A stretch of DNA of 64,000 nucleotides. Origin: Methylotuvimicrobium buryatense 5G. Lineage in GTDB: Bacteria > Pseudomonadota > Gammaproteobacteria > Methylococcales > Methylomonadaceae. Every line of letters begins with the position of its first letter. Position 1 is the first letter of the stretch. The position numbers were made by a program, and so were the translations under genes. The stretch spans positions 376,582 through 440,581 of the forward strand of contig NZ_KB455575.1 in the NCBI RefSeq assembly GCF_000341735.1. The letters run 5' to 3'. Positions 1-64,000 of this stretch are shown one piece after another. The notes beneath the pieces are model-generated. The model ran no database searches. It saw nothing but the letters and a program-made list of their open reading frames with translations, and was not told the DNA's origin.

Positions 1-1095
1 CATGCAAAGGCGATGGTGATCGACGATTGTTTTGTTCGCGTCGGTTCATCGAACCTGAGTAATCGCTCGCTCGGTTTCGATTCGGAATGCGATTTGGCGA
101 TCGCGGCGGAGGAAGGCTCTCCGGAATCGAAAGCGATATCGGCGTTTCGTAATGGTTTGCTGGCCGAACATCTCGGCACGGAAATCGAGCAGGTAGCGAA
201 AGCGTATAGTGAAACAGGAACACTGGCCGGCGCGATCGAATCGTTGAGCAAGGGCGAGCGTCGGCTCTTGGCGTTAGACGGCAAAATTCCCGATGAAGTC
301 GATCAATGGGTGCCCGAATCCGAATTATTGGACCCTGAGCAGCCGTTAGAGCCGGACGAGTTGTTCGAATATCTTGTCGACCCGAAACAACAACTCCCCG
401 TTTTCAGGCATATGTTGAAAAACGTGTTGTTGATCGCTATTTTTCTGGTGGTTGCGGCATTATGGCGCTGGGCCGACTTGGGCGAATATTCGGTTTTCGA
501 CACAATCGAAGCTGCCTCTTTGTGGTTGCAACAACAGCACTACACATTTCTTTTGCTTCCGTTTCTTTACATCGCGGGCGGTTTGTGTTTTTTTCCGGTT
601 ACAGTGCTGCTGATAGCCACGGTGCTTTTATTCGGGCCCTGGCAAGGCTTTTTGTATGCGTTGATCGGCGCCGAATTGAGCGCGGTGAGCATGTTCTTGA
701 TCGGACGAAGGCTCGGGCGCGATAAAGTGAGCCGATTGAGCGGCGATTTATTGAACAGTCTGACTCGGAAATTCTCCGAATCCGGGCTGAAATCGGTCAT
801 ATTCTTTCGTATTTTCCCGGTGGCTTCGTTTTCAATCGTCAATTTGATCGCCGGCGTTTCCAAAATACGCCTATACGACTTTGCGCTCGGAACGATGATC
901 GGTTTGCTGCCTGCCTTATCCGTTTTGGTCATTGTGGCTTACGGCATTACCGTGGCGATACGCGATTCGGGATCGAGTTATTTCGTCGGATTAATGATTG
1001 CAATCGCTTTATCCGGTGTTGCTTTGTCCTTTTTTCTGGGGCGTCTGCGAAAAAAATACGGAAAAGGGGCGAGCGGCGGAAGCGGGAGCATATGA
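1..1095 (+). CDS. Phospholipase D-like / VTT (SNARE-associated) membrane fusion protein, 5' truncated
   Basis: The frame is open from base 1, so the gene starts outside the window. The first codons read HAKAMVID, the H-x-K-x4-D signature of the second HKD half-site of phospholipase D enzymes, followed by GSSNLSNRSLGFDSE, typical of cardiolipin synthase/PLD-type phosphodiesterases. After a roughly 110-residue linker come about five hydrophobic segments with the VTT/TVP38-TMEM64 pattern (FGPWQGFLYALIGAELSA, RIFPVASFSIVN). The fusion suggests phosphodiester hydrolysis or transfer on membrane phospholipids at the inner membrane. The stop overlaps the start of the downstream EEP-family gene by 4 nt, so the two are probably co-translated. 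The substrate is not determined by sequence. Confidence 0.85.
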   Translation, partial: HAKAMVIDDCFVRVGSSNLSNRSLGFDSECDLAIAAEEGSPESKAISAFRNGLLAEHLGTEIEQVAKAYSETGTLAGAIESLSKGERRLLALDGKIPDEVDQWVPESELLDPEQPLEPDELFEYLVDPKQQLPVFRHMLKNVLLIAIFLVVAALWRWADLGEYSVFDTIEAASLWLQQQHYTFLLLPFLYIAGGLCFFPVTVLLIATVLLFGPWQGFLYALIGAELSAVSMFLIGRRLGRDKVSRLSGDLLNSLTRKFSESGLKSVIFFRIFPVASFSIVNLIAGVSKIRLYDFALGTMIGLLPALSVLVIVAYGITVAIRDSGSSYFVGLMIAIALSGVALSFFLGRLRKKYGKGASGGSGSI

Positions 1096-1778
1096 AGCTA
1101 AGAGTCGCGACTTACAACATTCACAGTTGCATCGGCCGGGACGGTGCCAGAAATACGACCCGTATCGCTCAAGTGTTGAAAGAAATCGATGCGGACTTGA
1201 TCGCATTGCAGGAAGTGGAGACATTGATCGCTCATCCCGAAAGCGTGCTGGCGGAACTCGAACAAGCCGCGGTGGCGAACGCGATCAGCGGGTTCACTTA
1301 TTTGGCGAAGCATGGACATTTCGGTAACGTGTTGCTGTCTCGCATTCCTGTTCGCGCAGTGAAGCATATCGATATCAGCGTGCCCGGTAGAGAACCGCGC
1401 GGCTTGATCGATGCGAAGCTGACGCTCGACAATAAGAACCTGACGATACTGGCGACTCACCTGGGTTTATCCCCGGGAGAACGGCGACGGCAAGTTCGAG
1501 GCGTGTTGTCGACATTGGCAAGCAGCACCGCCGATGTCAATATCGTGCTGGGCGACTTTAACGAATGGTTGTTATGGGGACGTTCGATGCGCTGGTTGAA
1601 GCGCCGCTTCGACAATATGCCGGCATTGGCGACATTTCCGGCTCATCGTCCGCTACTGAGTCTGGATAGAATTTGGGTCGATCCGGCGGAACGCATGATT
1701 TCAATTAAAGTTCATGAATCGGAACTAAGCGCAGTCGCTTCCGATCATTTACCATTGATAGCCGAGATTGAACTCTAA
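1092..1778 (+). CDS. Endonuclease/exonuclease/phosphatase (EEP) family hydrolase
   Basis: This 228-residue protein has the EEP (DNase I-like) fold signatures in order: TYNIH near the N-terminus (metal-binding Asn), LQEVE with the metal-binding Glu near residue 40, GDFNEW around 155, and the terminal SDHLPL with the catalytic His. The family cleaves phosphodiesters in nucleic acids or phospholipid head groups. There is no signal peptide. The ATG overlaps the stop of the PLD-VTT gene (ATGA). PLD-VTT proteins are, as I recall, often paired with EEP proteins, so a shared lipid-related role is plausible, but nuclease activity cannot be excluded. Confidence 0.85.
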   Translation: MKLRVATYNIHSCIGRDGARNTTRIAQVLKEIDADLIALQEVETLIAHPESVLAELEQAAVANAISGFTYLAKHGHFGNVLLSRIPVRAVKHIDISVPGREPRGLIDAKLTLDNKNLTILATHLGLSPGERRRQVRGVLSTLASSTADVNIVLGDFNEWLLWGRSMRWLKRRFDNMPALATFPAHRPLLSLDRIWVDPAERMISIKVHESELSAVASDHLPLIAEIEL

Positions 1779-1903
1779 ATTCCCGGCAATTTTGGGTTTG
1801 ATAAGTTCTGAGCCTGAGTGATATGAATTTCGGGCCGACTTACATCGCTGACGGACTAAAACAATGAAACATAAGACTGAGCTAGGGTCGAAAGGTAAAT
1901 AAA

Positions 1904-3304
1904 ATGAAAACATTAATGAAACAGATGCTCGTAACTATCGTTTGGCTACTCTGCTTTCTATCCGAAATTCATATCGCTCAAGCTCAGGATTTATCGAAAT
2001 TATTGACCGGCAATGATGCTAATGAAAGTGCTCCTGCACCGGGTCAAGTCATTACGGTAACGCACTTGAAACAAAATGATAAAAAAATAGAAAAACGTTT
2101 GCTGCAGATTTTCTCAGAGCTGGATAATTTAAAGGACATAAAAGTATCCGTTAGTAATGGTGTTGTAATCTTAGAAGGAGAAATTATTTCAAAAGCAGCG
2201 GAAACAAGAGCTATTCAATTTGCCCAACAAATCGAAAGCGTTGTCGAAGTTGAGAACCGGTTAGTTATTGATCAAAGTATCACAAAACGTTTTCCGGAGA
2301 CGATCAATAAAATATCGACGTTCGGCAAGCAGTTGATCGCCGGACTTCCCTTGATTCTAATGGCGTCTCTAATTTTTTTAGTATTTTGGGCATTGGGCGG
2401 TTGGCTTTCTCAACGCACAGCACTTTTTCGTCGTATTAGCGTTAACAATTTCATTGCCGAATTATTGGGAAAGATCACCCACTTTGTTTTTATACTAATA
2501 GGCATTGTCCTAGCGCTAAACCTATTGGATTCTGTCGCATTATTGACCACAATTCTCGGTGCGGCCGGTATTTTCGGTTTGGCCGTTGGTTTTGCTATAC
2601 GAGATACAGTCGAAAATTTTATCGTAAGTATCTTGTTGAGCATTCGAAATCCTTTTGAAATCAATGATTTTATTGATATTGAAGGCCGGCAAGGCAATGT
2701 CGCTCGTCTGACGTCACGAGCTACTATATTAATTTCACCGGATGGCAATCATATCCGTATTCCGAACTCCACGGTATTCAAAGCCACGATAACCAACTTT
2801 ACACGAAACCCTGTGAGACAATTCCAATTCGATATCGGTGTAGGTACCGCCCACGATTTGTCAAGAGCTCAGGCTGTAGCGTTGGCCATGCTCAAAACGA
2901 TACCCGGTATTTTACAGGAGCCAAAACCTTTAGCCATTATTCATGAGTTAGTTGGTTCCAATGTAGTGATGCGTATTTTCGCTTGGGTAAACCAAACACA
3001 ACATGATTTTTTAAAAGTGCGTAGCGAGGCGATTAAATCCGTGAAGCAGGTTTTCGACGAATCATTAATCACGATGCCGAATCCGATTTACGATCTTAGA
3101 ATGACTCATAACCAAGAATCGTCCCAGGAAACAAATCAACAGCAAGTTGAGACAGCTTTAAAAACAGACCTTCAAAACATCGACAATCAAACTGAGGAAG
3201 TCCATGATATGACAGTCGACCGCACTGTCGAAAATCAGATTTCAAAGGAAAATATAGAAGGTAAAGTTGAAAATCTTTTGGATCCGAATACACCTTCAGA
3301 GTAA
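1904..3304 (+). CDS. BON-domain MscS-family mechanosensitive channel
   Basis: A 466-residue protein. An N-terminal signal peptide (hydrophobic stretch ending AQAQ, about residues 1-28) is followed by a BON-like domain (about 55-125, with VSVSNGVVILEGEI). Three hydrophobic segments (about 140-245) then lead into the MscS pore/beta region (GAAGIFGLAVGFAIRDTVENF, then the conserved NPFEINDFIDIEGRQG). The last 80 residues are polar and Gln/Glu/Asn rich, an unusual long tail. It would act as an osmotic release valve in the inner membrane with a periplasmic BON sensor. It stands alone, with 125 nt before it and 183 nt after it. The ATG follows AAAGGT. Confidence 0.9.
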   Translation: MKTLMKQMLVTIVWLLCFLSEIHIAQAQDLSKLLTGNDANESAPAPGQVITVTHLKQNDKKIEKRLLQIFSELDNLKDIKVSVSNGVVILEGEIISKAAETRAIQFAQQIESVVEVENRLVIDQSITKRFPETINKISTFGKQLIAGLPLILMASLIFLVFWALGGWLSQRTALFRRISVNNFIAELLGKITHFVFILIGIVLALNLLDSVALLTTILGAAGIFGLAVGFAIRDTVENFIVSILLSIRNPFEINDFIDIEGRQGNVARLTSRATILISPDGNHIRIPNSTVFKATITNFTRNPVRQFQFDIGVGTAHDLSRAQAVALAMLKTIPGILQEPKPLAIIHELVGSNVVMRIFAWVNQTQHDFLKVRSEAIKSVKQVFDESLITMPNPIYDLRMTHNQESSQETNQQQVETALKTDLQNIDNQTEEVHDMTVDRTVENQISKENIEGKVENLLDPNTPSE

Positions 3305-3487
3305 TAAATCTGAAAAGAGCAGTGTAACTATTCGGCCACTCCCTTCTTTTGTCGGCAATGATTTGTCGTTTGCATAGGGGAGTGAGAGAGCCGGTCTTAC
3401 CCTCGTATTCGAGTAAAGAAATGATTTTGTGACTTAGACTCAACGCTGTAAAGCGTTCCTGACACATAAAAATTCGGAGAGACGACC

Positions 3488-6172
3488 ATGGCAAAAAAAG
3501 ACACGCTCGAAAAATCCGCTGGCAAGGCTTGGTCGAAATGGGGGCCTTATCTCAGCGAACGGCAGTGGGGAACGGTGCGTGAAGATTACAGCGACAATGG
3601 CGACGCCTGGAATTATTTTCCGCATTCGCAATCGACATCGCGCGCCTATCGTTGGGGCGAGGACGGCTTGGGCGGCATCAGCGACGATAGTCAGCAGCTT
3701 TGTTTCGCGCTGGCGCTTTGGAACGGCCGAGACCCGGTACTGAAAGAGCGTCTGTTCGGTTTGACCGGACCGCAAGGCAATCATGCCGAGGACGTCAAGG
3801 AATATTATTACTATCTCGATGCGACGCCGAACCATAGCTATCTGAAATATCTTTATAAATATCCGCAGGCCGCATTTCCCTACAAAGACCTGGTCGAGAC
3901 GAACGCCGGACGCTCCAAACTCGAATCCGAATATGAATTGATCGATACCGGTATTTTCGAAGAAGATCGTTATTTCGATGTCTTCGTCGAATATGCAAAG
4001 GCGGATCCCGAGGATATTCTAATCCGCATCGGCATCGTGAATCGCGGGCCGGACGACGCATCGCTCCGGGTGCTGCCGACGCTGTGGTTTCGCAACACTT
4101 GGGCGGGGTCGAATTGGACGGCCAAGCCGCAACTGAACCGGGGCGAAAGCGGAAACGGCGCGAGTGCGGTGTCGGCGAGTCATGCGGAATTAGGCGATTA
4201 CCAATTGATTGCCGAAGGCGCGCCGGAGTGGTTGTTCGTCGACAATGAAAGCAATAACCGCTTATTGTTCGGTGGCGAAAACCATAGCCCTTATGTCAAG
4301 GACGGCATCAACGACTCTATCGTGCTAGGCAAGCAGGATGCCGTGAATCCGGAAGAATTCGGCACGAAAGCCGCGGCCGATTACGCGCTGACCGTTCGGC
4401 CTGGCGAAACGAAAACCGTCAAACTGCGCCTGCGGAAAGCGGACGGCGAAGCGAAAACGGCTTTCGAGGACTTCGACGCCATCTTCGAGCAAAGAACCCA
4501 AGAAGCGGATGAATTTTATCAGAAGTTGATCGGCGAACTACCGGGCCCGCAAGGGCTTGTGTTGCGGCAGGCTCTGGCGGGCATGATATGGACCAAGCAA
4601 TATTACGAATTCGATGTCGGCCGTTGGCTCGACGAGCATCACGGTAAGGCTACCCGCAACGGCGATTGGGGGCACATGCGCAATCACGACATCATTTCGA
4701 TGCCGGACAAGTGGGAATATCCGTGGTATGCGGTTTGGGACTCGGCTTTTCATACCTTGGCGCTGGTATTGGTCGATCCCGATTTCGCGAAGGGGCAGCT
4801 CAGCTTGTTTCTTGACGAACGTTATCTACACCCGAACGGTCAGATTCCGGCTTACGAATGGAATTTCAGCGACGTCAATCCGCCGGTACATGCCTGGGCC
4901 GTGCGCATGGTCTATCGTATCGATCGCGAGCGCCGGGGCGAGGGCGATATCGACTTTTTGAAGAACGCCTTTGTCGGTTTGGAGCGCAATTTTCATTGGT
5001 GGGAAACGCGCAAGGGCCCCGACGGCGATGTTTATCAAGGCGGCTTCTTGGGTTTGGACAATATCGGCGTATTCGACCGTAGCGAACATCTGCCGACCGG
5101 CGGCCATATCGAACAGTCGGACGGCACCGCCTGGATGGCGCTCTATGCGCAGAACATGATTCAGATCGGCCTGGAGTTGAGCAAGCACGATCCCGGCTAT
5201 CAACAAAAGGTTATTGCTTATCTCGATCACTTTTTGGGAATCGCCGCGGCGATGCATGATATCGGCTGCGAACACCGGGATATGTGGGATGACGAAGACG
5301 GCTTTTTTTATGATGTGCTGCGTTTCCCGGACGGCAGCTCGACACGTTTAAAAGTACGCTCACTAGTCGGCTTGTTGCCGTTATGTGCGGTGACGGTGAT
5401 CGAAGCCGATACCTTGGCGCAATTGCCTGAGCTCGCGGCTCGCTATGAAAAACTGGTTCAGCGTAAGGAGCATCTGGCCGAGAACATTTCATGTCCGATG
5501 ACGCCAGGCATCGAGAATCGCCGCTTGCTGGCGATCTTGGATGAAGAGAAATTAAGGCGCGTGCTGACCCGCCTGCTCGACGAACAAGAGTTTCTAAGCC
5601 CTTACGGCATCCGCTCGTTGTCCAAATATCATCAAGATCATCCCTATCAGTTTCATTGGGAGGGTCAAACCCATACGGTCGCTTACATACCGGGCGAGTC
5701 CGAAACCTATATGTTCGGCGGCAATTCGAACTGGCGAGGTCCGGTGTGGCTGCCGGCCAATTTATTGATCGTTCAGGCCTTATTGACGATGCACACCTAT
5801 TACGGCGACGATTTTAAGATGGAATGCCCGACCGGTTCAGGCAACCGGCTCAATCTGTTTCAAATCGCCAAGGAAATTTCATGTCGGCTGATGGATATAT
5901 TTATGCCCGATCAAAACGGTAGACGGCCGGTCTTCGGTGGCGCCGAAAAGTTTCAGAGCGATCCTCATTTTCGTGATCATCTGTTGTTCTATGAGTATTT
6001 TCACGGTGACGACGGTTCGGGTCTGGGGGCCAGTCATCAAACCGGCTGGACCGGAACCCTGGCGACGCTGTTGACGATATTCGGTTCGCTCGATCATGAG
6101 GATTTGCTCAAAGGCGGCATGCAGGGAGTCGTCGAAGCATTGGCGGGAATGGACGAAAACACAACTCAGTAA
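3488..6172 (+). CDS. GH63-like glucosidase (MGH1-type glycoside hydrolase)
   Basis: An 894-residue cytoplasmic protein without signal peptide. It resembles bacterial GH63-like glucosidases, with an N-terminal beta-sandwich region and a C-terminal (alpha/alpha)6 barrel. Family-like stretches include SRAYRWGEDGLGG near the N-terminus, WDSAFHTLALV about residue 418, and NWRGPVWLPANLL about 750. Such enzymes hydrolyse alpha-glucosides with inversion; the exact substrate cannot be read here. Good ribosome site (GGAGAGACG) before the ATG. It heads an operon with an amylase-like protein, gluconokinase and gluconolactonase, suggesting that it releases glucose for direct oxidation. Confidence 0.82.
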   Translation: MAKKDTLEKSAGKAWSKWGPYLSERQWGTVREDYSDNGDAWNYFPHSQSTSRAYRWGEDGLGGISDDSQQLCFALALWNGRDPVLKERLFGLTGPQGNHAEDVKEYYYYLDATPNHSYLKYLYKYPQAAFPYKDLVETNAGRSKLESEYELIDTGIFEEDRYFDVFVEYAKADPEDILIRIGIVNRGPDDASLRVLPTLWFRNTWAGSNWTAKPQLNRGESGNGASAVSASHAELGDYQLIAEGAPEWLFVDNESNNRLLFGGENHSPYVKDGINDSIVLGKQDAVNPEEFGTKAAADYALTVRPGETKTVKLRLRKADGEAKTAFEDFDAIFEQRTQEADEFYQKLIGELPGPQGLVLRQALAGMIWTKQYYEFDVGRWLDEHHGKATRNGDWGHMRNHDIISMPDKWEYPWYAVWDSAFHTLALVLVDPDFAKGQLSLFLDERYLHPNGQIPAYEWNFSDVNPPVHAWAVRMVYRIDRERRGEGDIDFLKNAFVGLERNFHWWETRKGPDGDVYQGGFLGLDNIGVFDRSEHLPTGGHIEQSDGTAWMALYAQNMIQIGLELSKHDPGYQQKVIAYLDHFLGIAAAMHDIGCEHRDMWDDEDGFFYDVLRFPDGSSTRLKVRSLVGLLPLCAVTVIEADTLAQLPELAARYEKLVQRKEHLAENISCPMTPGIENRRLLAILDEEKLRRVLTRLLDEQEFLSPYGIRSLSKYHQDHPYQFHWEGQTHTVAYIPGESETYMFGGNSNWRGPVWLPANLLIVQALLTMHTYYGDDFKMECPTGSGNRLNLFQIAKEISCRLMDIFMPDQNGRRPVFGGAEKFQSDPHFRDHLLFYEYFHGDDGSGLGASHQTGWTGTLATLLTIFGSLDHEDLLKGGMQGVVEALAGMDENTTQ

Positions 6173-6185
6173 GCGAGGTGACAAA

Positions 6186-7649
6186 ATGAAGGTTTCACAT
6201 TATCCATCGCTTTATCAAATCAATACACGTGTTCGGCATCGGCGGTTTTGCCTCGATCGGGGTGGGGCCGCCGGCATCGACGACTGGCCGGATGGCGAAT
6301 GGCAAGGCATTGCCGAACAAGGTTTCGATTGGCTATGGTTGCTGGGCGTTTGGCAAACCGGTCAAGCCGGAGCGCAAGTTTCCCGAAGTCATGAGCCGTG
6401 GCAGCAAGGCTTTCAGGCCAGTCTGGCCGACTTGTCCGAAGACGACATCTGCGGCTCTTGCTTCGCGGTAACTAGCTATCGAACGGCGGAGTATCTCGGC
6501 GGAGATAAAGCCCTCGCCGGTGTGCGCAAAAAACTGAACGAGCAAGGGTTGAAGCTGATGCTCGATTTCGTGCCGAATCACACGGCATTGGACCATCCCT
6601 GGGTTCGGGAACACCCGGAATTTTATATTCAAGGCTCGAATGAAGATCTCGAGCGCGAACCGCAAAATTATATCGAGCTCGAAAGTAAGCAGGGTAAACA
6701 AGTCTTTGCTTACGGCCGCGATCCTTATTTCGACGGCTGGCCCGATACGCTGCAACTTGACTACAGCAATCCGAAAGTACAGGAGTCGATGATCGCCGAA
6801 TTGCTTGCCGTTGCCGAATGCTGCGACGGCGTGCGCTGCGACATGGCGATGTTGATTTTACCGGAAGTGTTCGATAGAACCTGGGGAAAATCGATAGAGC
6901 CGTTTTGGCCGAAGGCGATCGCGGCGGTACGCGAGCGTTTTCCGGATTTCGTGTTATTGGCCGAAGTCTATTGGGATCTCGAATGGACGCTGCAGCAACA
7001 AGGCTTCGATTTTACTTACGACAAACGGCTTTACGACCGGCTTAGAGACCGGGTAGCCTGCCCGGTGCGCGAACATTTGGTCGCGGGTCTCGATTTTCAG
7101 AGCAAACTGGCACGTTTTCTCGAAAACCACGACGAACCGCGCGCCGCGCATACGTTTCCGCCGGAGGTTCACGAAGCCGCGGCGATCGTCACTTTTCTTT
7201 CGCCGGGCTTACGTTTTTTTCATGACGATCAATTGACCGGTAACAGCGTACATATTCCGATTCATCTGTGCCGTGGGCCCGAGGAGACCGCCGATCAACG
7301 CTTGAGCGAGTTTTACAGCGGTTTATTGCAGACTTTGCAAAGACCGGTGTTTAGAAGCGGCGAATGGGCATTGGCGGACTGCCGTCCGGCCGAAGACGGC
7401 AACGAATCCTGGCGGAATTTCATCGGTTATCGATGGCGATCGGTCGATGAAACGGTCTGGGTCGCCGTCAACTATGCCGCTCAGCCGGGCCAGTGCCGTC
7501 TTGAAGGAGCGCAGATACCGAAAAACGAAAATAACACGCAAGTCCTGTTGAGTTCGCAGCCGCAGAAGCCGGGCGTCGAAATGAACGAAGAGGGCATTCG
7601 GTTCGACTTTCCGGCGTGGGGCTATCGTGTTTTTACGTTGCCGGACTGA
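6186..7649 (+). CDS. GH13-like alpha-amylase family protein
   Basis: A 487-residue protein with GH13 conserved regions: DFVPNHTALDHPW (region I), GVRCDMAML (region II, nucleophile Asp), LLAEVYWD (region III, acid Glu) and FLENHDEPR (region IV). No secretion signal. The frame is open further upstream, but the ATG at 6186 lies behind AAGCGAGGTGA just after the stop of the glucosidase, so I take that start (14 nt gap). It probably cleaves or rearranges alpha-glucans or alpha-glucosides in the cytoplasm. Maltogenic, trehalose-type or sucrose-type specificity cannot be told by eye. Confidence 0.85.
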   Translation: MKVSHYPSLYQINTRVRHRRFCLDRGGAAGIDDWPDGEWQGIAEQGFDWLWLLGVWQTGQAGAQVSRSHEPWQQGFQASLADLSEDDICGSCFAVTSYRTAEYLGGDKALAGVRKKLNEQGLKLMLDFVPNHTALDHPWVREHPEFYIQGSNEDLEREPQNYIELESKQGKQVFAYGRDPYFDGWPDTLQLDYSNPKVQESMIAELLAVAECCDGVRCDMAMLILPEVFDRTWGKSIEPFWPKAIAAVRERFPDFVLLAEVYWDLEWTLQQQGFDFTYDKRLYDRLRDRVACPVREHLVAGLDFQSKLARFLENHDEPRAAHTFPPEVHEAAAIVTFLSPGLRFFHDDQLTGNSVHIPIHLCRGPEETADQRLSEFYSGLLQTLQRPVFRSGEWALADCRPAEDGNESWRNFIGYRWRSVDETVWVAVNYAAQPGQCRLEGAQIPKNENNTQVLLSSQPQKPGVEMNEEGIRFDFPAWGYRVFTLPD

Positions 7650-7659
7650 CGAGTCAAAT

Positions 7660-8205
7660 ATGAACTCGTCGAACGATAGCCGGCACCGCGCCGCGCGCGT
7701 CGTAATCATCGGCGGCGTTTCCGGTTGCGGAAAATCGACGGTCGGCAGGGCGCTGGCCGAATATTTAGGTTGGTCCTTCATTGAAGGCGATGCGTTTCAT
7801 TCCGAAGCGAATATAGAAAAAATGCGGCGCGGCGAGGCGCTGGACGATAACGACCGACGACCCTGGCTGGAAAGCTTGCACAACGAAATCATCTATCATC
7901 TCGATCGGGGTATTTCGGCGGTGATGGCTTGTTCGGCATTGAAGGCAAGTTACCGCGACATATTGTGCGGGGACGAAGTTAACGTGAGCTTTGTCTTCTT
8001 GAGTTGTAGCCGGGAAAGTCTGCATCGACGTTTGACGACACGGCAAGGCCATTTCCTGGGCGCCGAATTGCTCGATAGCCAGCTCGCGACCTTTGAATCG
8101 TCTCACGACATTCTTTTAATCGACAGCGAACAAGCCGTCGAAACGCTGGTTGAATCGATCGCGGATTGGCTGGCTTATTCTGGGAGCGAATGCGATGAAA
8201 CATGA
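7660..8205 (+). CDS. gntK: Gluconokinase
   Basis: A 181-residue P-loop kinase phosphorylating gluconate to 6-phosphogluconate. Walker A is GVSGCGKST about residues 21-29. GDAFHSEANIEKM is the characteristic GntK stretch, and further typical elements are NDRRPWL, ACSALKASYRD and GHFLGAELLDSQL. The upstream extension of the frame runs into the amylase-like gene, so the ATG at 7660 is preferred. It sits 10 nt after the amylase-like gene and overlaps the gluconolactonase start by 11 nt. The operon context (glucosidase, lactonase, and dehydrogenase beyond the island) supports a glucose to gluconate to 6-phosphogluconate route. Confidence 0.92.
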   Translation: MNSSNDSRHRAARVVIIGGVSGCGKSTVGRALAEYLGWSFIEGDAFHSEANIEKMRRGEALDDNDRRPWLESLHNEIIYHLDRGISAVMACSALKASYRDILCGDEVNVSFVFLSCSRESLHRRLTTRQGHFLGAELLDSQLATFESSHDILLIDSEQAVETLVESIADWLAYSGSECDET

Positions 8206-9040
8206 CACCGAAATACTGCTGACCGGTTTGGCCTTTCCTGAAGCGCCGCGTTGGCGCGGCGATCGGCTTTGGTTTACCGATCAGCATGCGCGGCGTGTGA
8301 TGACCGTGAAAACCGACGGACAGGCCGAGTGTATACTCGAAACCGACGATCTGCCGGGCGGACTGACTTGGCTGCCTGACGGAACGCCTTTGGTCGTTGC
8401 GATGACCGAGCGTGCCGTCTATAAGCTCGAAGACCGAGCCTGGACGCGATATGCCGATTTGTCCGCATTGGCACCGTTTCATTGCAACGACATGATCGCG
8501 ACAGCCGGCGGCCGCGCTTATGTCGGCAACTTCGGTTACGATTTGCACGGCGGCGCGCCGCAAGCCAAGACTCATTTGATAGCGGTCGAAACGGACGGCA
8601 GTTGCCGGATCGCCGCCGAAGGCTTGCTGTTTCCGAACGGTTGCGTGATCACGCCGGACGGCGCGACATTGATCGTTGCCGAAACTTTCGCAGCGCGCTT
8701 GACCTCATTCACGATCGGCGAGGACGGCTTGTTACGAGACGCCCGAACTTGGGCCGATTTAAGCGAGTCAACGCCGGACGGTATTTGTCTCGACGACGAA
8801 GGCGCGATCTGGGTTGCCAGTCCCGGAACCGGCGAAGTGATCCGGGTCGAACAGGGTGGCAAAATATTGACCCGTATCAACCCGTTGGGCGTCCCTTATG
8901 CTTGCATGTTGGGCGGTCCCGGGCGCCGGACTTTGTTTATCACGACTTCCGAAACGGACGATCCCGATAATGCCAACAGTCTGAAATCGGGGCGCATCGA
9001 AATGGTCGAAGTCGATGTGCCGGGTGCGGGTTGGCCTTGA
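8195..9040 (+). CDS. SMP-30/gluconolactonase family protein
   Basis: A 281-residue six-bladed propeller of the SMP-30/gluconolaconase/LRE family. Signatures include LAFPEAPRWRGDRLWFTDQHAR at the N-terminus (metal-binding Glu of PEAPRW), FHCNDMIATAGGRAYVGNFG, and LFPNGCVITPDG with TPDGICLDDEGAIWVA near the C-terminal half. It would hydrolyse glucono-lactone produced by a glucose dehydrogenase. Start chosen at the ATG behind GGGAG, overlapping gntK by 11 nt. Its last bases take part in the 25-nt direct repeat that bounds the downstream island. The next operon member is probably the dehydrogenase at 15564. Confidence 0.87.
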   Translation: MKHDTEILLTGLAFPEAPRWRGDRLWFTDQHARRVMTVKTDGQAECILETDDLPGGLTWLPDGTPLVVAMTERAVYKLEDRAWTRYADLSALAPFHCNDMIATAGGRAYVGNFGYDLHGGAPQAKTHLIAVETDGSCRIAAEGLLFPNGCVITPDGATLIVAETFAARLTSFTIGEDGLLRDARTWADLSESTPDGICLDDEGAIWVASPGTGEVIRVEQGGKILTRINPLGVPYACMLGGPGRRTLFITTSETDDPDNANSLKSGRIEMVEVDVPGAGWP

Positions 9041-9051
9041 TTTTCCATTAA
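9027..9051 (+). repeat. Left copy of 25-nt island-bounding direct repeat
   Basis: The 25 bases from CGGGTTGGCC to CCATTAA span the gluconolactonase stop codon and recur exactly at 15514-15538. With mismatches the similarity extends about 12 nt further left, and a few bases to the right (TCCAT versus ACCAT). Confidence 0.9.
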
Positions 9052-9210
9052 TCCATTACCTGAGTTCAGATTAACAAACCCATTCAGTATCAGACATGGC
9101 TTCCAGAAGACCTATGCAGGACTTCCGCTACGCTTCAACGGGTTACTTGGTAATTACGTGGCCTGTATGCGCCTTCAGGCCCAGAATGTCCTGATCTTTG
9201 GTTGTAGAAA

Positions 9211-9238
9211 CTTGCTAATCAGGTAACTTGTTAGCAAG
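9211..9238 (+). promoter_or_regulatory. Inverted repeat upstream of the toxin-antitoxin operon (possible operator)
   Basis: CTTGCTAA at 9211-9218 pairs with TTAGCAAG at 9231-9238, 36 nt before the toxin start. Autorepression by the RHH antitoxin at such a site is typical for the class, but the assignment is inference. The first 12 bases (CTTGCTAATCAG) recur in the terminator stem at 15280-15291. Confidence 0.35.
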
Positions 9239-9273
9239 ATGACAATAGGCACATGCCCTGCTAGACTCATCCC

Positions 9274-9546
9274 ATGAAGCAGATTAACTGGAATGCGGAA
9301 AAGAACCAGCAGTTGATGGGCGAGCGCGGAGTTTCCTTCGAAGATGTCCTGTTCGCTCTTCAATCCGGTGGTTTACTTGATGATGGGCCTCATCCCAGCA
9401 GGGACAAGTACCCGAATCAGAGGCTGTTTGTGGTTCGAATTGATGATTATGCCTGGCTGGTGCCGTATGTTGAGAATGATAAAGAATTGTTTCTCAAGAC
9501 GATTATTCCCAGTCGCAAGGCTACCAAGAAATTTCTAGGGGATTAG
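9274..9546 (+). CDS. BrnT-like toxin of a type II toxin-antitoxin pair
   Basis: A 90-residue protein starting MKQINWNAEKNQ and containing ERGVSFEDVLFAL, then PNQRLFVVRIDDYAWLVPYV and a C-terminal IIPSRKATKKFLG. This is the layout of BrnT-type RelE-fold ribonuclease toxins (WN/D..K...N..RGVSFE). It is followed after one base by a small ribbon-helix-helix protein, the usual toxin-first order of BrnTA. It would inhibit translation when not bound by its partner. It could belong to a related, separately named family. Confidence 0.75.
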   Translation: MKQINWNAEKNQQLMGERGVSFEDVLFALQSGGLLDDGPHPSRDKYPNQRLFVVRIDDYAWLVPYVENDKELFLKTIIPSRKATKKFLGD

Positions 9547-9547
9547 T

Positions 9548-9850
9548 ATGGACAAGATTAAATTAGATCCAGAAGAACAAGAGCTGCTTGATGCATATGA
9601 GTCTGGGGACTTTAGGTCAGATCTGGATGTTGCTCGTCGGGAGTATCTCACCCAGGCAGCGGAAGAAACACTCAAGAAAGATAAACGGATCAATATCCGT
9701 ATCTCCAGCCGTGATCTGGAGGCACTTCAGCGCAGAGCGTTAGAAGAAGGTCTTTCATACCAGTCTTTGGTGTCTAGTGTCCTGCACAAGTATGTCTCCG
9801 GCGGACTTAAGGACATCACTGCGAACAAGTCAGACCAGCGGACGCGCTAA
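9548..9850 (+). CDS. BrnA/CopG-like ribbon-helix-helix antitoxin
   Basis: A 100-residue acidic-to-basic protein whose C-terminal half carries a ribbon-helix-helix-like segment: KRINIRISSRDLEALQRRALEEG (split over about residues 47-70) followed by SYQSLVSSVLHKYVSG. Such proteins neutralise the paired toxin and repress their own promoter. Its ATG is 1 nt after the toxin stop, indicating coupled translation. Autoregulation would act in the sequence before 9274, where an inverted repeat (cttgctaa...ttagcaag, 9211-9238) is present. Confidence 0.75.
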   Translation: MDKIKLDPEEQELLDAYESGDFRSDLDVARREYLTQAAEETLKKDKRINIRISSRDLEALQRRALEEGLSYQSLVSSVLHKYVSGGLKDITANKSDQRTR

Positions 9851-9907
9851 TGCGCGCCGCTGTCTTCTGCATCATGCTTTACAGGGGAGCTAAGATGCGC
9901 CTCTTGA

Positions 9908-10015
9908 TACCTATGTCGTTTCTCTTCGCCGCATGAAGCGAAACAGGATTTTTCGGCAGGCCGTTTCAGCAAGGACAATATTGATCAGCATATCGCCGAG
10001 TCATTTGTGGAATGA
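9908..10015 (+). pseudogene. Remnant of an antitoxin gene (3' end only)
   Basis: An open frame without a start codon ends ...KQDFSAGRFSKDNIDQ then HIAESFVE-stop at 10013-10015. Its stop overlaps the RelE-like toxin ATG (ATGA), the usual antitoxin-toxin coupling. The frame is closed by a TGA at 9905, and no plausible start or DNA-binding segment is left. I read it as the degraded C-terminal toxin-binding end of an antitoxin. Confidence 0.5.
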
Positions 10016-10293
10016 CTTATAGCTTTATTTCTACCGAGAGTTACAAAAAACGCGCTCGGCGTTTTGCAAAGCAACACCCTGAATTAAAAGAGCAATACCG
10101 AAAAACCTTGCAATTACTGTCTCAAACCCCTTTTCATCCGGCGCTTCGTTTACATGCTCTAAAAGAAAAATTAGCCGATTTGCATTCGGTATCTATTAAT
10201 CTCAGCTATCGGATAACCATTGAAATGATCATTTCCGAAAAAGAGATCATTTTGGTTAATGTCGGTAGTCATGATGAGGTATATCAAGGTTGA
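10012..10293 (+). CDS. RelE/YafQ-like mRNA interferase toxin
   Basis: A 93-residue RelE/ParE-superfamily protein. The N-terminal helix has ESYKKRARRFAKQHPELKEQY, the middle HPALRLHALKEKL, and the C-terminal strands end with ILVNVGSHDEVY, the usual YafQ/RelE ending with a conserved His-Asp-x-Val-Tyr. It would cleave mRNA on the ribosome. The matching antitoxin upstream is only a C-terminal stub, so this toxin is either inactive, poorly expressed, or restrained in trans. Start at 10012 overlaps the stub stop. Confidence 0.75.
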   Translation: MTYSFISTESYKKRARRFAKQHPELKEQYRKTLQLLSQTPFHPALRLHALKEKLADLHSVSINLSYRITIEMIISEKEIILVNVGSHDEVYQG

Positions 10294-10423
10294 TCGGTTT
10301 ACCGGCTTCCTTTTTTTCATAGCGATGGGTCTGGGTAACGAATGCTACATATTCTATGTGGTCTAGCGCACATACTCAGTAGCGATCAGTAGGATACCAT
10401 TCGCCTTGTTTATGTTTGAAAGC

Positions 10424-10585
10424 TATACCCTTTGCCAGTCAAATTTCGGCGTCGGGGTGCCCGTCAAAGGACGCCGTGAATACGTCCATGTAGGCTCTAT
10501 GACAGCATCCATGCTGCCAAAGCCTTTGCCGAACACCCCGACGCCTCCATACGCTAATGCCGAAATTTGAAGTGCGATAGGTATA
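10424..10585 (-). repeat. MITE-like element, copy 1 (inverted orientation)
   Basis: A 162-bp copy of the family whose ends read TATACC...CAAATTTCGGC on both strands (imperfect 27-bp terminal inverted repeats). Here it is in reverse orientation relative to the copies at 47266 and 47548. It occupies most of the 450-bp non-coding stretch before kaiC. There is no coding capacity. Confidence 0.85.
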
Positions 10586-10740
10586 TTTTATCGACTGTTT
10601 TTGAAATCGGTTTCTGCTTACCAACTTAAGCCTATTTGCTCATGTAGACTAAGCCATTCCTGAAAGGCACGTACCTCATTCAGTTCTGTCTTGCGTCGGT
10701 AACAATCGGAGCTGAAACAGAGTATTTCTTGGAAGAATTA

Positions 10741-11994
10741 ATGAAACCGACAGCATCCCACCTCGTGAAATCGCAAACCAAAGCGTCAAGCGGAATCGCC
10801 GGTTTCGATAACATCACCGGCGGAGGTTTACCGCTTGGACGCACAACGCTGCTGGTTGGCGGACCTGGCTCCGGCAAAACCATCTTCGCGCTCCAATTTT
10901 TGGTGCATGGCGCGCAGGATTGCGACGAACCGGGTATCTTTGTGGCTTTTGAGGAGACTTCACCGCGCATCATCGCCAATGCCGAAAGTTTCGGCTGGAA
11001 GCTCGATGAGTTGCAGGAGAAAAGCCTGTATTTCATGGATGCCCAGCCTTCGCCGGACCTGGTCCAGTCCGGCGATTTCGACCTGGGCGGCATGTTGGCG
11101 GCATTGGAAAGTCAGATCAAGGAAATGGGCGCACGGCGCATCTTGTTCGATGCGCTAGATATTTTGTTGCTGCTGCTACCCGATCAGACGGCCATCAGGC
11201 GGGAGATCTACCGCTTACATGAATGGTTATCGGTACACGAAATGACCGGCCTGATCACCTTGAAGGCCGACGGCGATCAGACCAGTAGCATCAGCCAGCA
11301 GCCATTCGGCTTCATGCACTTCATGGTGGACTGCGCGGTGATACTCAGTCACAACGTTGAGTTCGGGGTGTCGCAACGCAGTCTTCGGGTGCAGAAATAT
11401 CGCGGCTCCAGCTTCGACGAAAACGAGTCGCCTTTCCTGATCGACTGGTCCAAGGGCGAGGGCACCACACTGGTCTGCACCAGTCTGCTCGACGAGATGT
11501 CCGACCAGGTGGAGAGCAGCTCGCAGTTGCAGATATCGGCGCTTGTGGACACCTGGATCCACCTCAGCTATCTGGTACAGGCCGGGGAACGCAACCGGGG
11601 TTTATCCATCGTCAAGTCGCGCGGTATGGCGCATTCGAACCAGGTACGCGAGTTAATTCTCAGCGATGCCGGGGTGACCCTGGCCGACACCTATACCGCA
11701 GGTGGCGAGGTGCTAATGGGAACCTTACGCTGGGAAAAGGAACGCGCCGAGCGTGTTGTACACGAGGCCGCCGAAGCCGCTGCAAAACTAAAGCGCGTGA
11801 AACTGGAAGCCGAGGAGGCCGATCTTGAGGTGCGCTTGAAATCGCTACAGGCCGAACTGTCGGCTAAACAGATCGAAAAAGACTTGCTGGTCCGCGACAC
11901 CCTCAGTCACGAGGGCGAGATTTCGGAAAGCCGTACCCGGATACAAGAATTGCGCGGAGCTGATGGCGAAACCATGGCAGGGGAGAATCCATAA
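10741..11994 (+). CDS. KaiC-like RecA-superfamily ATPase with C-terminal coiled coil
   Basis: A 417-residue protein related to the circadian ATPase KaiC. The N-terminal RecA-like domain (about 15-235) has SGIAGFDNITGGGLP, Walker A VGGPGSGKT (about 43-51) and the tandem catalytic glutamates FEET. A second KaiC-like domain is reduced to its last part (ISALVDTWIHL, ERNRGLSIVKSRGM), without a second Walker A. The final 80 residues are a Glu/Ala/Lys-rich coiled coil. Start taken at the ATG behind GGAAG rather than the TTG 12 nt upstream. The kaiB-like gene overlaps its stop by 1 nt. Such proteins probably work as ATP-dependent signalling switches; a true clock is not implied. Confidence 0.88.
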   Translation: MKPTASHLVKSQTKASSGIAGFDNITGGGLPLGRTTLLVGGPGSGKTIFALQFLVHGAQDCDEPGIFVAFEETSPRIIANAESFGWKLDELQEKSLYFMDAQPSPDLVQSGDFDLGGMLAALESQIKEMGARRILFDALDILLLLLPDQTAIRREIYRLHEWLSVHEMTGLITLKADGDQTSSISQQPFGFMHFMVDCAVILSHNVEFGVSQRSLRVQKYRGSSFDENESPFLIDWSKGEGTTLVCTSLLDEMSDQVESSSQLQISALVDTWIHLSYLVQAGERNRGLSIVKSRGMAHSNQVRELILSDAGVTLADTYTAGGEVLMGTLRWEKERAERVVHEAAEAAAKLKRVKLEAEEADLEVRLKSLQAELSAKQIEKDLLVRDTLSHEGEISESRTRIQELRGADGETMAGENP

Positions 11995-12344
11995 TGACCC
12001 AACACCAGATCTTCGATTTCCGGCTCTATGTCGCAGGCGACGCGCTCAACTCCGCGCAGGCACTGGCCAATCTTACCAATCTTTGCCGGATCCACCTTCC
12101 GGATCGGCACCGGGTCGAAGTGGTGGATGTGTATCTGGAGCCGAAACGGGCGCTGGCGGACGGCATTTTCATGACACCGACCCTGGTTAAGCTCACTCCC
12201 TCGCCTACCAGAAAAATCGTCGGCAGCCTTAACCTGATGCACCCCTTGTTACTGAGTTTGGGACTGGCAATCCAGGGTAAACGCATTAAAACAGCATATA
12301 AAATCAAACGGTTACAATGCGTAGTGTTTTCAGTAATTTCATAG
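11994..12344 (+). CDS. KaiB-like protein
   Basis: A 116-residue thioredoxin-fold protein with the KaiB pattern: FRLYVAGDALNSAQALANL at the N-terminus, VEVVDVYLEPKRALADGIFM, then TPTLVKLTPSPTRKIVGSL. In cyanobacteria KaiB binds KaiC and switches its output. Here it is translationally coupled to the kaiC-like gene (TAATG). There is no KaiA in view. The C-terminal about 25 residues (after GSLNLMHP) are basic and hydrophobic and do not resemble KaiB; they may be an extension from recent sequence change. Confidence 0.88.
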   Translation: MTQHQIFDFRLYVAGDALNSAQALANLTNLCRIHLPDRHRVEVVDVYLEPKRALADGIFMTPTLVKLTPSPTRKIVGSLNLMHPLLLSLGLAIQGKRIKTAYKIKRLQCVVFSVIS

Positions 12345-12474
12345 CGGCAGCCTTTATTGCCACAAAACAAAAAGCTAACAAATAAAATGTTATGCAAGCT
12401 TAGGTTGAATAGTCATAACATATTGATATGGCATTTATTTTAATGCGTTTACCCTGACTGGCAATCCCTGCCTC

Positions 12475-15255
12475 ATGAACAGCGGGTCTCCAGCCGAGGG
12501 CGCCAATGAAGAAATTGTCGCCTTGATCGAATCGCTACACCGCACCGGCCAACGTCTGGAGGAACTGACCGCGGGCGAAGTGGATACGGTGTCGGACAGC
12601 AGCGGCCGGACCTTCTTGTTACAAAGTGCCCAGGAACACTTGCGACTCAGCGAGGCCGCCAAGCAGGCAGCCATCCTCAATGCACTGCCGGCGAATATCG
12701 CTTTGCTCAATGCCCAAGGCATTATCATCTCGGTAAATCAGGCCTGGCAACGATTTGCCGGCGAGAATGCCTTCCCGTACACCGGCTTCGGCATCGGCCT
12801 CAATTATCTGCAAATTTGCGACAGTGCCCAAGGTGAAGGTGCGTCAGAGGCTCATCAGGCGGCTGAGGCCATTCGTTCGATATTAACTGGCAGCATAACA
12901 AGCTTCTCGCTGGAATATCCCTGCCATTCGCCCACGGAACAACGCTGGTTTCTGATGACGGTAACCCCGATGGACGACAATCGTTCCAAGGGTGCCGTGG
13001 TCATGCATATGGATGTGACGGCACAACGGCAGACCAAGGAAGATCTGCGCGCGAGCGAATTGCGCTTTCGCCAGATGGCGGAAAACATCGGTGACGTCTT
13101 CTTTTTACTGGATGCCGTTGACAGCCGCATGCTGTACGTCAGCCCGGCTTATGAAGTAATCTGGGGGCACAGCTGCGAAAGTCTGTATAAAAATCCGCAA
13201 TCATGGATGGAAACCGTTCACCCGGACGACCAGGCAGCGACTTACAAGACCTATCGGAAATCACTGATGGCAGTCGATGCCAATTTTCAGTTCCGAATTG
13301 TGCGCCATGACGGCTCGATTCGCTGGATCGAAGTGAAAAGCTATCCGGTCCGCGACGACGATGGTTCGCTGGTTCGTATCGCCGGCCTTGCCAAGGACAT
13401 TACCGAGTACAAGGCAGCCGAAGCCAAAATCGCTTACCTGAACCGGGTATATGCCATGTTGAGCGACATCAACGCTCTGATCGTGCGCGAACATGACCGC
13501 GACAACCTGTTCAAGGAAGCCTGCCGGATTGCGGTCGAAGCAGGCGGCTTCCGCATGTCCTTGATTGTCATCATGGATCGGGGTTTGAAGCGGTTTATCC
13601 CGATTGCTTCGGCAGGTGGCGACGAGGCTCTACTGGTAGCCATCAAAGGTATCTTATCATCGAGCGAGAAGGTGCAAAAAAGCATGGTGGTTCGGGCGAT
13701 ACAGGAAAAGACGGCCGTCGTCTCCAACGACTCACAAAACGACCCCAAGGTGCTGTTAGGCGGGAAGTACGCCGAATTCAGCGTCCGCTCGATGGCAATC
13801 TTGCCCTTGATTGTTGCCGATGAAGTGGTCGGCGTATTCGCGCTTTACGCCAGCGAGATAGGGTTCTTCCGTGAAGAAGAGATGGCGCTGTTGACGGAAC
13901 TGGCCGGCGACATCGCCTTCGCCATCGATCACATCGCCAAGCGGGAACGGCTGGATTATCTAGCCTACTACGACGAACTCACTGGGCTGGCGAACCGCAG
14001 GCTGTTTCTTGAGCGGGTGGCGCAGTACATGAGTAGCGCGATCGGCGGCGAGCACAAACTGGCCGTGTTGCTGATCGATCTTGAGCGCTTCAAGAACATC
14101 AACAACAGTCTGGGCCAGTTGGGCGGCGATGCGCTGTTGAAGCAGGTGGCGGAGTGGCTGACCGCTAACGCCGGAGAGGCCAGCCTGATCGCGCGGATGG
14201 GTGCGGACCACTTTGCGGTGGTGTTGCCGAAAGTCACGCAGGATGTCGATGTCGTCCGGCTGATCGAGAAAACCCTGGCAACCTTTCAGGAGCATCAATT
14301 CCACTTGCATGACGCTGTATTCCGGATTGCCATCAAGATTGGCGCGACCTTATTCCCGGACGACGGCGCCAGTGCCGATACCTTGGTCAGGAACGCTGAG
14401 GCCGCGCTCAAAAAAGCCAAGACCAGCGGCTTTCCCTACTTGTTTTACACGCAGAAAATGACCGAAGCCATGGCACATAAGCTGTCGCTGGAGAATCAGC
14501 TGCGCCAGGCGCTAGATAACGAAGAATTCGTGCTGCATTACCAACCCAAGGTGAATCTGGCCAGCGGCAAGCTGACCAGTGCCGAGGCGCTGATCCGCTG
14601 GAACGATCCGCGCACCGGCCTGGTGCCGCCGGCCCGGTTTATCCCTATCCTGGAAGAAACCGGATTGATCAATGATGTCGGCCGCTGGGCGCTCCACAAA
14701 GCTATCGACGACTATCTGCGCTGGCACAACGCGGGGCTGGCCGCCGTGCGCGTTGCGGTCAACGTCTCGCCGCTGCAACTGCGCGATCGCGGGTTTTCCG
14801 GTCAAATCCTGCAGGCTATCGACATTCACGAACAGGCGCCTTTTGGACTGGAACTGGAAATCACCGAAAGCCTGATCATGGCCGATGTCAAACACAGTAT
14901 CGCCAGCCTGCAAACCATACGCGCCATGGGCATCAGCATCGCCATCGATGATTTCGGCACCGGCTTTTCGTCGCTCAGCTACCTGTCCAAATTGCCGGTG
15001 GATACCCTGAAGATAGACCGCTCGTTCGTGATCGAGATGACCGAATCAAGCGAGGGACTATTGCTGGTATCCACCATTATCAATCTGGCGCATTCGCTGA
15101 AGCTCAAGGTTGTGGCGGAAGGTGTGGAAACCGAAGAACAAGCGAGTATGCTCCGGCGGTTGCACTGCGACGAAATGCAAGGCTATTTATTCAGTAAACC
15201 TGTGCCTGGCGAGATTTTCGAAACCCGATTCCTGTCGCCGCTGCTGTTAAAGTAA
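12475..15255 (+). CDS. PAS-PAS-GAF sensor with degenerate GGDEF and intact EAL domain
   Basis: A 926-residue soluble sensor/effector. A PAS domain lies at about 60-180, a second PAS with PAC (about 190-315, SELRFRQMAENIGDVFF), and GAF about 325-485. The GGDEF domain (about 490-650) has GADHF near 576-580 instead of GGDEF, so cyclase activity is unlikely. The EAL domain (about 670-920) keeps EALIRW (E about 704), DDFGTG (about 825) and AEGVET, so c-di-GMP hydrolysis is expected. It lies 130 nt after kaiB and ends at a strong terminator, so it may share the kaiC/kaiB transcript. No clear ribosome site precedes the ATG. Confidence 0.88.
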   Translation: MNSGSPAEGANEEIVALIESLHRTGQRLEELTAGEVDTVSDSSGRTFLLQSAQEHLRLSEAAKQAAILNALPANIALLNAQGIIISVNQAWQRFAGENAFPYTGFGIGLNYLQICDSAQGEGASEAHQAAEAIRSILTGSITSFSLEYPCHSPTEQRWFLMTVTPMDDNRSKGAVVMHMDVTAQRQTKEDLRASELRFRQMAENIGDVFFLLDAVDSRMLYVSPAYEVIWGHSCESLYKNPQSWMETVHPDDQAATYKTYRKSLMAVDANFQFRIVRHDGSIRWIEVKSYPVRDDDGSLVRIAGLAKDITEYKAAEAKIAYLNRVYAMLSDINALIVREHDRDNLFKEACRIAVEAGGFRMSLIVIMDRGLKRFIPIASAGGDEALLVAIKGILSSSEKVQKSMVVRAIQEKTAVVSNDSQNDPKVLLGGKYAEFSVRSMAILPLIVADEVVGVFALYASEIGFFREEEMALLTELAGDIAFAIDHIAKRERLDYLAYYDELTGLANRRLFLERVAQYMSSAIGGEHKLAVLLIDLERFKNINNSLGQLGGDALLKQVAEWLTANAGEASLIARMGADHFAVVLPKVTQDVDVVRLIEKTLATFQEHQFHLHDAVFRIAIKIGATLFPDDGASADTLVRNAEAALKKAKTSGFPYLFYTQKMTEAMAHKLSLENQLRQALDNEEFVLHYQPKVNLASGKLTSAEALIRWNDPRTGLVPPARFIPILEETGLINDVGRWALHKAIDDYLRWHNAGLAAVRVAVNVSPLQLRDRGFSGQILQAIDIHEQAPFGLELEITESLIMADVKHSIASLQTIRAMGISIAIDDFGTGFSSLSYLSKLPVDTLKIDRSFVIEMTESSEGLLLVSTIINLAHSLKLKVVAEGVETEEQASMLRRLHCDEMQGYLFSKPVPGEIFETRFLSPLLLK

Positions 15256-15258
15256 TTC

Positions 15259-15301
15259 CTGATTAGCAAGATGCTTCAGCTTGCTAATCAGATTTTGTTT
15301 T
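15259..15301 (+). terminator. Rho-independent terminator after the GGDEF/EAL gene
   Basis: Perfect 12-bp stem (CTGATTAGCAAG / CTTGCTAATCAG), 9-nt loop, followed by ATTTTGTTTT. It lies 4 nt after the stop codon. Confidence 0.85.
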
Positions 15302-15333
15302 ATGCATGTGGGAGCGCCGACTTCGGTACGATA

Positions 15334-15422
15334 AGGAATAGGCATGAAATAATTTGGATAATATCACCCTCTTCCTTTGGGAGAGGGAATAAAAAAGCCA
15401 AAGTTATTTCGTGCCTACTCCT
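15334..15422 (+). repeat. Nested imperfect palindrome
   Basis: Outer arms AGGAATAGGCATGAAATAA (15334-15352) and TTATTTCGTGCCTACTCCT (15404-15422) pair with two mismatches. An inner stem CCCTCT/AGAGGG sits at 15367-15387. It looks like a small dispersed palindromic repeat. The remaining bases up to the SDR gene contain only the right direct repeat of the island. Confidence 0.6.
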
Positions 15423-15513
15423 AAGCGGAGCCGGAAGCGCTTATCTGCCCGCACCGTTCGCGGCCGGGTGGCGGCTCCCACAAACTGCCCGCCCCGCGCC
15501 GACGTGCTGGGTT

Positions 15514-15538
15514 CGGGTTGGCCTTGATTTTCCATTAA
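15514..15538 (+). repeat. Right copy of 25-nt island-bounding direct repeat
   Basis: Identical to 9027-9051. Together with the bases just upstream it reads as a diverged second copy of the gluconolactonase C-terminus and stop. The SDR gene begins 26 nt further on. Confidence 0.9.
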
Positions 15539-15563
15539 ACCATAAAAAAGAGGAGAGACAATT

Positions 15564-16379
15564 ATGCCGCTTATTATCGAGAAATCATTGGCCGGGCAGC
15601 GTGCTCTAGTGACCGGAAGTAGCTCCGGCATTGGCGCGGCGATTGCCGCCGCATTGGCCGAAGCGGGCGCGCGCGTGGCGATCAATTATATGTCCGATGC
15701 CGAGGGGGCGGGGGAGATAGTGGATCAAATACAAGCCTTGGGCGGCGAAGCGATTGCGGTTCAGGCCGATGTCAGCCAAGAGGATCAAGTGATTGCGATG
15801 TTTCAACAGGTCATCGGGACTTGGGGCAGTCTCGATATTTTGGTCAACAATGCGGGCATACAGCTTGATGCGCCGTTTGTCGAGATGACCTTGAAACAAT
15901 GGGAAACCGTGATGGCGGTCAATCTGACCGGGCAGTTTTTGTGCGCCCGAGAAGCGGTCAAGGAGTTTCTTCGCCGAGGCGTGGTGCCGGAATTGTCCTG
16001 TTCGGCCGGCAAGATTATTTGCAATTCCTCGGTGCATGACATCATTCCTTGGGCCGGACACGTCAATTATTCCGCCTCTAAGGGCGGCCTGTTGATGTTC
16101 ATGAAGAGTCTGGCTCAGGAAGTCGCTCATGACAAGATTAGGGTCAATGCGGTGTCGCCGGGCGCGATCAAAACACCGATCAATCGTAGCGCCTGGGAAA
16201 CCCCCGAGGCGGAAGCCGATTTACTGAAACTGATTCCGTACGAACGCGTCGGGGAACCGGCCGATATTGCCCGTGCCGTGGTTTGGCTCGCATCCGATGC
16301 TTCCGATTACGTAGTCGGCACAACGCTGTATATCGATGGCGGCATGACGCTCTATCCGGGCTTTCGCGAAGGCGGGTAA
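15564..16379 (+). CDS. SDR-family glucose 1-dehydrogenase-like oxidoreductase
   Basis: A 271-residue classical short-chain dehydrogenase: nucleotide-binding TGSSSGIG (about 18-25), NNAG (about 94-97), and catalytic YSASKGG (Tyr/Lys about 169-173). The C-terminal SPGAIKTPIN and GTTLYIDGGMTLYPGF resemble glucose 1-dehydrogenases. It would oxidise glucose to gluconolactone with NAD(P)+. A strong ribosome site (AGGAGAG) precedes the ATG. It completes the glucose oxidation operon whose other members end at 9040, now 6.5 kb away. Substrate is inferred from context. Confidence 0.85.
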   Translation: MPLIIEKSLAGQRALVTGSSSGIGAAIAAALAEAGARVAINYMSDAEGAGEIVDQIQALGGEAIAVQADVSQEDQVIAMFQQVIGTWGSLDILVNNAGIQLDAPFVEMTLKQWETVMAVNLTGQFLCAREAVKEFLRRGVVPELSCSAGKIICNSSVHDIIPWAGHVNYSASKGGLLMFMKSLAQEVAHDKIRVNAVSPGAIKTPINRSAWETPEAEADLLKLIPYERVGEPADIARAVVWLASDASDYVVGTTLYIDGGMTLYPGFREGG

Positions 16380-16548
16380 ATTTATCGCGCAGAGGCGCAG
16401 AGTTTTCAGTTTAATGATTGCAGGTATGTTAATTGCAGCGGGTGCGCCCCATACGCATCAAGCTAAGCAAAGATCCCCGCTGCTAAATCGCTACCGACCT
16501 CTTCCGGCGTTTGAGTTAAAAGGGGGGTAAATAAGGACTCCGTCGAAA

Positions 16549-17442
16549 TTAATAACTGGGATTACTAAATAAGCCATCCGCACCGTCCGCGCGCCCCGGT
16601 TTTCCTCCTGGCGTGAAAACATCGAACAGCATTCTAATGCCGATCTGACCGGTGAATTCGAGACGCCCGGTTTTATTGCGTCCCTCGTCCAATTCAGGCT
16701 GCAATCCGAAGGTAACATCGAGATTCAAATAATCACTCGGCAGCCAACGGATACCGAATTGCGATGCATACTTCGGTTCGTTCAAAACCAAAGGGTCGCC
16801 GGCAAAGACTTCACCGATCAAACGAGCTTCCGGATGAAAGGCTTCCAAATCGAAACCGATGCCCCAGTAAGGCGTGATGCGCTGCGGCCCGCCCCGCTCT
16901 CTATCCATGCGGGCTCCATAATTCGTGTGCAGCATCAATTTATCGTCATTGAAGCGCCAAGTCGACATGCCGATGATGTAATAATTGCTACCGACATCGT
17001 GCATATCGCCGCGCCCGGTATCGAATGTCGCTCCGGCACCGAACGCGAACCCCGGCATAATGCTGTCGATTTCCGCTTTATTGAATAATATTTTGGTTTG
17101 AAAGGCGGGGTTGGAATAGGTCAATTCGTCATTGCTATCCCGGCCAACGCCTACACCGGCAATCAGCTCCAACCATTGGTTGACCGACGTGCCTATCATG
17201 ACATTGTATGCCGGAAAAGGAGACCAATCGCCGCCGACATGACCGGCTTCAAGCCAAGTTTCGGCTTCGACTTGTCCTTCATCGACAATGCGTGCATCGT
17301 CGGTTACAAAAGGCCGAACGGCTTTCGATTCGGTTGCGAGCATACTCAATACGGCAGCGATAAGGATTGAAATATTTCGTCGAGTGCCGTTGTTGGCGTT
17401 TGAAGTATTTTGGATTATTTCGATTGCATGTATCTGTTTCAT
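16549..17442 (-). CDS. Outer-membrane beta-barrel protein of unknown function
   Basis: About 297 residues with an N-terminal signal sequence (hydrophobic stretch then ATESKA-VRPFVTDDARIV). The mature N-terminus with a RPxVTDDA motif and alternating aromatic beta-strands resemble the Phenol_MetA_deg-type family of outer-membrane proteins. The last strands end with QIGIRMLFDVFTPGG. Start chosen at the second ATG (17442), which has GGAGG at proper distance; the first ATG is 12 nt upstream. It is convergent with the SDR gene and divergent from the two-component system, 470 nt away. The ligand is unknown. Confidence 0.6.
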   Translation of the reverse strand: MKQIHAIEIIQNTSNANNGTRRNISILIAAVLSMLATESKAVRPFVTDDARIVDEGQVEAETWLEAGHVGGDWSPFPAYNVMIGTSVNQWLELIAGVGVGRDSNDELTYSNPAFQTKILFNKAEIDSIMPGFAFGAGATFDTGRGDMHDVGSNYYIIGMSTWRFNDDKLMLHTNYGARMDRERGGPQRITPYWGIGFDLEAFHPEARLIGEVFAGDPLVLNEPKYASQFGIRWLPSDYLNLDVTFGLQPELDEGRNKTGRLEFTGQIGIRMLFDVFTPGGKPGRADGADGLFSNPSY

Positions 17443-17915
17443 GATGGCCTCCATTGCTATGAATTCAAGATAAAAGTGATATGTGTAAAATTACTTGACC
17501 GACTATCCGCTAATAATCGGTCGTTTGAAAAGCACTTGAAGATTGACGAATGCGTTCGATGTCGCTGCGATTGAGCGATCGATTTAATGCGGGGTGTAAA
17601 ATGATGGAAGTCATGATTTTCTCCAAAAGCATGCGTCAATTCGCACGCGCGGGAGAACGCCTCGATTTATGAGGAGATTCTGACAGCGGGCAAAGGAAGC
17701 AAGCTCAGTGGTTTGAGTTGGTGTTTGAAATATCGACTATGGCTTTCCATTGAAGATTCTTTGAATTGAACTTGCGTTATGGTAGCAATCCACTGCCGTG
17801 CCAATCCTGAATTTTTCTTCAGAATTACCCTCTACTAAATGGCTCAAGGTAAACTGATAATCGGTTTTTGAAAGCAAGCTGAGCGGATCAAAAGCGCCAA
17901 AATGACGGTTATCGA
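17443..17915. other. Intergenic region between divergent genes, nothing recognised
   Basis: About 470 bp between the outer-membrane protein gene and the response regulator. It should hold both promoters. No ORF with family resemblance, repeat copy or clear hairpin was seen. Confidence 0.5.
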
Positions 17916-18602
17916 ATGAGTATTTTATTGGTTGAAGACGATAGAAAAGCGTCCGGTCTTTTAATACGGGGCCTGACCGAAGAAGGTTTTGCAGTCGATC
18001 CGGCATACTCGGTCGAGGAAGCCGAACAGTGCCTGCGCATACAGGAGTATCGCTTGATTATTTTAGATTGGTTTTTGCCGGGCAAGCAGGGTGTTGCTTG
18101 GTGTGAAGAACTCCGGCAACAAGGCGTGCGAGTGCCGATTTTGATGCTCACCGCCCGAGATGCCTTGCAAGACCGGGTCGAAGGGCTCGACGCCGGTGCC
18201 GACGATTACTTGACTAAACCGTTTGCGTTCGAGGAACTGTTGGCGAGAACCCGCGCCTTATTGCGCCGTTCGGACATTGGTCAACAGACAAGTCTTGAGG
18301 TGGCCGACCTCATATTGGATACACAAACGCGCCGGGTAACCAGGGGCCAGTTGATTATCAATTTGACCCAAAAGGAATACGCCATTCTGGAAATGTTAAT
18401 GCGTCGCGTAGATAGGGTAGTAAGCCGAAACGAACTTGCGGAATCGCTATGGAGCAACGACCATATTGGCCTGAATAATCTGATCGACGCTCATATTCGC
18501 AATTTGCGCCGGAAAATCGATCGCCCGGGCGTTACGCAACTCATCCATACGGTTCGCGGCCGAGGATTCCGACTGATAACAAGCGGTGCCGACGATGCTT
18601 AA
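17916..18602 (+). CDS. OmpR/PhoB-family response regulator
   Basis: A 228-residue regulator. The receiver domain (1-120) has VEDD, phospho-acceptor Asp in LIILDWFLPG (about residue 51) and LTKPF with the conserved Lys about 102. A winged-helix DNA-binding domain (about 130-222) follows, with LTQKEYAILEMLMRR and the C-terminal LIHTVRGRGFRL. It resembles metal- or envelope-stress-responding CusR/QseB types. The kinase gene overlaps its 3' end. Targets are not shown; the divergent outer-membrane gene is a candidate. Confidence 0.93.
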   Translation: MSILLVEDDRKASGLLIRGLTEEGFAVDPAYSVEEAEQCLRIQEYRLIILDWFLPGKQGVAWCEELRQQGVRVPILMLTARDALQDRVEGLDAGADDYLTKPFAFEELLARTRALLRRSDIGQQTSLEVADLILDTQTRRVTRGQLIINLTQKEYAILEMLMRRVDRVVSRNELAESLWSNDHIGLNNLIDAHIRNLRRKIDRPGVTQLIHTVRGRGFRLITSGADDA

Positions 18603-19992
18603 ATTTAGAACGCGGCTCATCTTGAGTCACCTGGCCGTTATTGTTGTCATCCTGACAAGCGTTGGTTTTGCCGCTTACTGGATGCTTTCCCGAGCGGTGT
18701 ATAACCAACTCGATGCGGCTTTGTTGGTCGTCGCGGAAACGGAAGCAGCGGTGTTGTCGTCGAGTCCGTACCGAGCCATCAAGCTTAACGATACCTTGTC
18801 GGGTTCCGATAGGCTCTCTTTTGCTCGTATCGACCGATTGATACAGGTTGTAGATAGCGAGGGCAAGGTACTGGCCCAGAGTGCCAACTTAGGGAATACG
18901 CAACTACCGGTACCGGCCAACCTATCGGCAATGTTCGCGAATAGTGAAACTGTCTTTGAAACGCTGTTCTCGTTCGGCGACGAACCGGTGCGCATGGTGT
19001 CGATGCCGATCGATCGGCTGGATACGCCCGTAATCGTACAAGTGGCCGGATCGTTGGACGATGTTCACAATGTATTAAATGTCGCCAGCTTGCTTTTCGT
19101 GATGATGACGCTCGGTTTACTCACTGCAGTAGCCGGTGTCGGGTTGTCGTTGACCCGCAAGGCGTTTCAAGCGATTGAAAATATCGTTCAGCGAGCGCAG
19201 CACATCAATGAAGCTAATTTAAACGAGCGCTTGCCGCATCCGGGAAGTCGAGATGAAATCGGAAACCTAGTAGACACACTGAATGAAATGCTCGATCGTA
19301 TCGAGCGTAGCTTTGAAGTGCAGCGCCGATTCACGGCCGATGCCTCTCACGAGCTGCGTTCGCCGTTATCGCGATTGCGCACGGAGCTTGAAATCAGTCT
19401 GCGCCGTTCCCGCGATCCGTCGGAATATCATGAAACCTTGCAATCTTGTATGGATGAAGTCGAACGATTGACCTTGATTGTCGAGGAGTTGCTCGTTCTT
19501 GCTCGCATGGATGCCGGTCTGGAGCGTGGCTCGACAGAAACGGTTTCTCTGAATGCGATCGTCGAAGCGACAGTCAAGCGCATGCAATCGATGGCCGGCA
19601 AACGCGATGTGCAAATTATCGCCGAGCCGATGCCGCAGGTCGTCACCAATATGGCTTATGGATCGGTCGATCTGATTCTGACCAACTTACTGGATAACGC
19701 CGTGAAATTTTCTCCGCCCGGCGGCCGCGTTTCGGTTCGTTTGGCCGTTACAGAAAACAAGGCGGCGCTTAGCGTTTGCGATAACGGGCCAGGTATTGAT
19801 CAGGATGAGCAGCAACGAATCTTTGAGCGATTTTATCGTGGTTCGGTTGCTTCAACGAGGCATGTTGCCGGAGCGGGTCTAGGTTTGGCGCTTTCGCAAG
19901 CCATTGCATGCGGTCATGGAGGCTATATCGAAATGACAAATAATGATGAAGGCGGATCTGTTTTTATTTTCAAATTTCCGTTGGTTCGCTAA
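18595..19992 (+). CDS. Sensor histidine kinase (CusS/QseC-like)
   Basis: About 465 residues. TM1 is about residues 8-30, with a periplasmic sensor segment (30-155), TM2 about 158-180 and HAMP about 185-235. HisKA has ADASHELRSPLSRLR (His about 250). The ATPase domain has N-box LLDNAVKFSPPGG, DNGPGI, ERFYRG and GAGLGLALS. It pairs with the upstream OmpR-type regulator; the ATG at 18595 overlaps the regulator stop by 8 nt (a GTG 9 nt earlier is an alternative). The inducing signal is unknown. Confidence 0.93.
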   Translation: MLKFRTRLILSHLAVIVVILTSVGFAAYWMLSRAVYNQLDAALLVVAETEAAVLSSSPYRAIKLNDTLSGSDRLSFARIDRLIQVVDSEGKVLAQSANLGNTQLPVPANLSAMFANSETVFETLFSFGDEPVRMVSMPIDRLDTPVIVQVAGSLDDVHNVLNVASLLFVMMTLGLLTAVAGVGLSLTRKAFQAIENIVQRAQHINEANLNERLPHPGSRDEIGNLVDTLNEMLDRIERSFEVQRRFTADASHELRSPLSRLRTELEISLRRSRDPSEYHETLQSCMDEVERLTLIVEELLVLARMDAGLERGSTETVSLNAIVEATVKRMQSMAGKRDVQIIAEPMPQVVTNMAYGSVDLILTNLLDNAVKFSPPGGRVSVRLAVTENKAALSVCDNGPGIDQDEQQRIFERFYRGSVASTRHVAGAGLGLALSQAIACGHGGYIEMTNNDEGGSVFIFKFPLVR

Positions 19993-20033
19993 TGAGGCTT
20001 TGAAAATATTGGCGAATACAGCATAAAAATTTA

Positions 20034-20070
20034 TTCACCATGAAGAACATGAAGGCAATGAAGAAAAAGA
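20034..20070 (+). repeat. Small accatgaag repeat, copy a
   Basis: TTCACCATGAAGAACATGAAG and following bases belong to a short dispersed repeat also seen at 22901, 24463, 24813 (reverse), 43359 and 43597 (reverse). It is non-coding here. Confidence 0.65.
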
Positions 20071-20154
20071 CTATAAAATCAATAGTCTAATTCTTCATAT
20101 CACTTGATCGGTAAATGAGTTCTCTGCGCCCCTGCGTCTCTGTGCGAGTAATTT

Positions 20155-21360
20155 TTAAGTCTTCAACGGCGGGGCAGGTTGGGCGATTTTGCGCAATAAA
20201 CGTCCGAGTAAATCCGAGCCGGTAATGATGCGGCGTTGATTATCTTCCCAAACCAAGATCAAATCCTCGTCGATGACGTCGTCGCCCGGTTTTTCAGAGC
20301 GAACGGTAAGGCGGTGCAGTACTTGGCCGAGCGGTCGAGTCGAATCGAACACGACTAGCGGGTGATGGCAGAGCGATTGCGGATCGAATGGCGTAGCTCC
20401 GAATAAAGCTCTGCGTAAGAAGGTTGGTGCGCTCAGTATTCTACGAGGCTCGCCGCGGTCGTCGACCAGCACGACCCATTTTTTACCGGAGGCGGCAACT
20501 TTTTGTAAAAATGGGTCGTCGGCATTGCGTTGTAATGTTGGGAACACCGGGCGGCCGTCACGAAACGGTAAGTTAATCACGCTGCGCGGGTCGAGCGGTT
20601 CGCCTTCCTGGCTGACCGGTATGTCATCGAGTTTCAGAAAATTGATCGCGCCGGTGGCTTCGACTTGGCTGATTTCGGTGTCGATTTCCCGCGCGTGAAG
20701 CTCAAGTAGTTGATGCACCTCATGTTCCCTCAACCAAGGGATGCCTTCCTGGCCGATCCAGGCATCAAGAAGTTTGCCCGATGGCCAAGCCAGCGGCCAC
20801 AGTAAGACTTGATAAAAGCGTAATAAAGGCGTCAGGAAACCCGCTACGCGTAGCGCATGACGCGAAAAATATGCTTGAGGAACGATTTCGCCGAATAGTG
20901 TGATCACGACGGTCGAGAAGAAAAAAGCCGATAAACCGAACAATACCGAATCGGCCAATAGGGTTAACAAGACATTGACCGAGACGTTACCCCACAAAAT
21001 AGCGGTCAGGGTAAAGTTGGAATTCCGGCGTAACGCCAAAACCCGGCGGGCATTTCGGTCGCCTTTTTCGGCGGCGGTTTCGAGATGCAAACGGCTCAAG
21101 CTGAATATCGCCAGATTCAGTCCCGATAATGACGCCGATTGCGAAAGGCAAATGACGATGCCGGTCCAAATAAATAGTGGGCTTAACGGCCATGCGTCGG
21201 CGAATGCAATAGCGTCGAGCGTCTCTTGCCAACCGTATAAAACGACTTGCCATGCTTCGGGATCAAGAGCGTCGGTTCGTAAGCCCGCCAAGACAAATGT
21301 GATAATTGCCAGCAGGATGGCGGTCAGGGTCCCGGAATGGCGGGCTTTAATATGTAGCAT
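20155..21360 (-). CDS. DUF21/CNNM-CBS-domain membrane protein
   Basis: About 401 residues. The N-terminal half has four hydrophobic segments with the DUF21 pattern (SGLNLAIFSLSRLHLE, LTLLADSV, TLFGEIVPQAYFSRHAL). The C-terminal half resembles CBS-like regulatory sequence (WVVLVDDRGEPRRILSAP, DLILVWEDNQRRIITGSDLLGRLL). Members include CorC/YfjD-type transport or Mg-homeostasis proteins. I chose the internal ATG at 21360 behind GGAAT; the open frame upstream is part of the flavocytochrome gene in another frame. It follows that gene after 11 nt, so both are probably one transcript. Confidence 0.82.
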   Translation of the reverse strand: MLHIKARHSGTLTAILLAIITFVLAGLRTDALDPEAWQVVLYGWQETLDAIAFADAWPLSPLFIWTGIVICLSQSASLSGLNLAIFSLSRLHLETAAEKGDRNARRVLALRRNSNFTLTAILWGNVSVNVLLTLLADSVLFGLSAFFFSTVVITLFGEIVPQAYFSRHALRVAGFLTPLLRFYQVLLWPLAWPSGKLLDAWIGQEGIPWLREHEVHQLLELHAREIDTEISQVEATGAINFLKLDDIPVSQEGEPLDPRSVINLPFRDGRPVFPTLQRNADDPFLQKVAASGKKWVVLVDDRGEPRRILSAPTFLRRALFGATPFDPQSLCHHPLVVFDSTRPLGQVLHRLTVRSEKPGDDVIDEDLILVWEDNQRRIITGSDLLGRLLRKIAQPAPPLKT

Positions 21361-21371
21361 CGGCGATTCCT

Positions 21372-22694
21372 TTAGACGAGGTTGAAACGTTCCGAATAAA
21401 CCCGGTTGAGTGCGGCTCCCCGGGCGATCAAAATCGGTTCGACACTGTCCATCATCGGCGGCGGGCCGCACAGAAAATATTCGATCGACTCGTTATCATC
21501 GGGTAGATAACGGGCGAGTAAATCCTCATCGACGTAGCCGGTCTCGCCGCTCCAATCTTCCGGTGGATTTGTAATGACGTACACCAAGGTCAACGGCAAT
21601 TGGGCAGCCATCTCATCTAACTCTTCTCGAAAGAGGATGGCTTCGGCATCCGAACAGGCATAAATCAGCCATAAAGGAGAATGAGCGCCCAGCTCGCGGT
21701 AGGTTCTCAACATGCTGATAATCGGCGTGATGCCGACGCCGCCGGCAATGAATACAGTAGCGCGCGAGCGGGTCGCATCGTGAAAGAATACGCCGTAAGG
21801 GCCTTCCAGCCAAGCGCGGGTGCCCGGTTTAACTTCACTTAGTCCGCTGGTGAAGTCGCCGAGCGCCTTGGCGGTAATCTCCAATCGTTCCGGATGGGCT
21901 GCGCTCGAGCAAATCGAAAAAGGGTGTTGTTGGAGCGAAAACGGTGAATCGCCTAGCGTCAACCAGGTAAATTGTCCGGGCCGGAATTTCATTCCAACGT
22001 GGCCTTCGGCCTCGAACACCAAGGTCGTGGCTTGATCGGTTTCAGCTTTGGCTTCAATGACGCGCCACGGCTGCCGGAGCATTCTTAGGGGGCGCAGAAG
22101 GCGGGACTCGATAATCAATAGTAGCGACAATCCGATCAGGCACGCCAAGACCGCTTTTTTCCAATCCTGAGCGAAATAGTTGTTGACCAGCAGTGCGTGC
22201 CCGAGTCCGCCAACAATGATCAGCAGTGGCAAGATTCCGTGAATGAGGCGCCATAGCTCGTAGGGCAACCGGAATTTCGTTCGCCACAGAGAGCTTGTGA
22301 CTAAGAATAGGGCGGCGGCGACGACGAAACCTAAAGCCGCGGCGCGTAAAAAATTGACTCGAGGGTCGATATAAAGAAGCAGATAGCCCGGATCTGCGAT
22401 GAACATCGCTGCCGGATGTGATAGCACTAATAAGAGGGCGAAGATGCCGAGTTGGCGATGGAATTGCAGGATATTGTCCATACCGGCGCCTTGAGCAAAC
22501 CAGCGTTGGCGTCCTGAAATAACGGATTGCATTGCCAGAGCGCCGAGCGCGAGAGCGCCGAGCAGTGCACCGAATTCAGCCGCGAATGGACGTGCCGGCG
22601 GCGCTTGAAAGCCGATCGCTAGTATCAGCGGAAGAAGCACTATGCCCAAATAGACGACGATCCACGTCAGCGCTTGTCGGAAACCGTATTTCAT
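21372..22694 (-). CDS. Ferric-reductase-like transmembrane flavocytochrome
   Basis: About 440 residues. Six hydrophobic segments (about 8-205) contain the haem-ligand-type histidines (HRQLGIF, LVLSHPAA, LIHGILP, GLGHALL). An FNR-like FAD domain follows (about 215-310, RPGQFTWLTLG, QQHPFSICS), then an NAD(P)H-binding domain (FIAGGVGITPIISMLR, YFLCGPPPMMDSVE). It belongs to the ferric reductase/NADPH oxidase superfamily and should move electrons from NAD(P)H across the inner membrane to an acceptor such as ferric iron or oxygen. Start at 22694 with GAGGA upstream. The acceptor is unknown. Confidence 0.85.
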   Translation of the reverse strand: MKYGFRQALTWIVVYLGIVLLPLILAIGFQAPPARPFAAEFGALLGALALGALAMQSVISGRQRWFAQGAGMDNILQFHRQLGIFALLLVLSHPAAMFIADPGYLLLYIDPRVNFLRAAALGFVVAAALFLVTSSLWRTKFRLPYELWRLIHGILPLLIIVGGLGHALLVNNYFAQDWKKAVLACLIGLSLLLIIESRLLRPLRMLRQPWRVIEAKAETDQATTLVFEAEGHVGMKFRPGQFTWLTLGDSPFSLQQHPFSICSSAAHPERLEITAKALGDFTSGLSEVKPGTRAWLEGPYGVFFHDATRSRATVFIAGGVGITPIISMLRTYRELGAHSPLWLIYACSDAEAILFREELDEMAAQLPLTLVYVITNPPEDWSGETGYVDEDLLARYLPDDNESIEYFLCGPPPMMDSVEPILIARGAALNRVYSERFNLV

Positions 22695-22745
22695 TTGTGT
22701 GTCCTCATGGATAATCGACAAATAACGGCGTCAACCATCGGCTTT

Positions 22746-22785
22746 TATACCTTTTGCACTTCAAATTTCGGCATTAGCCTCAGGA
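22746..22785 (+). repeat. MITE-like element, solo left end
   Basis: Only the outer bases of the family (TATACCTTTTGCACTTCAAA through TTCGGCATTAGC) are present. The rest of the 311-bp gap (22695-23004) holds a copy of the accatgaag repeat and no gene. Confidence 0.7.
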
Positions 22786-22900
22786 GTTGTTGGAGCTTGT
22801 TCGGCTCGACGGCGCCTATCAGTCTAACGACCGCACTCTCTTGGTTTTGTGTACTTTAACAGTAATTCGGTAGTTAAACCATAAACCTAAATTTGGCAGA

Positions 22901-22939
22901 TTAACCATGAAGTACATGAAGTGCATAAAGGATTTCAAG
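22901..22939 (+). repeat. Small accatgaag repeat, copy b
   Basis: TTAACCATGAAGTACATGAAG and following bases match the family seen at 20034 and 43359. Confidence 0.6.
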
Positions 22940-23004
22940 AAAATACCTAAATATTCTCGCTAATCTATTCGATGAGCGAAATTTTTATGCAAACCATCAG
23001 CAAG

Positions 23005-23982
23005 TCATTCGGGTGTGGAATTCGCACTATTGCTAATCTGTATCAACTCTGCCGCGATACTGACTGCGATCTCCTCGGGCGTATGGCTATGGATCGGCAA
23101 GCCCATGGGACCTCGAATGCGTTGCAGTTCATCGGCCGACAGTGTTTCGGCAAGCTTGGCTTTGATTTGGGCGATTTTTTTGCGGCTACCCAATACGCCC
23201 AGATAGTCGACTTTTTTGCCGGCCAAGCGCTCGGCTATTTTCTGGTCGGCATAATGACTATGCGTCATGATCAAGACATAGATCTGGCTGCCTTCCGGTA
23301 TCGCGGTGCCGATTTCGCGGTACGGCAGAGTCAACTTTTGCCGAGCATACACATTGCGCGTTAGGGTGTCGAGATTTTCGCGTTCGTCGATCACGGTGAT
23401 GTCGAAATCGAGCGTCGCCAGGATTCTCGACAAGGCCAGACCGACATGACCGCCGCCGATGATATAAGCCTGTTTGGACCAACCGACGGATTCCTTATAC
23501 CACCAATCGTTGTCGCCCTGCCGGGTAAACCGGCACGACTCAGGCAAGGTCTGCGCGTCATCGAATGCGATACCGGCCGGCGACAGTGTCAACACGCCTT
23601 GCGGATTATCCGCCAAGCTTCGGAATAAGGCGGACTGATCTTGCCGGCAAGTATACAGCAGAACGGTTTGTTCGCCGCCGCAGATCATGCCGGATGCTTC
23701 GCCGTCTCTTGTCGGATGATGCTGCAAGCGTCTCAGCCTCGGCTCTAAACCATCCTCTTGCAAGGCCGAACGGGCTTCTTTGAGCAAGGCGCTTTCAAGC
23801 GCACCGCCGCCGATCGTGCCGAAGCATTCGCCATGCGACGTCACCGCCATTTTCGCCCCTGGCTTGCCGGGCGAACTGCCATGACTTTCGACGACGATCA
23901 TGAGCATGACGGACCGATACCGTGTTAGCCGGTCCGCAAGCCAGTGCCATAAAGATTCCGATTTAGCCAAAGAATGCCTCAC
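23005..23982 (-). CDS. xdhC: XdhC-family xanthine dehydrogenase maturation factor
   Basis: A 325-residue protein of the XdhC/CoxI family. The N-terminal XdhC domain has ESHGSSPGKPGAKM and GTIGGGALE, followed by a C-terminal Rossmann region (AYIIGGGHVGLALSRIL, about residue 175) and LGVLGSRKK. XdhC binds the molybdenum cofactor, promotes its sulfuration and delivers it to the large subunit of xanthine dehydrogenase. It lies downstream of the XdhB gene, separated by a small membrane-protein gene and a repeat region, and fits the purine operon. Confidence 0.9.
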   Translation of the reverse strand: MRHSLAKSESLWHWLADRLTRYRSVMLMIVVESHGSSPGKPGAKMAVTSHGECFGTIGGGALESALLKEARSALQEDGLEPRLRRLQHHPTRDGEASGMICGGEQTVLLYTCRQDQSALFRSLADNPQGVLTLSPAGIAFDDAQTLPESCRFTRQGDNDWWYKESVGWSKQAYIIGGGHVGLALSRILATLDFDITVIDERENLDTLTRNVYARQKLTLPYREIGTAIPEGSQIYVLIMTHSHYADQKIAERLAGKKVDYLGVLGSRKKIAQIKAKLAETLSADELQRIRGPMGLPIHSHTPEEIAVSIAAELIQISNSANSTPE

Positions 23983-24445
23983 TCATCGCGTAATAGACCG
24001 CCATCATAGCCGAAAAAATCGCGCTGCTGATGAAACGCCAGCGCAGCGGAATATGATTTTGAATCAGGTAATTGGCTGTTAGCGCCAGCGGCACGATGCG
24101 CAGAAATGAGGCCAAACCGATGTTCAGCAAGTGCCAGTGCAGTTCGGCAAAGCGGCCCGAAACACAATAGATCAATGCGATATGCCGCGCTATCCAGAGC
24201 GGATTGAAAAACGCCTGGGCCAGCAGGGCGCGTAGAATACGGTTGCGAAGATCGCTCCCTCCGAAACGACGCGCCAGCCAACTGAAATAGGCGGGAATTT
24301 CGATCGCATACAACGTCCCGCCGACCAGCATCATACCAAGCAATCGCGGCCATTGAAATTCGCCGGTCAAAAGCGCCGCCCAGCTATCGCCCGCAGCATA
24401 AATCAACGCGCCGGACACACCGTTACGCAACGTCAACAACGCCAT
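23963..24445 (-). CDS. Small integral membrane protein, function unknown
   Basis: A 160-residue hydrophobic protein with about four membrane segments (for example LLGMMLVGGTLYAIEIPAYF, FLRIVPLALTANYLI). I do not recognise a family. It overlaps the xdhC start by 20 nt on the same strand, so it is probably translated with xdhC, and it follows the purine oxidation genes after a 410-nt gap containing repeats. A transport or anchoring role for purine metabolism is speculative. Confidence 0.7.
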   Translation of the reverse strand: MALLTLRNGVSGALIYAAGDSWAALLTGEFQWPRLLGMMLVGGTLYAIEIPAYFSWLARRFGGSDLRNRILRALLAQAFFNPLWIARHIALIYCVSGRFAELHWHLLNIGLASFLRIVPLALTANYLIQNHIPLRWRFISSAIFSAMMAVYYAMSEAFFG

Positions 24446-24462
24446 TATCCTAAATCCGGTAG

Positions 24463-24499
24463 TTTAACCATGATGCACATGACGTTCATAAAGTCTTTC
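24463..24499 (+). repeat. Small accatgaag repeat, copy c (diverged)
   Basis: TTTAACCATGATGCACATGAC and following bases align with the copies at 20034 and 22901. Confidence 0.5.
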
Positions 24500-24613
24500 A
24501 ACGGCTTGCTTTAAAATAGTGAATAACCTCACTGTGAAAGTTCGTAGATTGAGACTCTTTTATCTAATTTTTTGATATGCAAAAGCTCAGCAACGAAATT
24601 GCCGGTTCCGAAG

Positions 24614-24773
24614 AGGGTGCGGTTGCTCGATCGACAGGCGTCGGCGGCAGGGAAAGCCGCCGTCGAGCCTACAAGGACGTATTCACGGCGTCCTGTCGGG
24701 CGAGTGACCGCACCCTCATCTCCCCGAGAACTTTCATCAACCGGGGTGATTGCCAGGTCTTCATGAACATTAG
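24614..24773 (+). repeat. Composite dispersed repeat with inverted ends
   Basis: AGGGTGCGGTTGCTCG (24614-24629) pairs with CGAGTGACCGCACCCT (24701-24716) at one mismatch level. The inner bases (AGCCTACAAGGACGTATTCA) match the right half of the MITE-like family, and the tail to 24773 (CTTTCATCAACCGGGG, ATTGCCAGGTCTTCATGAA) recurs at 35170-35252. It fills most of the 410-bp gap between XdhB and the membrane-protein gene. Confidence 0.65.
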
Positions 24774-24812
24774 AAGAGCAAAAATGATTTGCATAGGCAT
24801 AATAAGCCATTA

Positions 24813-24851
24813 AATGATCTTCGTATTCTTCATGGTGAAATGTTTTTTCTT
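24813..24851 (-). repeat. Small accatgaag repeat, copy d
   Basis: The reverse strand reads TTTCACCATGAAGAATACGA and onward, matching the family. It abuts the XdhB stop. Confidence 0.55.
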
Positions 24852-24854
24852 GGA

Positions 24855-27110
24855 TCATGACTCAGCATACAAGGCCAGCAACACTTTTTCCGGCGTCATC
24901 GGCGCGGTGAACTCCGGTTCAAAGGCCGGATTGAAAGCCTGTATCGCCTTGATCAGCGCGAAATACACGCCGATGCCGTACATGAACGGTGGCTCCCCGA
25001 CCGCTTTCGAATGCAGAATCGCGGCCGGATTGTCCTTGGCCACAAATTCGACGTTGATTTCCGGTGCGAAATGAATATCGGGAATCTTATAGGCGGTCAG
25101 CGTATCGTTCAGTAAACGGCCCTGGCTATCATGACGGATATCTTCGATCGTCATCCAGCCCAAGCCCTGCATCAGACCGCCCTCGACCTGGCCGAGATCG
25201 ACCTCAGGCGCGAGACTCTTGCCGCCGTCATGCACGATAGCGACTTCATCGATGCGATAAATTCCGCGCAAGCAATCGACCGTCACTTCGACGGCGGCGC
25301 AGCCGTAAACATGATAGGCGAAAGGCCGGCCCTGTTCCTTGCTTCTGTCGAAATAGACGCCGGGCGTCGCATAATGCGCATGCGCCGACAACGCCGTCCG
25401 GGACAGATAGGCTTCGGAAATCAATTGATTCCAGCCGATTGCGGTCGGCTGGCCGTTGAAATATACGCGTTCTTGTTCGATGACGATTTTATCCGCTTTG
25501 GCCTCGATATCGAGCAGTCCGGCCGCGACTCGCTTCAAACCCTGCAGAATCTGCCGGCAAGCCAGTAAAGTCGCCTGACCGTTGAGATCGGCGCCGACGC
25601 TGGCCGCGGTCGGCGACATATTCGCGATGCGCGAGGTATTCGTGCTTTCGACCTTGACGCGCTCCCGATCTATCGAAAAGGTCGACGCGACGATGTTTCC
25701 GATTTTTTGCTTGACGCCTTGGCCCATTTCGACCGCGCCGCAACTGACGCCGACCGAACCATCGGCGTAAATATGCACCAGCGCGCCGGCTTGATTCAGA
25801 AAGGTTGCGGTAAACGAAATCCCGAAGCAGATCGGCATTAACGCCAAGGCTTTTTTCTCGAGTCGATGGCTCGCGTTGAAATCGTTTATCGCCTGTTGCC
25901 GCCGAGACAACGCAAGATTTTCCTGCAAGCGCTCCCAACAGAGGCCGGCCCGGCATTCTATCGCGGGCATGCCGTAAGGAAACGCTTGTCCTTCTTGCAT
26001 TAAATTGAGGCGCTGAATTTCGGCTGCATCGATTTGCAATGCCGCCGCGGCTTTGAAAATCGCGGCTTCCAGCACGAACATCGCCTGCGGCCCGCCGAAG
26101 CCCCGGAATGCGGTGTTCGGCGGCAGATTTGTGCGGCAACTGACCGCAGACGCGCGCACGTTCGGAATGAAATAACTATTGCAAGCATGAAACAGCGTGC
26201 GCTCCAAGATAGCCAGCGAAAGATCGGCGACCGCACCGGCATTCTGGTAAAAATTGACGTCATAAGCCAAGATTTTGCCGCTGCGGTCCAAGCCGATCTT
26301 GAAGTCGGCATCGTAAGGGTGACGCTTGCCGGTCCAACGCATGTCGTCGCTTCGGCTCAATCGTATTTTGACGGGCCGTTGCAGACGGCTGGCCGCCAAT
26401 GCCGCGATTGCGGCCCAGGCCGTCGCCTGTTCTTCCTTGCCGCCGAAACCGCCGCCGAGACGCAGCACATCGACTTCGACCTGCGTCATCGTCAGTTTCA
26501 ACACGCGCGCGATGACCCGCTGCACCATGCCCGGCGACTGCGTGGCCGATACGACTCTTAAACCGCCGTTTTCCAGCGGATAAACGAGCGCGGTTTGAGT
26601 TTCCAGGTAGACATGCTCTTGCGCGCCCGATTGCGTCTTGCCTTCAACGATCACATCGCATGTTTGCCAGGCTTGCTCGATATCGCCGAGCGAAAAAATG
26701 CGCGGCGGCGCGATGTGCAGGCCTTGCCGGTGCGCCTCTCGGGCATCGAATACGGCGGGCAGTTCTCGATAGTCGACTTTGATGCGGGCGGCCGCGTGCC
26801 GGGCTTCGTGTTCGGATTCGGCAACGACCAAGGCGATCGGCTGGCCTTGATACATCACGGTTTGTTCGGCAAACAGTACCTCCTCGGTCTCGACATTGCC
26901 GATGTTGTTGTCGCCCGGTATATCGGCTGCGGTCATTATCGCGGCGACTCCCGAGCACGCCAAAGCCTCGCTGAAATCGATGCTTGCGATCAGGCCGTGA
27001 GCGATTGTCGACACGACAGGAAAGGCATGCAGCAAACCGGCCGGCGGCGCGATATCGTCGACGAAAGTCGAGCGCCCTTGGGCATGCAGTTCGAGATCAT
27101 TAGCGTGCAT
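24855..27110 (-). CDS. xdhB: Xanthine dehydrogenase, molybdopterin-binding subunit
   Basis: A 751-residue large subunit of the xanthine oxidase family. Landmarks in order: GRSTFVDDIAPPAGLLHAF (N-terminal alpha/beta hammerhead), GGGFGGKE (about 220), AFRGFGGPQ (about 338), GAVEMGQG (about 475) and the C-terminal GEPPFMYG with the catalytic Glu. It hydroxylates hypoxanthine and xanthine at the Mo centre, passing electrons to XdhA. The start overlaps XdhA by 11 nt. Length matches XdhB of two-subunit enzymes such as Rhodobacter or Pseudomonas. Confidence 0.94.
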   Translation of the reverse strand: MHANDLELHAQGRSTFVDDIAPPAGLLHAFPVVSTIAHGLIASIDFSEALACSGVAAIMTAADIPGDNNIGNVETEEVLFAEQTVMYQGQPIALVVAESEHEARHAAARIKVDYRELPAVFDAREAHRQGLHIAPPRIFSLGDIEQAWQTCDVIVEGKTQSGAQEHVYLETQTALVYPLENGGLRVVSATQSPGMVQRVIARVLKLTMTQVEVDVLRLGGGFGGKEEQATAWAAIAALAASRLQRPVKIRLSRSDDMRWTGKRHPYDADFKIGLDRSGKILAYDVNFYQNAGAVADLSLAILERTLFHACNSYFIPNVRASAVSCRTNLPPNTAFRGFGGPQAMFVLEAAIFKAAAALQIDAAEIQRLNLMQEGQAFPYGMPAIECRAGLCWERLQENLALSRRQQAINDFNASHRLEKKALALMPICFGISFTATFLNQAGALVHIYADGSVGVSCGAVEMGQGVKQKIGNIVASTFSIDRERVKVESTNTSRIANMSPTAASVGADLNGQATLLACRQILQGLKRVAAGLLDIEAKADKIVIEQERVYFNGQPTAIGWNQLISEAYLSRTALSAHAHYATPGVYFDRSKEQGRPFAYHVYGCAAVEVTVDCLRGIYRIDEVAIVHDGGKSLAPEVDLGQVEGGLMQGLGWMTIEDIRHDSQGRLLNDTLTAYKIPDIHFAPEINVEFVAKDNPAAILHSKAVGEPPFMYGIGVYFALIKAIQAFNPAFEPEFTAPMTPEKVLLALYAES

Positions 27111-28506
27111 GTAATTGCTCCCAGCGAATCGCTTCCGGAAATAGCTTCATGAAATGCGCGAAGATCAACTGTCTCAACAACAAACGTTTGTAATCGGCGG
27201 AACCGCGCAAGTCGGAAATCGGCGCGATTTCTTGCCGGGCGATATCGGCCGCGGCAGTTACGGTCTCCGGAGTTATCGGTCGGCCTTGCAAATAGTCGCA
27301 GGCCTTCTCGAAATAAAACGGCACCGGCGCGACGCCGCCGGCCGATAAACAGGCGCTGACGATGCGTCCGTCGGTATGCTCGATGCCGAGCGCCGAATTT
27401 ACGGCGGCGATATCGAGATGCCGACGCATGCCGACCTTCTCGTAACTGAAACTCTGTGCCGCGGCTCGATTAAAACGGATGGCCTGCAAGCGTTCGCCGC
27501 TTTGCAAATCGACTTGTTTATAGCCTTGAAAAAAATCTTTGAGCGAAACGGTGCGGCATGCGTCATGCGAAACCAGCAGCAGACGGGCATTCAAGGCCAG
27601 AAAAAACACAGCTAGATCGGCAATCGGCGAGGCATTGACCAGATTGCCGCCGACCGTCGCGCGCGCACGGACCGGCGCCGAGCAAATCAATTCAAAGTCT
27701 TGCGTGACCGACGGAAACAATTGCCGAAACAACTTGGAGGTTTGAAGTTGTTCTATCGATGCCGCGGCATTTACGATGCAATCGTCAGCATCAAAACGAA
27801 CACTGTCGGCGCTATCGGGCAAAAATGCCAATGGCCGGATGTGCAGCGAATGCGGTCTGGCCACCCATAAATCAGTGCCGCCGCCGACCAGTAACGCGTC
27901 CGGCGACGGCTCGACCGCATCGCGCGGCGCAAGGGCCGCGAGTTTCGCGGCAATCTCCGAAAAATAAGCCGGCAGAATTTGCCAGCGGACCAAATCGTCG
28001 ATTCTGCATTCCGGCGGCGAGACGGACAGGTCGAATTGTCGGCAGAGCCGTGCTATCGCGCGTTTGATGCCGGCGTAACCGGTGCAGCGGCATAGATTAC
28101 CGGCAAGCGCATCGATCGCGGCCTGTTCATCGGAAGTTTCGGCATTCAGAAAAAAACCGGTCAAGGCCATTACCAGGCCGGGCGTGCAGAAGCCGCATTG
28201 AATCGCGCCGCAATCGACCAAGGCGCGTTGAACCGGATTCAAGGATTCGGCGTTCAGGCCCTCCACCGTTACGACATGACAAGCGTCGATCGCGCCCAAC
28301 GGTAACAAGCAGGCATTGACGGCCTGATAGCGTAAGCGGCCTCCGCGAATTTTTCCGAGCAACACTTGGCAGGCGCCGCAGTCTCCTTCCCGGCAGACGT
28401 CCTTGGTGCCGGTTAGACCTTGGCGCTGACGAATCAAATCCAGCACGACCCTTGCCGGGTCGGCATGATCGTCGATCGCTTTTCGATTCAAGATAAAACG
28501 AGTCAT
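27100..28506 (-). CDS. xdhA: Xanthine dehydrogenase, iron-sulfur/FAD subunit
   Basis: A 468-residue fused small subunit. A plant-type [2Fe-2S] domain has CREGDCGACQVLLG (about 38-51). The second [2Fe-2S] helical domain has CGFCTPG (about 100) and CRCTGY (about 138). The FAD domain from about 185 has LLVGGGTDLWVA and GNLVNASPIADLA. It carries electrons from the Mo subunit to NAD+. It overlaps the adenine deaminase stop by 4 nt and the XdhB start by 11 nt, so the three genes are translationally coupled. Confidence 0.94.
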   Translation of the reverse strand: MTRFILNRKAIDDHADPARVVLDLIRQRQGLTGTKDVCREGDCGACQVLLGKIRGGRLRYQAVNACLLPLGAIDACHVVTVEGLNAESLNPVQRALVDCGAIQCGFCTPGLVMALTGFFLNAETSDEQAAIDALAGNLCRCTGYAGIKRAIARLCRQFDLSVSPPECRIDDLVRWQILPAYFSEIAAKLAALAPRDAVEPSPDALLVGGGTDLWVARPHSLHIRPLAFLPDSADSVRFDADDCIVNAAASIEQLQTSKLFRQLFPSVTQDFELICSAPVRARATVGGNLVNASPIADLAVFFLALNARLLLVSHDACRTVSLKDFFQGYKQVDLQSGERLQAIRFNRAAAQSFSYEKVGMRRHLDIAAVNSALGIEHTDGRIVSACLSAGGVAPVPFYFEKACDYLQGRPITPETVTAAADIARQEIAPISDLRGSADYKRLLLRQLIFAHFMKLFPEAIRWEQLHAR

Positions 28507-30164
28507 TGCGGAGTCACCGTCAGTGGCGTAAAGGAAAATGTTCGGCCGTCGAACAAACCCCGGTCGCTCAATTTCAATTCTGGAATGACCAGCAGAGCCA
28601 TGAACGATAAGGTCATGAACGGCGCGCGCAGAGGCGAACCCAGTCGCTTGGCCAGTGCGTCCAAATCGGCATAGCGCGCCGCGACGCTGTCGCCGTCGGC
28701 GTCACTCATCAAGCCGGCGATCGGCAGTGGCAATAATTCGACACGCTCCCGGTCCGCTACGGCAATGCCGCCTCGCGCCGCGATTACCGCATTGACAGCT
28801 AGGCAAATGGCCTCGCTATCGGCGCCGACCGCGATGACGTTATGCGAATCGTGGGCTACGCTCGACGCCAATGCGCCTCGTTGCAATCCGAAGCCTTCGA
28901 TGAAGGCCAGCGCCGGGCGGGCGGCTTCGTAACGATTGACAACGGTTAGTAATAACCGGTCGGATTCGATGTCGGGCACGATCTGTCCATGCACGATTTT
29001 AGGCGTGCGCAACACGGCTTGCGTGAACAATTCGCCGTCGAACGCTTTGATGACGCGGATTTGCTCGCCGCTCGCCGGCGCTTCGAGATCGGATGCGCTA
29101 ATCGGTGCGGCGGCGAAGCGATTGACGGGGTTTGTTGCGTGATGCGTTAACAGGCTCTTGCCGTGCTCGGCAACTTTTTGGCCTCCAACCCAAGTGCCGA
29201 GTACGCTAAAGTCGGCCAGATTTTCGACCAGCACCGCATCCATGCGTTCGCCGACGCGCAGACGTCCGACCGGCAAATTATAATGATCGACCGGATTCCA
29301 ACAGGCACAGCGCAAGACATCGAAAACGCTGTGACCGTGCGCGACGGCCCGGGCAACCAAGACATTGATATGACCTGCGACCAAGTCATCCGGGTGCTTG
29401 TCGTCGCTGCACAACATCACGCGCTCGGGAGCTTCGTCGATCAATGGATGCAATGCCTCGAAATTGCGCGCCGCCGAACCTTCCCGAATCAAGATGTGCA
29501 TCCCGACCGCGAGTTTTTCGCGGGCTTCATCGAGCGTGCTGCATTCATGATCGGTCGAAATGCCGGCTGCCGCATAGCGCTTGACGTCTTCGCCGCTCAG
29601 GCCAGGCGCATGACCGTCGATCGGGTAGCCGAAACGCTTGGCCAATGCCAATTTTGCCGTAATATCAGGATCATCATGCAAAACCCCGGGATAATTCATC
29701 ACTTCAGATAGATAACCTGCCTGCCGGTTTTCGAACAACCAGGCCAATTGTTCGCTGTCGAGGCGCGCGCCGGCCGTTTCGAACGGCGTTGCCGGCACGC
29801 ATGAGGGCGCTCCGAACAATATCGGCATCGGCGTCAATGCGGCGCTGTCGCACATGAAGCGAATCCCGTCCAGGCCGAGCACATTGGCAATTTCATGCGG
29901 GTCGGATACCGCAGCGACGGTACCGTGCCGGCACGCGATTCGGGCAAATTCGTCCGGCGTCAACATCGAGCTTTCGATATGCACATGCGCATCGATAAAA
30001 CCCGGCAACAGATAAGGTTTGTCCGGGTCTTCATCGCCCAATTCGATGATCGAGGCGATCGTTTCGTTATCCCAACCGATTTCGGACAAGACTATCCGCC
30101 GTTCGAGTATTTGAACAACATTCGCGATGATGCTTCCTTGATTTAGACTCACGTTCTTGGCCAA
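28503..30164 (-). CDS. ade: Adenine deaminase
   Basis: A 553-residue amidohydrolase converting adenine to hypoxanthine and ammonia. The metal site is marked by LLPGFIDAHVHIESSM (about 52-67). Other landmarks are ADE-type SDPHEIANVLG, DGHAPGLSG, STDHECST, and CSDDKHPDDL; the C-terminal domain has ASSVAHDSHNVIAVG. Start is a TTG at 30164 behind AGGAAAA, the only start with a good ribosome site. With XdhA/B downstream it would feed adenine through hypoxanthine to urate. No urate-degrading gene is in the window. Confidence 0.93.
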   Translation of the reverse strand: MAKNVSLNQGSIIANVVQILERRIVLSEIGWDNETIASIIELGDEDPDKPYLLPGFIDAHVHIESSMLTPDEFARIACRHGTVAAVSDPHEIANVLGLDGIRFMCDSAALTPMPILFGAPSCVPATPFETAGARLDSEQLAWLFENRQAGYLSEVMNYPGVLHDDPDITAKLALAKRFGYPIDGHAPGLSGEDVKRYAAAGISTDHECSTLDEAREKLAVGMHILIREGSAARNFEALHPLIDEAPERVMLCSDDKHPDDLVAGHINVLVARAVAHGHSVFDVLRCACWNPVDHYNLPVGRLRVGERMDAVLVENLADFSVLGTWVGGQKVAEHGKSLLTHHATNPVNRFAAAPISASDLEAPASGEQIRVIKAFDGELFTQAVLRTPKIVHGQIVPDIESDRLLLTVVNRYEAARPALAFIEGFGLQRGALASSVAHDSHNVIAVGADSEAICLAVNAVIAARGGIAVADRERVELLPLPIAGLMSDADGDSVAARYADLDALAKRLGSPLRAPFMTLSFMALLVIPELKLSDRGLFDGRTFSFTPLTVTPQ

Positions 30165-30185
30165 TGGGTTTTCCTGGAGGCTTGA

Positions 30186-32615
30186 TTAACCAATTTCAGA
30201 TAATTTAGGCTCCGAAACTGTCTTATTATGTACATACAGCGACTGAGTCGGGTAGGCGAATTCAATGCCTTCCTGTTGGAACTGTTGGTAAATGTCCAGA
30301 TTGATGGCTTGCTGCGCATCCATGTATACACCGTAGTCAGGGCTGAGCACATAATAGACGATTTCGAAATCGAGAGAGAACTCACCGTATTGAAAAAAAT
30401 GAGCGCGATCGAAGCGAGTTTTATCTCGCTTCTCGACGATTGCTTTGAGCATTGCCGGAATGGCTTGCAGCTTTTCATAGGGCGTATCATAGACCACGCC
30501 AAGTTTGAATACCACGCGCCGCTCTTGCATGCGTTTGTAGTTGCGGATACGGGTGTCGAGCAGTTCGCCATTGGCGCAAATGATCTGCTCGCCGGTGAGG
30601 CTGCGCAACCGGGTGGTTTTGACGCCGATATGTTCTATGGTGCCGAAAAAGTCGCCGAAATTAACGAAATCTCCGATTACGAAGGGTTTGTCGAGCACGA
30701 TAGACAGCGATGCGAATAAATCGCTGAGGATGCGTTGCAGCGCCAAAGCGATCGCGATACCGCCGATACCGAGACCGGCAACCAACGCGGTGATATCGAT
30801 GCCGATGTTTTGCAGGATCAGTAGCAGTGCAACTGCCCATAACAACACCTGGCTAATGAAATTAAGGATTGCCAAAGCGCCCATGCTCGCGCCGTCGCGC
30901 TTGGTTTTGCGCGACAAAATACGGAAAATCCAGGCCCGTATAAAACCGCTCAGCCAAATCGCGATCTGCAGTGCGATGACGACTTTTGTGATTTTGGCGA
31001 TCGTTGTGTCTGTGGCGGGGTCAAGCGTTAGCGATAATGATGCGAAAAAGACAGCGACGACCAGAAAAAAAATAAGATTGGCGCGTTTGACCGTGCTCAG
31101 AATTTCATTTGCTTGGGAGAAATGTTTGCGTTCGGCGGCATGCCTCAATCCGCGTATCAGAAACCAACGCAAAACGAATAATAAAATAAAGGTCACCGAC
31201 GCGATGGCAAAGGCGTAAAACCAATCCAATAGCGAATTATGATTGATCTCCATGTTGATTAAACTTTTGATCCGATCGCTAAGGTTGTATTGCGAGGTTC
31301 TGGCATTAATATCTTCGATTAAGTATTGGTGAAGCCGGCGGCTTTCATCCATGGCACCGTTTAATTCGGTCAACGTGCCGATGATACTTTGTATGTGTTC
31401 GCTTTGACGGGATTCCCAAATGGGCTTGTCCGGTATCGTTTTGCTGCCGACTGCATTCAGTCGGCTTTGCCAGTCGCTGAGCCAAAGCTTGATGGTGGCT
31501 TGTTCTTGTTCGATTTGTGTAATGGCTGAGTTAGAATGCGATCGCCAATTCGGTAATTCCTGTTGTTCGACCGATTCATTGAATAAGTCATGGCGCTTTT
31601 GCCATATCTCCTTTCTTTCCGAAATTAATTTTAGTTCGCGTTGCGCGGCATCGGTTTTCGATTTAAGTGCTTCTAGCTCCAGACGGCGCGCTTCTGTTTC
31701 TTCAATGGCGTGTATATCTTCGAAAGAAGCCGCTTCCAGACGCTTCCTGGCTTGATCTAATAGGCTTTGTGCCTTTGATTGCTGATCGTTGAGTCGAGAC
31801 AAATCGCGGTTCAGTTCGAATTGATGTTTGCGAATGCTCTCGTTTTTTTGGGTCAATTCCGAACTGTTGAAGCCGGCGTGTTGCTGTAAATAGTCGTTTT
31901 GACGACGTAATAGATCAAGATGGGTGTCGTAGACTGAAAACGTTTTTTCTTCGTTTTTCAGTTCCAGTTCGCGAAGCGTTTGTTGTTGTTCGGCGAGAGC
32001 ATGTTCCAATTCCGCCGCTTTCAGCAGCAAGGGCTCGATTGCGCCATTTTGATTTTGTATTTGAGTCAGTTTGTCTTGTGTTTGTTTAAATGCCAGTTGC
32101 GTTTGCGCCAAGCCTTCTTTAGCGAAATCGACTTTGGCGCGAACTACTTTAACCCGGGCCGACTCTATGGCGAGTTGTTCTCGTGCGCGGTCCAAATCCA
32201 AAACTGAAAAAGGTTTTTCAGGCTCAGGCTCTTTCTCTAGTCGGGCAATTTCTTGTAAGTCGGCGGTTTTTTGTGCATCTAATTCCTGACTTCGATTGAG
32301 TTCGATGATTTGTGCCGTAAAGGTTGCCGCTGTTTGTTCCAGCAGTGCGAGTTGCTTTTGTAATAGTTCGGAATCTTGGTCCGATGCTTTTTGCAAACGC
32401 CGGTTGATTTCAGTTCTTTCATTTTCCAAGGCTTTACGACGTTCCGTAATGGCTTCGATGGTTTGGTCGAGCGTGGCGTATTCGGTGCTATTCTCGGGTT
32501 CCGTAGCTTGTTGTGCGTCTTGAGACCAGGCTACATTAAACGGTGCCATCAAGAAAAATAGCAATAGCCATAGACTTGGATTTCGGGTCAGTGAAATTGC
32601 TTCGTTGATGTTCAT
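30186..32615 (-). CDS. Large MscS-family mechanosensitive channel with periplasmic coiled coil
   Basis: An 809-residue protein. Signal peptide about 1-31 (ending NVAWSQ). A long Glu/Gln-rich periplasmic coiled-coil region covers about 40-430, followed by about five membrane segments (450-640). The pore helix is GLGIGGIAIALALQRILSDLFASL, and the beta domain has LDKPFVIGDFVNFGDFFGTIEHIGVKTTRLRS (split over about 645-680). It resembles the KefA/MscM-type long MscS proteins and would protect against osmotic down-shock. The ade gene lies 21 nt downstream on the same strand, perhaps by chance. Confidence 0.88.
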   Translation of the reverse strand: MNINEAISLTRNPSLWLLLFFLMAPFNVAWSQDAQQATEPENSTEYATLDQTIEAITERRKALENERTEINRRLQKASDQDSELLQKQLALLEQTAATFTAQIIELNRSQELDAQKTADLQEIARLEKEPEPEKPFSVLDLDRAREQLAIESARVKVVRAKVDFAKEGLAQTQLAFKQTQDKLTQIQNQNGAIEPLLLKAAELEHALAEQQQTLRELELKNEEKTFSVYDTHLDLLRRQNDYLQQHAGFNSSELTQKNESIRKHQFELNRDLSRLNDQQSKAQSLLDQARKRLEAASFEDIHAIEETEARRLELEALKSKTDAAQRELKLISERKEIWQKRHDLFNESVEQQELPNWRSHSNSAITQIEQEQATIKLWLSDWQSRLNAVGSKTIPDKPIWESRQSEHIQSIIGTLTELNGAMDESRRLHQYLIEDINARTSQYNLSDRIKSLINMEINHNSLLDWFYAFAIASVTFILLFVLRWFLIRGLRHAAERKHFSQANEILSTVKRANLIFFLVVAVFFASLSLTLDPATDTTIAKITKVVIALQIAIWLSGFIRAWIFRILSRKTKRDGASMGALAILNFISQVLLWAVALLLILQNIGIDITALVAGLGIGGIAIALALQRILSDLFASLSIVLDKPFVIGDFVNFGDFFGTIEHIGVKTTRLRSLTGEQIICANGELLDTRIRNYKRMQERRVVFKLGVVYDTPYEKLQAIPAMLKAIVEKRDKTRFDRAHFFQYGEFSLDFEIVYYVLSPDYGVYMDAQQAINLDIYQQFQQEGIEFAYPTQSLYVHNKTVSEPKLSEIG

Positions 32616-33073
32616 GTTTATTCCTCGAATTTATTAGTAGGCCGTTTTCGTAGCGTACTCGGTCATAAGTCGTGTTTACCAAAATGTCGCGGCATTGCAA
32701 TCATCCCGGTTGTCAGCAATCAAAGTGTGTAAATTGGTGAAGGTGGAAACTTCGATTAACCGAGTTGACGCCAATTTTTACTGGTATCTACGTCCCGGGT
32801 ATTAGCGAGAGAGTATGATTAATTGGAAACTTAAATTTGATGGATGAGCGGCAGCTGCATTTGAAGTGTCGTGAAATCAATGAAAAATGATTATAAGCTC
32901 CCCTTTTGGAACTGGGAGTATCTAATATTTAAGACTTCACTGCAAATCGCGGCCGATCAGAATACCGGTGGTGGCAATTTCTTTTTTGGGGTTTTGGCGA
33001 AAATATCCTGGCGCTCGTATCAATTCGCCAGTTGTTCTTCAGCAGACGTTAAGTTTAATGAGCTATTTTAAGA
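32616..33073. other. Intergenic region, nothing recognised
   Basis: About 460 AT-rich bp between the divergent MscS and RlpA-like genes. It should contain both promoters. No family-like ORF, repeat copy or RNA gene was seen. Confidence 0.5.
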
Positions 33074-33640
33074 ATGTTTGTCAATATATTGAATTTTAAG
33101 TATCTTATGGCTTTTCAGTTGTTGCATAAAAAATCGTATCATTTGCTCGTTAGACGTAATTTCGGGTTCGCTGTCGTTTTGGCGATTTCTGCTTTGATGT
33201 TATTCGGTTGTTCAGTCAAACAACCGGTGCCGGAAGATGGCTTCGATAGAGCAATCGAATTCAAGAGAGATGCGCCTTATAACAGGCCTTACCAAGTGAA
33301 TGGCAAACGCTACTATCCCTTAGTCAATCCCAATGGATATAAAGAAAGAGGCATTGCTTCTTGGTATGGCGCCGAATCCGGCAATCGGACTGCGATGGGC
33401 GTCAAGTTTAATCCCGATGGCTTAAGCGCCGCGCATAAAACGCTTCCTTTACCTTCCAGAGTCAAAGTGACTAACTTGCAAAATGGCCGGTCGATTATTT
33501 TGGTCGTGAACGATCGCGGCCCCTTCGCCAAAAATCGTTTGATCGATCTATCGAAAGGCGCGGCTAAAGCGATAGGCGTTAAAGGACTTGTCGAAGTGGA
33601 AGTGGAGTATATCGGCGAGTATGCCGGTAGCAATAGATAG
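33074..33640 (+). CDS. RlpA-like double-psi beta-barrel lipoprotein
   Basis: Up to 188 residues. A hydrophobic export signal ends in a lipobox-like LMLFGC (Cys about 46), indicating a lipoprotein. The RlpA-type DPBB domain (about 90-180) has GIASWYGAESGNRTAMG, AAHKTLPLPSRVKVTNL and VNDRGPFAKNRLIDLSKGAA. RlpA proteins are peptidoglycan-acting septal lytic transglycosylases binding denuded glycans. There is no SPOR domain. The N-terminus is long for a signal peptide, so an internal ATG (33107) may be the true start. It stands alone between repeats. Confidence 0.85.
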   Translation: MFVNILNFKYLMAFQLLHKKSYHLLVRRNFGFAVVLAISALMLFGCSVKQPVPEDGFDRAIEFKRDAPYNRPYQVNGKRYYPLVNPNGYKERGIASWYGAESGNRTAMGVKFNPDGLSAAHKTLPLPSRVKVTNLQNGRSIILVVNDRGPFAKNRLIDLSKGAAKAIGVKGLVEVEVEYIGEYAGSNR

Positions 33641-33658
33641 TCGATGCCGACGCGAAAG

Positions 33659-33833
33659 TATACCTTTCGCACTTCAAATTTCGGCAGTGTCTAAGGAGGC
33701 ACCGGGGTGTGCGGCCCCTCACCTAACGCTAGGTGAGGGGCCAGCATGGAGCTGGCATAGAGCCTACAGGGACGTTTCACGGCGTCCTTTGACGGGCAAC
33801 CCCTGCGCCGAATTATGATCTACGAGGGGTATA
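33659..33833 (+). repeat. MITE-like element, copy 2
   Basis: A 175-bp copy with ends TATACCTTTCGCACTTCAAA and ...CTACGAGGGGTATA. Internally it carries a stem around CCCCTCACCTAACG / CTAGGTGAGGGGC not seen in the other copies, and the shared AGAGCCTACAGGGACG segment. The right end is the ATTTTGATC-type subtype also found at 60692-60787 (here TTATGATCTACGAGG). Confidence 0.8.
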
Positions 33834-33839
33834 AATCAT

Positions 33840-35114
33840 TCAGTCATACGTTTGATGAATAGGCAACCAAATCTTAAAACTGGCGCCCTCTCCGATTTGG
33901 CTCGAAACATCGATTCTGCCATGATGAGCTCGGACAATATTATTTGCGGTCGATAAGCCCAGGCCGATACCTTTGCCAATAGGGCGCGTCGTGAAAAACG
34001 GTTCAAATAATCGATGCATATGGTTCGGATTAATCCCGGGGCCGTCGTCTGCAATTTCCACCCATATTTGTTTGTCGTCGATACCGGTTCGTATGATGAT
34101 TTCGCCGGATTCGCCGACGGCTTGCCAGGCATTAGTCAGCAAACTTAAAAAAACTTGATTCATGAGTTGAGGAATGCATTCGATCTCGGGCGTGTCTCCA
34201 TATTCTTTGCGAATACGGCATTGGATATTTTGGCTGCAGACGAACACCTTTAAAGTCGTATCCAAGCTCTGCTTGATATCGTATTGTTGCCAGTTTTGGC
34301 CGTTGTCATCGGTGAATTGATTGAAGGCACGTACGATATTTCGTACTCGGGTTAAACCTTCTTTGGATTCGCTAATCAGATCGGCTATATCCTCGCGCAA
34401 AAAATTCCAGTCTTTTTGCTGCTTCAAGGCTTGTAATTTTTCGATACAGTCCGGTTGGGGCCGGCATTTGGAAAGTTGATTATCGTATTGGTCGATCAAG
34501 TCGAATATTTCGAGGGCATATTCTTGAAAGGAATTGAGGTTGGAAAAAATAAACCCCAACGGATTATTGATTTCGTGTGCAATGCCGGCCGCTAATTGAC
34601 CGATCGCGGCGAGTTTTTCCGATTGCATCAGTTCGGATTGAATCAATTGATGTTCCTGCATGCGTTTTTGCAGTTCCGTCTCGAGATGGATATTTTGATT
34701 TTGTAAGCGTTCGCGCGCTTTTTTAAGTTCTATTTGTAAGTTGACCCTGACCGATAATATCGATAAGTTGCAGGGTTTATAGAGATAATCCGCCGCACCC
34801 AACGAAAAACCGAATGTTTCGTCTAGTTCGGAGGTCAACGCCGTCACGAAAATGACAGGAATGTCTTGCGTCTTCGGATTACTCTTCAACGCTTTAATGA
34901 CTTCGTAACCATCCATGCCGGGCATCATAATGTCCAACAGTATGAGGTCTAGGGATGTATTATTCGCTATTTCCAAGGCTTTAGCGCCCGATGTTGCGAC
35001 CAATACCGCATAATCCGTCATCAAACATTGTCCGAAAACCGAAAGGTTGACGCTTTCGTCATCGACTATCAGAATGCTGGGGCGCTTATTAATGCTCGTG
35101 GTATCGTTTGACAT
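33840..35114 (-). CDS. Receiver-histidine kinase hybrid (REC-HisKA-HATPase)
   Basis: About 424 residues, soluble. The receiver domain (about 10-130) has VDDE, phosphorylatable LILLDIMMPGMDGYE (Asp about 59) and YLYKP. A coiled coil (130-165) leads to HisKA GIAHEINNPLGFIFSN (His about 180), and the ATPase domain has LLTNAWQAVG, DDGPGI, FEPFFTTRPIGKGIGLGLS. The reversed order (REC before kinase) is typical of kinases that relay from another kinase. It is divergent from the corrinoid/methyltransferase operon, 150 nt apart, and its receiver closely resembles that of the REC-GGDEF-EAL protein at 41261, suggesting one network. Confidence 0.9.
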   Translation of the reverse strand: MSNDTTSINKRPSILIVDDESVNLSVFGQCLMTDYAVLVATSGAKALEIANNTSLDLILLDIMMPGMDGYEVIKALKSNPKTQDIPVIFVTALTSELDETFGFSLGAADYLYKPCNLSILSVRVNLQIELKKARERLQNQNIHLETELQKRMQEHQLIQSELMQSEKLAAIGQLAAGIAHEINNPLGFIFSNLNSFQEYALEIFDLIDQYDNQLSKCRPQPDCIEKLQALKQQKDWNFLREDIADLISESKEGLTRVRNIVRAFNQFTDDNGQNWQQYDIKQSLDTTLKVFVCSQNIQCRIRKEYGDTPEIECIPQLMNQVFLSLLTNAWQAVGESGEIIIRTGIDDKQIWVEIADDGPGINPNHMHRLFEPFFTTRPIGKGIGLGLSTANNIVRAHHGRIDVSSQIGEGASFKIWLPIHQTYD

Positions 35115-35142
35115 CAAGACCTCAAAATTTATTTATCATCAT

Positions 35143-35252
35143 CGTAGATCAAAATTCGGCATCGGCGTCCTATCGGGCGAGTGACCGAACTCTTCGCCAC
35201 GCTGCGTACTTTCATCTGCCGGGGCGATCGATTGCCAGACCTTCATGAATAT
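35143..35252 (+). repeat. Dispersed repeat fragment between the kinase and corrinoid operons
   Basis: Starts with CGTAGATCAAAATTCGGC, the inverted right end of the MITE-like subtype at 60692. It continues with ATCGGGCGAGTGACCG, ACTTTCATCTGCCGGGG and ATTGCCAGACCTTCATGAA, homologous to 24690-24773. It lies in the promoter region of the corrinoid operon, 12 nt before the preferred start. Confidence 0.7.
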
Positions 35253-35264
35253 TACTATAGTAAT

Positions 35265-36950
35265 ATGAGTTCCACCCTCCAAGATAGTGCCCGAATTGCG
35301 GCTAAAAGACCGATGCCAAAAAATTTAGAATCCATCGAAGAAAAAAAATATTATCGGTTGCGCGTCAGCACGGATGATTGCGGTTTAGAGCTTTACCTGT
35401 CCGATTCGTTATCGGTTCGAGAAGCGCTAGATCATACCGAAATTCGGGTTCGTGCGGCCTGTGGAGGACTAGGTACATGCGGCGCTTGTTTGATACAAGT
35501 CATTTCCGGCCGGTTCAATCCTCCGACACCGGCAGAGCGGCAAAAATTATTGCCGGATCAATTGGTTCAGGGATATCGACTCGCCTGTCAATTAAGGACT
35601 CTGAGTGACGGTGAAGCCTACCTTGCCCATCCTGCTCCGCCGTCGCAATGGAGAAGTCCGGATCGATGCGAGTGGCCTACGGTCGAGTTTTCAAAAGATA
35701 TCGACGAGGTTCGGCAGCCGTATGGGATTGCGGTCGATTTAGGAACGACTCATATTCGTTTGTCTATTTGGAATCGTCATACCGCTCGGCTCATCGGTTG
35801 CCGGGTAGGTATCAATCCTCAAGTGGCTCATGGTGCCGATGTCTTGACTCGTTTGGATTCCCGGCGATTGGACGTTCATGCCTCGCGGGACTTGATGATC
35901 GAAGGGCGTAAGGCTATCTTGGACGGCATTCGAGATATTTTAAGCCGAGATTTTGGGGAAGTCGTTCACGTCCTTGACGAAACCGGAAAGATTATTATCG
36001 TCGGAAACACCGTCATGTTGATGTTGATTGGCGGCGGTAACGATAGCGATGATCTGTATCGGCTTGAAAATTGGCATATTCCTGTCGAGTGTCGAATCGA
36101 TGATATTGCCGCTTGGCGCCATGATTGGCGTATGCCCCATGCGGATATTTCGATCGCTCAGCCATTGGCCGGTTTTGTCGGGTCGGATTTATTGGCCGAT
36201 CTTTTGGCTTCAGGTATAACCGAGCAACCCGTTCCGATGCTGTTGGCGGATTTGGGAACCAATACTGAAATTGCTCTGTGGGACGGCACTGCGGCATGGG
36301 TGACATCGGTACCGGGCGGTCCGGCGTTTGAAGGCGTCGGGATGCGCAATGGTATGGCGGCTGAAACGGGTGCCGTTTATCGGGTTCGCGATGACGGCGA
36401 TCGTTGGCTGATTGCTACGATTGGCGATCAGCCGATTCGAGGATATTGTGCCAGTGGCTTCATCGATGCGATTGCAGTGATGTTGGACAAACAAATTCTC
36501 AAGCCCTCCGGTCGCTTTACCCAATCATTGCAACCGAGCGGTACGGGTTATCGGCTTGATGTCGACAATGCTAGGTCGGCGATTTTTGGTAGTGATGTCG
36601 ATATTTTTCAACGAGCCAAGGCTTCGACCGCCGCAGCCATGATGCAATTACTCGGATTTGCCGATTTGAAACCAAGCGATTTACAGGCTGTTTGGATTTG
36701 CGGCAGTTTGGGGCAGCATCTGGATTTACACAATGCGATTCGTGTCGGTTTGTTGCCCCGTTTACCGGTCGACAGATTCAAACGTTTTGCGAATGCGAGT
36801 CTGGCCGGGTGCGAGCAGTTGTTGCTGGACCGAAATGCAAATACTCGTTTAAATACGATCATAAGTAAGACAAAATCGATCAATTTAGGCGGGATAAGTA
36901 GCTATGAAGAAAGTTTTATCGAGCATTTGCGCTTGCAGCCGATGGCATAA
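35265..36950 (+). CDS. RACo-like reductive activator of corrinoid protein ([2Fe-2S] + DUF4445/ASKHA)
   Basis: About 561 residues. An N-terminal plant-type [2Fe-2S] domain has C-x5-C-x2-C-x32-C (CGGLGTCGAC, about residues 66-75, and LACQ about 107). The ASKHA-fold ATPase region of reductive activators begins with YGIAVDLGTTHIRLSIWN (about 180) and includes GADVLTRL, GNTVMLMLIGG, LLADLGTNTEIALWDG, ASGFIDAI and ICGSLGQHLD. Such proteins use ATP to reduce cob(II)alamin on corrinoid proteins back to Co(I). Start at 35265 is preferred because the upstream frame is a dispersed repeat. The corrinoid protein follows after 12 nt. Confidence 0.88.
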   Translation: MSSTLQDSARIAAKRPMPKNLESIEEKKYYRLRVSTDDCGLELYLSDSLSVREALDHTEIRVRAACGGLGTCGACLIQVISGRFNPPTPAERQKLLPDQLVQGYRLACQLRTLSDGEAYLAHPAPPSQWRSPDRCEWPTVEFSKDIDEVRQPYGIAVDLGTTHIRLSIWNRHTARLIGCRVGINPQVAHGADVLTRLDSRRLDVHASRDLMIEGRKAILDGIRDILSRDFGEVVHVLDETGKIIIVGNTVMLMLIGGGNDSDDLYRLENWHIPVECRIDDIAAWRHDWRMPHADISIAQPLAGFVGSDLLADLLASGITEQPVPMLLADLGTNTEIALWDGTAAWVTSVPGGPAFEGVGMRNGMAAETGAVYRVRDDGDRWLIATIGDQPIRGYCASGFIDAIAVMLDKQILKPSGRFTQSLQPSGTGYRLDVDNARSAIFGSDVDIFQRAKASTAAAMMQLLGFADLKPSDLQAVWICGSLGQHLDLHNAIRVGLLPRLPVDRFKRFANASLAGCEQLLLDRNANTRLNTIISKTKSINLGGISSYEESFIEHLRLQPMA

Positions 36951-36962
36951 GGGGGCCGAAAT

Positions 36963-37628
36963 ATGTTGAGTCGTTATGTGCAGGCATACAACGAAGCGGT
37001 TTTCGAAACCGATAAACAGGCGGCCTTGGCCGTGGTCGACGGGGCTCTACAGGACGGTTATAGCCCGGAAGATATTGTGTTCAATTTGGTCATCCCTGCC
37101 GTGGAAGCCATGATGGCGCGCATCGAACAGGACCCCGATTCCAATTTGGCGCAACATTTCATGACGGCACAAATCGCCTCGGAAGTGACCGAGCGAATGC
37201 TGGAAAAATTCGCTAGCCCGCCGGAAGCGATAGGCAAAGTGGTGATCGGCGCCGCCTATGGCGATTTACACTCGCTCGGTAAACGTATCGTGATCGGGTG
37301 TCTTAAATCGCTGATGGTGGATGTCATCGATCTAGGTATTAATATCCGCGCCGAACAATTTGTCGACAGGGCTGTTGAAAACGGCGCGCAAGTCATCGCG
37401 ATCTCAGCCATGATGGTGCATACCGCGACCGGCGAGAACGGCAGTATCAAGGTTCGAGCCTTATTAAAGGAGCGAGGCTTGGAAGACAAAATAAAATTGG
37501 CGGTTGGCGGCGCGCCTTACCGATTCGATCCGGAGTTATACAAAAAAGTGGGGGGCGACGCATGGGCTCCCGACGGCGTGACGGCGGCAAAAGTTATTAT
37601 CCAATTGATCAAAGAGGTGAACGCATGA
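36963..37628 (+). CDS. Corrinoid (B12-binding) methyl-carrier protein
   Basis: A 221-residue protein of the MtaC/MtbC/MttC/MetH-cap type. A four-helix cap domain (about 1-88) is followed by the Rossmann-like B12 domain (about 92-218). The base-off/His-on motif D-x-H-x2-G is intact as GDLHSLGKRI (D101, H103, G106). Later motifs are VIDLGINIRAEQFV, AISAMMVHTA and KLAVGGAPY. It would carry a methyl group on cobalt between methyltransferases and be reactivated by the RACo-like protein upstream. Coupled by ATGA to the UroD-family gene. The substrate methyltransferase (MtaB/MttB type) is not in the window. Confidence 0.92.
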   Translation: MLSRYVQAYNEAVFETDKQAALAVVDGALQDGYSPEDIVFNLVIPAVEAMMARIEQDPDSNLAQHFMTAQIASEVTERMLEKFASPPEAIGKVVIGAAYGDLHSLGKRIVIGCLKSLMVDVIDLGINIRAEQFVDRAVENGAQVIAISAMMVHTATGENGSIKVRALLKERGLEDKIKLAVGGAPYRFDPELYKKVGGDAWAPDGVTAAKVIIQLIKEVNA

Positions 37629-38653
37629 CACCTTTAGAAATTTTAGCGGCGGCTATAAACGGCGATCCGGCACCGCGTATTCCGATCTTTTGCAATTTGC
37701 TCGATCAAGGCGCGCGCGAACTCAATATGCACTCGCAAGATTATTTTGCTCGAGGAGAATGCGTGGCCGAAGCGCAATTGCGAATGTTAAAGCGCTTCGG
37801 TCATGACAATGCGTGGAGTTTGCATTATGTCGGCAAGGAAGCCGAATTGTTGGGCTGCCAAAAAATATTATTTGCCGATGACGGCGTGCCTAATGTGGAA
37901 GATTTCGTGATCAAGAATTGGGACGATATCGCCAAATTCGAAGTCCCAACCGATATTACTCAACATCAAGCGTGGCAGGCCATTGACGATTGTTTATCGA
38001 TTTTACGTGCCGAAATAGGGCAGACGCATGCCATTTGCGCTTACGTGACGGCCTCGACGACCTTGCCGGCCCTATTGATGGGCATGGATAACTGGATGGA
38101 GCTGTTTTTGACCGGGCCTGTCGATCTGCGCGACGAATTGTTGCGCAAATGCGTTGATTTTTTTCATCAGCACATTAACGCGCTGCGTGCGGCCGGAGCG
38201 AATGTTCTGATTTACTCGACGCCGTTCGGTTCGCCCTATTTGGTCGGTAATAAAATCATTGAACAAATCGTGTTGCCCTGGATGAAACTCGATTTGCAGC
38301 CGGGCGGCGTAGATGATGTCGTCTATTACTGCGGTATGGCGCCATTTAACGGCGTCATCGATTTGGTGTTTGACCAACTGGGCATCACCTCGCATTACAT
38401 CAGTCCATTGGCTGACTTGGCCGAAGCCAAGCGCTTGATCAATACCCGCGGCTTGACTTGTGGTGTGATAGACGACATCAAAATGATTCATTGGACTGAG
38501 GCGGAAACCAAAGCCGAAGTTAAACGCATCGTCGAGATAGGCAAGCAGGGCGGACATTTTTTATTCGGTAATGGCGTTATGCCTCTGGCAGTGCCGGAGG
38601 TCAATATCAAGGCGATGATAACGGCTGCCTTTGAGTACGGGCAGTTGACATGA
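37625..38653 (+). CDS. Uroporphyrinogen-decarboxylase-family methyltransferase (MtaA/MtbA-like) with altered zinc site
   Basis: A 342-residue TIM-barrel protein of the UroD/cobalamin-methyltransferase family, placed between a corrinoid protein and a DUF1638 gene, which makes methyl transfer rather than haem synthesis likely. By eye, the H-x-C...C zinc motif of MtaA/MtbA corresponds here to Y234-Y-C236 and, about 80 residues on, to FGNGVMP with Asn about 316 where the second Cys is expected. Two of three zinc ligands thus seem lost. Start at 37625 overlaps the previous stop (ATGA); the longer upstream frame is not needed. Methyl donor and acceptor are unknown. Confidence 0.85.
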   Translation: MTPLEILAAAINGDPAPRIPIFCNLLDQGARELNMHSQDYFARGECVAEAQLRMLKRFGHDNAWSLHYVGKEAELLGCQKILFADDGVPNVEDFVIKNWDDIAKFEVPTDITQHQAWQAIDDCLSILRAEIGQTHAICAYVTASTTLPALLMGMDNWMELFLTGPVDLRDELLRKCVDFFHQHINALRAAGANVLIYSTPFGSPYLVGNKIIEQIVLPWMKLDLQPGGVDDVVYYCGMAPFNGVIDLVFDQLGITSHYISPLADLAEAKRLINTRGLTCGVIDDIKMIHWTEAETKAEVKRIVEIGKQGGHFLFGNGVMPLAVPEVNIKAMITAAFEYGQLT

Positions 38654-39273
38654 AAAAATTTGTCCTGCATCAGGAGCATACAGAGCCCTTGACGATGGTC
38701 GGTTGCGGTATTTTGCGCAAAGAAGTCGACTATTTGATCCGGACTCATGGCTGGAATGTGCAAACGCATTTTTTGGATTCGGCCCTGCACAATTACCTGA
38801 ATCGTTTATCGAAAGAACTTAACGAAGCCTTGCAAGAGCATGAGGCGAAAGGCGAAAAAACCTTTGTTTTTTACGGGAGTTGCCATCCGTTGATGGACAA
38901 TTATTTGGACGAGCATCGCACTTGCCGTACCCGGGGGCAAAATTGCATCGTTATGTTATTGGGTTATGAGCGTTTCATGCAGGAGCTTGAAAAGGGTGCG
39001 TACTTTCTGGTCGAGGATTGGGCGTTGACCTGGCAACCGATGATCACGGCATGTTTCGGTAACAATATTACTGTCGTACGCGAAATTTTTCACAGTAGCC
39101 ATAAATTCATGCTTGCACTCAAAACCCCATGCAGCGTCGATTTTTCCGAAGCCGCTCAAACGGCGGCCGATTTTGTGGATTTGCCTTTACAGTGGCTCGA
39201 AGTGGATCTTGAACACTTAAAGCAAGTGTTGTTCGAAGCTATTAAGCAGCGATTAGATCAAGCAACGACTTGA
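38650..39273 (+). CDS. DUF1638 protein associated with corrinoid methyltransferases
   Basis: A 207-residue soluble protein recognised as DUF1638-like: MVGCGILRKEVDYLI near the N-terminus, VFYGSCHPLMDNYL (about 73-86), TCRTRGQNCIVMLLG, and YFLVEDWALTWQPM. Conserved Cys residues (about 19, 78, 91, 98) could bind a metal. DUF1638 genes commonly lie next to methyltransferase and corrinoid genes in anaerobes, but no function is established that I know of. ATGA overlap with the UroD-family gene; the kinase starts 6 nt after its stop. Confidence 0.82.
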   Translation: MKKFVLHQEHTEPLTMVGCGILRKEVDYLIRTHGWNVQTHFLDSALHNYLNRLSKELNEALQEHEAKGEKTFVFYGSCHPLMDNYLDEHRTCRTRGQNCIVMLLGYERFMQELEKGAYFLVEDWALTWQPMITACFGNNITVVREIFHSSHKFMLALKTPCSVDFSEAAQTAADFVDLPLQWLEVDLEHLKQVLFEAIKQRLDQATT

Positions 39274-39279
39274 ACGGGC

Positions 39280-41271
39280 ATGATGAATTCAAACGAACAT
39301 GATTTGCAAATGCGTATAGAGCACTTGGAACACCGTGTCCGTAAGCTATCCGAAGAAAAGGCCAATCTGCATCTTGTCCTGCATATGGTGGAATTGCTCA
39401 ATCCGATTGCCGGTATCGATTATTTCTTAGATAGTATGATCGCGGCTCTTTGCGGTAGTTTAGGCGGTACCAATACGGAGATTTATTATCTGGACGAAGG
39501 CGAGATTCACTATGTCAACTTATTCGGCGAAAAACGGATTGTCGGTGAGATTGAAGATTCGTTGGTGGCGGAGGTCTTTGCCACTCGCCATTTTGTCGAA
39601 CAAAATACCGATTTGAACCATACCTTGCTCAAGGATAATGTAGCGGCGGTGGCTTGTACTTGGGTGATGCCCTTAACTATCGGCGACCAAATTTTGGGTG
39701 TTGTCAAAATGTCCGATTTGCTTGGGTCGGCACAGATGCGCAATTATTTGGCACCGTTTTTTTCTCATATTGCGCTGATTCTGAACAATAAAATCCAAAC
39801 CCGTAAAGCGGAAGCCGCTAATCGCGCTAAAAGCAGTTTTTTAGCGACGATGTCGCACGAAATCCGCACACCGTTAAATGGGATTTTAGGTATGGCTCAA
39901 TTATTGGCCAAGCAAGAATGTAGCGATGCCAAGCGTATGGAGTGTGTGCGTACGATTTTGACCTCCGGCAACAATTTGCTTGCTTTGCTCAATGATATTT
40001 TAGATTTGTCTAAAATCGAGGCGAATCGCTTGGAGTTAAATTTATTAGCCGTTCAACCACAAAGGATCTTAGACGAAATCATGACGCTTTTTTCCGGTGC
40101 CGCCCAGCAAAAAGGCCTGAGAATTCATGCGGCCTGGGTAGATGGCGAGGTAAAGGCTTATCAAGTTGACTCGCTCAGAGTTAAGCAAATGTTATCCAAT
40201 CTGGTCAGTAATGCGATTAAGTTTACCGATCGCGGTTCTGTCCGGATTGAGGCACGTTCAATCCTTGATGAGTCGGGGAATTGCTTGTTGGAGTTTTCGG
40301 TCAGCGATACCGGTATCGGTATTCCAAAGGACAAGCAGCGCGAGTTATTTAAACCGTTTACCCAGGTCGATAGCAGTTCGAATCGACGCTATGTGGGTAC
40401 TGGGCTAGGTTTGTCGCTGGTGTCGCGTTTTGCCGAGTTGATGCAAGGCAAAGCAGGGTTTGAGAGCGATGAAGGGCAAGGTTCGCGTTTTTGGTTTCGG
40501 ATACCTACCCGAGTCGATAATGAGATCGACAACACCGCTTTACCATCCAATATCGATGAATCATCCCAATTATCGAATCTAAATCTTAAGTTAAAACGCG
40601 TATTATTGATCGCTAGCGATTCCGTGCATGGTGCTAATTTGTCGGCACAACTTAAGGCTCGATCTATCGACGCGTTTAGCATTGATCTTGACGATCAAAT
40701 TCCGGACGTTATCGACAAGGATCTAGGATTTGATGCAATCATTATTGAGTCAAGTTTGGAAAATAGATCTCTTAGCCGCCTTGCGAGAAAGATTCGTGAC
40801 TTGGAGTCGGCTAATCGTCTTCCTCGCGCATTCATCATCGGTATTAGCGATAAACAGCATAGCGATGAGTTGGACACGGAATTTGAGCAGGATATCGATG
40901 AGTTGCTCGTTCGGCCTTTTACGATAGAGCATTTAGTGAACGTTATCGAAAGCCATATTCGTTTATCTGCGGCTCTGCAACAAAAGACAGTCATTTGTAA
41001 TGAGGAAGAACGCTTGTTTTTCAAGAATTGTGAGGGTATCACCGAGATTCTCGATGATCTCGAACGCCAGTTGGAAAAAAATATGTTCACGGCTGTTGAG
41101 CAGTTTAACATGCTGCAAGCAAAAGTGGACGGTAGTTCGATCGCTTCGCATTTTGTCGCGCTTGGTAAACTAATCAATGATATGAATTTTGAGGAGGCTC
41201 ATTTACAGCTAAAGTTATTGCGCGAGCGATTCTCCGAGACCGAGACGAAGGAAACGCATTGTGGGCATTGA
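39280..41271 (+). CDS. Hybrid-type sensor histidine kinase with degenerate receiver
   Basis: A 663-residue soluble kinase. A short coiled coil (about 8-35) and a GAF-like sensor domain (about 35-170) precede HisKA FLATMSHEIRTPLNGILGMAQ (His about 193). The ATPase domain has NLVSNAIKFTDRGS, DTGIGI, FKPFTQVDSSSNRRYVGTGLGLSLV. A receiver-like domain (about 440-565) lacks the acidic pair and the phospho-acceptor: FDAIIIESSLENRS stands where LDxxMP is expected, though VRPF is kept. A helical tail of about 85 residues might be Hpt-like. Last but one gene of the corrinoid operon, so a methyl-transfer state is a possible signal. Confidence 0.87.
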   Translation: MMNSNEHDLQMRIEHLEHRVRKLSEEKANLHLVLHMVELLNPIAGIDYFLDSMIAALCGSLGGTNTEIYYLDEGEIHYVNLFGEKRIVGEIEDSLVAEVFATRHFVEQNTDLNHTLLKDNVAAVACTWVMPLTIGDQILGVVKMSDLLGSAQMRNYLAPFFSHIALILNNKIQTRKAEAANRAKSSFLATMSHEIRTPLNGILGMAQLLAKQECSDAKRMECVRTILTSGNNLLALLNDILDLSKIEANRLELNLLAVQPQRILDEIMTLFSGAAQQKGLRIHAAWVDGEVKAYQVDSLRVKQMLSNLVSNAIKFTDRGSVRIEARSILDESGNCLLEFSVSDTGIGIPKDKQRELFKPFTQVDSSSNRRYVGTGLGLSLVSRFAELMQGKAGFESDEGQGSRFWFRIPTRVDNEIDNTALPSNIDESSQLSNLNLKLKRVLLIASDSVHGANLSAQLKARSIDAFSIDLDDQIPDVIDKDLGFDAIIIESSLENRSLSRLARKIRDLESANRLPRAFIIGISDKQHSDELDTEFEQDIDELLVRPFTIEHLVNVIESHIRLSAALQQKTVICNEEERLFFKNCEGITEILDDLERQLEKNMFTAVEQFNMLQAKVDGSSIASHFVALGKLINDMNFEEAHLQLKLLRERFSETETKETHCGH

Positions 41272-43387
41272 GCGCCAGAAAATCCTGATAATCGACGATA
41301 CGCCGGCCAATATTACGTTGTTGGGGATGGCATTAAAGGATCACTACGAGATCCAGATCGCGACTAGCGGTAAAAAAGGCTTGGAGCTGGCTAGCGAGAC
41401 TCCGCCCGATTTGGTTTTGCTCGATATCATGATGCCCGATCTCGATGGCTATGAAACCTGCCGGTTATTCAAGGCCGATGAAAGGTTGCGGCATATACCG
41501 ATTATTTTCGTGACTGCGTTGAGCGAAATCGAAGCTGAAATTCAAGGTTTATCGCTGGGTGCGGCAGATTATTTGGTCAAACCGTTTAATCTCCAGATTG
41601 CTCAGCTTAGGGTGCGCAATTTATTGGAAACCGAACGAATGCGGCAGGCGTTGCGTCAGACGGAAGAAGATCAACGTCTTGCCGCGACCGTCTTTGCCTA
41701 TAGTCATGACGGCATCGTGATTACCGATGTTGAAAACCGTATTATCAATGTCAATAACGCCTTTAGCCGTATTACCGGTTATGGACTTGACGAAATCAAA
41801 GGCCAAAACCCAAGCATACTCAAATCGGGGCGGCAGGATACCGAATTCTACCAAAACATGTGGCAAGCCTTGTTATCGGAAGGTCACTGGAGCGGCGAAA
41901 TTTGGAATCGCAACAAGCAGGGTGAGATTTACGCGGCTTTGACGTCTATTGCTGTGGTCAGGGACGATCAAGACAGCATTCATCATTTCATCGGTTCATT
42001 TATCGACATTACTCCGATCAAAGAACATCAGCACGCATTGGAACGTATCGCGCATTTCGATCCCTTGACCGGGGTTCCGAACCGCTTTTTATTATCGGAT
42101 CGATTGGAACAAGCCATTGTTCATACGCGGCGGTCGCGAAAATTAATGGCGGTGTGTTATCTGGATCTGGATGAATTTAAACCGATCAATGATCGATTCG
42201 GTCATCAAGTCGGCGATCAATTATTGATAGAAATTACCCGTCGCATCAAGGCTTGTTTACGCGAAGGCGATACGTTGGCACGCATAGGCGGCGATGAGTT
42301 TGTATTATTATTGTTGGATATCAATGACAGAGGCGAATGTAAGACGATATTACGAAGAATTCTCAAAGCTGTTTCGGCAAAAATGTTGTTGGCGAATCAA
42401 TATGTGTCGGTATCATTGAGCTTGGGTTTTACTCTGTATCCGGATGATTTTTCCGATACTGAAACACTGATTCGACATGCCGATCAAGCGATGTATCAAG
42501 CCAAGCAACAAGGTAAGAATCGATTTCAACGTTTCGACATGCTTCAAGAAAAACATGCATACGAGCAAGGGAAGCAACTTGCCCGTATCGAATGCGCATT
42601 GGCCAATAATGAATTTGTGTTGTATTTTCAGCCGAAGATCAATCTTCGCGATGGCGCTATTCTGGGAGTCGAGGCCTTGATTCGCTGGCAACATCCCGCG
42701 CGTGGTTTACTGAGCCCCTCCATGTTTTTGCCGATGATTCAAGGCAGTCAGCTTGAGATTAATATCGGCGATTGGGTGTTATCGACTGCCTTGAGTCGGT
42801 GGAATCAATGGAAAAAAGCAGGGGTCGATATTGCCATTAGTATTAATATTGCCGCTGGAGCATTGCTGCACCCTGACTTTGTTGAGAATTTATCCGCTAA
42901 ATGTGCCGAATATCCGGATTTGCAGTCAGGCTGTCTTGAGTTGGAAATACTGGAGACCGGAGCATTGGATGATGACGAACGCGCGATTAAGGTAATGAAG
43001 GCTTGCCAAGCTTTGGGTGTCGTATTTGCGCTCGACGATTTCGGAACAGGCTATTCGTCGTTGAGTTATCTGAAATCCTTACCGGCAAAAACGTTAAAAA
43101 TCGACCGGTCGTTTGTATTGGGTATGCTGGAAAATGAAGGAGATTTAGCGATCGTTAAAGGGATTATTGATCTAGCCTCGATATTCAAAATGCAAGTCAT
43201 CTCGGAAGGCGTCGAAACAGTCGCGCACTTATTGAAATTACTTGAGCTAGGTTGTGAAAATGGTCAAGGGTATGCAATTGCAAAACCGATGCCAGAGGAG
43301 GATTTGCTCAATTGGTTAAAAGAATGGCAGTTGGAGCAAAAGAATTATCTTAAAAAAGCATTTCACCATGAAGAGCATGAAGATTAA
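41261..43387 (+). CDS. REC-PAS-GGDEF-EAL c-di-GMP enzyme
   Basis: A 708-residue response regulator. The receiver (about 1-120) has IIDDTPAN and LVLLDIMMPDLDGYE (Asp about 52). PAS (about 135-255) has VENRIINVNNAFSRITGY. GGDEF is intact (ARIGGDEFVLLLLD, about 345), and EAL is intact (VEALIRWQHP, LDDFGTGYSS, SEGVET). Both synthesis and hydrolysis of c-di-GMP are possible. GTG start behind AAGGAAA overlaps the kinase stop by 11 nt, making it the likely partner. The last residues FHHEEHED derive from a dispersed repeat. Confidence 0.92.
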   Translation: MGIERQKILIIDDTPANITLLGMALKDHYEIQIATSGKKGLELASETPPDLVLLDIMMPDLDGYETCRLFKADERLRHIPIIFVTALSEIEAEIQGLSLGAADYLVKPFNLQIAQLRVRNLLETERMRQALRQTEEDQRLAATVFAYSHDGIVITDVENRIINVNNAFSRITGYGLDEIKGQNPSILKSGRQDTEFYQNMWQALLSEGHWSGEIWNRNKQGEIYAALTSIAVVRDDQDSIHHFIGSFIDITPIKEHQHALERIAHFDPLTGVPNRFLLSDRLEQAIVHTRRSRKLMAVCYLDLDEFKPINDRFGHQVGDQLLIEITRRIKACLREGDTLARIGGDEFVLLLLDINDRGECKTILRRILKAVSAKMLLANQYVSVSLSLGFTLYPDDFSDTETLIRHADQAMYQAKQQGKNRFQRFDMLQEKHAYEQGKQLARIECALANNEFVLYFQPKINLRDGAILGVEALIRWQHPARGLLSPSMFLPMIQGSQLEINIGDWVLSTALSRWNQWKKAGVDIAISINIAAGALLHPDFVENLSAKCAEYPDLQSGCLELEILETGALDDDERAIKVMKACQALGVVFALDDFGTGYSSLSYLKSLPAKTLKIDRSFVLGMLENEGDLAIVKGIIDLASIFKMQVISEGVETVAHLLKLLELGCENGQGYAIAKPMPEEDLLNWLKEWQLEQKNYLKKAFHHEEHED
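43359..43385 (+). repeat. Small accatgaag repeat, copy e (forms gene 3' end)
   Basis: TTTCACCATGAAGAGCATGA and following bases encode the C-terminal HHEEHED of the REC-PAS-GGDEF-EAL protein, whose stop follows at once. It is the same family as at 20034 and 22901. Confidence 0.65.
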
Positions 43388-43392
43388 GAAGT

Positions 43393-43531
43393 TATACCTA
43401 TCGCACTTCAAATTTCGGCATTAGCGTATGAAGGCGTCGGGGTGTTCGGCAAAGGCTTTGCCAGCATGGACGTATTCACGGCGTCCTTTGACGGACACCC
43501 CGGCACCGAAGTTTGACCAGCAAAGGGTATA
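43393..43531 (+). repeat. MITE-like element, copy 3
   Basis: A 139-bp copy beginning 5 nt after the stop of the REC-PAS-GGDEF-EAL gene. It has both ends but lacks the internal ATGCTGTCATAGAGCCTACA segment of longer copies. Confidence 0.85.
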
Positions 43532-43596
43532 TAAAACTTTCGCTTACTCAAGAAGTTGGCAGCGATGTTTAGATAATTTCTTGAATGTTTCAAGAA

Positions 43597-43619
43597 ATTC
43601 ATGTGCTTCATGGTTAAAT
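43597..43619 (-). repeat. Small accatgaag repeat, copy f (fragment)
   Basis: The reverse strand reads TTTAACCATGAAGCACATGAA, matching the copy at 22901. Confidence 0.5.
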
Positions 43620-43656
43620 TGCAGCAATTCCCAGTTTGAGCAGTTTCGCCGATTTT

Positions 43657-43857
43657 AGGGTGTGGGGTATGCCTGTCGAGGAACGCCGTAAACCCATCCA
43701 TGGGGGCTTGGCGGCAGCTCGAACGCCAAGGATGGCCTGAATGCAGATTTTGCAGGAGCAAAAATCTGCAAGCGCCAAGGATGGCGTGAATGCAGATTTT
43801 GCAGGAGCAAAAATCTGCCCTGCCGCCGACATCCTCGCCAAGCATACCCCACACCCT
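43657..43857. repeat. Second MITE-like element with perfect 16-bp terminal repeats and internal 49-bp tandem duplication
   Basis: AGGGTGTGGGGTATGC (43657-43672) is exactly inverted at 43842-43857. Inside, a 49-bp unit starting CGCCAAGGATGGC is present twice (43724-43772, 43773-43821), each with a hairpin GCAGATTTTGC...GCAAAAATCTGC. The right end (GCCGACATCCTCGC then GCAxACCCC) recurs at 45283-45320. It has no coding potential. It lies downstream of bioA (reverse strand) and could act in its transcript 3' end. Confidence 0.75.
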
Positions 43858-43917
43858 TTTTGATCTCCAAATTGGGAATTGCTGGTTAAATTGCCGAATT
43901 TAGGCTTATTGAATCGA

Positions 43918-45195
43918 TTACTGTAAGGTTTGAAAAACCGCCTCGGTTAATTTTTGCAGTTGATGTTCATCGATTATATAAGGCGGCATAGTATAGATTA
44001 AACGCCCGAAAGGCCTTAACCAAACGCCTTGTTTAACCAAGCGGTCTTGAATTTCGGAAAGGCACACAGGGTTTTTCATTTCAACGACACCGATAGCGCC
44101 GAGCACTCTGACATCGTCGACGCTAGCCAGGTTGCGGCACGGTTCCAAGCCCTTTTTTAGCCCGGCTTCTATGGCCGTGACCTGGCTTTGCCAATCCGAG
44201 TCGAGTAATAAGTCGATGCTTGCTGATGCGATGCTGCAGGCCAGCGGATTTCCCATGAATGTCGGCCCGTGCATGAAGCAGCCGGCCGGTCCTTCCGAAA
44301 TCGATTCGGCGACTTTGTCGGTCGTTAATGTTGCGGCTAGCGTCAGGTAACCGCCGGTTAAGGCCTTGCCGAGACACAAAATATCCGGAGAAATGCCGGC
44401 ATGTTCGCAAGCGAACAGTTTGCCGGTACGACCGAAGCCGGTCGCAATTTCGTCGGCGATCAGCAAGACATCATATTTTTTGCACAAGGCGCTTACCGAT
44501 TTCAGATAGTCGGGATGATAAAACCACATGCCCCCCGCGCCTTGTACGATTGGTTCGAGAATGACCGCCGCGCAGGAGTCGCCGTGCTTCGATAGAATGG
44601 ATTCCAACGAATCGATATCGGACGGATTCCAAGATTCGCCGAAACGGCAAGCGGGCCGCTGCGCGAAATGGTGCTGAGGCAATACGGGATTGAATAAATG
44701 ATGCATGCCGGTAACCGGGTCGCAGACCGACATCGCGCCGAAGGTATCGCCGTGATAACCGCCCCGAAGCGCCACGAATCGGTTTTTTTCGGGTTTGCCG
44801 AGCGCTTGCCAATATTGAATGGCCATCTTCAATGCGACTTCGACGCTGACCGATCCGGAGTCGCTCAAAAACACCGAACTCAAGCCCTCGGGGGTGATTT
44901 TCAATAGACGCTCGACCAATTCGATTGCCGGCGTATGCGTAATGCCGCCGAACATCACATGGGCCATCGATTGTAATTGTTCCGTGGCCGCTTGATTGAG
45001 CTTGGGGTGATTGTAACCGTGTATTGCCGACCACCAAGACGACATTCCGTCGATCAATTCGCGGCCATCGGCCAGTTTAAGCATGACGCCGGAGGCGCTG
45101 GCGACATGATAAACCGGTGTCGGTGCTGTCATTGACGTGTAGGGATGCCAGATATGGTCGCGGTCGAGTTGCAGTAGTGTGTTGAGTTGAGTCAT
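43918..45195 (-). CDS. bioA: Adenosylmethionine-8-amino-7-oxononanoate aminotransferase
   Basis: A 425-residue class III PLP aminotransferase of biotin synthesis, converting KAPA to DAPA with S-adenosylmethionine as amino donor. BioA hallmarks: [13 protein letters not shown] at the N-terminus, [56 protein letters not shown] and [17 protein letters not shown] with the PLP lysine (about 274). It stands alone; other biotin genes are not nearby. Length matches the family. Confidence 0.95.
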
Positions 45196-45238
45196 TGATC
45201 TGAATAAGGTAGAGGGGTGTTATGATTCTAAATTAGTC

Positions 45239-45277
45239 GCGTAGGTCGGGTTAGCGCTAGCGTAACCCGACCTACGC
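45239..45277. repeat. Perfect 15-bp hairpin repeat upstream of bioA
   Basis: GCGTAGGTCGGGTTA (45239-45253) and TAACCCGACCTACGC (45263-45277) form a perfect stem with 9-nt loop. It is followed by a fragment of the 43657 element (to about 45320). It lies 44 nt before the bioA start, within its presumed leader or promoter. Confidence 0.7.
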
Positions 45278-45377
45278 GGCGGCTGCCGACATCCTCGCTA
45301 GGCAAACCCCCCGCACCTTTTCATTCAAGGATGCAATCCATGTGTGATTCAGCGCATGACTGCCAAAGCGTTTACGT

Positions 45378-46859
45378 TTAGCGCCATTGCAAGACGACAT
45401 AGCGAGACATGCCGCGATCGCTGATCAGTAACAAGACCTGTTTATTCCCTTTGCTTTGGTTGACGGCACGGTTGAATTCATCGGCCGAGTTAACCGGTTT
45501 ACGGTCGACTTGCAGGATTAAGGTGCCGCGGCGAATGCCTGCCATTGCAGCAATGGAGCCCGGATTGACTTCGGTGACGATGACGCCTTGGCCGGGGGTT
45601 GCATTGAATTGCCTTGCTAAATCTCGGGTCACGGTCTGCACGGTCAAGCCTAATTCTTCGGTGCTTTGGGCGGGCGCTTGCGCGGCCGCAATTTGTTGAT
45701 CGCCGAGTTTTTCGATTTTTATATCGATTGTTCGCGATTTTCCATCGCGCAGGATCGTGACTTGGGCGCTTTTGCCGGGCGGTGTCAATGCGACGCGGTT
45801 TCTGAAATCGCCGATATCGTTGACCGGCCGGCCTTGGTATTCGGTTACGATGTCGCCGGCTTTGAGTCCGGCCTTCGCCGCCGGCGAATCATCGGTGACC
45901 TGTGCGATTAAAATGCCTTGATGGTTTTTTAAATTGAAGGATTCGGCCAAATCCGGCGTCAACGGCTGAATCACGACGCCTAAATAGCCGCGCGTGACTT
46001 CGCCTCGTTCGATCAATTGGTCGGCGATCGATTTTGCCAGATTGATCGGGATCGCGAAACCAACGCCCATGTGACCGCCGCTCCGACTGAAAATCGCGGT
46101 ATTGATGCCGACTGCTTCACCATCCAGGTTGACGAGCGGGCCACCGGAATTACCGGGATTGATCGCGGCATCGGTTTGAATGAAGTCTTCATAATCGCTG
46201 ATGCCGAGGCTGGTTCTGCCCTTGGCGCTTACGACCCCGACGGTCAACGTATGGCTCAAGCCGAACGGATTGCCGATAGCCACGACCCATTCGCCGACTT
46301 CTAGTTTTGTTGAGTCGCCTAGCGGCAGGGCCGGCAAGTTTCCGGCCTTGATTTCAATGACGGCAATATCCGATTTAGGATCGGTGCCGGTAATCTTGGC
46401 GTCGAATTCCCGCCCGTCTTGGAATGTCACGCGAATTTTGTCGGCATTCGCAACGACATGGTTGTTCGTGATGATATAGGAGGTTTCGCTCAACAAGCCT
46501 CGCTTCGACGCAAAAACGAAGCCGGAACCTTGGCCTATCGCGGGCGGCCGTTGTTGCGGGGTAGGGGCCGGTCCCGGGCGTCTTGGCGTGCCGGGAAATT
46601 CGTCACCGAAAAAACGCCGGAAAAAATCATCGCCGAAAGGCCATTCGTCTCCGAACGGAGTAGCAAAGGGTGTTTGCGCGACGCCTTCACGAGAGCTTTC
46701 CACCTGGATGAAGACAACCGAGGGAGAAGCTTGCCGTGCGACCGATGCAAACGCTTTACTGGTTTCGCGAAGATTTTCGATACCGCCCGTTTGCGCGAAT
46801 GAGAGAGGGGAAAATGTGACAATTAACAGTAGTAACGGTAAAAAATATTTTTTATTCAT
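45378..46859 (-). CDS. Do-type periplasmic serine protease (DegP/MucD family)
   Basis: A 493-residue HtrA-family protease. Signal peptide about 1-23 (ending LSFAQ). The trypsin-like domain has ITNNHVVANADKI (His about 133), SDIAVIEI (Asp) and NPGNSGGPLV (Ser about 240). PDZ1 (about 285-375, RGYLGVVIQPL, AAKAGLKAGDIV) and PDZ2 (about 400-490, GVIVTEVNPGSIA) follow. It degrades or chaperones misfolded envelope proteins in the periplasm. The N-terminal linker is rich in Pro/Phe/Gly (GDEWPFGDDFFRRFFGDEF), as in MucD. It stands alone, flanked by repeat-rich DNA. Confidence 0.94.
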   Translation of the reverse strand: MNKKYFLPLLLLIVTFSPLSFAQTGGIENLRETSKAFASVARQASPSVVFIQVESSREGVAQTPFATPFGDEWPFGDDFFRRFFGDEFPGTPRRPGPAPTPQQRPPAIGQGSGFVFASKRGLLSETSYIITNNHVVANADKIRVTFQDGREFDAKITGTDPKSDIAVIEIKAGNLPALPLGDSTKLEVGEWVVAIGNPFGLSHTLTVGVVSAKGRTSLGISDYEDFIQTDAAINPGNSGGPLVNLDGEAVGINTAIFSRSGGHMGVGFAIPINLAKSIADQLIERGEVTRGYLGVVIQPLTPDLAESFNLKNHQGILIAQVTDDSPAAKAGLKAGDIVTEYQGRPVNDIGDFRNRVALTPPGKSAQVTILRDGKSRTIDIKIEKLGDQQIAAAQAPAQSTEELGLTVQTVTRDLARQFNATPGQGVIVTEVNPGSIAAMAGIRRGTLILQVDRKPVNSADEFNRAVNQSKGNKQVLLLISDRGMSRYVVLQWR

Positions 46860-47035
46860 AAATTTAACCTTCTTTTCTGTTGCTTATGGCGCGTAAGGAA
46901 ATTTGTAAAAGTTTAAACCTAAAAAGAGCATTTGAGTGCTTCAACTACCGTTCGCCCTGAGCCCTTCGGCTACGCTCAGGAGAGCCCTGTCGAAGCGGTG
47001 AAGGGTAGTTTGAGACTTCACCAATGCGGTGAAAG

Positions 47036-47087
47036 TGTTGTAGACCGTTCATGCTTCGACTTGGCTCAGTACGAACGGTCTACAACA
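47036..47087. repeat. Perfect 15-bp inverted repeat
   Basis: TGTTGTAGACCGTTC (47036-47050) is exactly inverted at 47073-47087. The preceding bases (from about 46945, CGTTCGCCCTGAGCCCTTCG) are of the common cgccctgagc...gtcgaag dispersed-repeat type. Confidence 0.7.
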
Positions 47088-47115
47088 CATGCCAACGTAA
47101 TTATTCACACCCCCT

Positions 47116-47219
47116 ATCGTTCCTACGCTCCGGCGTGGGAATGAAGACCGAGACGCTCTAGCGTCTCGTACCGCTGGAGCGATACTCAGGCGTTCCCACG
47201 CCGGAGCGTGGGAACGATA
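47116..47219. repeat. Dispersed repeat with 29-bp terminal inverted ends
   Basis: TATCGTTCCTACGCTCCGGC through GGGAATG (47116-47144) is inverted with two mismatches at 47191-47219. The middle contains GAGACGCTCT/AGCGTCTC. It is a familiar cgttcccacgc-type palindromic repeat. Confidence 0.75.
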
Positions 47220-47265
47220 ATTTTCGGGGGACTGAATAATTACATGCCAACTGTTCATTTTGGGT

Positions 47266-47427
47266 TATATCTATCGCACTTCAAATTTCGGCATTAGCGT
47301 ATGGAGGCGTCGGGGTGTTCGGCAAAGGCTTTGGCAGCATGGATGCTGTCATAGAGCCTACATGTACGTATTCATTGCGTCCTTTGACGGGCACCCCGAC
47401 GCCGAAATTTGACTAGCAAAGGGTATA
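47266..47427 (+). repeat. MITE-like element, copy 4
   Basis: A 162-bp full copy, nearly identical to the next one. It is the best reference for the family: ends TATATCTATCGCACTTCAAA and GACTAGCAAAGGGTATA. Confidence 0.9.
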
Positions 47428-47547
47428 AAAGATTCTTTGGCCAATATGTTTTTGCCTTGTTGACTGAATCCTCGAGCGTTAATATTAGCGGGTAGCTTTT
47501 AAGGCTTTTCTCAAAAAACAATAAAATGCACTTTACCTACGTGTGTA

Positions 47548-47709
47548 TATACCTATCGCACTTCAAATTTCGGCATTAGCGTATGGAGGCGTCGGGGTGT
47601 TCGGCAAAGGCTTTGGCAGCATGGATGCTGTCATAGAGCCTACATGGACGTATTCACTGCGTCCTTTGACGGGCACCCCGACGCCGAAATTTGACTAGTA
47701 AAGGGTATA
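47548..47709 (+). repeat. MITE-like element, copy 5
   Basis: A 162-bp copy in the same orientation as copy 4, starting 120 bp after it, with only a few differences. Its right end lies 43 nt before the YeeE-like gene start, so the element forms part of that promoter region. Confidence 0.9.
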
Positions 47710-47752
47710 TAAGGATTATTTTTTAAATTTCAAAATTATTCAGGAATTCTTT

Positions 47753-48184
47753 GTGGAAAATTTTACACCGTTCTCGGCTTTTCTCGGCGGAACATTGATC
47801 GGTTTGGCCGCCACCTTGCTGTTATGGCTAAATGGTCGCATGGCCGGGGTTAGCGGCATCATGCATCGTTTACTCAATTCCCCGAAGTCGGAGTGGCTTT
47901 GGCGGTTCAATTTTTTAATCGGCCTGGTATTAGGCGCTTTACTGTTTAATTGGTTCAATCCCGGGTTTTTCACGCCGCGTTCCGACTATCCTTATTGGCT
48001 GTTGGCCGTGGGCGGTTTTCTAGTCGGTTTCGGTACTCGCATGGGTAGCGGATGCACAAGCGGTCATGGAATTTGCGGTATCGCCAACGGATCGTTGCGC
48101 TCGATAACGGCGACTTTGATTTTCATGATCAGCGGTGTCGTCACGGTCTATTGTATCAGGCATATTGTGGGAGTCGGGGCATGA
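47753..48184 (+). CDS. YeeE/YedE-family membrane protein (first half-transporter)
   Basis: A 143-residue protein with about four membrane segments and the family signature GSGCTSGHGICG (about 98-109), whose Cys is proposed to handle thiosulfate or other sulfur compounds in YeeE. It starts at a GTG behind AGGAATTC. Together with the next gene it makes the usual two-piece arrangement of half-length YeeE proteins. The stop overlaps the next start by 4 nt. Downstream sulfite-oxidising genes point to sulfur uptake or release. Confidence 0.88.
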   Translation: MENFTPFSAFLGGTLIGLAATLLLWLNGRMAGVSGIMHRLLNSPKSEWLWRFNFLIGLVLGALLFNWFNPGFFTPRSDYPYWLLAVGGFLVGFGTRMGSGCTSGHGICGIANGSLRSITATLIFMISGVVTVYCIRHIVGVGA

Positions 48185-48624
48185 AGCACTGTTTAGCGGC
48201 TTTATTGAGCGGTACGCTGTTCGGGTTCGGTTTATCGTTGTCGCAAATGACCGACCCGAACAAGGTTTTGGGTTTTCTCGATGTCGCAGGAAGCTGGGAC
48301 CCGAGTTTGGCCTTCGTGATGATGGGGGCTTTGGCCGTTTCCGTCATTGCGTTTCGTTTCATCTTAAAACGTCCGAAACCGATATGGGCTGAGGAATTTC
48401 ATGTCGCTCGGAAGAAGTCTTTGGACAAACCGCTTTTGTTCGGGGCGATGATTTTCGGAATCGGTTGGGGGATGAGCGGTTATTGCCCGGGGCCAGCTGT
48501 TGCGGGTTTGGGCTTGGGCAACCCCGAAGCGTTCGTGATGGTTGCATCGATTTATTTGGGATTTATCGCGCAAGGTATTTGGGCCCGGAAGTGTTTTAAA
48601 AAATCCGTAACGGTCGATGCCTAA
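48181..48624 (+). CDS. YeeE/YedE-family membrane protein (second half-transporter)
   Basis: A 147-residue membrane protein with about four segments. It contains LSGTLFGFGLSLSQMTDPNKVLGFLDVAGSWDPSL (split across residues 9-43) and the Cys motif MSGYCPGPAVAGLG (about 98-111), the partner half of the previous protein. Start at 48181 (ATGA overlap) is preferred over the longer open frame. The sulfite dehydrogenase gene overlaps its end by 8 nt, so this is one transcription unit. Confidence 0.88.
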   Translation: MKHCLAALLSGTLFGFGLSLSQMTDPNKVLGFLDVAGSWDPSLAFVMMGALAVSVIAFRFILKRPKPIWAEEFHVARKKSLDKPLLFGAMIFGIGWGMSGYCPGPAVAGLGLGNPEAFVMVASIYLGFIAQGIWARKCFKKSVTVDA

Positions 48625-49906
48625 GCAATCGCTAAATGCCGTTCAATCCAGTACCGAATTTGAAGTTGCGGGCGGCGGTTTGCTCGATCGGCGCTTGTTT
48701 TTAAAGCAAGGTATGATTTTTACCGCCGCAACTTGGGGTGCGCTTAGTTCGCAGACCGCAACGGCCGAACTCGATCGTGAATCGTGGACGAAACAACCGG
48801 GCAAGCCTTTTTCTAATTACGGGTCGCCATCCGACTATGAAAAAAAGGTGATTCGTTGGATTATGGCCAACGACGATGCTCCGGGTAATGGCGTATCGTG
48901 GACCCCGCTGCATGAACTCGAGGGTATTGTTACGCCAAGCGGCTTGCATTTCGAGCGCCATCACAACGGTGTGCCGGCAATCGATCCTGAGCGGCATCGC
49001 TTGTTGATACATGGTTTAGTCAAACGTCCTTTGACGTTTTCGGTATCGGATATATTGCAATATCCGATGCAATCCCGTTTATGTTTCATTGAATGCGGCG
49101 GCAATAGCAATGCCGGTTGGCGGAGCGAGCCGATACAAACTCAAGTCGGTTATTTTCATGGCATGGCATCCTGCAGCGAATGGACCGGCGTGCCGTTGAG
49201 CGTTGTCTTGCAGGAGGCCGGCATTAAAGGCCGTGCAAAATGGATCATCGCCGAAGGGGGCGATGCGTCGATGATGAATATCAGTTTGCCGCTCGACAAA
49301 GCGCTCGACGATTGTTTGCTGGCCTTATATCAAAACGGCGAGCGACTTCGGGCCGAGAACGGTTATCCGTTGCGGCTGTTGGTTCCGGGTTGGGAAGGAG
49401 TGCTCAATGTCAAATGGCTCAAGCGATTACACCTTGCGGCTAAACCTGTCATGGCTCGTAACGAAACCGCTAAATACACCGAATTGTTGCCTTCGGGTAA
49501 GGCGAGGCAATTTAGCTTCGTGATGGAGCCGAAGTCGGTGATTACCCATCCATCGTTCGGGCACCGGCTCGACCGGCACGGTTTGTACCAGATTAGCGGC
49601 TTGGCGTGGAGCGGTCGCGGTAAAATCGCGAAAGTTGAAGTATCCGCCGATGGCGGTAAGAGTTGGGCCGAGGCCGAGTTACAAGAGCCGGTATTGCCGA
49701 AGTGTTTCACGCGATTCCGGATACCTTGGAGATGGCAGGGTCAGGATGTCGTGCTCAAAAGCCGTGCGTTCGACGAAGCCGGCGCGGTTCAGCCGGAGCG
49801 TGCCGAATTGATCGCAAGGCGCGGCCGGCATGGTTATTTTCATTATAATGCTATTGTGAGTTGGGCCATCACGGAAGCGGGTGAGATTAGCCATGTCTAT
49901 CTTTAA
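48617..49906 (+). CDS. SoxC/SorA-like molybdenum sulfite dehydrogenase
   Basis: A 429-residue sulfite oxidase-family enzyme. The N-terminus has a twin-arginine-like signal (DRRLFLKQG, about 24-32, then a hydrophobic stretch to ATA). The oxidoreductase domain includes FERHHNGVPAID and CFIECGGNSNAGW, with the Cys that should bind the molybdopterin Mo (about 156), and RLLVPGWEGVLNVKWLKRL. The C-terminal dimerisation domain has AWSGRGKIAKVEVSADGG. It should oxidise sulfite (or SoxY-bound sulfur) in the periplasm and pass electrons to the cytochrome encoded next. No other sox gene is present. Confidence 0.9.
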   Translation: MPKQSLNAVQSSTEFEVAGGGLLDRRLFLKQGMIFTAATWGALSSQTATAELDRESWTKQPGKPFSNYGSPSDYEKKVIRWIMANDDAPGNGVSWTPLHELEGIVTPSGLHFERHHNGVPAIDPERHRLLIHGLVKRPLTFSVSDILQYPMQSRLCFIECGGNSNAGWRSEPIQTQVGYFHGMASCSEWTGVPLSVVLQEAGIKGRAKWIIAEGGDASMMNISLPLDKALDDCLLALYQNGERLRAENGYPLRLLVPGWEGVLNVKWLKRLHLAAKPVMARNETAKYTELLPSGKARQFSFVMEPKSVITHPSFGHRLDRHGLYQISGLAWSGRGKIAKVEVSADGGKSWAEAELQEPVLPKCFTRFRIPWRWQGQDVVLKSRAFDEAGAVQPERAELIARRGRHGYFHYNAIVSWAITEAGEISHVYL

Positions 49907-50423
49907 GAGTCTGCTATGCTTTAGCCTCGGCTCGGCTAATATGGTTGTAGCCGATGAGCTGATTGGTCCCGGATTAGGTCTTCAAGCGCCGCCGGAAATG
50001 TTGAAACAATGGAACAGAGATGTTTTTCCCGATGGAACGGGTTTGCCCTTAGGGAGAGGTACCGTTCGCGAAGGTGAGACCGTTTACCGGGCGCATTGCA
50101 TCGGTTGTCATGGTTCCGAAGGGCGTGGGGGCAGCGCCGAGGAGTTGGCCGGCGCCGAGCATTCTTTGATCGACGATCCGCCGGATAAAACGATCGGTAC
50201 TTATTGGCCGTATGCGACGACTCTTTTCGATTTTACGCGACGCTCCATGCCGTTATCGAATCCTGGGTCGCTGACCGATGATCAAGTCTATGCGGTAACC
50301 GCCTATTTGCTTTATCTCAATCGTATTATCGGCCCGGACGACGAAATGAACGCACAATTGTTGCCGGCTGTCGTCATGCCGAATCAGGACGGGTTTATTG
50401 ATAATTATCGGCGGGACGATTAA
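49893..50423 (+). CDS. Periplasmic c-type cytochrome (SoxD/SorB-like)
   Basis: A 176-residue protein with a short signal peptide and a single haem-binding motif CIGCH (about 70-74). The distal Met is probably in the RRSMPLSNPGSLTDDQVYAVTAYLLYLNRI region (split), which is typical of class I cytochromes linked to sulfite dehydrogenases. Start at 49893 with GGTGAG upstream overlaps the soxC-like gene by 14 nt. It is the likely electron acceptor of that enzyme. Confidence 0.9.
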   Translation: MSIFKSLLCFSLGSANMVVADELIGPGLGLQAPPEMLKQWNRDVFPDGTGLPLGRGTVREGETVYRAHCIGCHGSEGRGGSAEELAGAEHSLIDDPPDKTIGTYWPYATTLFDFTRRSMPLSNPGSLTDDQVYAVTAYLLYLNRIIGPDDEMNAQLLPAVVMPNQDGFIDNYRRDD

Positions 50424-50529
50424 GGCGCTCGGAGTCGTTGATTTTAAGTAATGGTCGGCGATTGGGATTTTCAGTTGAATTAATTTTTGAGTGCGATCGT
50501 TTTCGCTTTTCTAATCTATCGATTAAATC

Positions 50530-51336
50530 ATGTATAAATTAACTATTTCGGACTTGTCTATTGTCCTGATTGAGCCTTCGGTTCCACAATTGAAACTCAT
50601 TGTGAAGCATTTGCAGGAAGAAGGAGTCAAGTATATCAATGGCGTTTCTTCGGGTGAGGAGGCATTGGAGGCTATCAGTAATTATCAACCGGACTTGCTG
50701 ATTAGCAGTATGTACTTACCCGATACCACGGCGACCGAGTTGTTTACCCGAATTAAGGAATCGGACGATTTTCAGGATATGCAGTGCATGCTGATTTCCA
50801 GCGAAACCAGTCGAGCGGCGCTGGAGCCGATACGTCAAGCCGGCGTTGTGGCAATTTTACCCAAACCGTTCGATCATGCCGATTTGAAAAGGGCATTACG
50901 CGCTTCGGTCGAGTTTGTCGATCCGGAGGAACTGGAATTAGACTCTTATGATATCGAGACTGTCAGGGTTTTGTTGGTCGATGACAGTGCGCCGGCACGA
51001 AAGCATATTACCAAAGTGCTCAACAATATGGGGATACAGTGCGTAACGTTGGCAAACGACGGGACGGACGCATTGGCGATATTCGCCGAGTCGCCGGATG
51101 CCTTCGACTTGATCGTGACGGATTACAATATGCCGGAAATGGACGGTCAGGAATTGATCGAGGCGATACGTGCCAATAGGGAAAATAGCTCGATTCCGAT
51201 ATTAATGGTAACCAGTGAGTCGAACCAAGCAACGCTCAATAAAATTCAACAGGCCGGAGTTTCCGCGATTTGTGATAAGCCGTTCGAACCGAAAAATATA
51301 AAGGAATTGGTTTATCGCTTGTTGGAGGAAATCTAG
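50530..51336 (+). CDS. Tandem receiver protein (REC-REC), first receiver degenerate
   Basis: A 268-residue protein made only of two receiver domains. In the first (about 8-130) the acidic pair is replaced (VLIEPS) and the phospho-acceptor position is Ser (LLISSMYLPD, about residue 60), though LPKPF keeps the Lys. The second (about 145-268) is intact: LLVDDSAPARK, LIVTDYNMPEMDGQE, CDKPF. It lacks an output domain, so it would work by protein contact, for example in chemotaxis-like or phosphorelay systems. No kinase is adjacent. The gene is 106 nt after the cytochrome gene. Confidence 0.88.
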   Translation: MYKLTISDLSIVLIEPSVPQLKLIVKHLQEEGVKYINGVSSGEEALEAISNYQPDLLISSMYLPDTTATELFTRIKESDDFQDMQCMLISSETSRAALEPIRQAGVVAILPKPFDHADLKRALRASVEFVDPEELELDSYDIETVRVLLVDDSAPARKHITKVLNNMGIQCVTLANDGTDALAIFAESPDAFDLIVTDYNMPEMDGQELIEAIRANRENSSIPILMVTSESNQATLNKIQQAGVSAICDKPFEPKNIKELVYRLLEEI

Positions 51337-51347
51337 TTTATTTTGTA

Positions 51348-51382
51348 GCGGTTTCAGTCGCGAATATCACGACTGAAACCGC
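51348..51382. terminator. Bidirectional hairpin between convergent genes
   Basis: Perfect 13-bp stem GCGGTTTCAGTCG / CGACTGAAACCGC with a 9-nt loop, 12 nt after the REC-REC stop and 54 nt beyond the fae-like stop. There is no strong T-run, so termination efficiency is uncertain. Confidence 0.6.
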
Positions 51383-51435
51383 CAAACTAAAAATCAAGTT
51401 TTTAAAGCTGATGTCGGGGGCAATCCTCGAACCAT

Positions 51436-51984
51436 TTAAATTTTTCCGTCAAGGCCCATCTGGAAATATTTGTGAGTGATTTTTTCTTGATTTTCCAGAA
51501 GCCAATCGATATCAGGCGTATTGGTCATGGCCTTATGGATGGCTTGTGCCATCGCTTTTCGATGAATGTCGAACAGGATTTGGTGGTCGAGGTTGTCGTC
51601 GGTTGCGACGCTTGGGTTAAGCCATACCGAGCAGATGATTCCCAAATCGTTCGCTTTTTCTTTCGGAATATCGCCCGCGCGAACTGCATCAAGTACACCG
51701 TTAGCGATAGCGGCTTGAACGGTACCCATTAATATATTGGTGTAGCGGCTATTGTTAACAGTGACCTTGCTCACCATCAGTGTGACAGGGCGGACTTGAA
51801 TGTCGGTATTCAAAATCGCGAAAACCCGGCTATGGCCTTTGACTTGGTCTCCTGTCAGAGTGGCGAGGGCCGTGCCGACCGGTCCGTCCAGTTCGCCGAT
51901 GACGATTTCCGGTTCGGCCGCGGTTCCCGGAGGACCGCCCGCTACCAATGCCTCACCGGTACGCATGATAATTCTTTCGCTCAT
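51436..51984 (-). CDS. Formaldehyde-activating enzyme (Fae) paralogue
   Basis: A 182-residue protein aligned by eye with Fae, which condenses formaldehyde with tetrahydromethanopterin. Shared features are GEALVAGG near residue 10, VIGELDGPVGTALATL, RPVTLMVSKVTV, MGTVQAAIANGVLDAV and the C-terminal helix. The catalytic His of Fae (VAHIDLLIG) corresponds to Glu24 (AAEPEIVIG), so it is likely one of the Fae2/Fae3-type homologues rather than the main enzyme. Strong ribosome site (AGGAG). It is divergent from a radical SAM gene 59 nt away. Confidence 0.85.
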   Translation of the reverse strand: MSERIIMRTGEALVAGGPPGTAAEPEIVIGELDGPVGTALATLTGDQVKGHSRVFAILNTDIQVRPVTLMVSKVTVNNSRYTNILMGTVQAAIANGVLDAVRAGDIPKEKANDLGIICSVWLNPSVATDDNLDHQILFDIHRKAMAQAIHKAMTNTPDIDWLLENQEKITHKYFQMGLDGKI

Positions 51985-52043
51985 AATAATCTCCTCGATA
52001 AAAGTGTTACAGGGAAAGGTTTCGAGCGGCTAGAATAGCATAT

Positions 52044-52925
52044 TTGACTTTTAATCTTAAGGCCGTGACGAACTCAGTACAATTGACAACGACGGATCAT
52101 AGTAGGGATTCTGTCGGATTAACTTATATTTATCCTGTTCTATCAAGGCGTTCCGGAGGCTTGTCGATCGGTGTCAATTTTAATATCAACAATGCTTGCA
52201 ACTGGCGATGTATTTATTGTCAAGTTCCCGATTTAACGTTGGGTGCTGCGCCGCCGATTGACTTTCCATTATTGGAAAAAGAATTGAGACGGTTTTTGAG
52301 TGATGTATTGCATGGCGATTTTTTTGACCGGTTTCAAGTCGGTCCTCCTAATCGAGTAATCAAAGATATTGCGATTTCGGGAAACGGCGAGCCGACCAGC
52401 GCTAAGGATTTCGATAAGGCGGTTGATTTGATCGGCCGTGTTGCCACTGAAATGGGGGTGCTGTCGAATAGCGGTTTTGTTTTGATTAGTAATGGTAGTT
52501 TAATGCATCAACCGAAGGTTCAGGACGGACTTCGATCATTGCATCGTTATGGGGGGGAGGTTTGGTTCAAGTTCGATAGCGCGACCGATACAGGGCGCAA
52601 TTTTATTAATAACGCAGCGCAAACGATGGCGTCGGCATTAAGAAATCTAAAGATTTCGGCAGCCATCTGTCAGACTAAAATTCAAACTTGTCTAGTTGAT
52701 TATTCCGGTCAGGGATTGACTGACGTGGAAAAAAACGCGTATTTGCAATTTTTAACAAGAATCAAGAACGATGGTGTGGCGATTGATAAAATTATGCTTT
52801 ATACCATTGCGCGCCCGTCGATGCAGCCGGAAGCGGCTAAAATGAGGTCGTTGTCGCCGGAAGTTATGCGGCATTTTGCTGACGAGATCAGAGCGCTTGG
52901 TTTTGAGGTTCGGGTGGATTGTTAG
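52044..52925 (+). CDS. Radical SAM protein of unknown function
   Basis: About 293 residues. The [4Fe-4S] motif is CNWRCIYC (C-x3-C-x2-C, about 52-59), preceded by GVNFNINNA and followed by IKDIAISGNGEPT, a SAM-binding GGE-like stretch. The C-terminal part has IMLYTIARPSMQPEA. It resembles wyosine/MiaB-unrelated Fe-S oxidoreductases annotated only as radical SAM. The start is uncertain: a TTG at 52044 or an in-frame GTG at 52065. It is divergent from the Fae paralogue, so the two may share regulation. I cannot assign a substrate. Confidence 0.85.
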   Translation: MTFNLKAVTNSVQLTTTDHSRDSVGLTYIYPVLSRRSGGLSIGVNFNINNACNWRCIYCQVPDLTLGAAPPIDFPLLEKELRRFLSDVLHGDFFDRFQVGPPNRVIKDIAISGNGEPTSAKDFDKAVDLIGRVATEMGVLSNSGFVLISNGSLMHQPKVQDGLRSLHRYGGEVWFKFDSATDTGRNFINNAAQTMASALRNLKISAAICQTKIQTCLVDYSGQGLTDVEKNAYLQFLTRIKNDGVAIDKIMLYTIARPSMQPEAAKMRSLSPEVMRHFADEIRALGFEVRVDC

Positions 52926-53120
52926 CTGCTTTATTTCGGGTTGATGGCTTAGGGTGAATTGTTAGCAGGGAGTGGTGAATGGAGCCGGGTTGAGAGACGG
53001 GCAGATATCGGGCGTTATCGGATAATATAGCGCACCGGAAATCCAGCGATACGACCGAAGAAGGCTGTAAACTCAGCTTTTATTTCTCGGTTGAAAACCG
53101 TTTTTAGTCTCAAATCGTGC

Positions 53121-53372
53121 TTAAGCCTTGATGTCTAATAGACTTCCTATCGTTTTTTTCTCGGTTTCGAGAATTTTAACGGCTGCGGATGTTTCAAATT
53201 CCGCTTCTTTTAAGCTGAGTACCGGCTTAATAATGTCTCGAGGCTCAAATTCAGAACTGCCTACTTCATCGTTTTTTATCGGCAATGCAGCAATTTTGTG
53301 AGCCGCTTCGGCTGATTTATGTTGTGCGCCGTTGATGAGATTCAATGCGCTGTTTGTTGGTGAAATGTCCAT
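53121..53372 (-). CDS. Small FlgBC-rod-like protein
   Basis: About 83 residues. The N-terminus is MDISPTNSALNLINGAQH-like and the C-terminus ETSAAVKILETEKKTIGSLLDIKA, resembling the C-terminal helix of flagellar rod/hook proteins (A..VK.L.T....G.LLDI). ATG at 53372 has GAGGG at good distance; a TTG two codons upstream is an alternative. No flagellar genes are near, so it is an orphan. It could also be an unrelated short helical protein. Confidence 0.55.
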   Translation of the reverse strand: MDISPTNSALNLINGAQHKSAEAAHKIAALPIKNDEVGSSEFEPRDIIKPVLSLKEAEFETSAAVKILETEKKTIGSLLDIKA

Positions 53373-53537
53373 AGCCAAACCCTCGTAAAATAAGTGTGCT
53401 TAGTGGAATTATAGAAACTAATTTCAGTCTTTTAAATTCAATTGCATGTTTCTTTATTGCTATGCTCTCATGGAGCAGGCTAGCTCTTTTATGTTGTTTT
53501 GTCCGAGCGTTATTTCACATTTCATTAAAATCAACTT

Positions 53538-53574
53538 ATACCTTTCGCACTTCAATTTGAAGTGCGAAAGGTAT
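53538..53574. repeat. 37-bp palindrome made of two MITE-like left ends
   Basis: ATACCTTTCGCACTTCAA is followed directly by its inversion, perfect except for the central base. It equals two outer ends of the TATACC family joined head to head. It sits in the 330-bp gap between the small FlgBC-like gene and tilS, which otherwise holds nothing recognised. Confidence 0.8.
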
Positions 53575-53700
53575 GCAAGACTCTGCACCTTAATTTCATA
53601 GTCCGTTCCATTGGCGATGATAACTATCCTGGGTAATTTAGGTGCTGAGCCTTTGATTGGCTCCTCGGCATCCAAATTTGGTTAACAATTGGTAAATTAA

Positions 53701-55062
53701 ATGCTTCAATTAGAGTCGCGAGTCGTTGAATTAAGCCTGCAAAAATTAAAATCACCGCAACAAGTTTATATTGCCTATAGCGGCGGAGTAGATTCGCATG
53801 TGTTGTTGCATCTGTGTGCTCCAATGTCTTCGCTACAAAAAAAAATTACCGCTGTTCATGTGCATCACGGTTTGCAAGCAGTAGCCGATGTTTGGCCGAT
53901 TCATTGCCGGTCGATTGCTGAGCAATTGGGTGTCGATTTTATCGATATTTATGTCGATGCGCGAAGCGCCGGTCGTGAAAGCCCCGAGGAGGCTGCCAGG
54001 AATGCGCGGTATGATGCCCTAAAGGCCTTGCTTTCGAAAAACGATGTTTTGATGGTGGCTCAGCACCGAGAAGATCAATTGGAAACCGTTTTATTGCAAT
54101 TGTTTCGAGGGGCGGGTTTGCAAGGGCTTTCAGGCATGCCTGAAATAATGGCCTTTGGCAAAGGGGTGCTATTGAGGCCCTTATTGAATACACCAAAACA
54201 AATCATCGACCAATACGCCCGACAGCATGATCTCAATTTTATTGAAGATCCCAGTAATCAAGGCATTGACTTCGATCGTAATTTTTTACGCAATGAAATT
54301 GTTCCTTTACTCAAGCAGCGTTGGCCGTCCATTGATAAAACAGTCTCTCGTTCAGCGGTTCATTGCGCGGAAGCATCTGAGCTATTGAGTAAATTAGCTT
54401 GCGATCAATTCAAACAAGTCTATCAAACAAAGGATGCAACACTATCGATATCGGCTTTGGTAAGGTTTGACGTGGCGGAGCAGGCATTGGTTATTCGGCA
54501 ATGGTTCGCGAGTTTGGGGTTAAAAATGCCCTCCCGTGCTTTTGTGTTGCGCATTTTATCCATGATTCAGTCGCCATTTGGTGACCTGCGGTTGCAGAAT
54601 CAAAAGCATACGATACGCCGTTTTCGGAATAGCTTGTTTTGTGTGCCGCAGCAAACCGTTGAATTACCGGAGCAAGGCGTTATATGGTCGAATAGCGAGG
54701 CTCCCCTTGACTTGCCTGACGGTACGGAACTGAAAATTGCTTATGCCCCCTCCGGAATTGATCAATCGGTTTGGTTTAGGTCGCATATCGACGTTAGGTT
54801 TCGTAGCGGCGGGGAAAAAATTGGTTTGCCGAATCGAGAAGGGCGGCATCGATTGAAAAATCTTTATCAGGAAGCAGGTATTCCGCCTTGGGAAAGACCT
54901 TATATCCCATTGATTTATTTAGACGGGCGCTTGGCGGCAATTGCCGATCTTTGGATCGGTTCCGAATTTTATTGCGAAAACAAGCCGGGTTGCATTCGGT
55001 TAATTCGGTCGCAAAAAAATAAAAACCGGAAAGGCCATGACGAATGTGTCTTAGTCGATTAA
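53701..55062 (+). CDS. tilS: tRNA(Ile)-lysidine synthetase
   Basis: A 453-residue enzyme that changes the wobble C34 of tRNA-Ile(CAU) to lysidine with ATP and lysine. The PP-loop is YSGGVDSHVLLH (about 24-35), followed by VHVHHGLQ, AAQHREDQLETVLLQLFRGAG-like sequence (here MVAQHRED..) and GVLLRPLL. The C-terminal TilS domain has RHRLKNLYQEAGIPPWERPYIPLIY. It opens the housekeeping cluster tilS-pyrG-kdsA-eno-ftsB. Length is normal. Confidence 0.95.
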   Translation: MLQLESRVVELSLQKLKSPQQVYIAYSGGVDSHVLLHLCAPMSSLQKKITAVHVHHGLQAVADVWPIHCRSIAEQLGVDFIDIYVDARSAGRESPEEAARNARYDALKALLSKNDVLMVAQHREDQLETVLLQLFRGAGLQGLSGMPEIMAFGKGVLLRPLLNTPKQIIDQYARQHDLNFIEDPSNQGIDFDRNFLRNEIVPLLKQRWPSIDKTVSRSAVHCAEASELLSKLACDQFKQVYQTKDATLSISALVRFDVAEQALVIRQWFASLGLKMPSRAFVLRILSMIQSPFGDLRLQNQKHTIRRFRNSLFCVPQQTVELPEQGVIWSNSEAPLDLPDGTELKIAYAPSGIDQSVWFRSHIDVRFRSGGEKIGLPNREGRHRLKNLYQEAGIPPWERPYIPLIYLDGRLAAIADLWIGSEFYCENKPGCIRLIRSQKNKNRKGHDECVLVD

Positions 55063-58878
<3,816 letters not shown>

Positions 58879-58891
58879 TCTGTCTGAAAAG

Positions 58892-58911
58892 GGGCGGCAC
58901 TGTCGCCGCCC
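58892..58911 (+). terminator. GC-rich hairpin between eno and ftsB
   Basis: Perfect 7-bp stem GGGCGGC / GCCGCCC with a 6-nt loop. There is no T-run, so it may be a pause, attenuator or mRNA-stabilising structure rather than a terminator. Confidence 0.45.
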
Positions 58912-58920
58912 TGATTCAGG

Positions 58921-59211
58921 ATGAGCCGTTCAATGAATAATTTCAAGATTCTCGTCGCGGTGCTGATTGCGATCATCGTGCATCTGCAATATCGCCTTTG
59001 GTTCGGCGATGGAGGCATTGTTCAAATCAATCACTATCAAAGCCGGTTGGATGAATTGGCCTTGCAGGTACAGGAAAAAAAGGAACGTAATGCGGCCCTT
59101 TATGGCGAGGTTCTCGATTTGAGGAAAGGTCAAGAGGCCATCGAGGAAAGAGCGCGGTATGAATTAGGGATGATCAGGGAAGACGAGACGTTTTTTCAGG
59201 TGTTGGAATAG
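58921..59211 (+). CDS. ftsB: Cell division protein FtsB
   Basis: A 96-residue single-pass membrane protein: short cytoplasmic end, membrane segment about 8-25, then a coiled coil (LDELALQVQEKKERNAALYGEVLDLR) and the FtsB-type ERARYELGMIREDETFFQV end. It forms the FtsQLB divisome complex. The position after eno and before ispD is conserved in gammaproteobacteria. A second in-frame ATG at 58933 is an alternative start with somewhat better spacing. Confidence 0.93.
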   Translation: MSRSMNNFKILVAVLIAIIVHLQYRLWFGDGGIVQINHYQSRLDELALQVQEKKERNAALYGEVLDLRKGQEAIEERARYELGMIREDETFFQVLE

Positions 59212-59242
59212 TTGCCTGAAAGGCATAGCATACAGGCAGGAA

Positions 59243-59316
59243 GGCTAGGTTGAACAGCGTGAAACCCAGCTGTTCAGCACATGGAACACCGGGTTTCACT
59301 GACGCTCAACTCGGCC
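59243..59316. repeat. Imperfect hairpin repeat between ftsB and ispD
   Basis: GGTTGAACAGCGTGAAACCC and GGGTTTCACTGACGCTCAAC pair imperfectly around a short centre. It belongs to the gtgaaaccc-type dispersed palindromes common in environmental proteobacteria. It interrupts the usually tight ftsB-ispD spacing. Confidence 0.55.
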
Positions 59317-59416
59317 TACGGCGCTTCGAATTTTGGCGAGGAGTGCAATAGCTTCAGCTATTGCCGTGTTCCGCTTTTTACGCCTGTCCAGGTCATTTAA
59401 AACACATTCCTTATCG

Positions 59417-60112
59417 ATGACAAATACCCAATCCATTTGGGCGGTTGTGCCTGCGGCCGGTGTCGGCAAACGCATGCAGGCCGATCGTCCCAAGCAATAT
59501 CTCCCGTTATTGGGCAAGACCGTCTTGGAGCACACGCTGACGCGTTTGCTGCAGGCCGATGTCTTTGCCGCCGTTTCTGTGGCGATTTCGGTCGAAGACC
59601 CCTATTGGCCGGAACTAACGATTTCGCAAGACGTCCGGGTGTTCACCGCGCCGGGCGGCAAGGAACGCGCCGATTCGGTGTTGTCGGCGCTGCGCGCAAT
59701 CGAGGATCGTGCACGGGAAAACCACTGGGTGCTGGTTCATGACGCGGCCAGACCCTGCATTACCGCCGCCGATATCCGCTTATTGATCGACACGTTACAA
59801 AACGACGAGGTCGGTGGCATCCTTGCGCTGTCGTCGCACGACACACTGAAGAATGTCGATGGCGATTCGATCTTGGGAACTCTCGACAGAACGCATATTT
59901 GGCGCGCGTTGACGCCGCAGATGTTTCGTTACGGCCGGTTGAAACAGGCGCTCGAGGCGTCGGTCGGAAATCCGGCGGTGACCGACGAAGCCAGCGCGCT
60001 CGAATTGCTCGGTTTTCAACCCAAGATCGTCGAAGGACGTCCCGACAATATCAAGATTACTCGACCTGAAGACTTACCCTTAGCGCAATTTTATATGGAG
60101 CAACAACAATGA
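59417..60112 (+). CDS. ispD: 2-C-methyl-D-erythritol 4-phosphate cytidylyltransferase
   Basis: A 231-residue enzyme of the MEP isoprenoid pathway, forming CDP-methylerythritol from MEP and CTP. Signatures: [22 protein letters not shown] (CTP-binding), [38 protein letters not shown] and the end [17 protein letters not shown]. The ATG at 59417 fits the family; the open frame upstream is repeat DNA. ATGA overlap with ispF. Confidence 0.96.
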
Positions 60113-60582
60113 TCAGAATCGGTCAAGGTTACGATGTGCATCGTTTCAAGGAAGGCGGCGACGTCATTCTGGGCGGCGTGAAGATTCCATACGAGAAAGG
60201 CCTCGACGCGCATTCGGACGGCGATGTCGTGCTGCATGCCTTGTCCGATGCGCTATTAGGAGCAGCCGCGTTAGGCGATATCGGCAAGCATTTTCCCGAT
60301 ACCGATCCAAGTTTCAAAGGAGCCGATAGCCGCGTATTGCTTCGTCATGTTTATCGGATCGTGCAAAATAAAGGCTATTTTCTCGTCAATGCCGATATCA
60401 CGATTATTGCCCAAGCGCCGAAAATGGCGCCGCATATCGAGGCAATGTGCCGTAATATAGCCGAAGATTTGAATGTCGAACTCGACTGCATCAATGTCAA
60501 GGCGACCACGACCGAAAAACTCGGTTTCGAAGGTCGTGGAGAAGGTATTGCCGTCCAGGTGGCCGTATTGATCGAAAGGTAG
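60109..60582 (+). CDS. ispF: 2-C-methyl-D-erythritol 2,4-cyclodiphosphate synthase
   Basis: A 157-residue enzyme of the MEP pathway. Metal-site motif GYDVHRF (about 6-12), then [32 protein letters not shown] (split over about 35-66), and C-terminal [19 protein letters not shown]. It follows ispD by a 4-nt overlap, giving consecutive pathway steps. The 420 bp downstream is filled with repeats. Confidence 0.97.
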
Positions 60583-60691
60583 AGTAACGCTGATGGAGCT
60601 GGATTGAGGATGATAGATTGTTATCTGAAGACCAGATGATTGTCGCAATTACCTTGGATATACCCATCGTGCTGCCTTTATATTCAAAAAT

Positions 60692-60931
60692 TGCCAGCAT
60701 GGAGCTGGCATAGAGCCTACAGGGACGTATTCACGGCGTCCTTTGACGGGCACCCCGGTGCCGAATTTTGATCTACGAGGAGTATACGTGGATGTGGTGC
60801 TAAGCATTTCCATCCGTGGCCCTGGATTCCGTCAATCCCTGGCGGAATGACGAGCTCCTTCCTTTAAGTTGGCGCTTATGACCTGGTGCCTCCTAAGGCA
60901 CTGCCGAAATTTGAATAGCGATAGGTGTATA
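60692..60931. repeat. Rearranged MITE-like element, copy 6
   Basis: 60692-60787 is the right half of the family (GCATGGAGCTGGCATAGAGC to CTACGAGGAGTATA), closest to copy 2. 60885-60931 is a left end in inverted orientation (ACTGCCGAAATTTGAATAGC then GATAGGTGTATA). About 95 bp of other repeat-like DNA (TGGATTCCGTCAATCCCTGG) separates them. No gene is present in 60583-60999. Confidence 0.75.
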
Positions 60932-60999
60932 TCAGCAAGAACCAGCTTGATCGACACCATCCAAGTCTCAATAGTTAAACCAACTGATTCTTCCTAGCC

Positions 61000-62022
61000 T
61001 TGAAAAACATTGAAATACCACAGTGGCCCCATGCCTACGGAGGCCCATCCGGAACCGGAAAGATCCGGACAGAGCCTGAGGACTTTATCGTCAATGAAGT
61101 GCTGTCGTTCGAGCCCTCGGGCGAAGGCGAGCATGTTTTTCTGCTCATCGAGAAAAAAGGCGAAAATACCGAGTTTGTGGCGAGACAACTGGCTCGTTTT
61201 GCCGGCGTTAGGCAGCGCGATATCGGATATGCCGGCTTGAAGGATCGTCATGCCGTCACGACGCAATGGTTCAGTGTGTGGTTACCGGGCAAAGAAGCAC
61301 CGCAATGGTCCGATTTCGAATCGGAAACGATTACAGTTCATCGGTCAATACGTCATGCTCGTAAATTGAAACGCGGCATATTATCCGGTAATCGTTTCGA
61401 GCTATTGATCAGAGATTGGCAAGGTGACGAAAAGCGTCTTGAAGATCAGTTGAGTCGGATCAAGACCTGCGGTGTACCGAATTATTTCGGCGAGCAACGC
61501 TTCGGAAATCTTGGGCAGAATGTCAATAAAGCTCTGTCTCTATTCGAAGGAGCCAAGGTTAAGCGTGAACAGCGCGGTATTTACCTATCGGCGGCACGGT
61601 CGTTTTTGTTTAATCATATTTTGGCCGAGAGAATTAGACTCGATAATTGGAATCAACCGATCGATGGCGATGTGTTCATTGTTGAAGGATCCCGAGGTTT
61701 TTTTAAAGTCGACCAAATCGATCCGACCATTTCTAAGCGGATCGACGCGTGCGAAATTCACCCGAGCGCAGTCCTTTGCGGGCAGGGGGCTTCCGAAGCA
61801 ACAGGTGAGGCCTGGGCTATCGAATCAGCCGTGATCGAACGTTTCGATTTTATGGTTCGCGGTTTGTTCGACTGCGGCCTGGAAGGCGCACGCAGGGCGC
61901 TTAGAATGAGTTTGACCGATTTAGAGTGGCGCTTTATCTCGCGGGGCCGATTGCAACTAAAATTCACCTTACCGGCGGGTAGCTATGCGACCGCTTTACT
62001 TCGAGAAATAATAGAGAGTTAA
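61000..62022 (+). CDS. truD: tRNA pseudouridine(13) synthase
   Basis: A 340-residue TruD-family pseudouridine synthase. Signatures: GKIRTEPEDFIVNEVLSFEPSGEGEHVFLLIEKKGENT (split), the catalytic GYAGLKDRHAVTTQWFSVW (Asp about 82), RHARKLKRGILSGNRF and GVPNYFGEQRFG; C-terminal LQLKFTLPAGSYATALLREI. The start is a TTG at 61000 by similarity in length; no strong ribosome site is visible, so the N-terminus is uncertain. It follows ispF as in many gammaproteobacteria. Confidence 0.94.
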   Translation: MKNIEIPQWPHAYGGPSGTGKIRTEPEDFIVNEVLSFEPSGEGEHVFLLIEKKGENTEFVARQLARFAGVRQRDIGYAGLKDRHAVTTQWFSVWLPGKEAPQWSDFESETITVHRSIRHARKLKRGILSGNRFELLIRDWQGDEKRLEDQLSRIKTCGVPNYFGEQRFGNLGQNVNKALSLFEGAKVKREQRGIYLSAARSFLFNHILAERIRLDNWNQPIDGDVFIVEGSRGFFKVDQIDPTISKRIDACEIHPSAVLCGQGASEATGEAWAIESAVIERFDFMVRGLFDCGLEGARRALRMSLTDLEWRFISRGRLQLKFTLPAGSYATALLREIIES

Positions 62023-62025
62023 ATA

Positions 62026-62820
62026 ATGGATATTATTCAAGCCATCTCGTTGGCCTTGCTGCAGGGGCTGACTGAATTCTTACCGATTTCGAGTTCCGCA
62101 CATTTGATTTTGTTGCCGGTTATCTTGGGTTGGGAGGATCAGGGGCTCGCATTCGATGTCGCGGTGCATGTCGGAACCTTAACGGCTGTTGTGGCCTATT
62201 ACCGCAAAGACTTATTGACGATTATTGCGGCATGGTTCGGTTCGTTCACCGGCAAAGGGGCTTCGGACGATTCCCGTTTGGCCTGGTATGTAGTGTTGGG
62301 CACGATTCCGGTTGGTCTTGCGGGCTTATCGATGCCTCACTCGCTTGAAGAGTCATTGAGATCGCCTTTGGTGATTGCGACTTCGACCATCGTTTTCGCG
62401 ATGTTGTTGTGGGTTTCGGAAAAGTTCGCTAAAGAGCGCCGGACTGTCGTGACTTTATTCGATGCTTTGCTGGTCGGCGTGTTTCAAGCGATTGCATTGA
62501 TTCCCGGTACCTCCCGTGCGGGTATCACGATCACAGCCGGCTTGTTTTCGGGATTACAGCGCGAGCAAGCCGCGCGATTTTCGTTTCTATTGTCGATTCC
62601 GGTCATTGCCTTGGCCGGTATGCTAAAGGCCTTTGAATTATTCAAGTCCGATATCGAAGTCATGTGGGACTTCATGGCGATCGGAGCAGCGATCTCCTGT
62701 GTCGTTGCTTACTTGACAATCGGTTGGTTTTTGAAATTGCTGAATCGTATCGGCATGATTCCTTTCGTTTGGTATCGTTTAGCGCTCGGCATCGTTTTGT
62801 TCGTCGTATTTATCCGTTAA
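62026..62820 (+). CDS. uppP: Undecaprenyl-diphosphatase
   Basis: A 264-residue BacA/UppP integral membrane phosphatase that recycles undecaprenyl diphosphate for peptidoglycan synthesis. Motifs: LLQGLTEFLPISSSAHLIL (about 10-28), DVAVHVGTL, and ALIPGTSRAGITITAGL (second motif about 160-176); about eight membrane segments. It lies 3 nt after truD. It is not usually found between truD and surE. Its 3' end overlaps the convergent Smr gene by 42 nt. Confidence 0.95.
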   Translation: MDIIQAISLALLQGLTEFLPISSSAHLILLPVILGWEDQGLAFDVAVHVGTLTAVVAYYRKDLLTIIAAWFGSFTGKGASDDSRLAWYVVLGTIPVGLAGLSMPHSLEESLRSPLVIATSTIVFAMLLWVSEKFAKERRTVVTLFDALLVGVFQAIALIPGTSRAGITITAGLFSGLQREQAARFSFLLSIPVIALAGMLKAFELFKSDIEVMWDFMAIGAAISCVVAYLTIGWFLKLLNRIGMIPFVWYRLALGIVLFVVFIR

Positions 62821-63345
62821 GCGCAGCAGAACAAAAACCGCCCCCGTGCCGCCTTCTCTTTGCGGCGCGGAACAAAAGGCTTGTACATCCCGGTGTTGAC
62901 GAAGCCATACATTGAGACTGTTTTTCAGAATCGGTAGGTTATCCGGTGAGCGATAGCCCTTGCCATGCACGATGCAGACACAACGGTAACCTTCCTCCAC
63001 ACAACTATGCAGAAAGCGTAATAATTGCTTTTTCGCCTCGTGGCTACTCAGTCCGTGTAAATCGATTTCGGCATCGAGTCCGTAATGACCTTTGCGCATT
63101 TTTCGCAAGACATTTTTTTGTAGTCCGGGGCTTAAAAAGCCCATGCTATCCTCTAAACTGAGCTGTTCCGTTACCGAGATCGATTCGTCAAGCGCTTGTG
63201 TATGTTCAACTGAACGTTTAGCGGGTATGGGTTTCGGTTTTGGAGAAGTCTTCAAATGCAGTTTATCGGTAGCGACCGATATCACCTTGCCGACGGTATG
63301 ACGAAACAGATCTCGATCTTCCTGTGTTAGGCTTTTTTTTCTCAC
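62779..63345 (-). CDS. Smr-domain protein
   Basis: A 188-residue protein of the YdaL/SmrA-B type. The C-terminal Smr domain (about 93-180) has EIDLHGLSSHEAKKQLLRFL, CVCIVHGKGYRSPD and the final AFCSAPQREGGTGAVFVLL. Smr domains are nucleic-acid nicking or RNA-cleaving modules; E. coli SmrB rescues collided ribosomes by cutting mRNA. The N-terminal half is polar and typical for this subfamily. It is divergent from surE (74 nt). Confidence 0.92.
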   Translation of the reverse strand: MRKKSLTQEDRDLFRHTVGKVISVATDKLHLKTSPKPKPIPAKRSVEHTQALDESISVTEQLSLEDSMGFLSPGLQKNVLRKMRKGHYGLDAEIDLHGLSSHEAKKQLLRFLHSCVEEGYRCVCIVHGKGYRSPDNLPILKNSLNVWLRQHRDVQAFCSAPQREGGTGAVFVLLRLTDKYDEQNDAER

Positions 63346-63419
63346 GTTAGCTGATTTAAATACGATAAGTTGTTAATATTAGGGATTTTATAAACTATTT
63401 GCGCACGGGGCGACTTAAA

Positions 63420-64000
63420 ATGCATATTTTGTTGAGCAATGATGACGGCTATCTGGCGGAAGGCCTGAATGCATTGGCGGATGCATTAAGCGGTCATGCC
63501 GAAATTTCGGTTGTGGCGCCGGATCGAAACCGCAGCGCAGCCAGTAATTCACTGACTCTGGAAAGACCGCTCAGAGCTTACCAAACCGCTAACGGTTTTA
63601 TTAGAGTAGACGGCACGCCGACCGATTGCGTTCATTTGGCGATCACCGGCTTGTTGGCGCAAGAGCCTGATATGGTATTTGCCGGAATTAATCACGGTTC
63701 CAATTTGGGCGATGACGTACTCTATTCCGGTACCGTGGCGGCGGCGACCGAAGGCCGGTTTTTAGGTTTGCCGGCTGTGGCGATTTCGTTGGTCGGTAAT
63801 AATCCGAGGTATTTCGATACGGCAGCGCAAGTTGCGGTTATATTACTACAAAGATTGATAGAAGAGCCTTTACCTCAAGATAGTATTTTGAATGTAAATG
63901 TACCCGATATTCCTTTTAGCGAGCTTAAGGGGTTTCAGGCAACGCGTTTGGGGCAACGCCATAAGGCCGAGCCGGTAGTCAAAGGCGTCGATCCGCGGGA
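63420..64000 (+). CDS. surE: 5'/3'-nucleotidase SurE, 3' truncated by window end
   Basis: The frame is open from ATG 63420 to the window edge (193 codons). SurE motifs: [19 protein letters not shown] with the metal-binding Asp pair, [29 protein letters not shown], and [24 protein letters not shown]. The enzyme removes phosphate from nucleoside monophosphates and short polyphosphates. Typical context is truD-surE-pcm-nlpD-rpoS; the continuation lies outside. The translation is my own reading. Confidence 0.94.

Follow-up and report, generated by a model that had tools for sequence, protein, structure and literature searches.

The known roles of corrinoid methyltransferases are in catabolism or biosynthesis. 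The nearest known clusters that also contain two-component genes are the mec cassettes of anaerobic dichloromethane degraders, which the accessible part of their description treats as catabolic and under transcriptional control (PMC9768040). In Phaeobacter, a DUF1638 protein and a RamA-like protein have been assigned, in the sections available of that study, to B12 reactivation, so that the presence of such proteins alone does not imply signalling (PMC5764234).

The window analyzed here, a stretch of 64,000 nucleotides from Methylotuvimicrobium buryatense 5G, contains genes of this kind next to signalling genes. ORF and Pfam analysis gave the operon order RACo, corrinoid protein, UroD methyltransferase, DUF1638, GAF histidine kinase and REC-PAS-GGDEF-EAL. 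The arrangement described in an earlier sequence-only reading, six genes on one strand with gaps of 12, -4, -4, 6 and -11 nt and a divergent REC-kinase 150 nt away, was borne out by the coordinates, as were the close similarity of the two receivers (47% identity over 130 aa) and the intact D-x-H-x2-G motif of the corrinoid protein (GDLHSLGK). The features are as follows.

33840..35117, minus strand: REC-HisKA-HATPase protein, divergent from the operon (Pfam)
35268..36950, plus strand: RACo/RamA-like ATP-dependent corrinoid reactivase with a [2Fe-2S] Fer2 domain (Pfam)
36963..37628, plus strand: corrinoid protein (MtaC/MtgC-like), B12-binding_2 plus B12-binding (Pfam, NCBIfam)
37625..38653, plus strand: UroD-family methyltransferase (URO-D), type A subfamily (Pfam)
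38650..39273, plus strand: DUF1638 protein (Pfam)
39280..41271, plus strand: sensor histidine kinase GAF-HisKA-HATPase (Pfam; GAF by fold)
39307..39801, plus strand: "HKN" GAF domain with a long N-terminal helix (fold, profile)
41261..43387, plus strand: REC-PAS-GGDEF-EAL response regulator, the c-di-GMP output of this lineage (Pfam)

The RACo gene has an ATG start at 35268, with an in-frame GTG also present upstream at 35181, and the divergent REC-kinase is found in several Methylomonas loci as well (e.g., L094 to L097 and L101). We rejected an independent promoter or terminator ahead of the kinase gene at 39280 because predicted sites between 35000 and 43600 occur only at chance level (13 promoter-like sites versus 13.6 in shuffles, and 9 terminator-like sites versus 9.4). 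On the plus strand, no promoter-like site begins in the interval from 35974 to 39578, and the DUF1638 gene contains two weak terminator-like sites of that strand (38883-38896 and 39151-39167). A cobalamin riboswitch or other Rfam element was also rejected, with none at the gathering threshold between positions 28000 and 48000.

The reactivase has the Fer2, RACo middle and C-terminal ASKHA domains, all over the Pfam cut-offs, and scores under the NCBIfam cut-offs for AcsV and RamA. The corrinoid protein likewise combines the B12-binding_2 cap and the B12-binding domain with its DxHxxG, as expected of the MtaC/MtgC family, and is under the NCBIfam cut-offs for the named subfamilies. The UroD protein falls outside the MtaA/CmuA methyltransferases (74.2 bits against TIGR01463, cut-off 235.4). 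When it was aligned to PDB 4ay7, in which we take the zinc ligands to be HxC...C, the His was replaced by Tyr, the last Cys was missing and one Cys was kept. We therefore rejected an MtaA-type thiol methyltransferase, and the catalysis of this enzyme is uncertain because only one zinc ligand is retained.

Downstream, HisKA and HATPase domains and a REC domain with its phospho-acceptor Asp (Pfam), together with the H-box SHEIRTPLNG of the kinase and the REC motif LLDIMMP in the translations, identify a two-component system. The N-terminus of the kinase is a divergent GAF domain that falls below the Pfam cut-off and was identified by its fold; it was absent from the sequence-only reading. No domain was assigned to the C-terminal part of the kinase.

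The DUF1638 protein (AlphaFold pLDDT of 95) had no PDB fold match at E <= 0.001. It contains invariant C19, C78 and C99, and H47 in most sequences, residues that form a putative metal site as judged from the alignment, in which position 25, an acidic residue, was scored only as one of C/H/D/E. The His47 column fails in proteins linked to type B UroD, a second subfamily, so only the three cysteines are claimed for all types; the type B rows inspected show a Cys one column earlier, perhaps an alignment shift. After type B UroD, a DUF1638-kinase fusion was found in seven of nine loci, the other two being cut by contig ends. DUF1638 is also fused to kinases in L037 and L038, and a Geobacter protein (L159) unites DUF1638, GAF, HisKA and HATPase in a single chain. 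We propose DUF1638 as the relay from the corrinoid protein to the kinase.

To evaluate the conservation of the neighbourhood we used UroD alone as bait and kept the best 80 of 120 confirmed relatives, most of them MAGs by title. Judged by their record titles, these 80 loci span at least eight phyla, not counting Bacteroidota, since L137 hardly differs from L133. DUF1638 was found in 75 of the best 80 of 120 (absent in five), and a downstream protein with the same N-terminal GAF in 71; these domain counts come from HMMs built from the same loci, with Pfam run on a small part, and genes predicted automatically close to the ends of MAG contigs are only roughly delimited. In L154, for example, the corrinoid gene is a separate ORF and UroD is split. 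The 71 GAF loci comprise 58 with a kinase, three in which the GAF is joined to GGDEF-EAL without any kinase, five cut by the contig and five with no output. Among the nine without the GAF protein (best 80 of 120), three are contig-cut (L118, L155 and L167, the last with an ETR1-like start), five have other sensor kinases instead (L138, L161, L163, L165 and L166), and L145 has signalling genes on the opposite strand only.

Other samples also point to a pairing beyond chance. UroD and GAF occurred together in all 14 relatives with a type A UroD, whose UroD proteins are 98% to 53% identical, and 12 of these had a recognised DUF1638 (the exceptions were L030 and L035). A set of 398 Pseudomonadota genomes contained type A UroD (E below 1e-160) in 11 members, and these same 11, from five genera, were the ones with the GAF domain, which is next to UroD and beside a DUF1638 match in every one, although remoter GAF relatives elsewhere could be missed, as the profile was built from UroD-linked members and at most nine candidates were scored per genome. 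Starting from DUF1638, 20 loci were fetched, of which 12 had type A or B UroD; ten of these carried signalling genes and the other two (L072 and L077) end inside the DUF1638 frame. Seven loci without type A or B UroD had no signalling gene within 17 to 18 kb, and the last, L075, starts at the contig start with a DUF1638-kinase. The seven (L078 and L081 to L086) are labelled "metabolic," which means that they lack type A or B UroD and nothing more. They share the same three DUF1638 cysteines, one of them (L084) has RACo and DUF1638 with no corrinoid match, and we read them as loci of the Phaeobacter/Ruegeria kind.

Conservation is uneven along the module. The corrinoid protein is the most conserved of five components across 50 loci (69% mean pairwise identity), followed by UroD (66%) and DUF1638 (62%), with the GAF lowest (43%); the detection parts are thus the most conserved, the GAF the least, and the outputs are variable. 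A GGDEF or EAL ORF was present in 25 of the fetched stretches of the best 80 of 120, some of these stretches being short, and in the same-genus relative L023 the GGDEF-EAL gene reads as two ORFs while the remaining genes are whole. The neighbourhood comparison thus upholds the kinase and not a constant GGDEF-EAL partner. The suggestion that the locus is a sensor controlling c-di-GMP is favoured on its sensor side, through the GAF counts and the DUF1638-kinase and GAF-GGDEF-EAL fusions, while c-di-GMP is one lineage-dependent output of the module.

These observations suggest that the genes probably form a conserved module, built on a corrinoid protein and a methyltransferase, that gives input to signalling proteins. 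RACo would draw on ATP and its iron-sulphur cluster to keep the corrinoid protein reactive, and the UroD enzyme would transfer a methyl group from a small methylated ligand to the cobalt or back. The state of the cobalt, methylated or not, would be relayed to the GAF of the kinase, directly or through DUF1638, and the kinase would then phosphorylate the REC of the GGDEF-EAL protein and change c-di-GMP. We infer that the complex acts as a sensor, as well as which of its proteins touch, which methyl ligand it handles and in which direction the signal runs; the cue would be a methyl donor or the redox state of the corrinoid. The farthest-reaching version, which we consider slightly more likely than not, is a widespread new sensor class in which a methylated compound from the environment gives its methyl group to the corrinoid, and the protein so charged, with the DUF1638 adaptor, switches GAF kinases or GGDEF-EAL proteins. 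If so, DUF1638 would be a corrinoid-state reader common to reactivation and signalling.

The same sensor might instead respond to corrinoid redox (oxygen or low-potential electrons), with Co(I) to Co(II) oxidation and RACo repair setting the kinase and UroD acting as a structural or recharging part, a version that we consider rather unlikely. As this version would have it, 59 loci among the best 80 of 120 have RACo (ATP, 2Fe-2S) close by within the fetched stretch, but the other 21 do not. Many carriers belong, by record title, to Methylomonas, Mariprofundus, Gallionellaceae and Magnetococcales, which are redox-gradient bacteria, and most of the MtaA zinc site is missing from UroD. However, UroD is conserved almost like the corrinoid protein, which points to a conserved ligand and away from a scaffolding role.

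An ordinary methyl-utilisation cassette under its own two-component system, similar to mec, is less probable still. Every catalytic part does come from families used in catabolism (Pfam, NCBIfam), and mec cassettes, in the part of the source available, have a kinase, a receiver and reactivation proteins (PMC9768040). Against it, direct DUF1638-kinase and GAF-GGDEF-EAL fusions exist, and no partner methyltransferase of the MTTB or pterin-binding kind was recognised. In the window genome we found no MTTB enzyme, which extends genome-wide the earlier remark that an MttB-type enzyme is missing, and no MtrH over the cut-off; the pterin-binding domain occurs only in a 298-aa frame and a 1229-aa frame, which we read as FolP and MetH. 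MTTB was likewise missing from nine other carriers, of which four belong to the same genus as Mariprofundus sp. KV, and the pterin-binding frames of all nine fall in the same two size classes. With ten of ten carriers alike in this, and MtrH covered in the window genome, we rejected the cassette. MtgB belongs to the MttB superfamily, and in the ten genomes neither MTTB nor a pterin-binding frame outside the FolP and MetH sizes was found, which separates the locus from MtgBCD and split methionine synthases. A role in methionine synthesis was also rejected, as the genome has a candidate MetH in the 1229-aa frame, which carries both pterin-binding and B12-binding domains.

Shared ancestry or chance clustering, with the kinase a passenger of a mobile corrinoid cluster, is very improbable: kinases are common genes and some phyla are mixed in the UroD tree, but UroD and GAF co-occur exactly (11 of 11) in the 398 Pseudomonadota genomes, the association persists to about 50% pairwise UroD identity, and two UroD subfamilies have different fusion solutions.

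If the input module is real, bacteria of several phyla would have in it a new means of sensing methylated compounds or the redox state of a corrinoid. It would account for the corrinoid genes of Mariprofundus, where all four genomes tested lack an MTTB methyltransferase, and would give DUF1638 a directly testable function. The novelty is in the linkage, since every part comes from known families, and we found no description of such signalling linkage of a corrinoid methyltransferase among the titles and abstracts listed from the literature.

Corrinoids are already used for sensing by the CarH-type B12 photoreceptors, in which a DNA-binding AdoCbl protein works without reactivase or methyltransferase, unlike the MtaC-type protein found here with RACo and UroD. 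MsmS and RdmS of Methanosarcina are, like the kinase described here, linked to corrinoid methyltransferases, but they are haem redox kinases controlling expression, and a corrinoid protein is not their input. The MtaA and MtbA methylcobamide:CoM methyltransferases (PDB 4ay7) share the UroD fold and work with a corrinoid protein; the protein of the window differs in its score, well under their subfamily cut-off, and in its mostly replaced zinc ligands. The mec cassettes resemble this locus in clustering a corrinoid protein, an MtaA/CmuA-family methyltransferase, probable reactivation proteins (MecGH) and two-component genes; they differ, as far as the available text describes them, in having several MTI, an MTII (MecF), a transporter and a PocR-domain kinase with a receiver regulator (PMC9768040). 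Here there is one methyltransferase, no MTII-type gene was found in the cluster, and the kinase has a GAF and no PocR match, with c-di-GMP or hybrid-kinase outputs. The split methionine synthase and MtgBCD systems of Phaeobacter and Ruegeria also combine a corrinoid protein, a RamA-like protein and DUF1638; in the portions available of their descriptions these go with a stand-alone pterin-binding protein and a PF02574 protein, or with MtgB, and a kinase is unmentioned (PMC5764234, PMC12478193), whereas the module described here has a UroD enzyme and kinases.

The genes for the corrinoid protein and the UroD-family methyltransferase are linked to genes for signalling proteins. By Pfam, the plus strand encodes, in this order, a RACo protein with a Fer2 domain, a two-domain corrinoid protein (Corr), the UroD-family protein, DUF1638, a histidine kinase and a REC-PAS-GGDEF-EAL protein, and the divergent gene encodes a REC-HisKA-HATPase protein. 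The sequence-only reading had proposed the six plus-strand genes as one operon, and these and the divergent gene were all borne out; the spacings it had given (12, -4, -4, 6 and -11 nt) agree with the ORF coordinates, and the two REC domains it had called closely similar are 47% identical. A promoter and terminator scan of the module gave counts at chance level. The genome (5.07 Mb, two contigs) has a single DUF1638 match. The features discussed are as follows:

24855-30164, minus strand, xanthine-dehydrogenase-like and adenine-deaminase-like genes, recognised by eye
35268-43387, plus strand, the six-gene module
39307-39801, plus strand, kinase residues 10-174, divergent N-terminal domain (HKN)
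40534-41271, plus strand, C-terminal third of the kinase, without a Pfam match

Structure prediction indicates that the kinase carries a dedicated GAF domain at its N-terminus. Pfam matches to HKN are poor (GAF_2 at 0.029 for the window protein, with GAF at 2.4e-06 the strongest among 16 members), while its AlphaFold model (pLDDT 91.5) gave 111 PDB matches at E <= 0.001, GAF domains ranking highest. The C-terminal third is perhaps a degenerate receiver: in related kinases, such as that of locus L092, a REC match falls in this part.

UroD was present in 16 of 101 genomes, the window genome included. Fourteen of the 15 others have the window-like subfamily (type A), with an HKN protein adjoining in 14 of 14; the exception, G053, has a 63-residue UroD stretch (L039) without any other module part in 16.9 kb. 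Among the 14 type A relatives, all except L030 and L035 have a recognised DUF1638 (12 relatives) and all except L030 have RACo, which in G010 lies on a second contig (L036). Seven (L022-L025, L027, L028 and L034) have a REC-PAS-GGDEF or REC-PAS-GGDEF-EAL gene downstream of the kinase and in the same orientation, and L029 has a REC-GGDEF-EAL gene upstream. In a relative of the same genus, the REC-PAS-GGDEF-EAL gene is split into two ORFs (L023:5188-7276), the remaining cluster genes being whole.

Of 398 Pseudomonadota genomes, the 11 that carry HKN are also the 11 that carry type A UroD, and in every one the two lie near each other with a DUF1638 match in between. These are not 11 independent events, as the HKN carriers span five genera. 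The HKN profile was built from UroD-linked members and at most nine candidates were scored per genome, so that more distant HKN relatives may have escaped detection. A further nine, weaker UroD matches (1e-31 to 1e-44) in these genomes are called type B; eight of them, L216 being left out of the tree, form one clade with two from Methylococcales (L037 and L038). A DUF1638-kinase fusion lies 3' of type B UroD in seven of nine loci (L069, L071, L074, L076 and L209-L211), and in the other two (L077 and L216) a contig end truncates the locus. Pfam places DUF1638 and HATPase in one protein in L069, L074, L037 and L038, and DUF1638, GAF, HisKA and HATPase in one protein in a Geobacter MAG (L159). 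Three genomes (G109, G144 and G145) carry type A, with separate DUF1638 and GAF proteins, together with the type B fusion.

As a control, 20 DUF1638 loci were drawn from 57 DUF1638-bearing genomes before their neighbourhoods were known. Twelve have a type A or B UroD, ten of these with signalling genes, and in the remaining two (L072 and L077) the sequence ends within the DUF1638 frame. Seven loci without type A/B UroD (L078 and L081-L086) showed no HK, REC, GGDEF or EAL match in 17 to 18 kb, and six of them, all but L084, have a corrinoid match; we read them as a metabolic kind, set apart by the missing type A/B UroD alone. The last, L075, begins at the contig start with a DUF1638-kinase.

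One genome per species was scanned with a type A UroD profile as the only bait, and the best 80 of 120 relatives, mostly MAGs, were fetched. Their titles include Methylomonas, Rhodocyclaceae, Magnetococcales, Mariprofundus, Geobacteraceae and Desulfuromonadaceae, and further Nitrospirae, Acidobacteria, Verrucomicrobia, Chloroflexi, Anammoxibacter, Ignavibacteriales and Hydrogenedentes. In these best 80, a corrinoid ORF lies 5' of UroD in all (79 by automatic rule, L154 by reading), DUF1638 lies 3' in 75, RACo falls within the fetched stretch in 59, and an HKN protein is encoded downstream, in the same orientation and no more than 3.5 kb away, in 71. The loci without DUF1638 (L131, L139, L146, L156 and L158) have the HKN protein immediately 3' of UroD. 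By title, 14 of the 21 loci without RACo in the fetched stretch belong to Geobacteraceae, Desulfuromonadaceae or kin, Verrucomicrobia and Chloroflexi. The HKN protein has a kinase domain in 58 of the 71 and GGDEF-EAL without a kinase in three (L106, L112 and L124; PAS-GGDEF-EAL-CZB by Pfam in the first two); five are cut by the contig and five have no recognised output. Two near-identical clusters carry the MAG titles Alphaproteobacteria (L133) and Bacteroidales (L137), a binning error or very recent transfer, and phylum labels of MAGs are therefore not all safe.

Nine of the 80 loci lack HKN. In one UroD subclade an ethylene-receptor-type kinase takes the place of the GAF kinase: L163 (9693-13079) and L166 (9650-11548) encode ETR1_N-PAS-kinases (PF25487, E about 1e-29), and L165 and L167, the latter also cut by the contig end, have an ETR1_N-like N-terminus by eye. 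The others have a PAS-kinase (L161), a PhnD-like protein with a HAMP kinase (L138), signalling genes on the opposite strand only (L145), or a contig end shortly after UroD (L118 and L155). Periplasmic binding proteins recognised by Pfam among the signalling genes, NMT1/THI5-like in Mariprofundus (L132:11681-12724) and PhnD-like (L138:9803-10648), are perhaps extra ligand inputs.

In the 50 loci where all five components are present, pairwise identity averages 69% for Corr, 66% for UroD, 62% for DUF1638, 51% for RACo and 43% for HKN; the detecting pair is conserved, in contrast to a drifting sensor domain and variable outputs. The DUF1638 model (pLDDT 95) had no PDB match at E <= 0.001. Three of its cysteines (C19, C78 and C99) do not vary among 85 type A, 7 control-kind and 12 type B sequences (two of type B gapped at C19), and H47 occurs in 84 of 85 type A and 7 of 7 control-kind sequences and is not conserved in type B; judged from the alignment, these residues look like a putative metal site. 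UroD scored 74.2 bits against the MtaA/CmuA model (cut-off, 235.4). Aligned to 4ay7, it keeps one Cys of what we take to be the zinc-binding set, has Tyr for the His and lacks the last Cys.

The module probably works as a sensor, with a role, ligand and protein contacts that we infer as follows. RACo would maintain the corrinoid in a reactive state and UroD would transfer a methyl group to it from a donor; with no second methyltransferase recognised, the charged state would persist. The GAF domain, with or without DUF1638, would read the charged corrinoid and set kinase (or GGDEF-EAL) activity, and in the window lineage the kinase would alter c-di-GMP through phosphotransfer to REC-PAS-GGDEF-EAL. 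Among the sensor readings, the main rival is one in which the corrinoid cobalt reports redox state or oxygen.

Outside the sensor readings, the main rival is a catabolic cassette like mec. In the window genome MTTB is absent, no MtrH match exceeds the cut-off, and pterin-binding domains lie only in frames of 298 and 1229 aa, which we read as FolP and MetH. MTTB was also absent from all nine further carriers searched (G109, G117, G125 and G144, genus taken as Mariprofundus; G145 and G205; G041, G058 and G070), with pterin-binding frames in two size classes, 279 to 441 and 1224 to 1285 aa. As far as tested by MTTB, MtrH and pterin-binding searches, the module is not a methyl-catabolic pathway. 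Among the open PMC papers listed, judged by title and abstract, we recognised no description of a corrinoid methyltransferase as kinase input. DUF1638 or PF07796 occurs in three such papers (PMC5764234, PMC12478193 and PMC12542648). The known systems for comparison are the mec cassette (PMC9768040) and DUF1638 with a RamA-like protein, which PMC5764234 and PMC12478193 connect with B12 reactivation.
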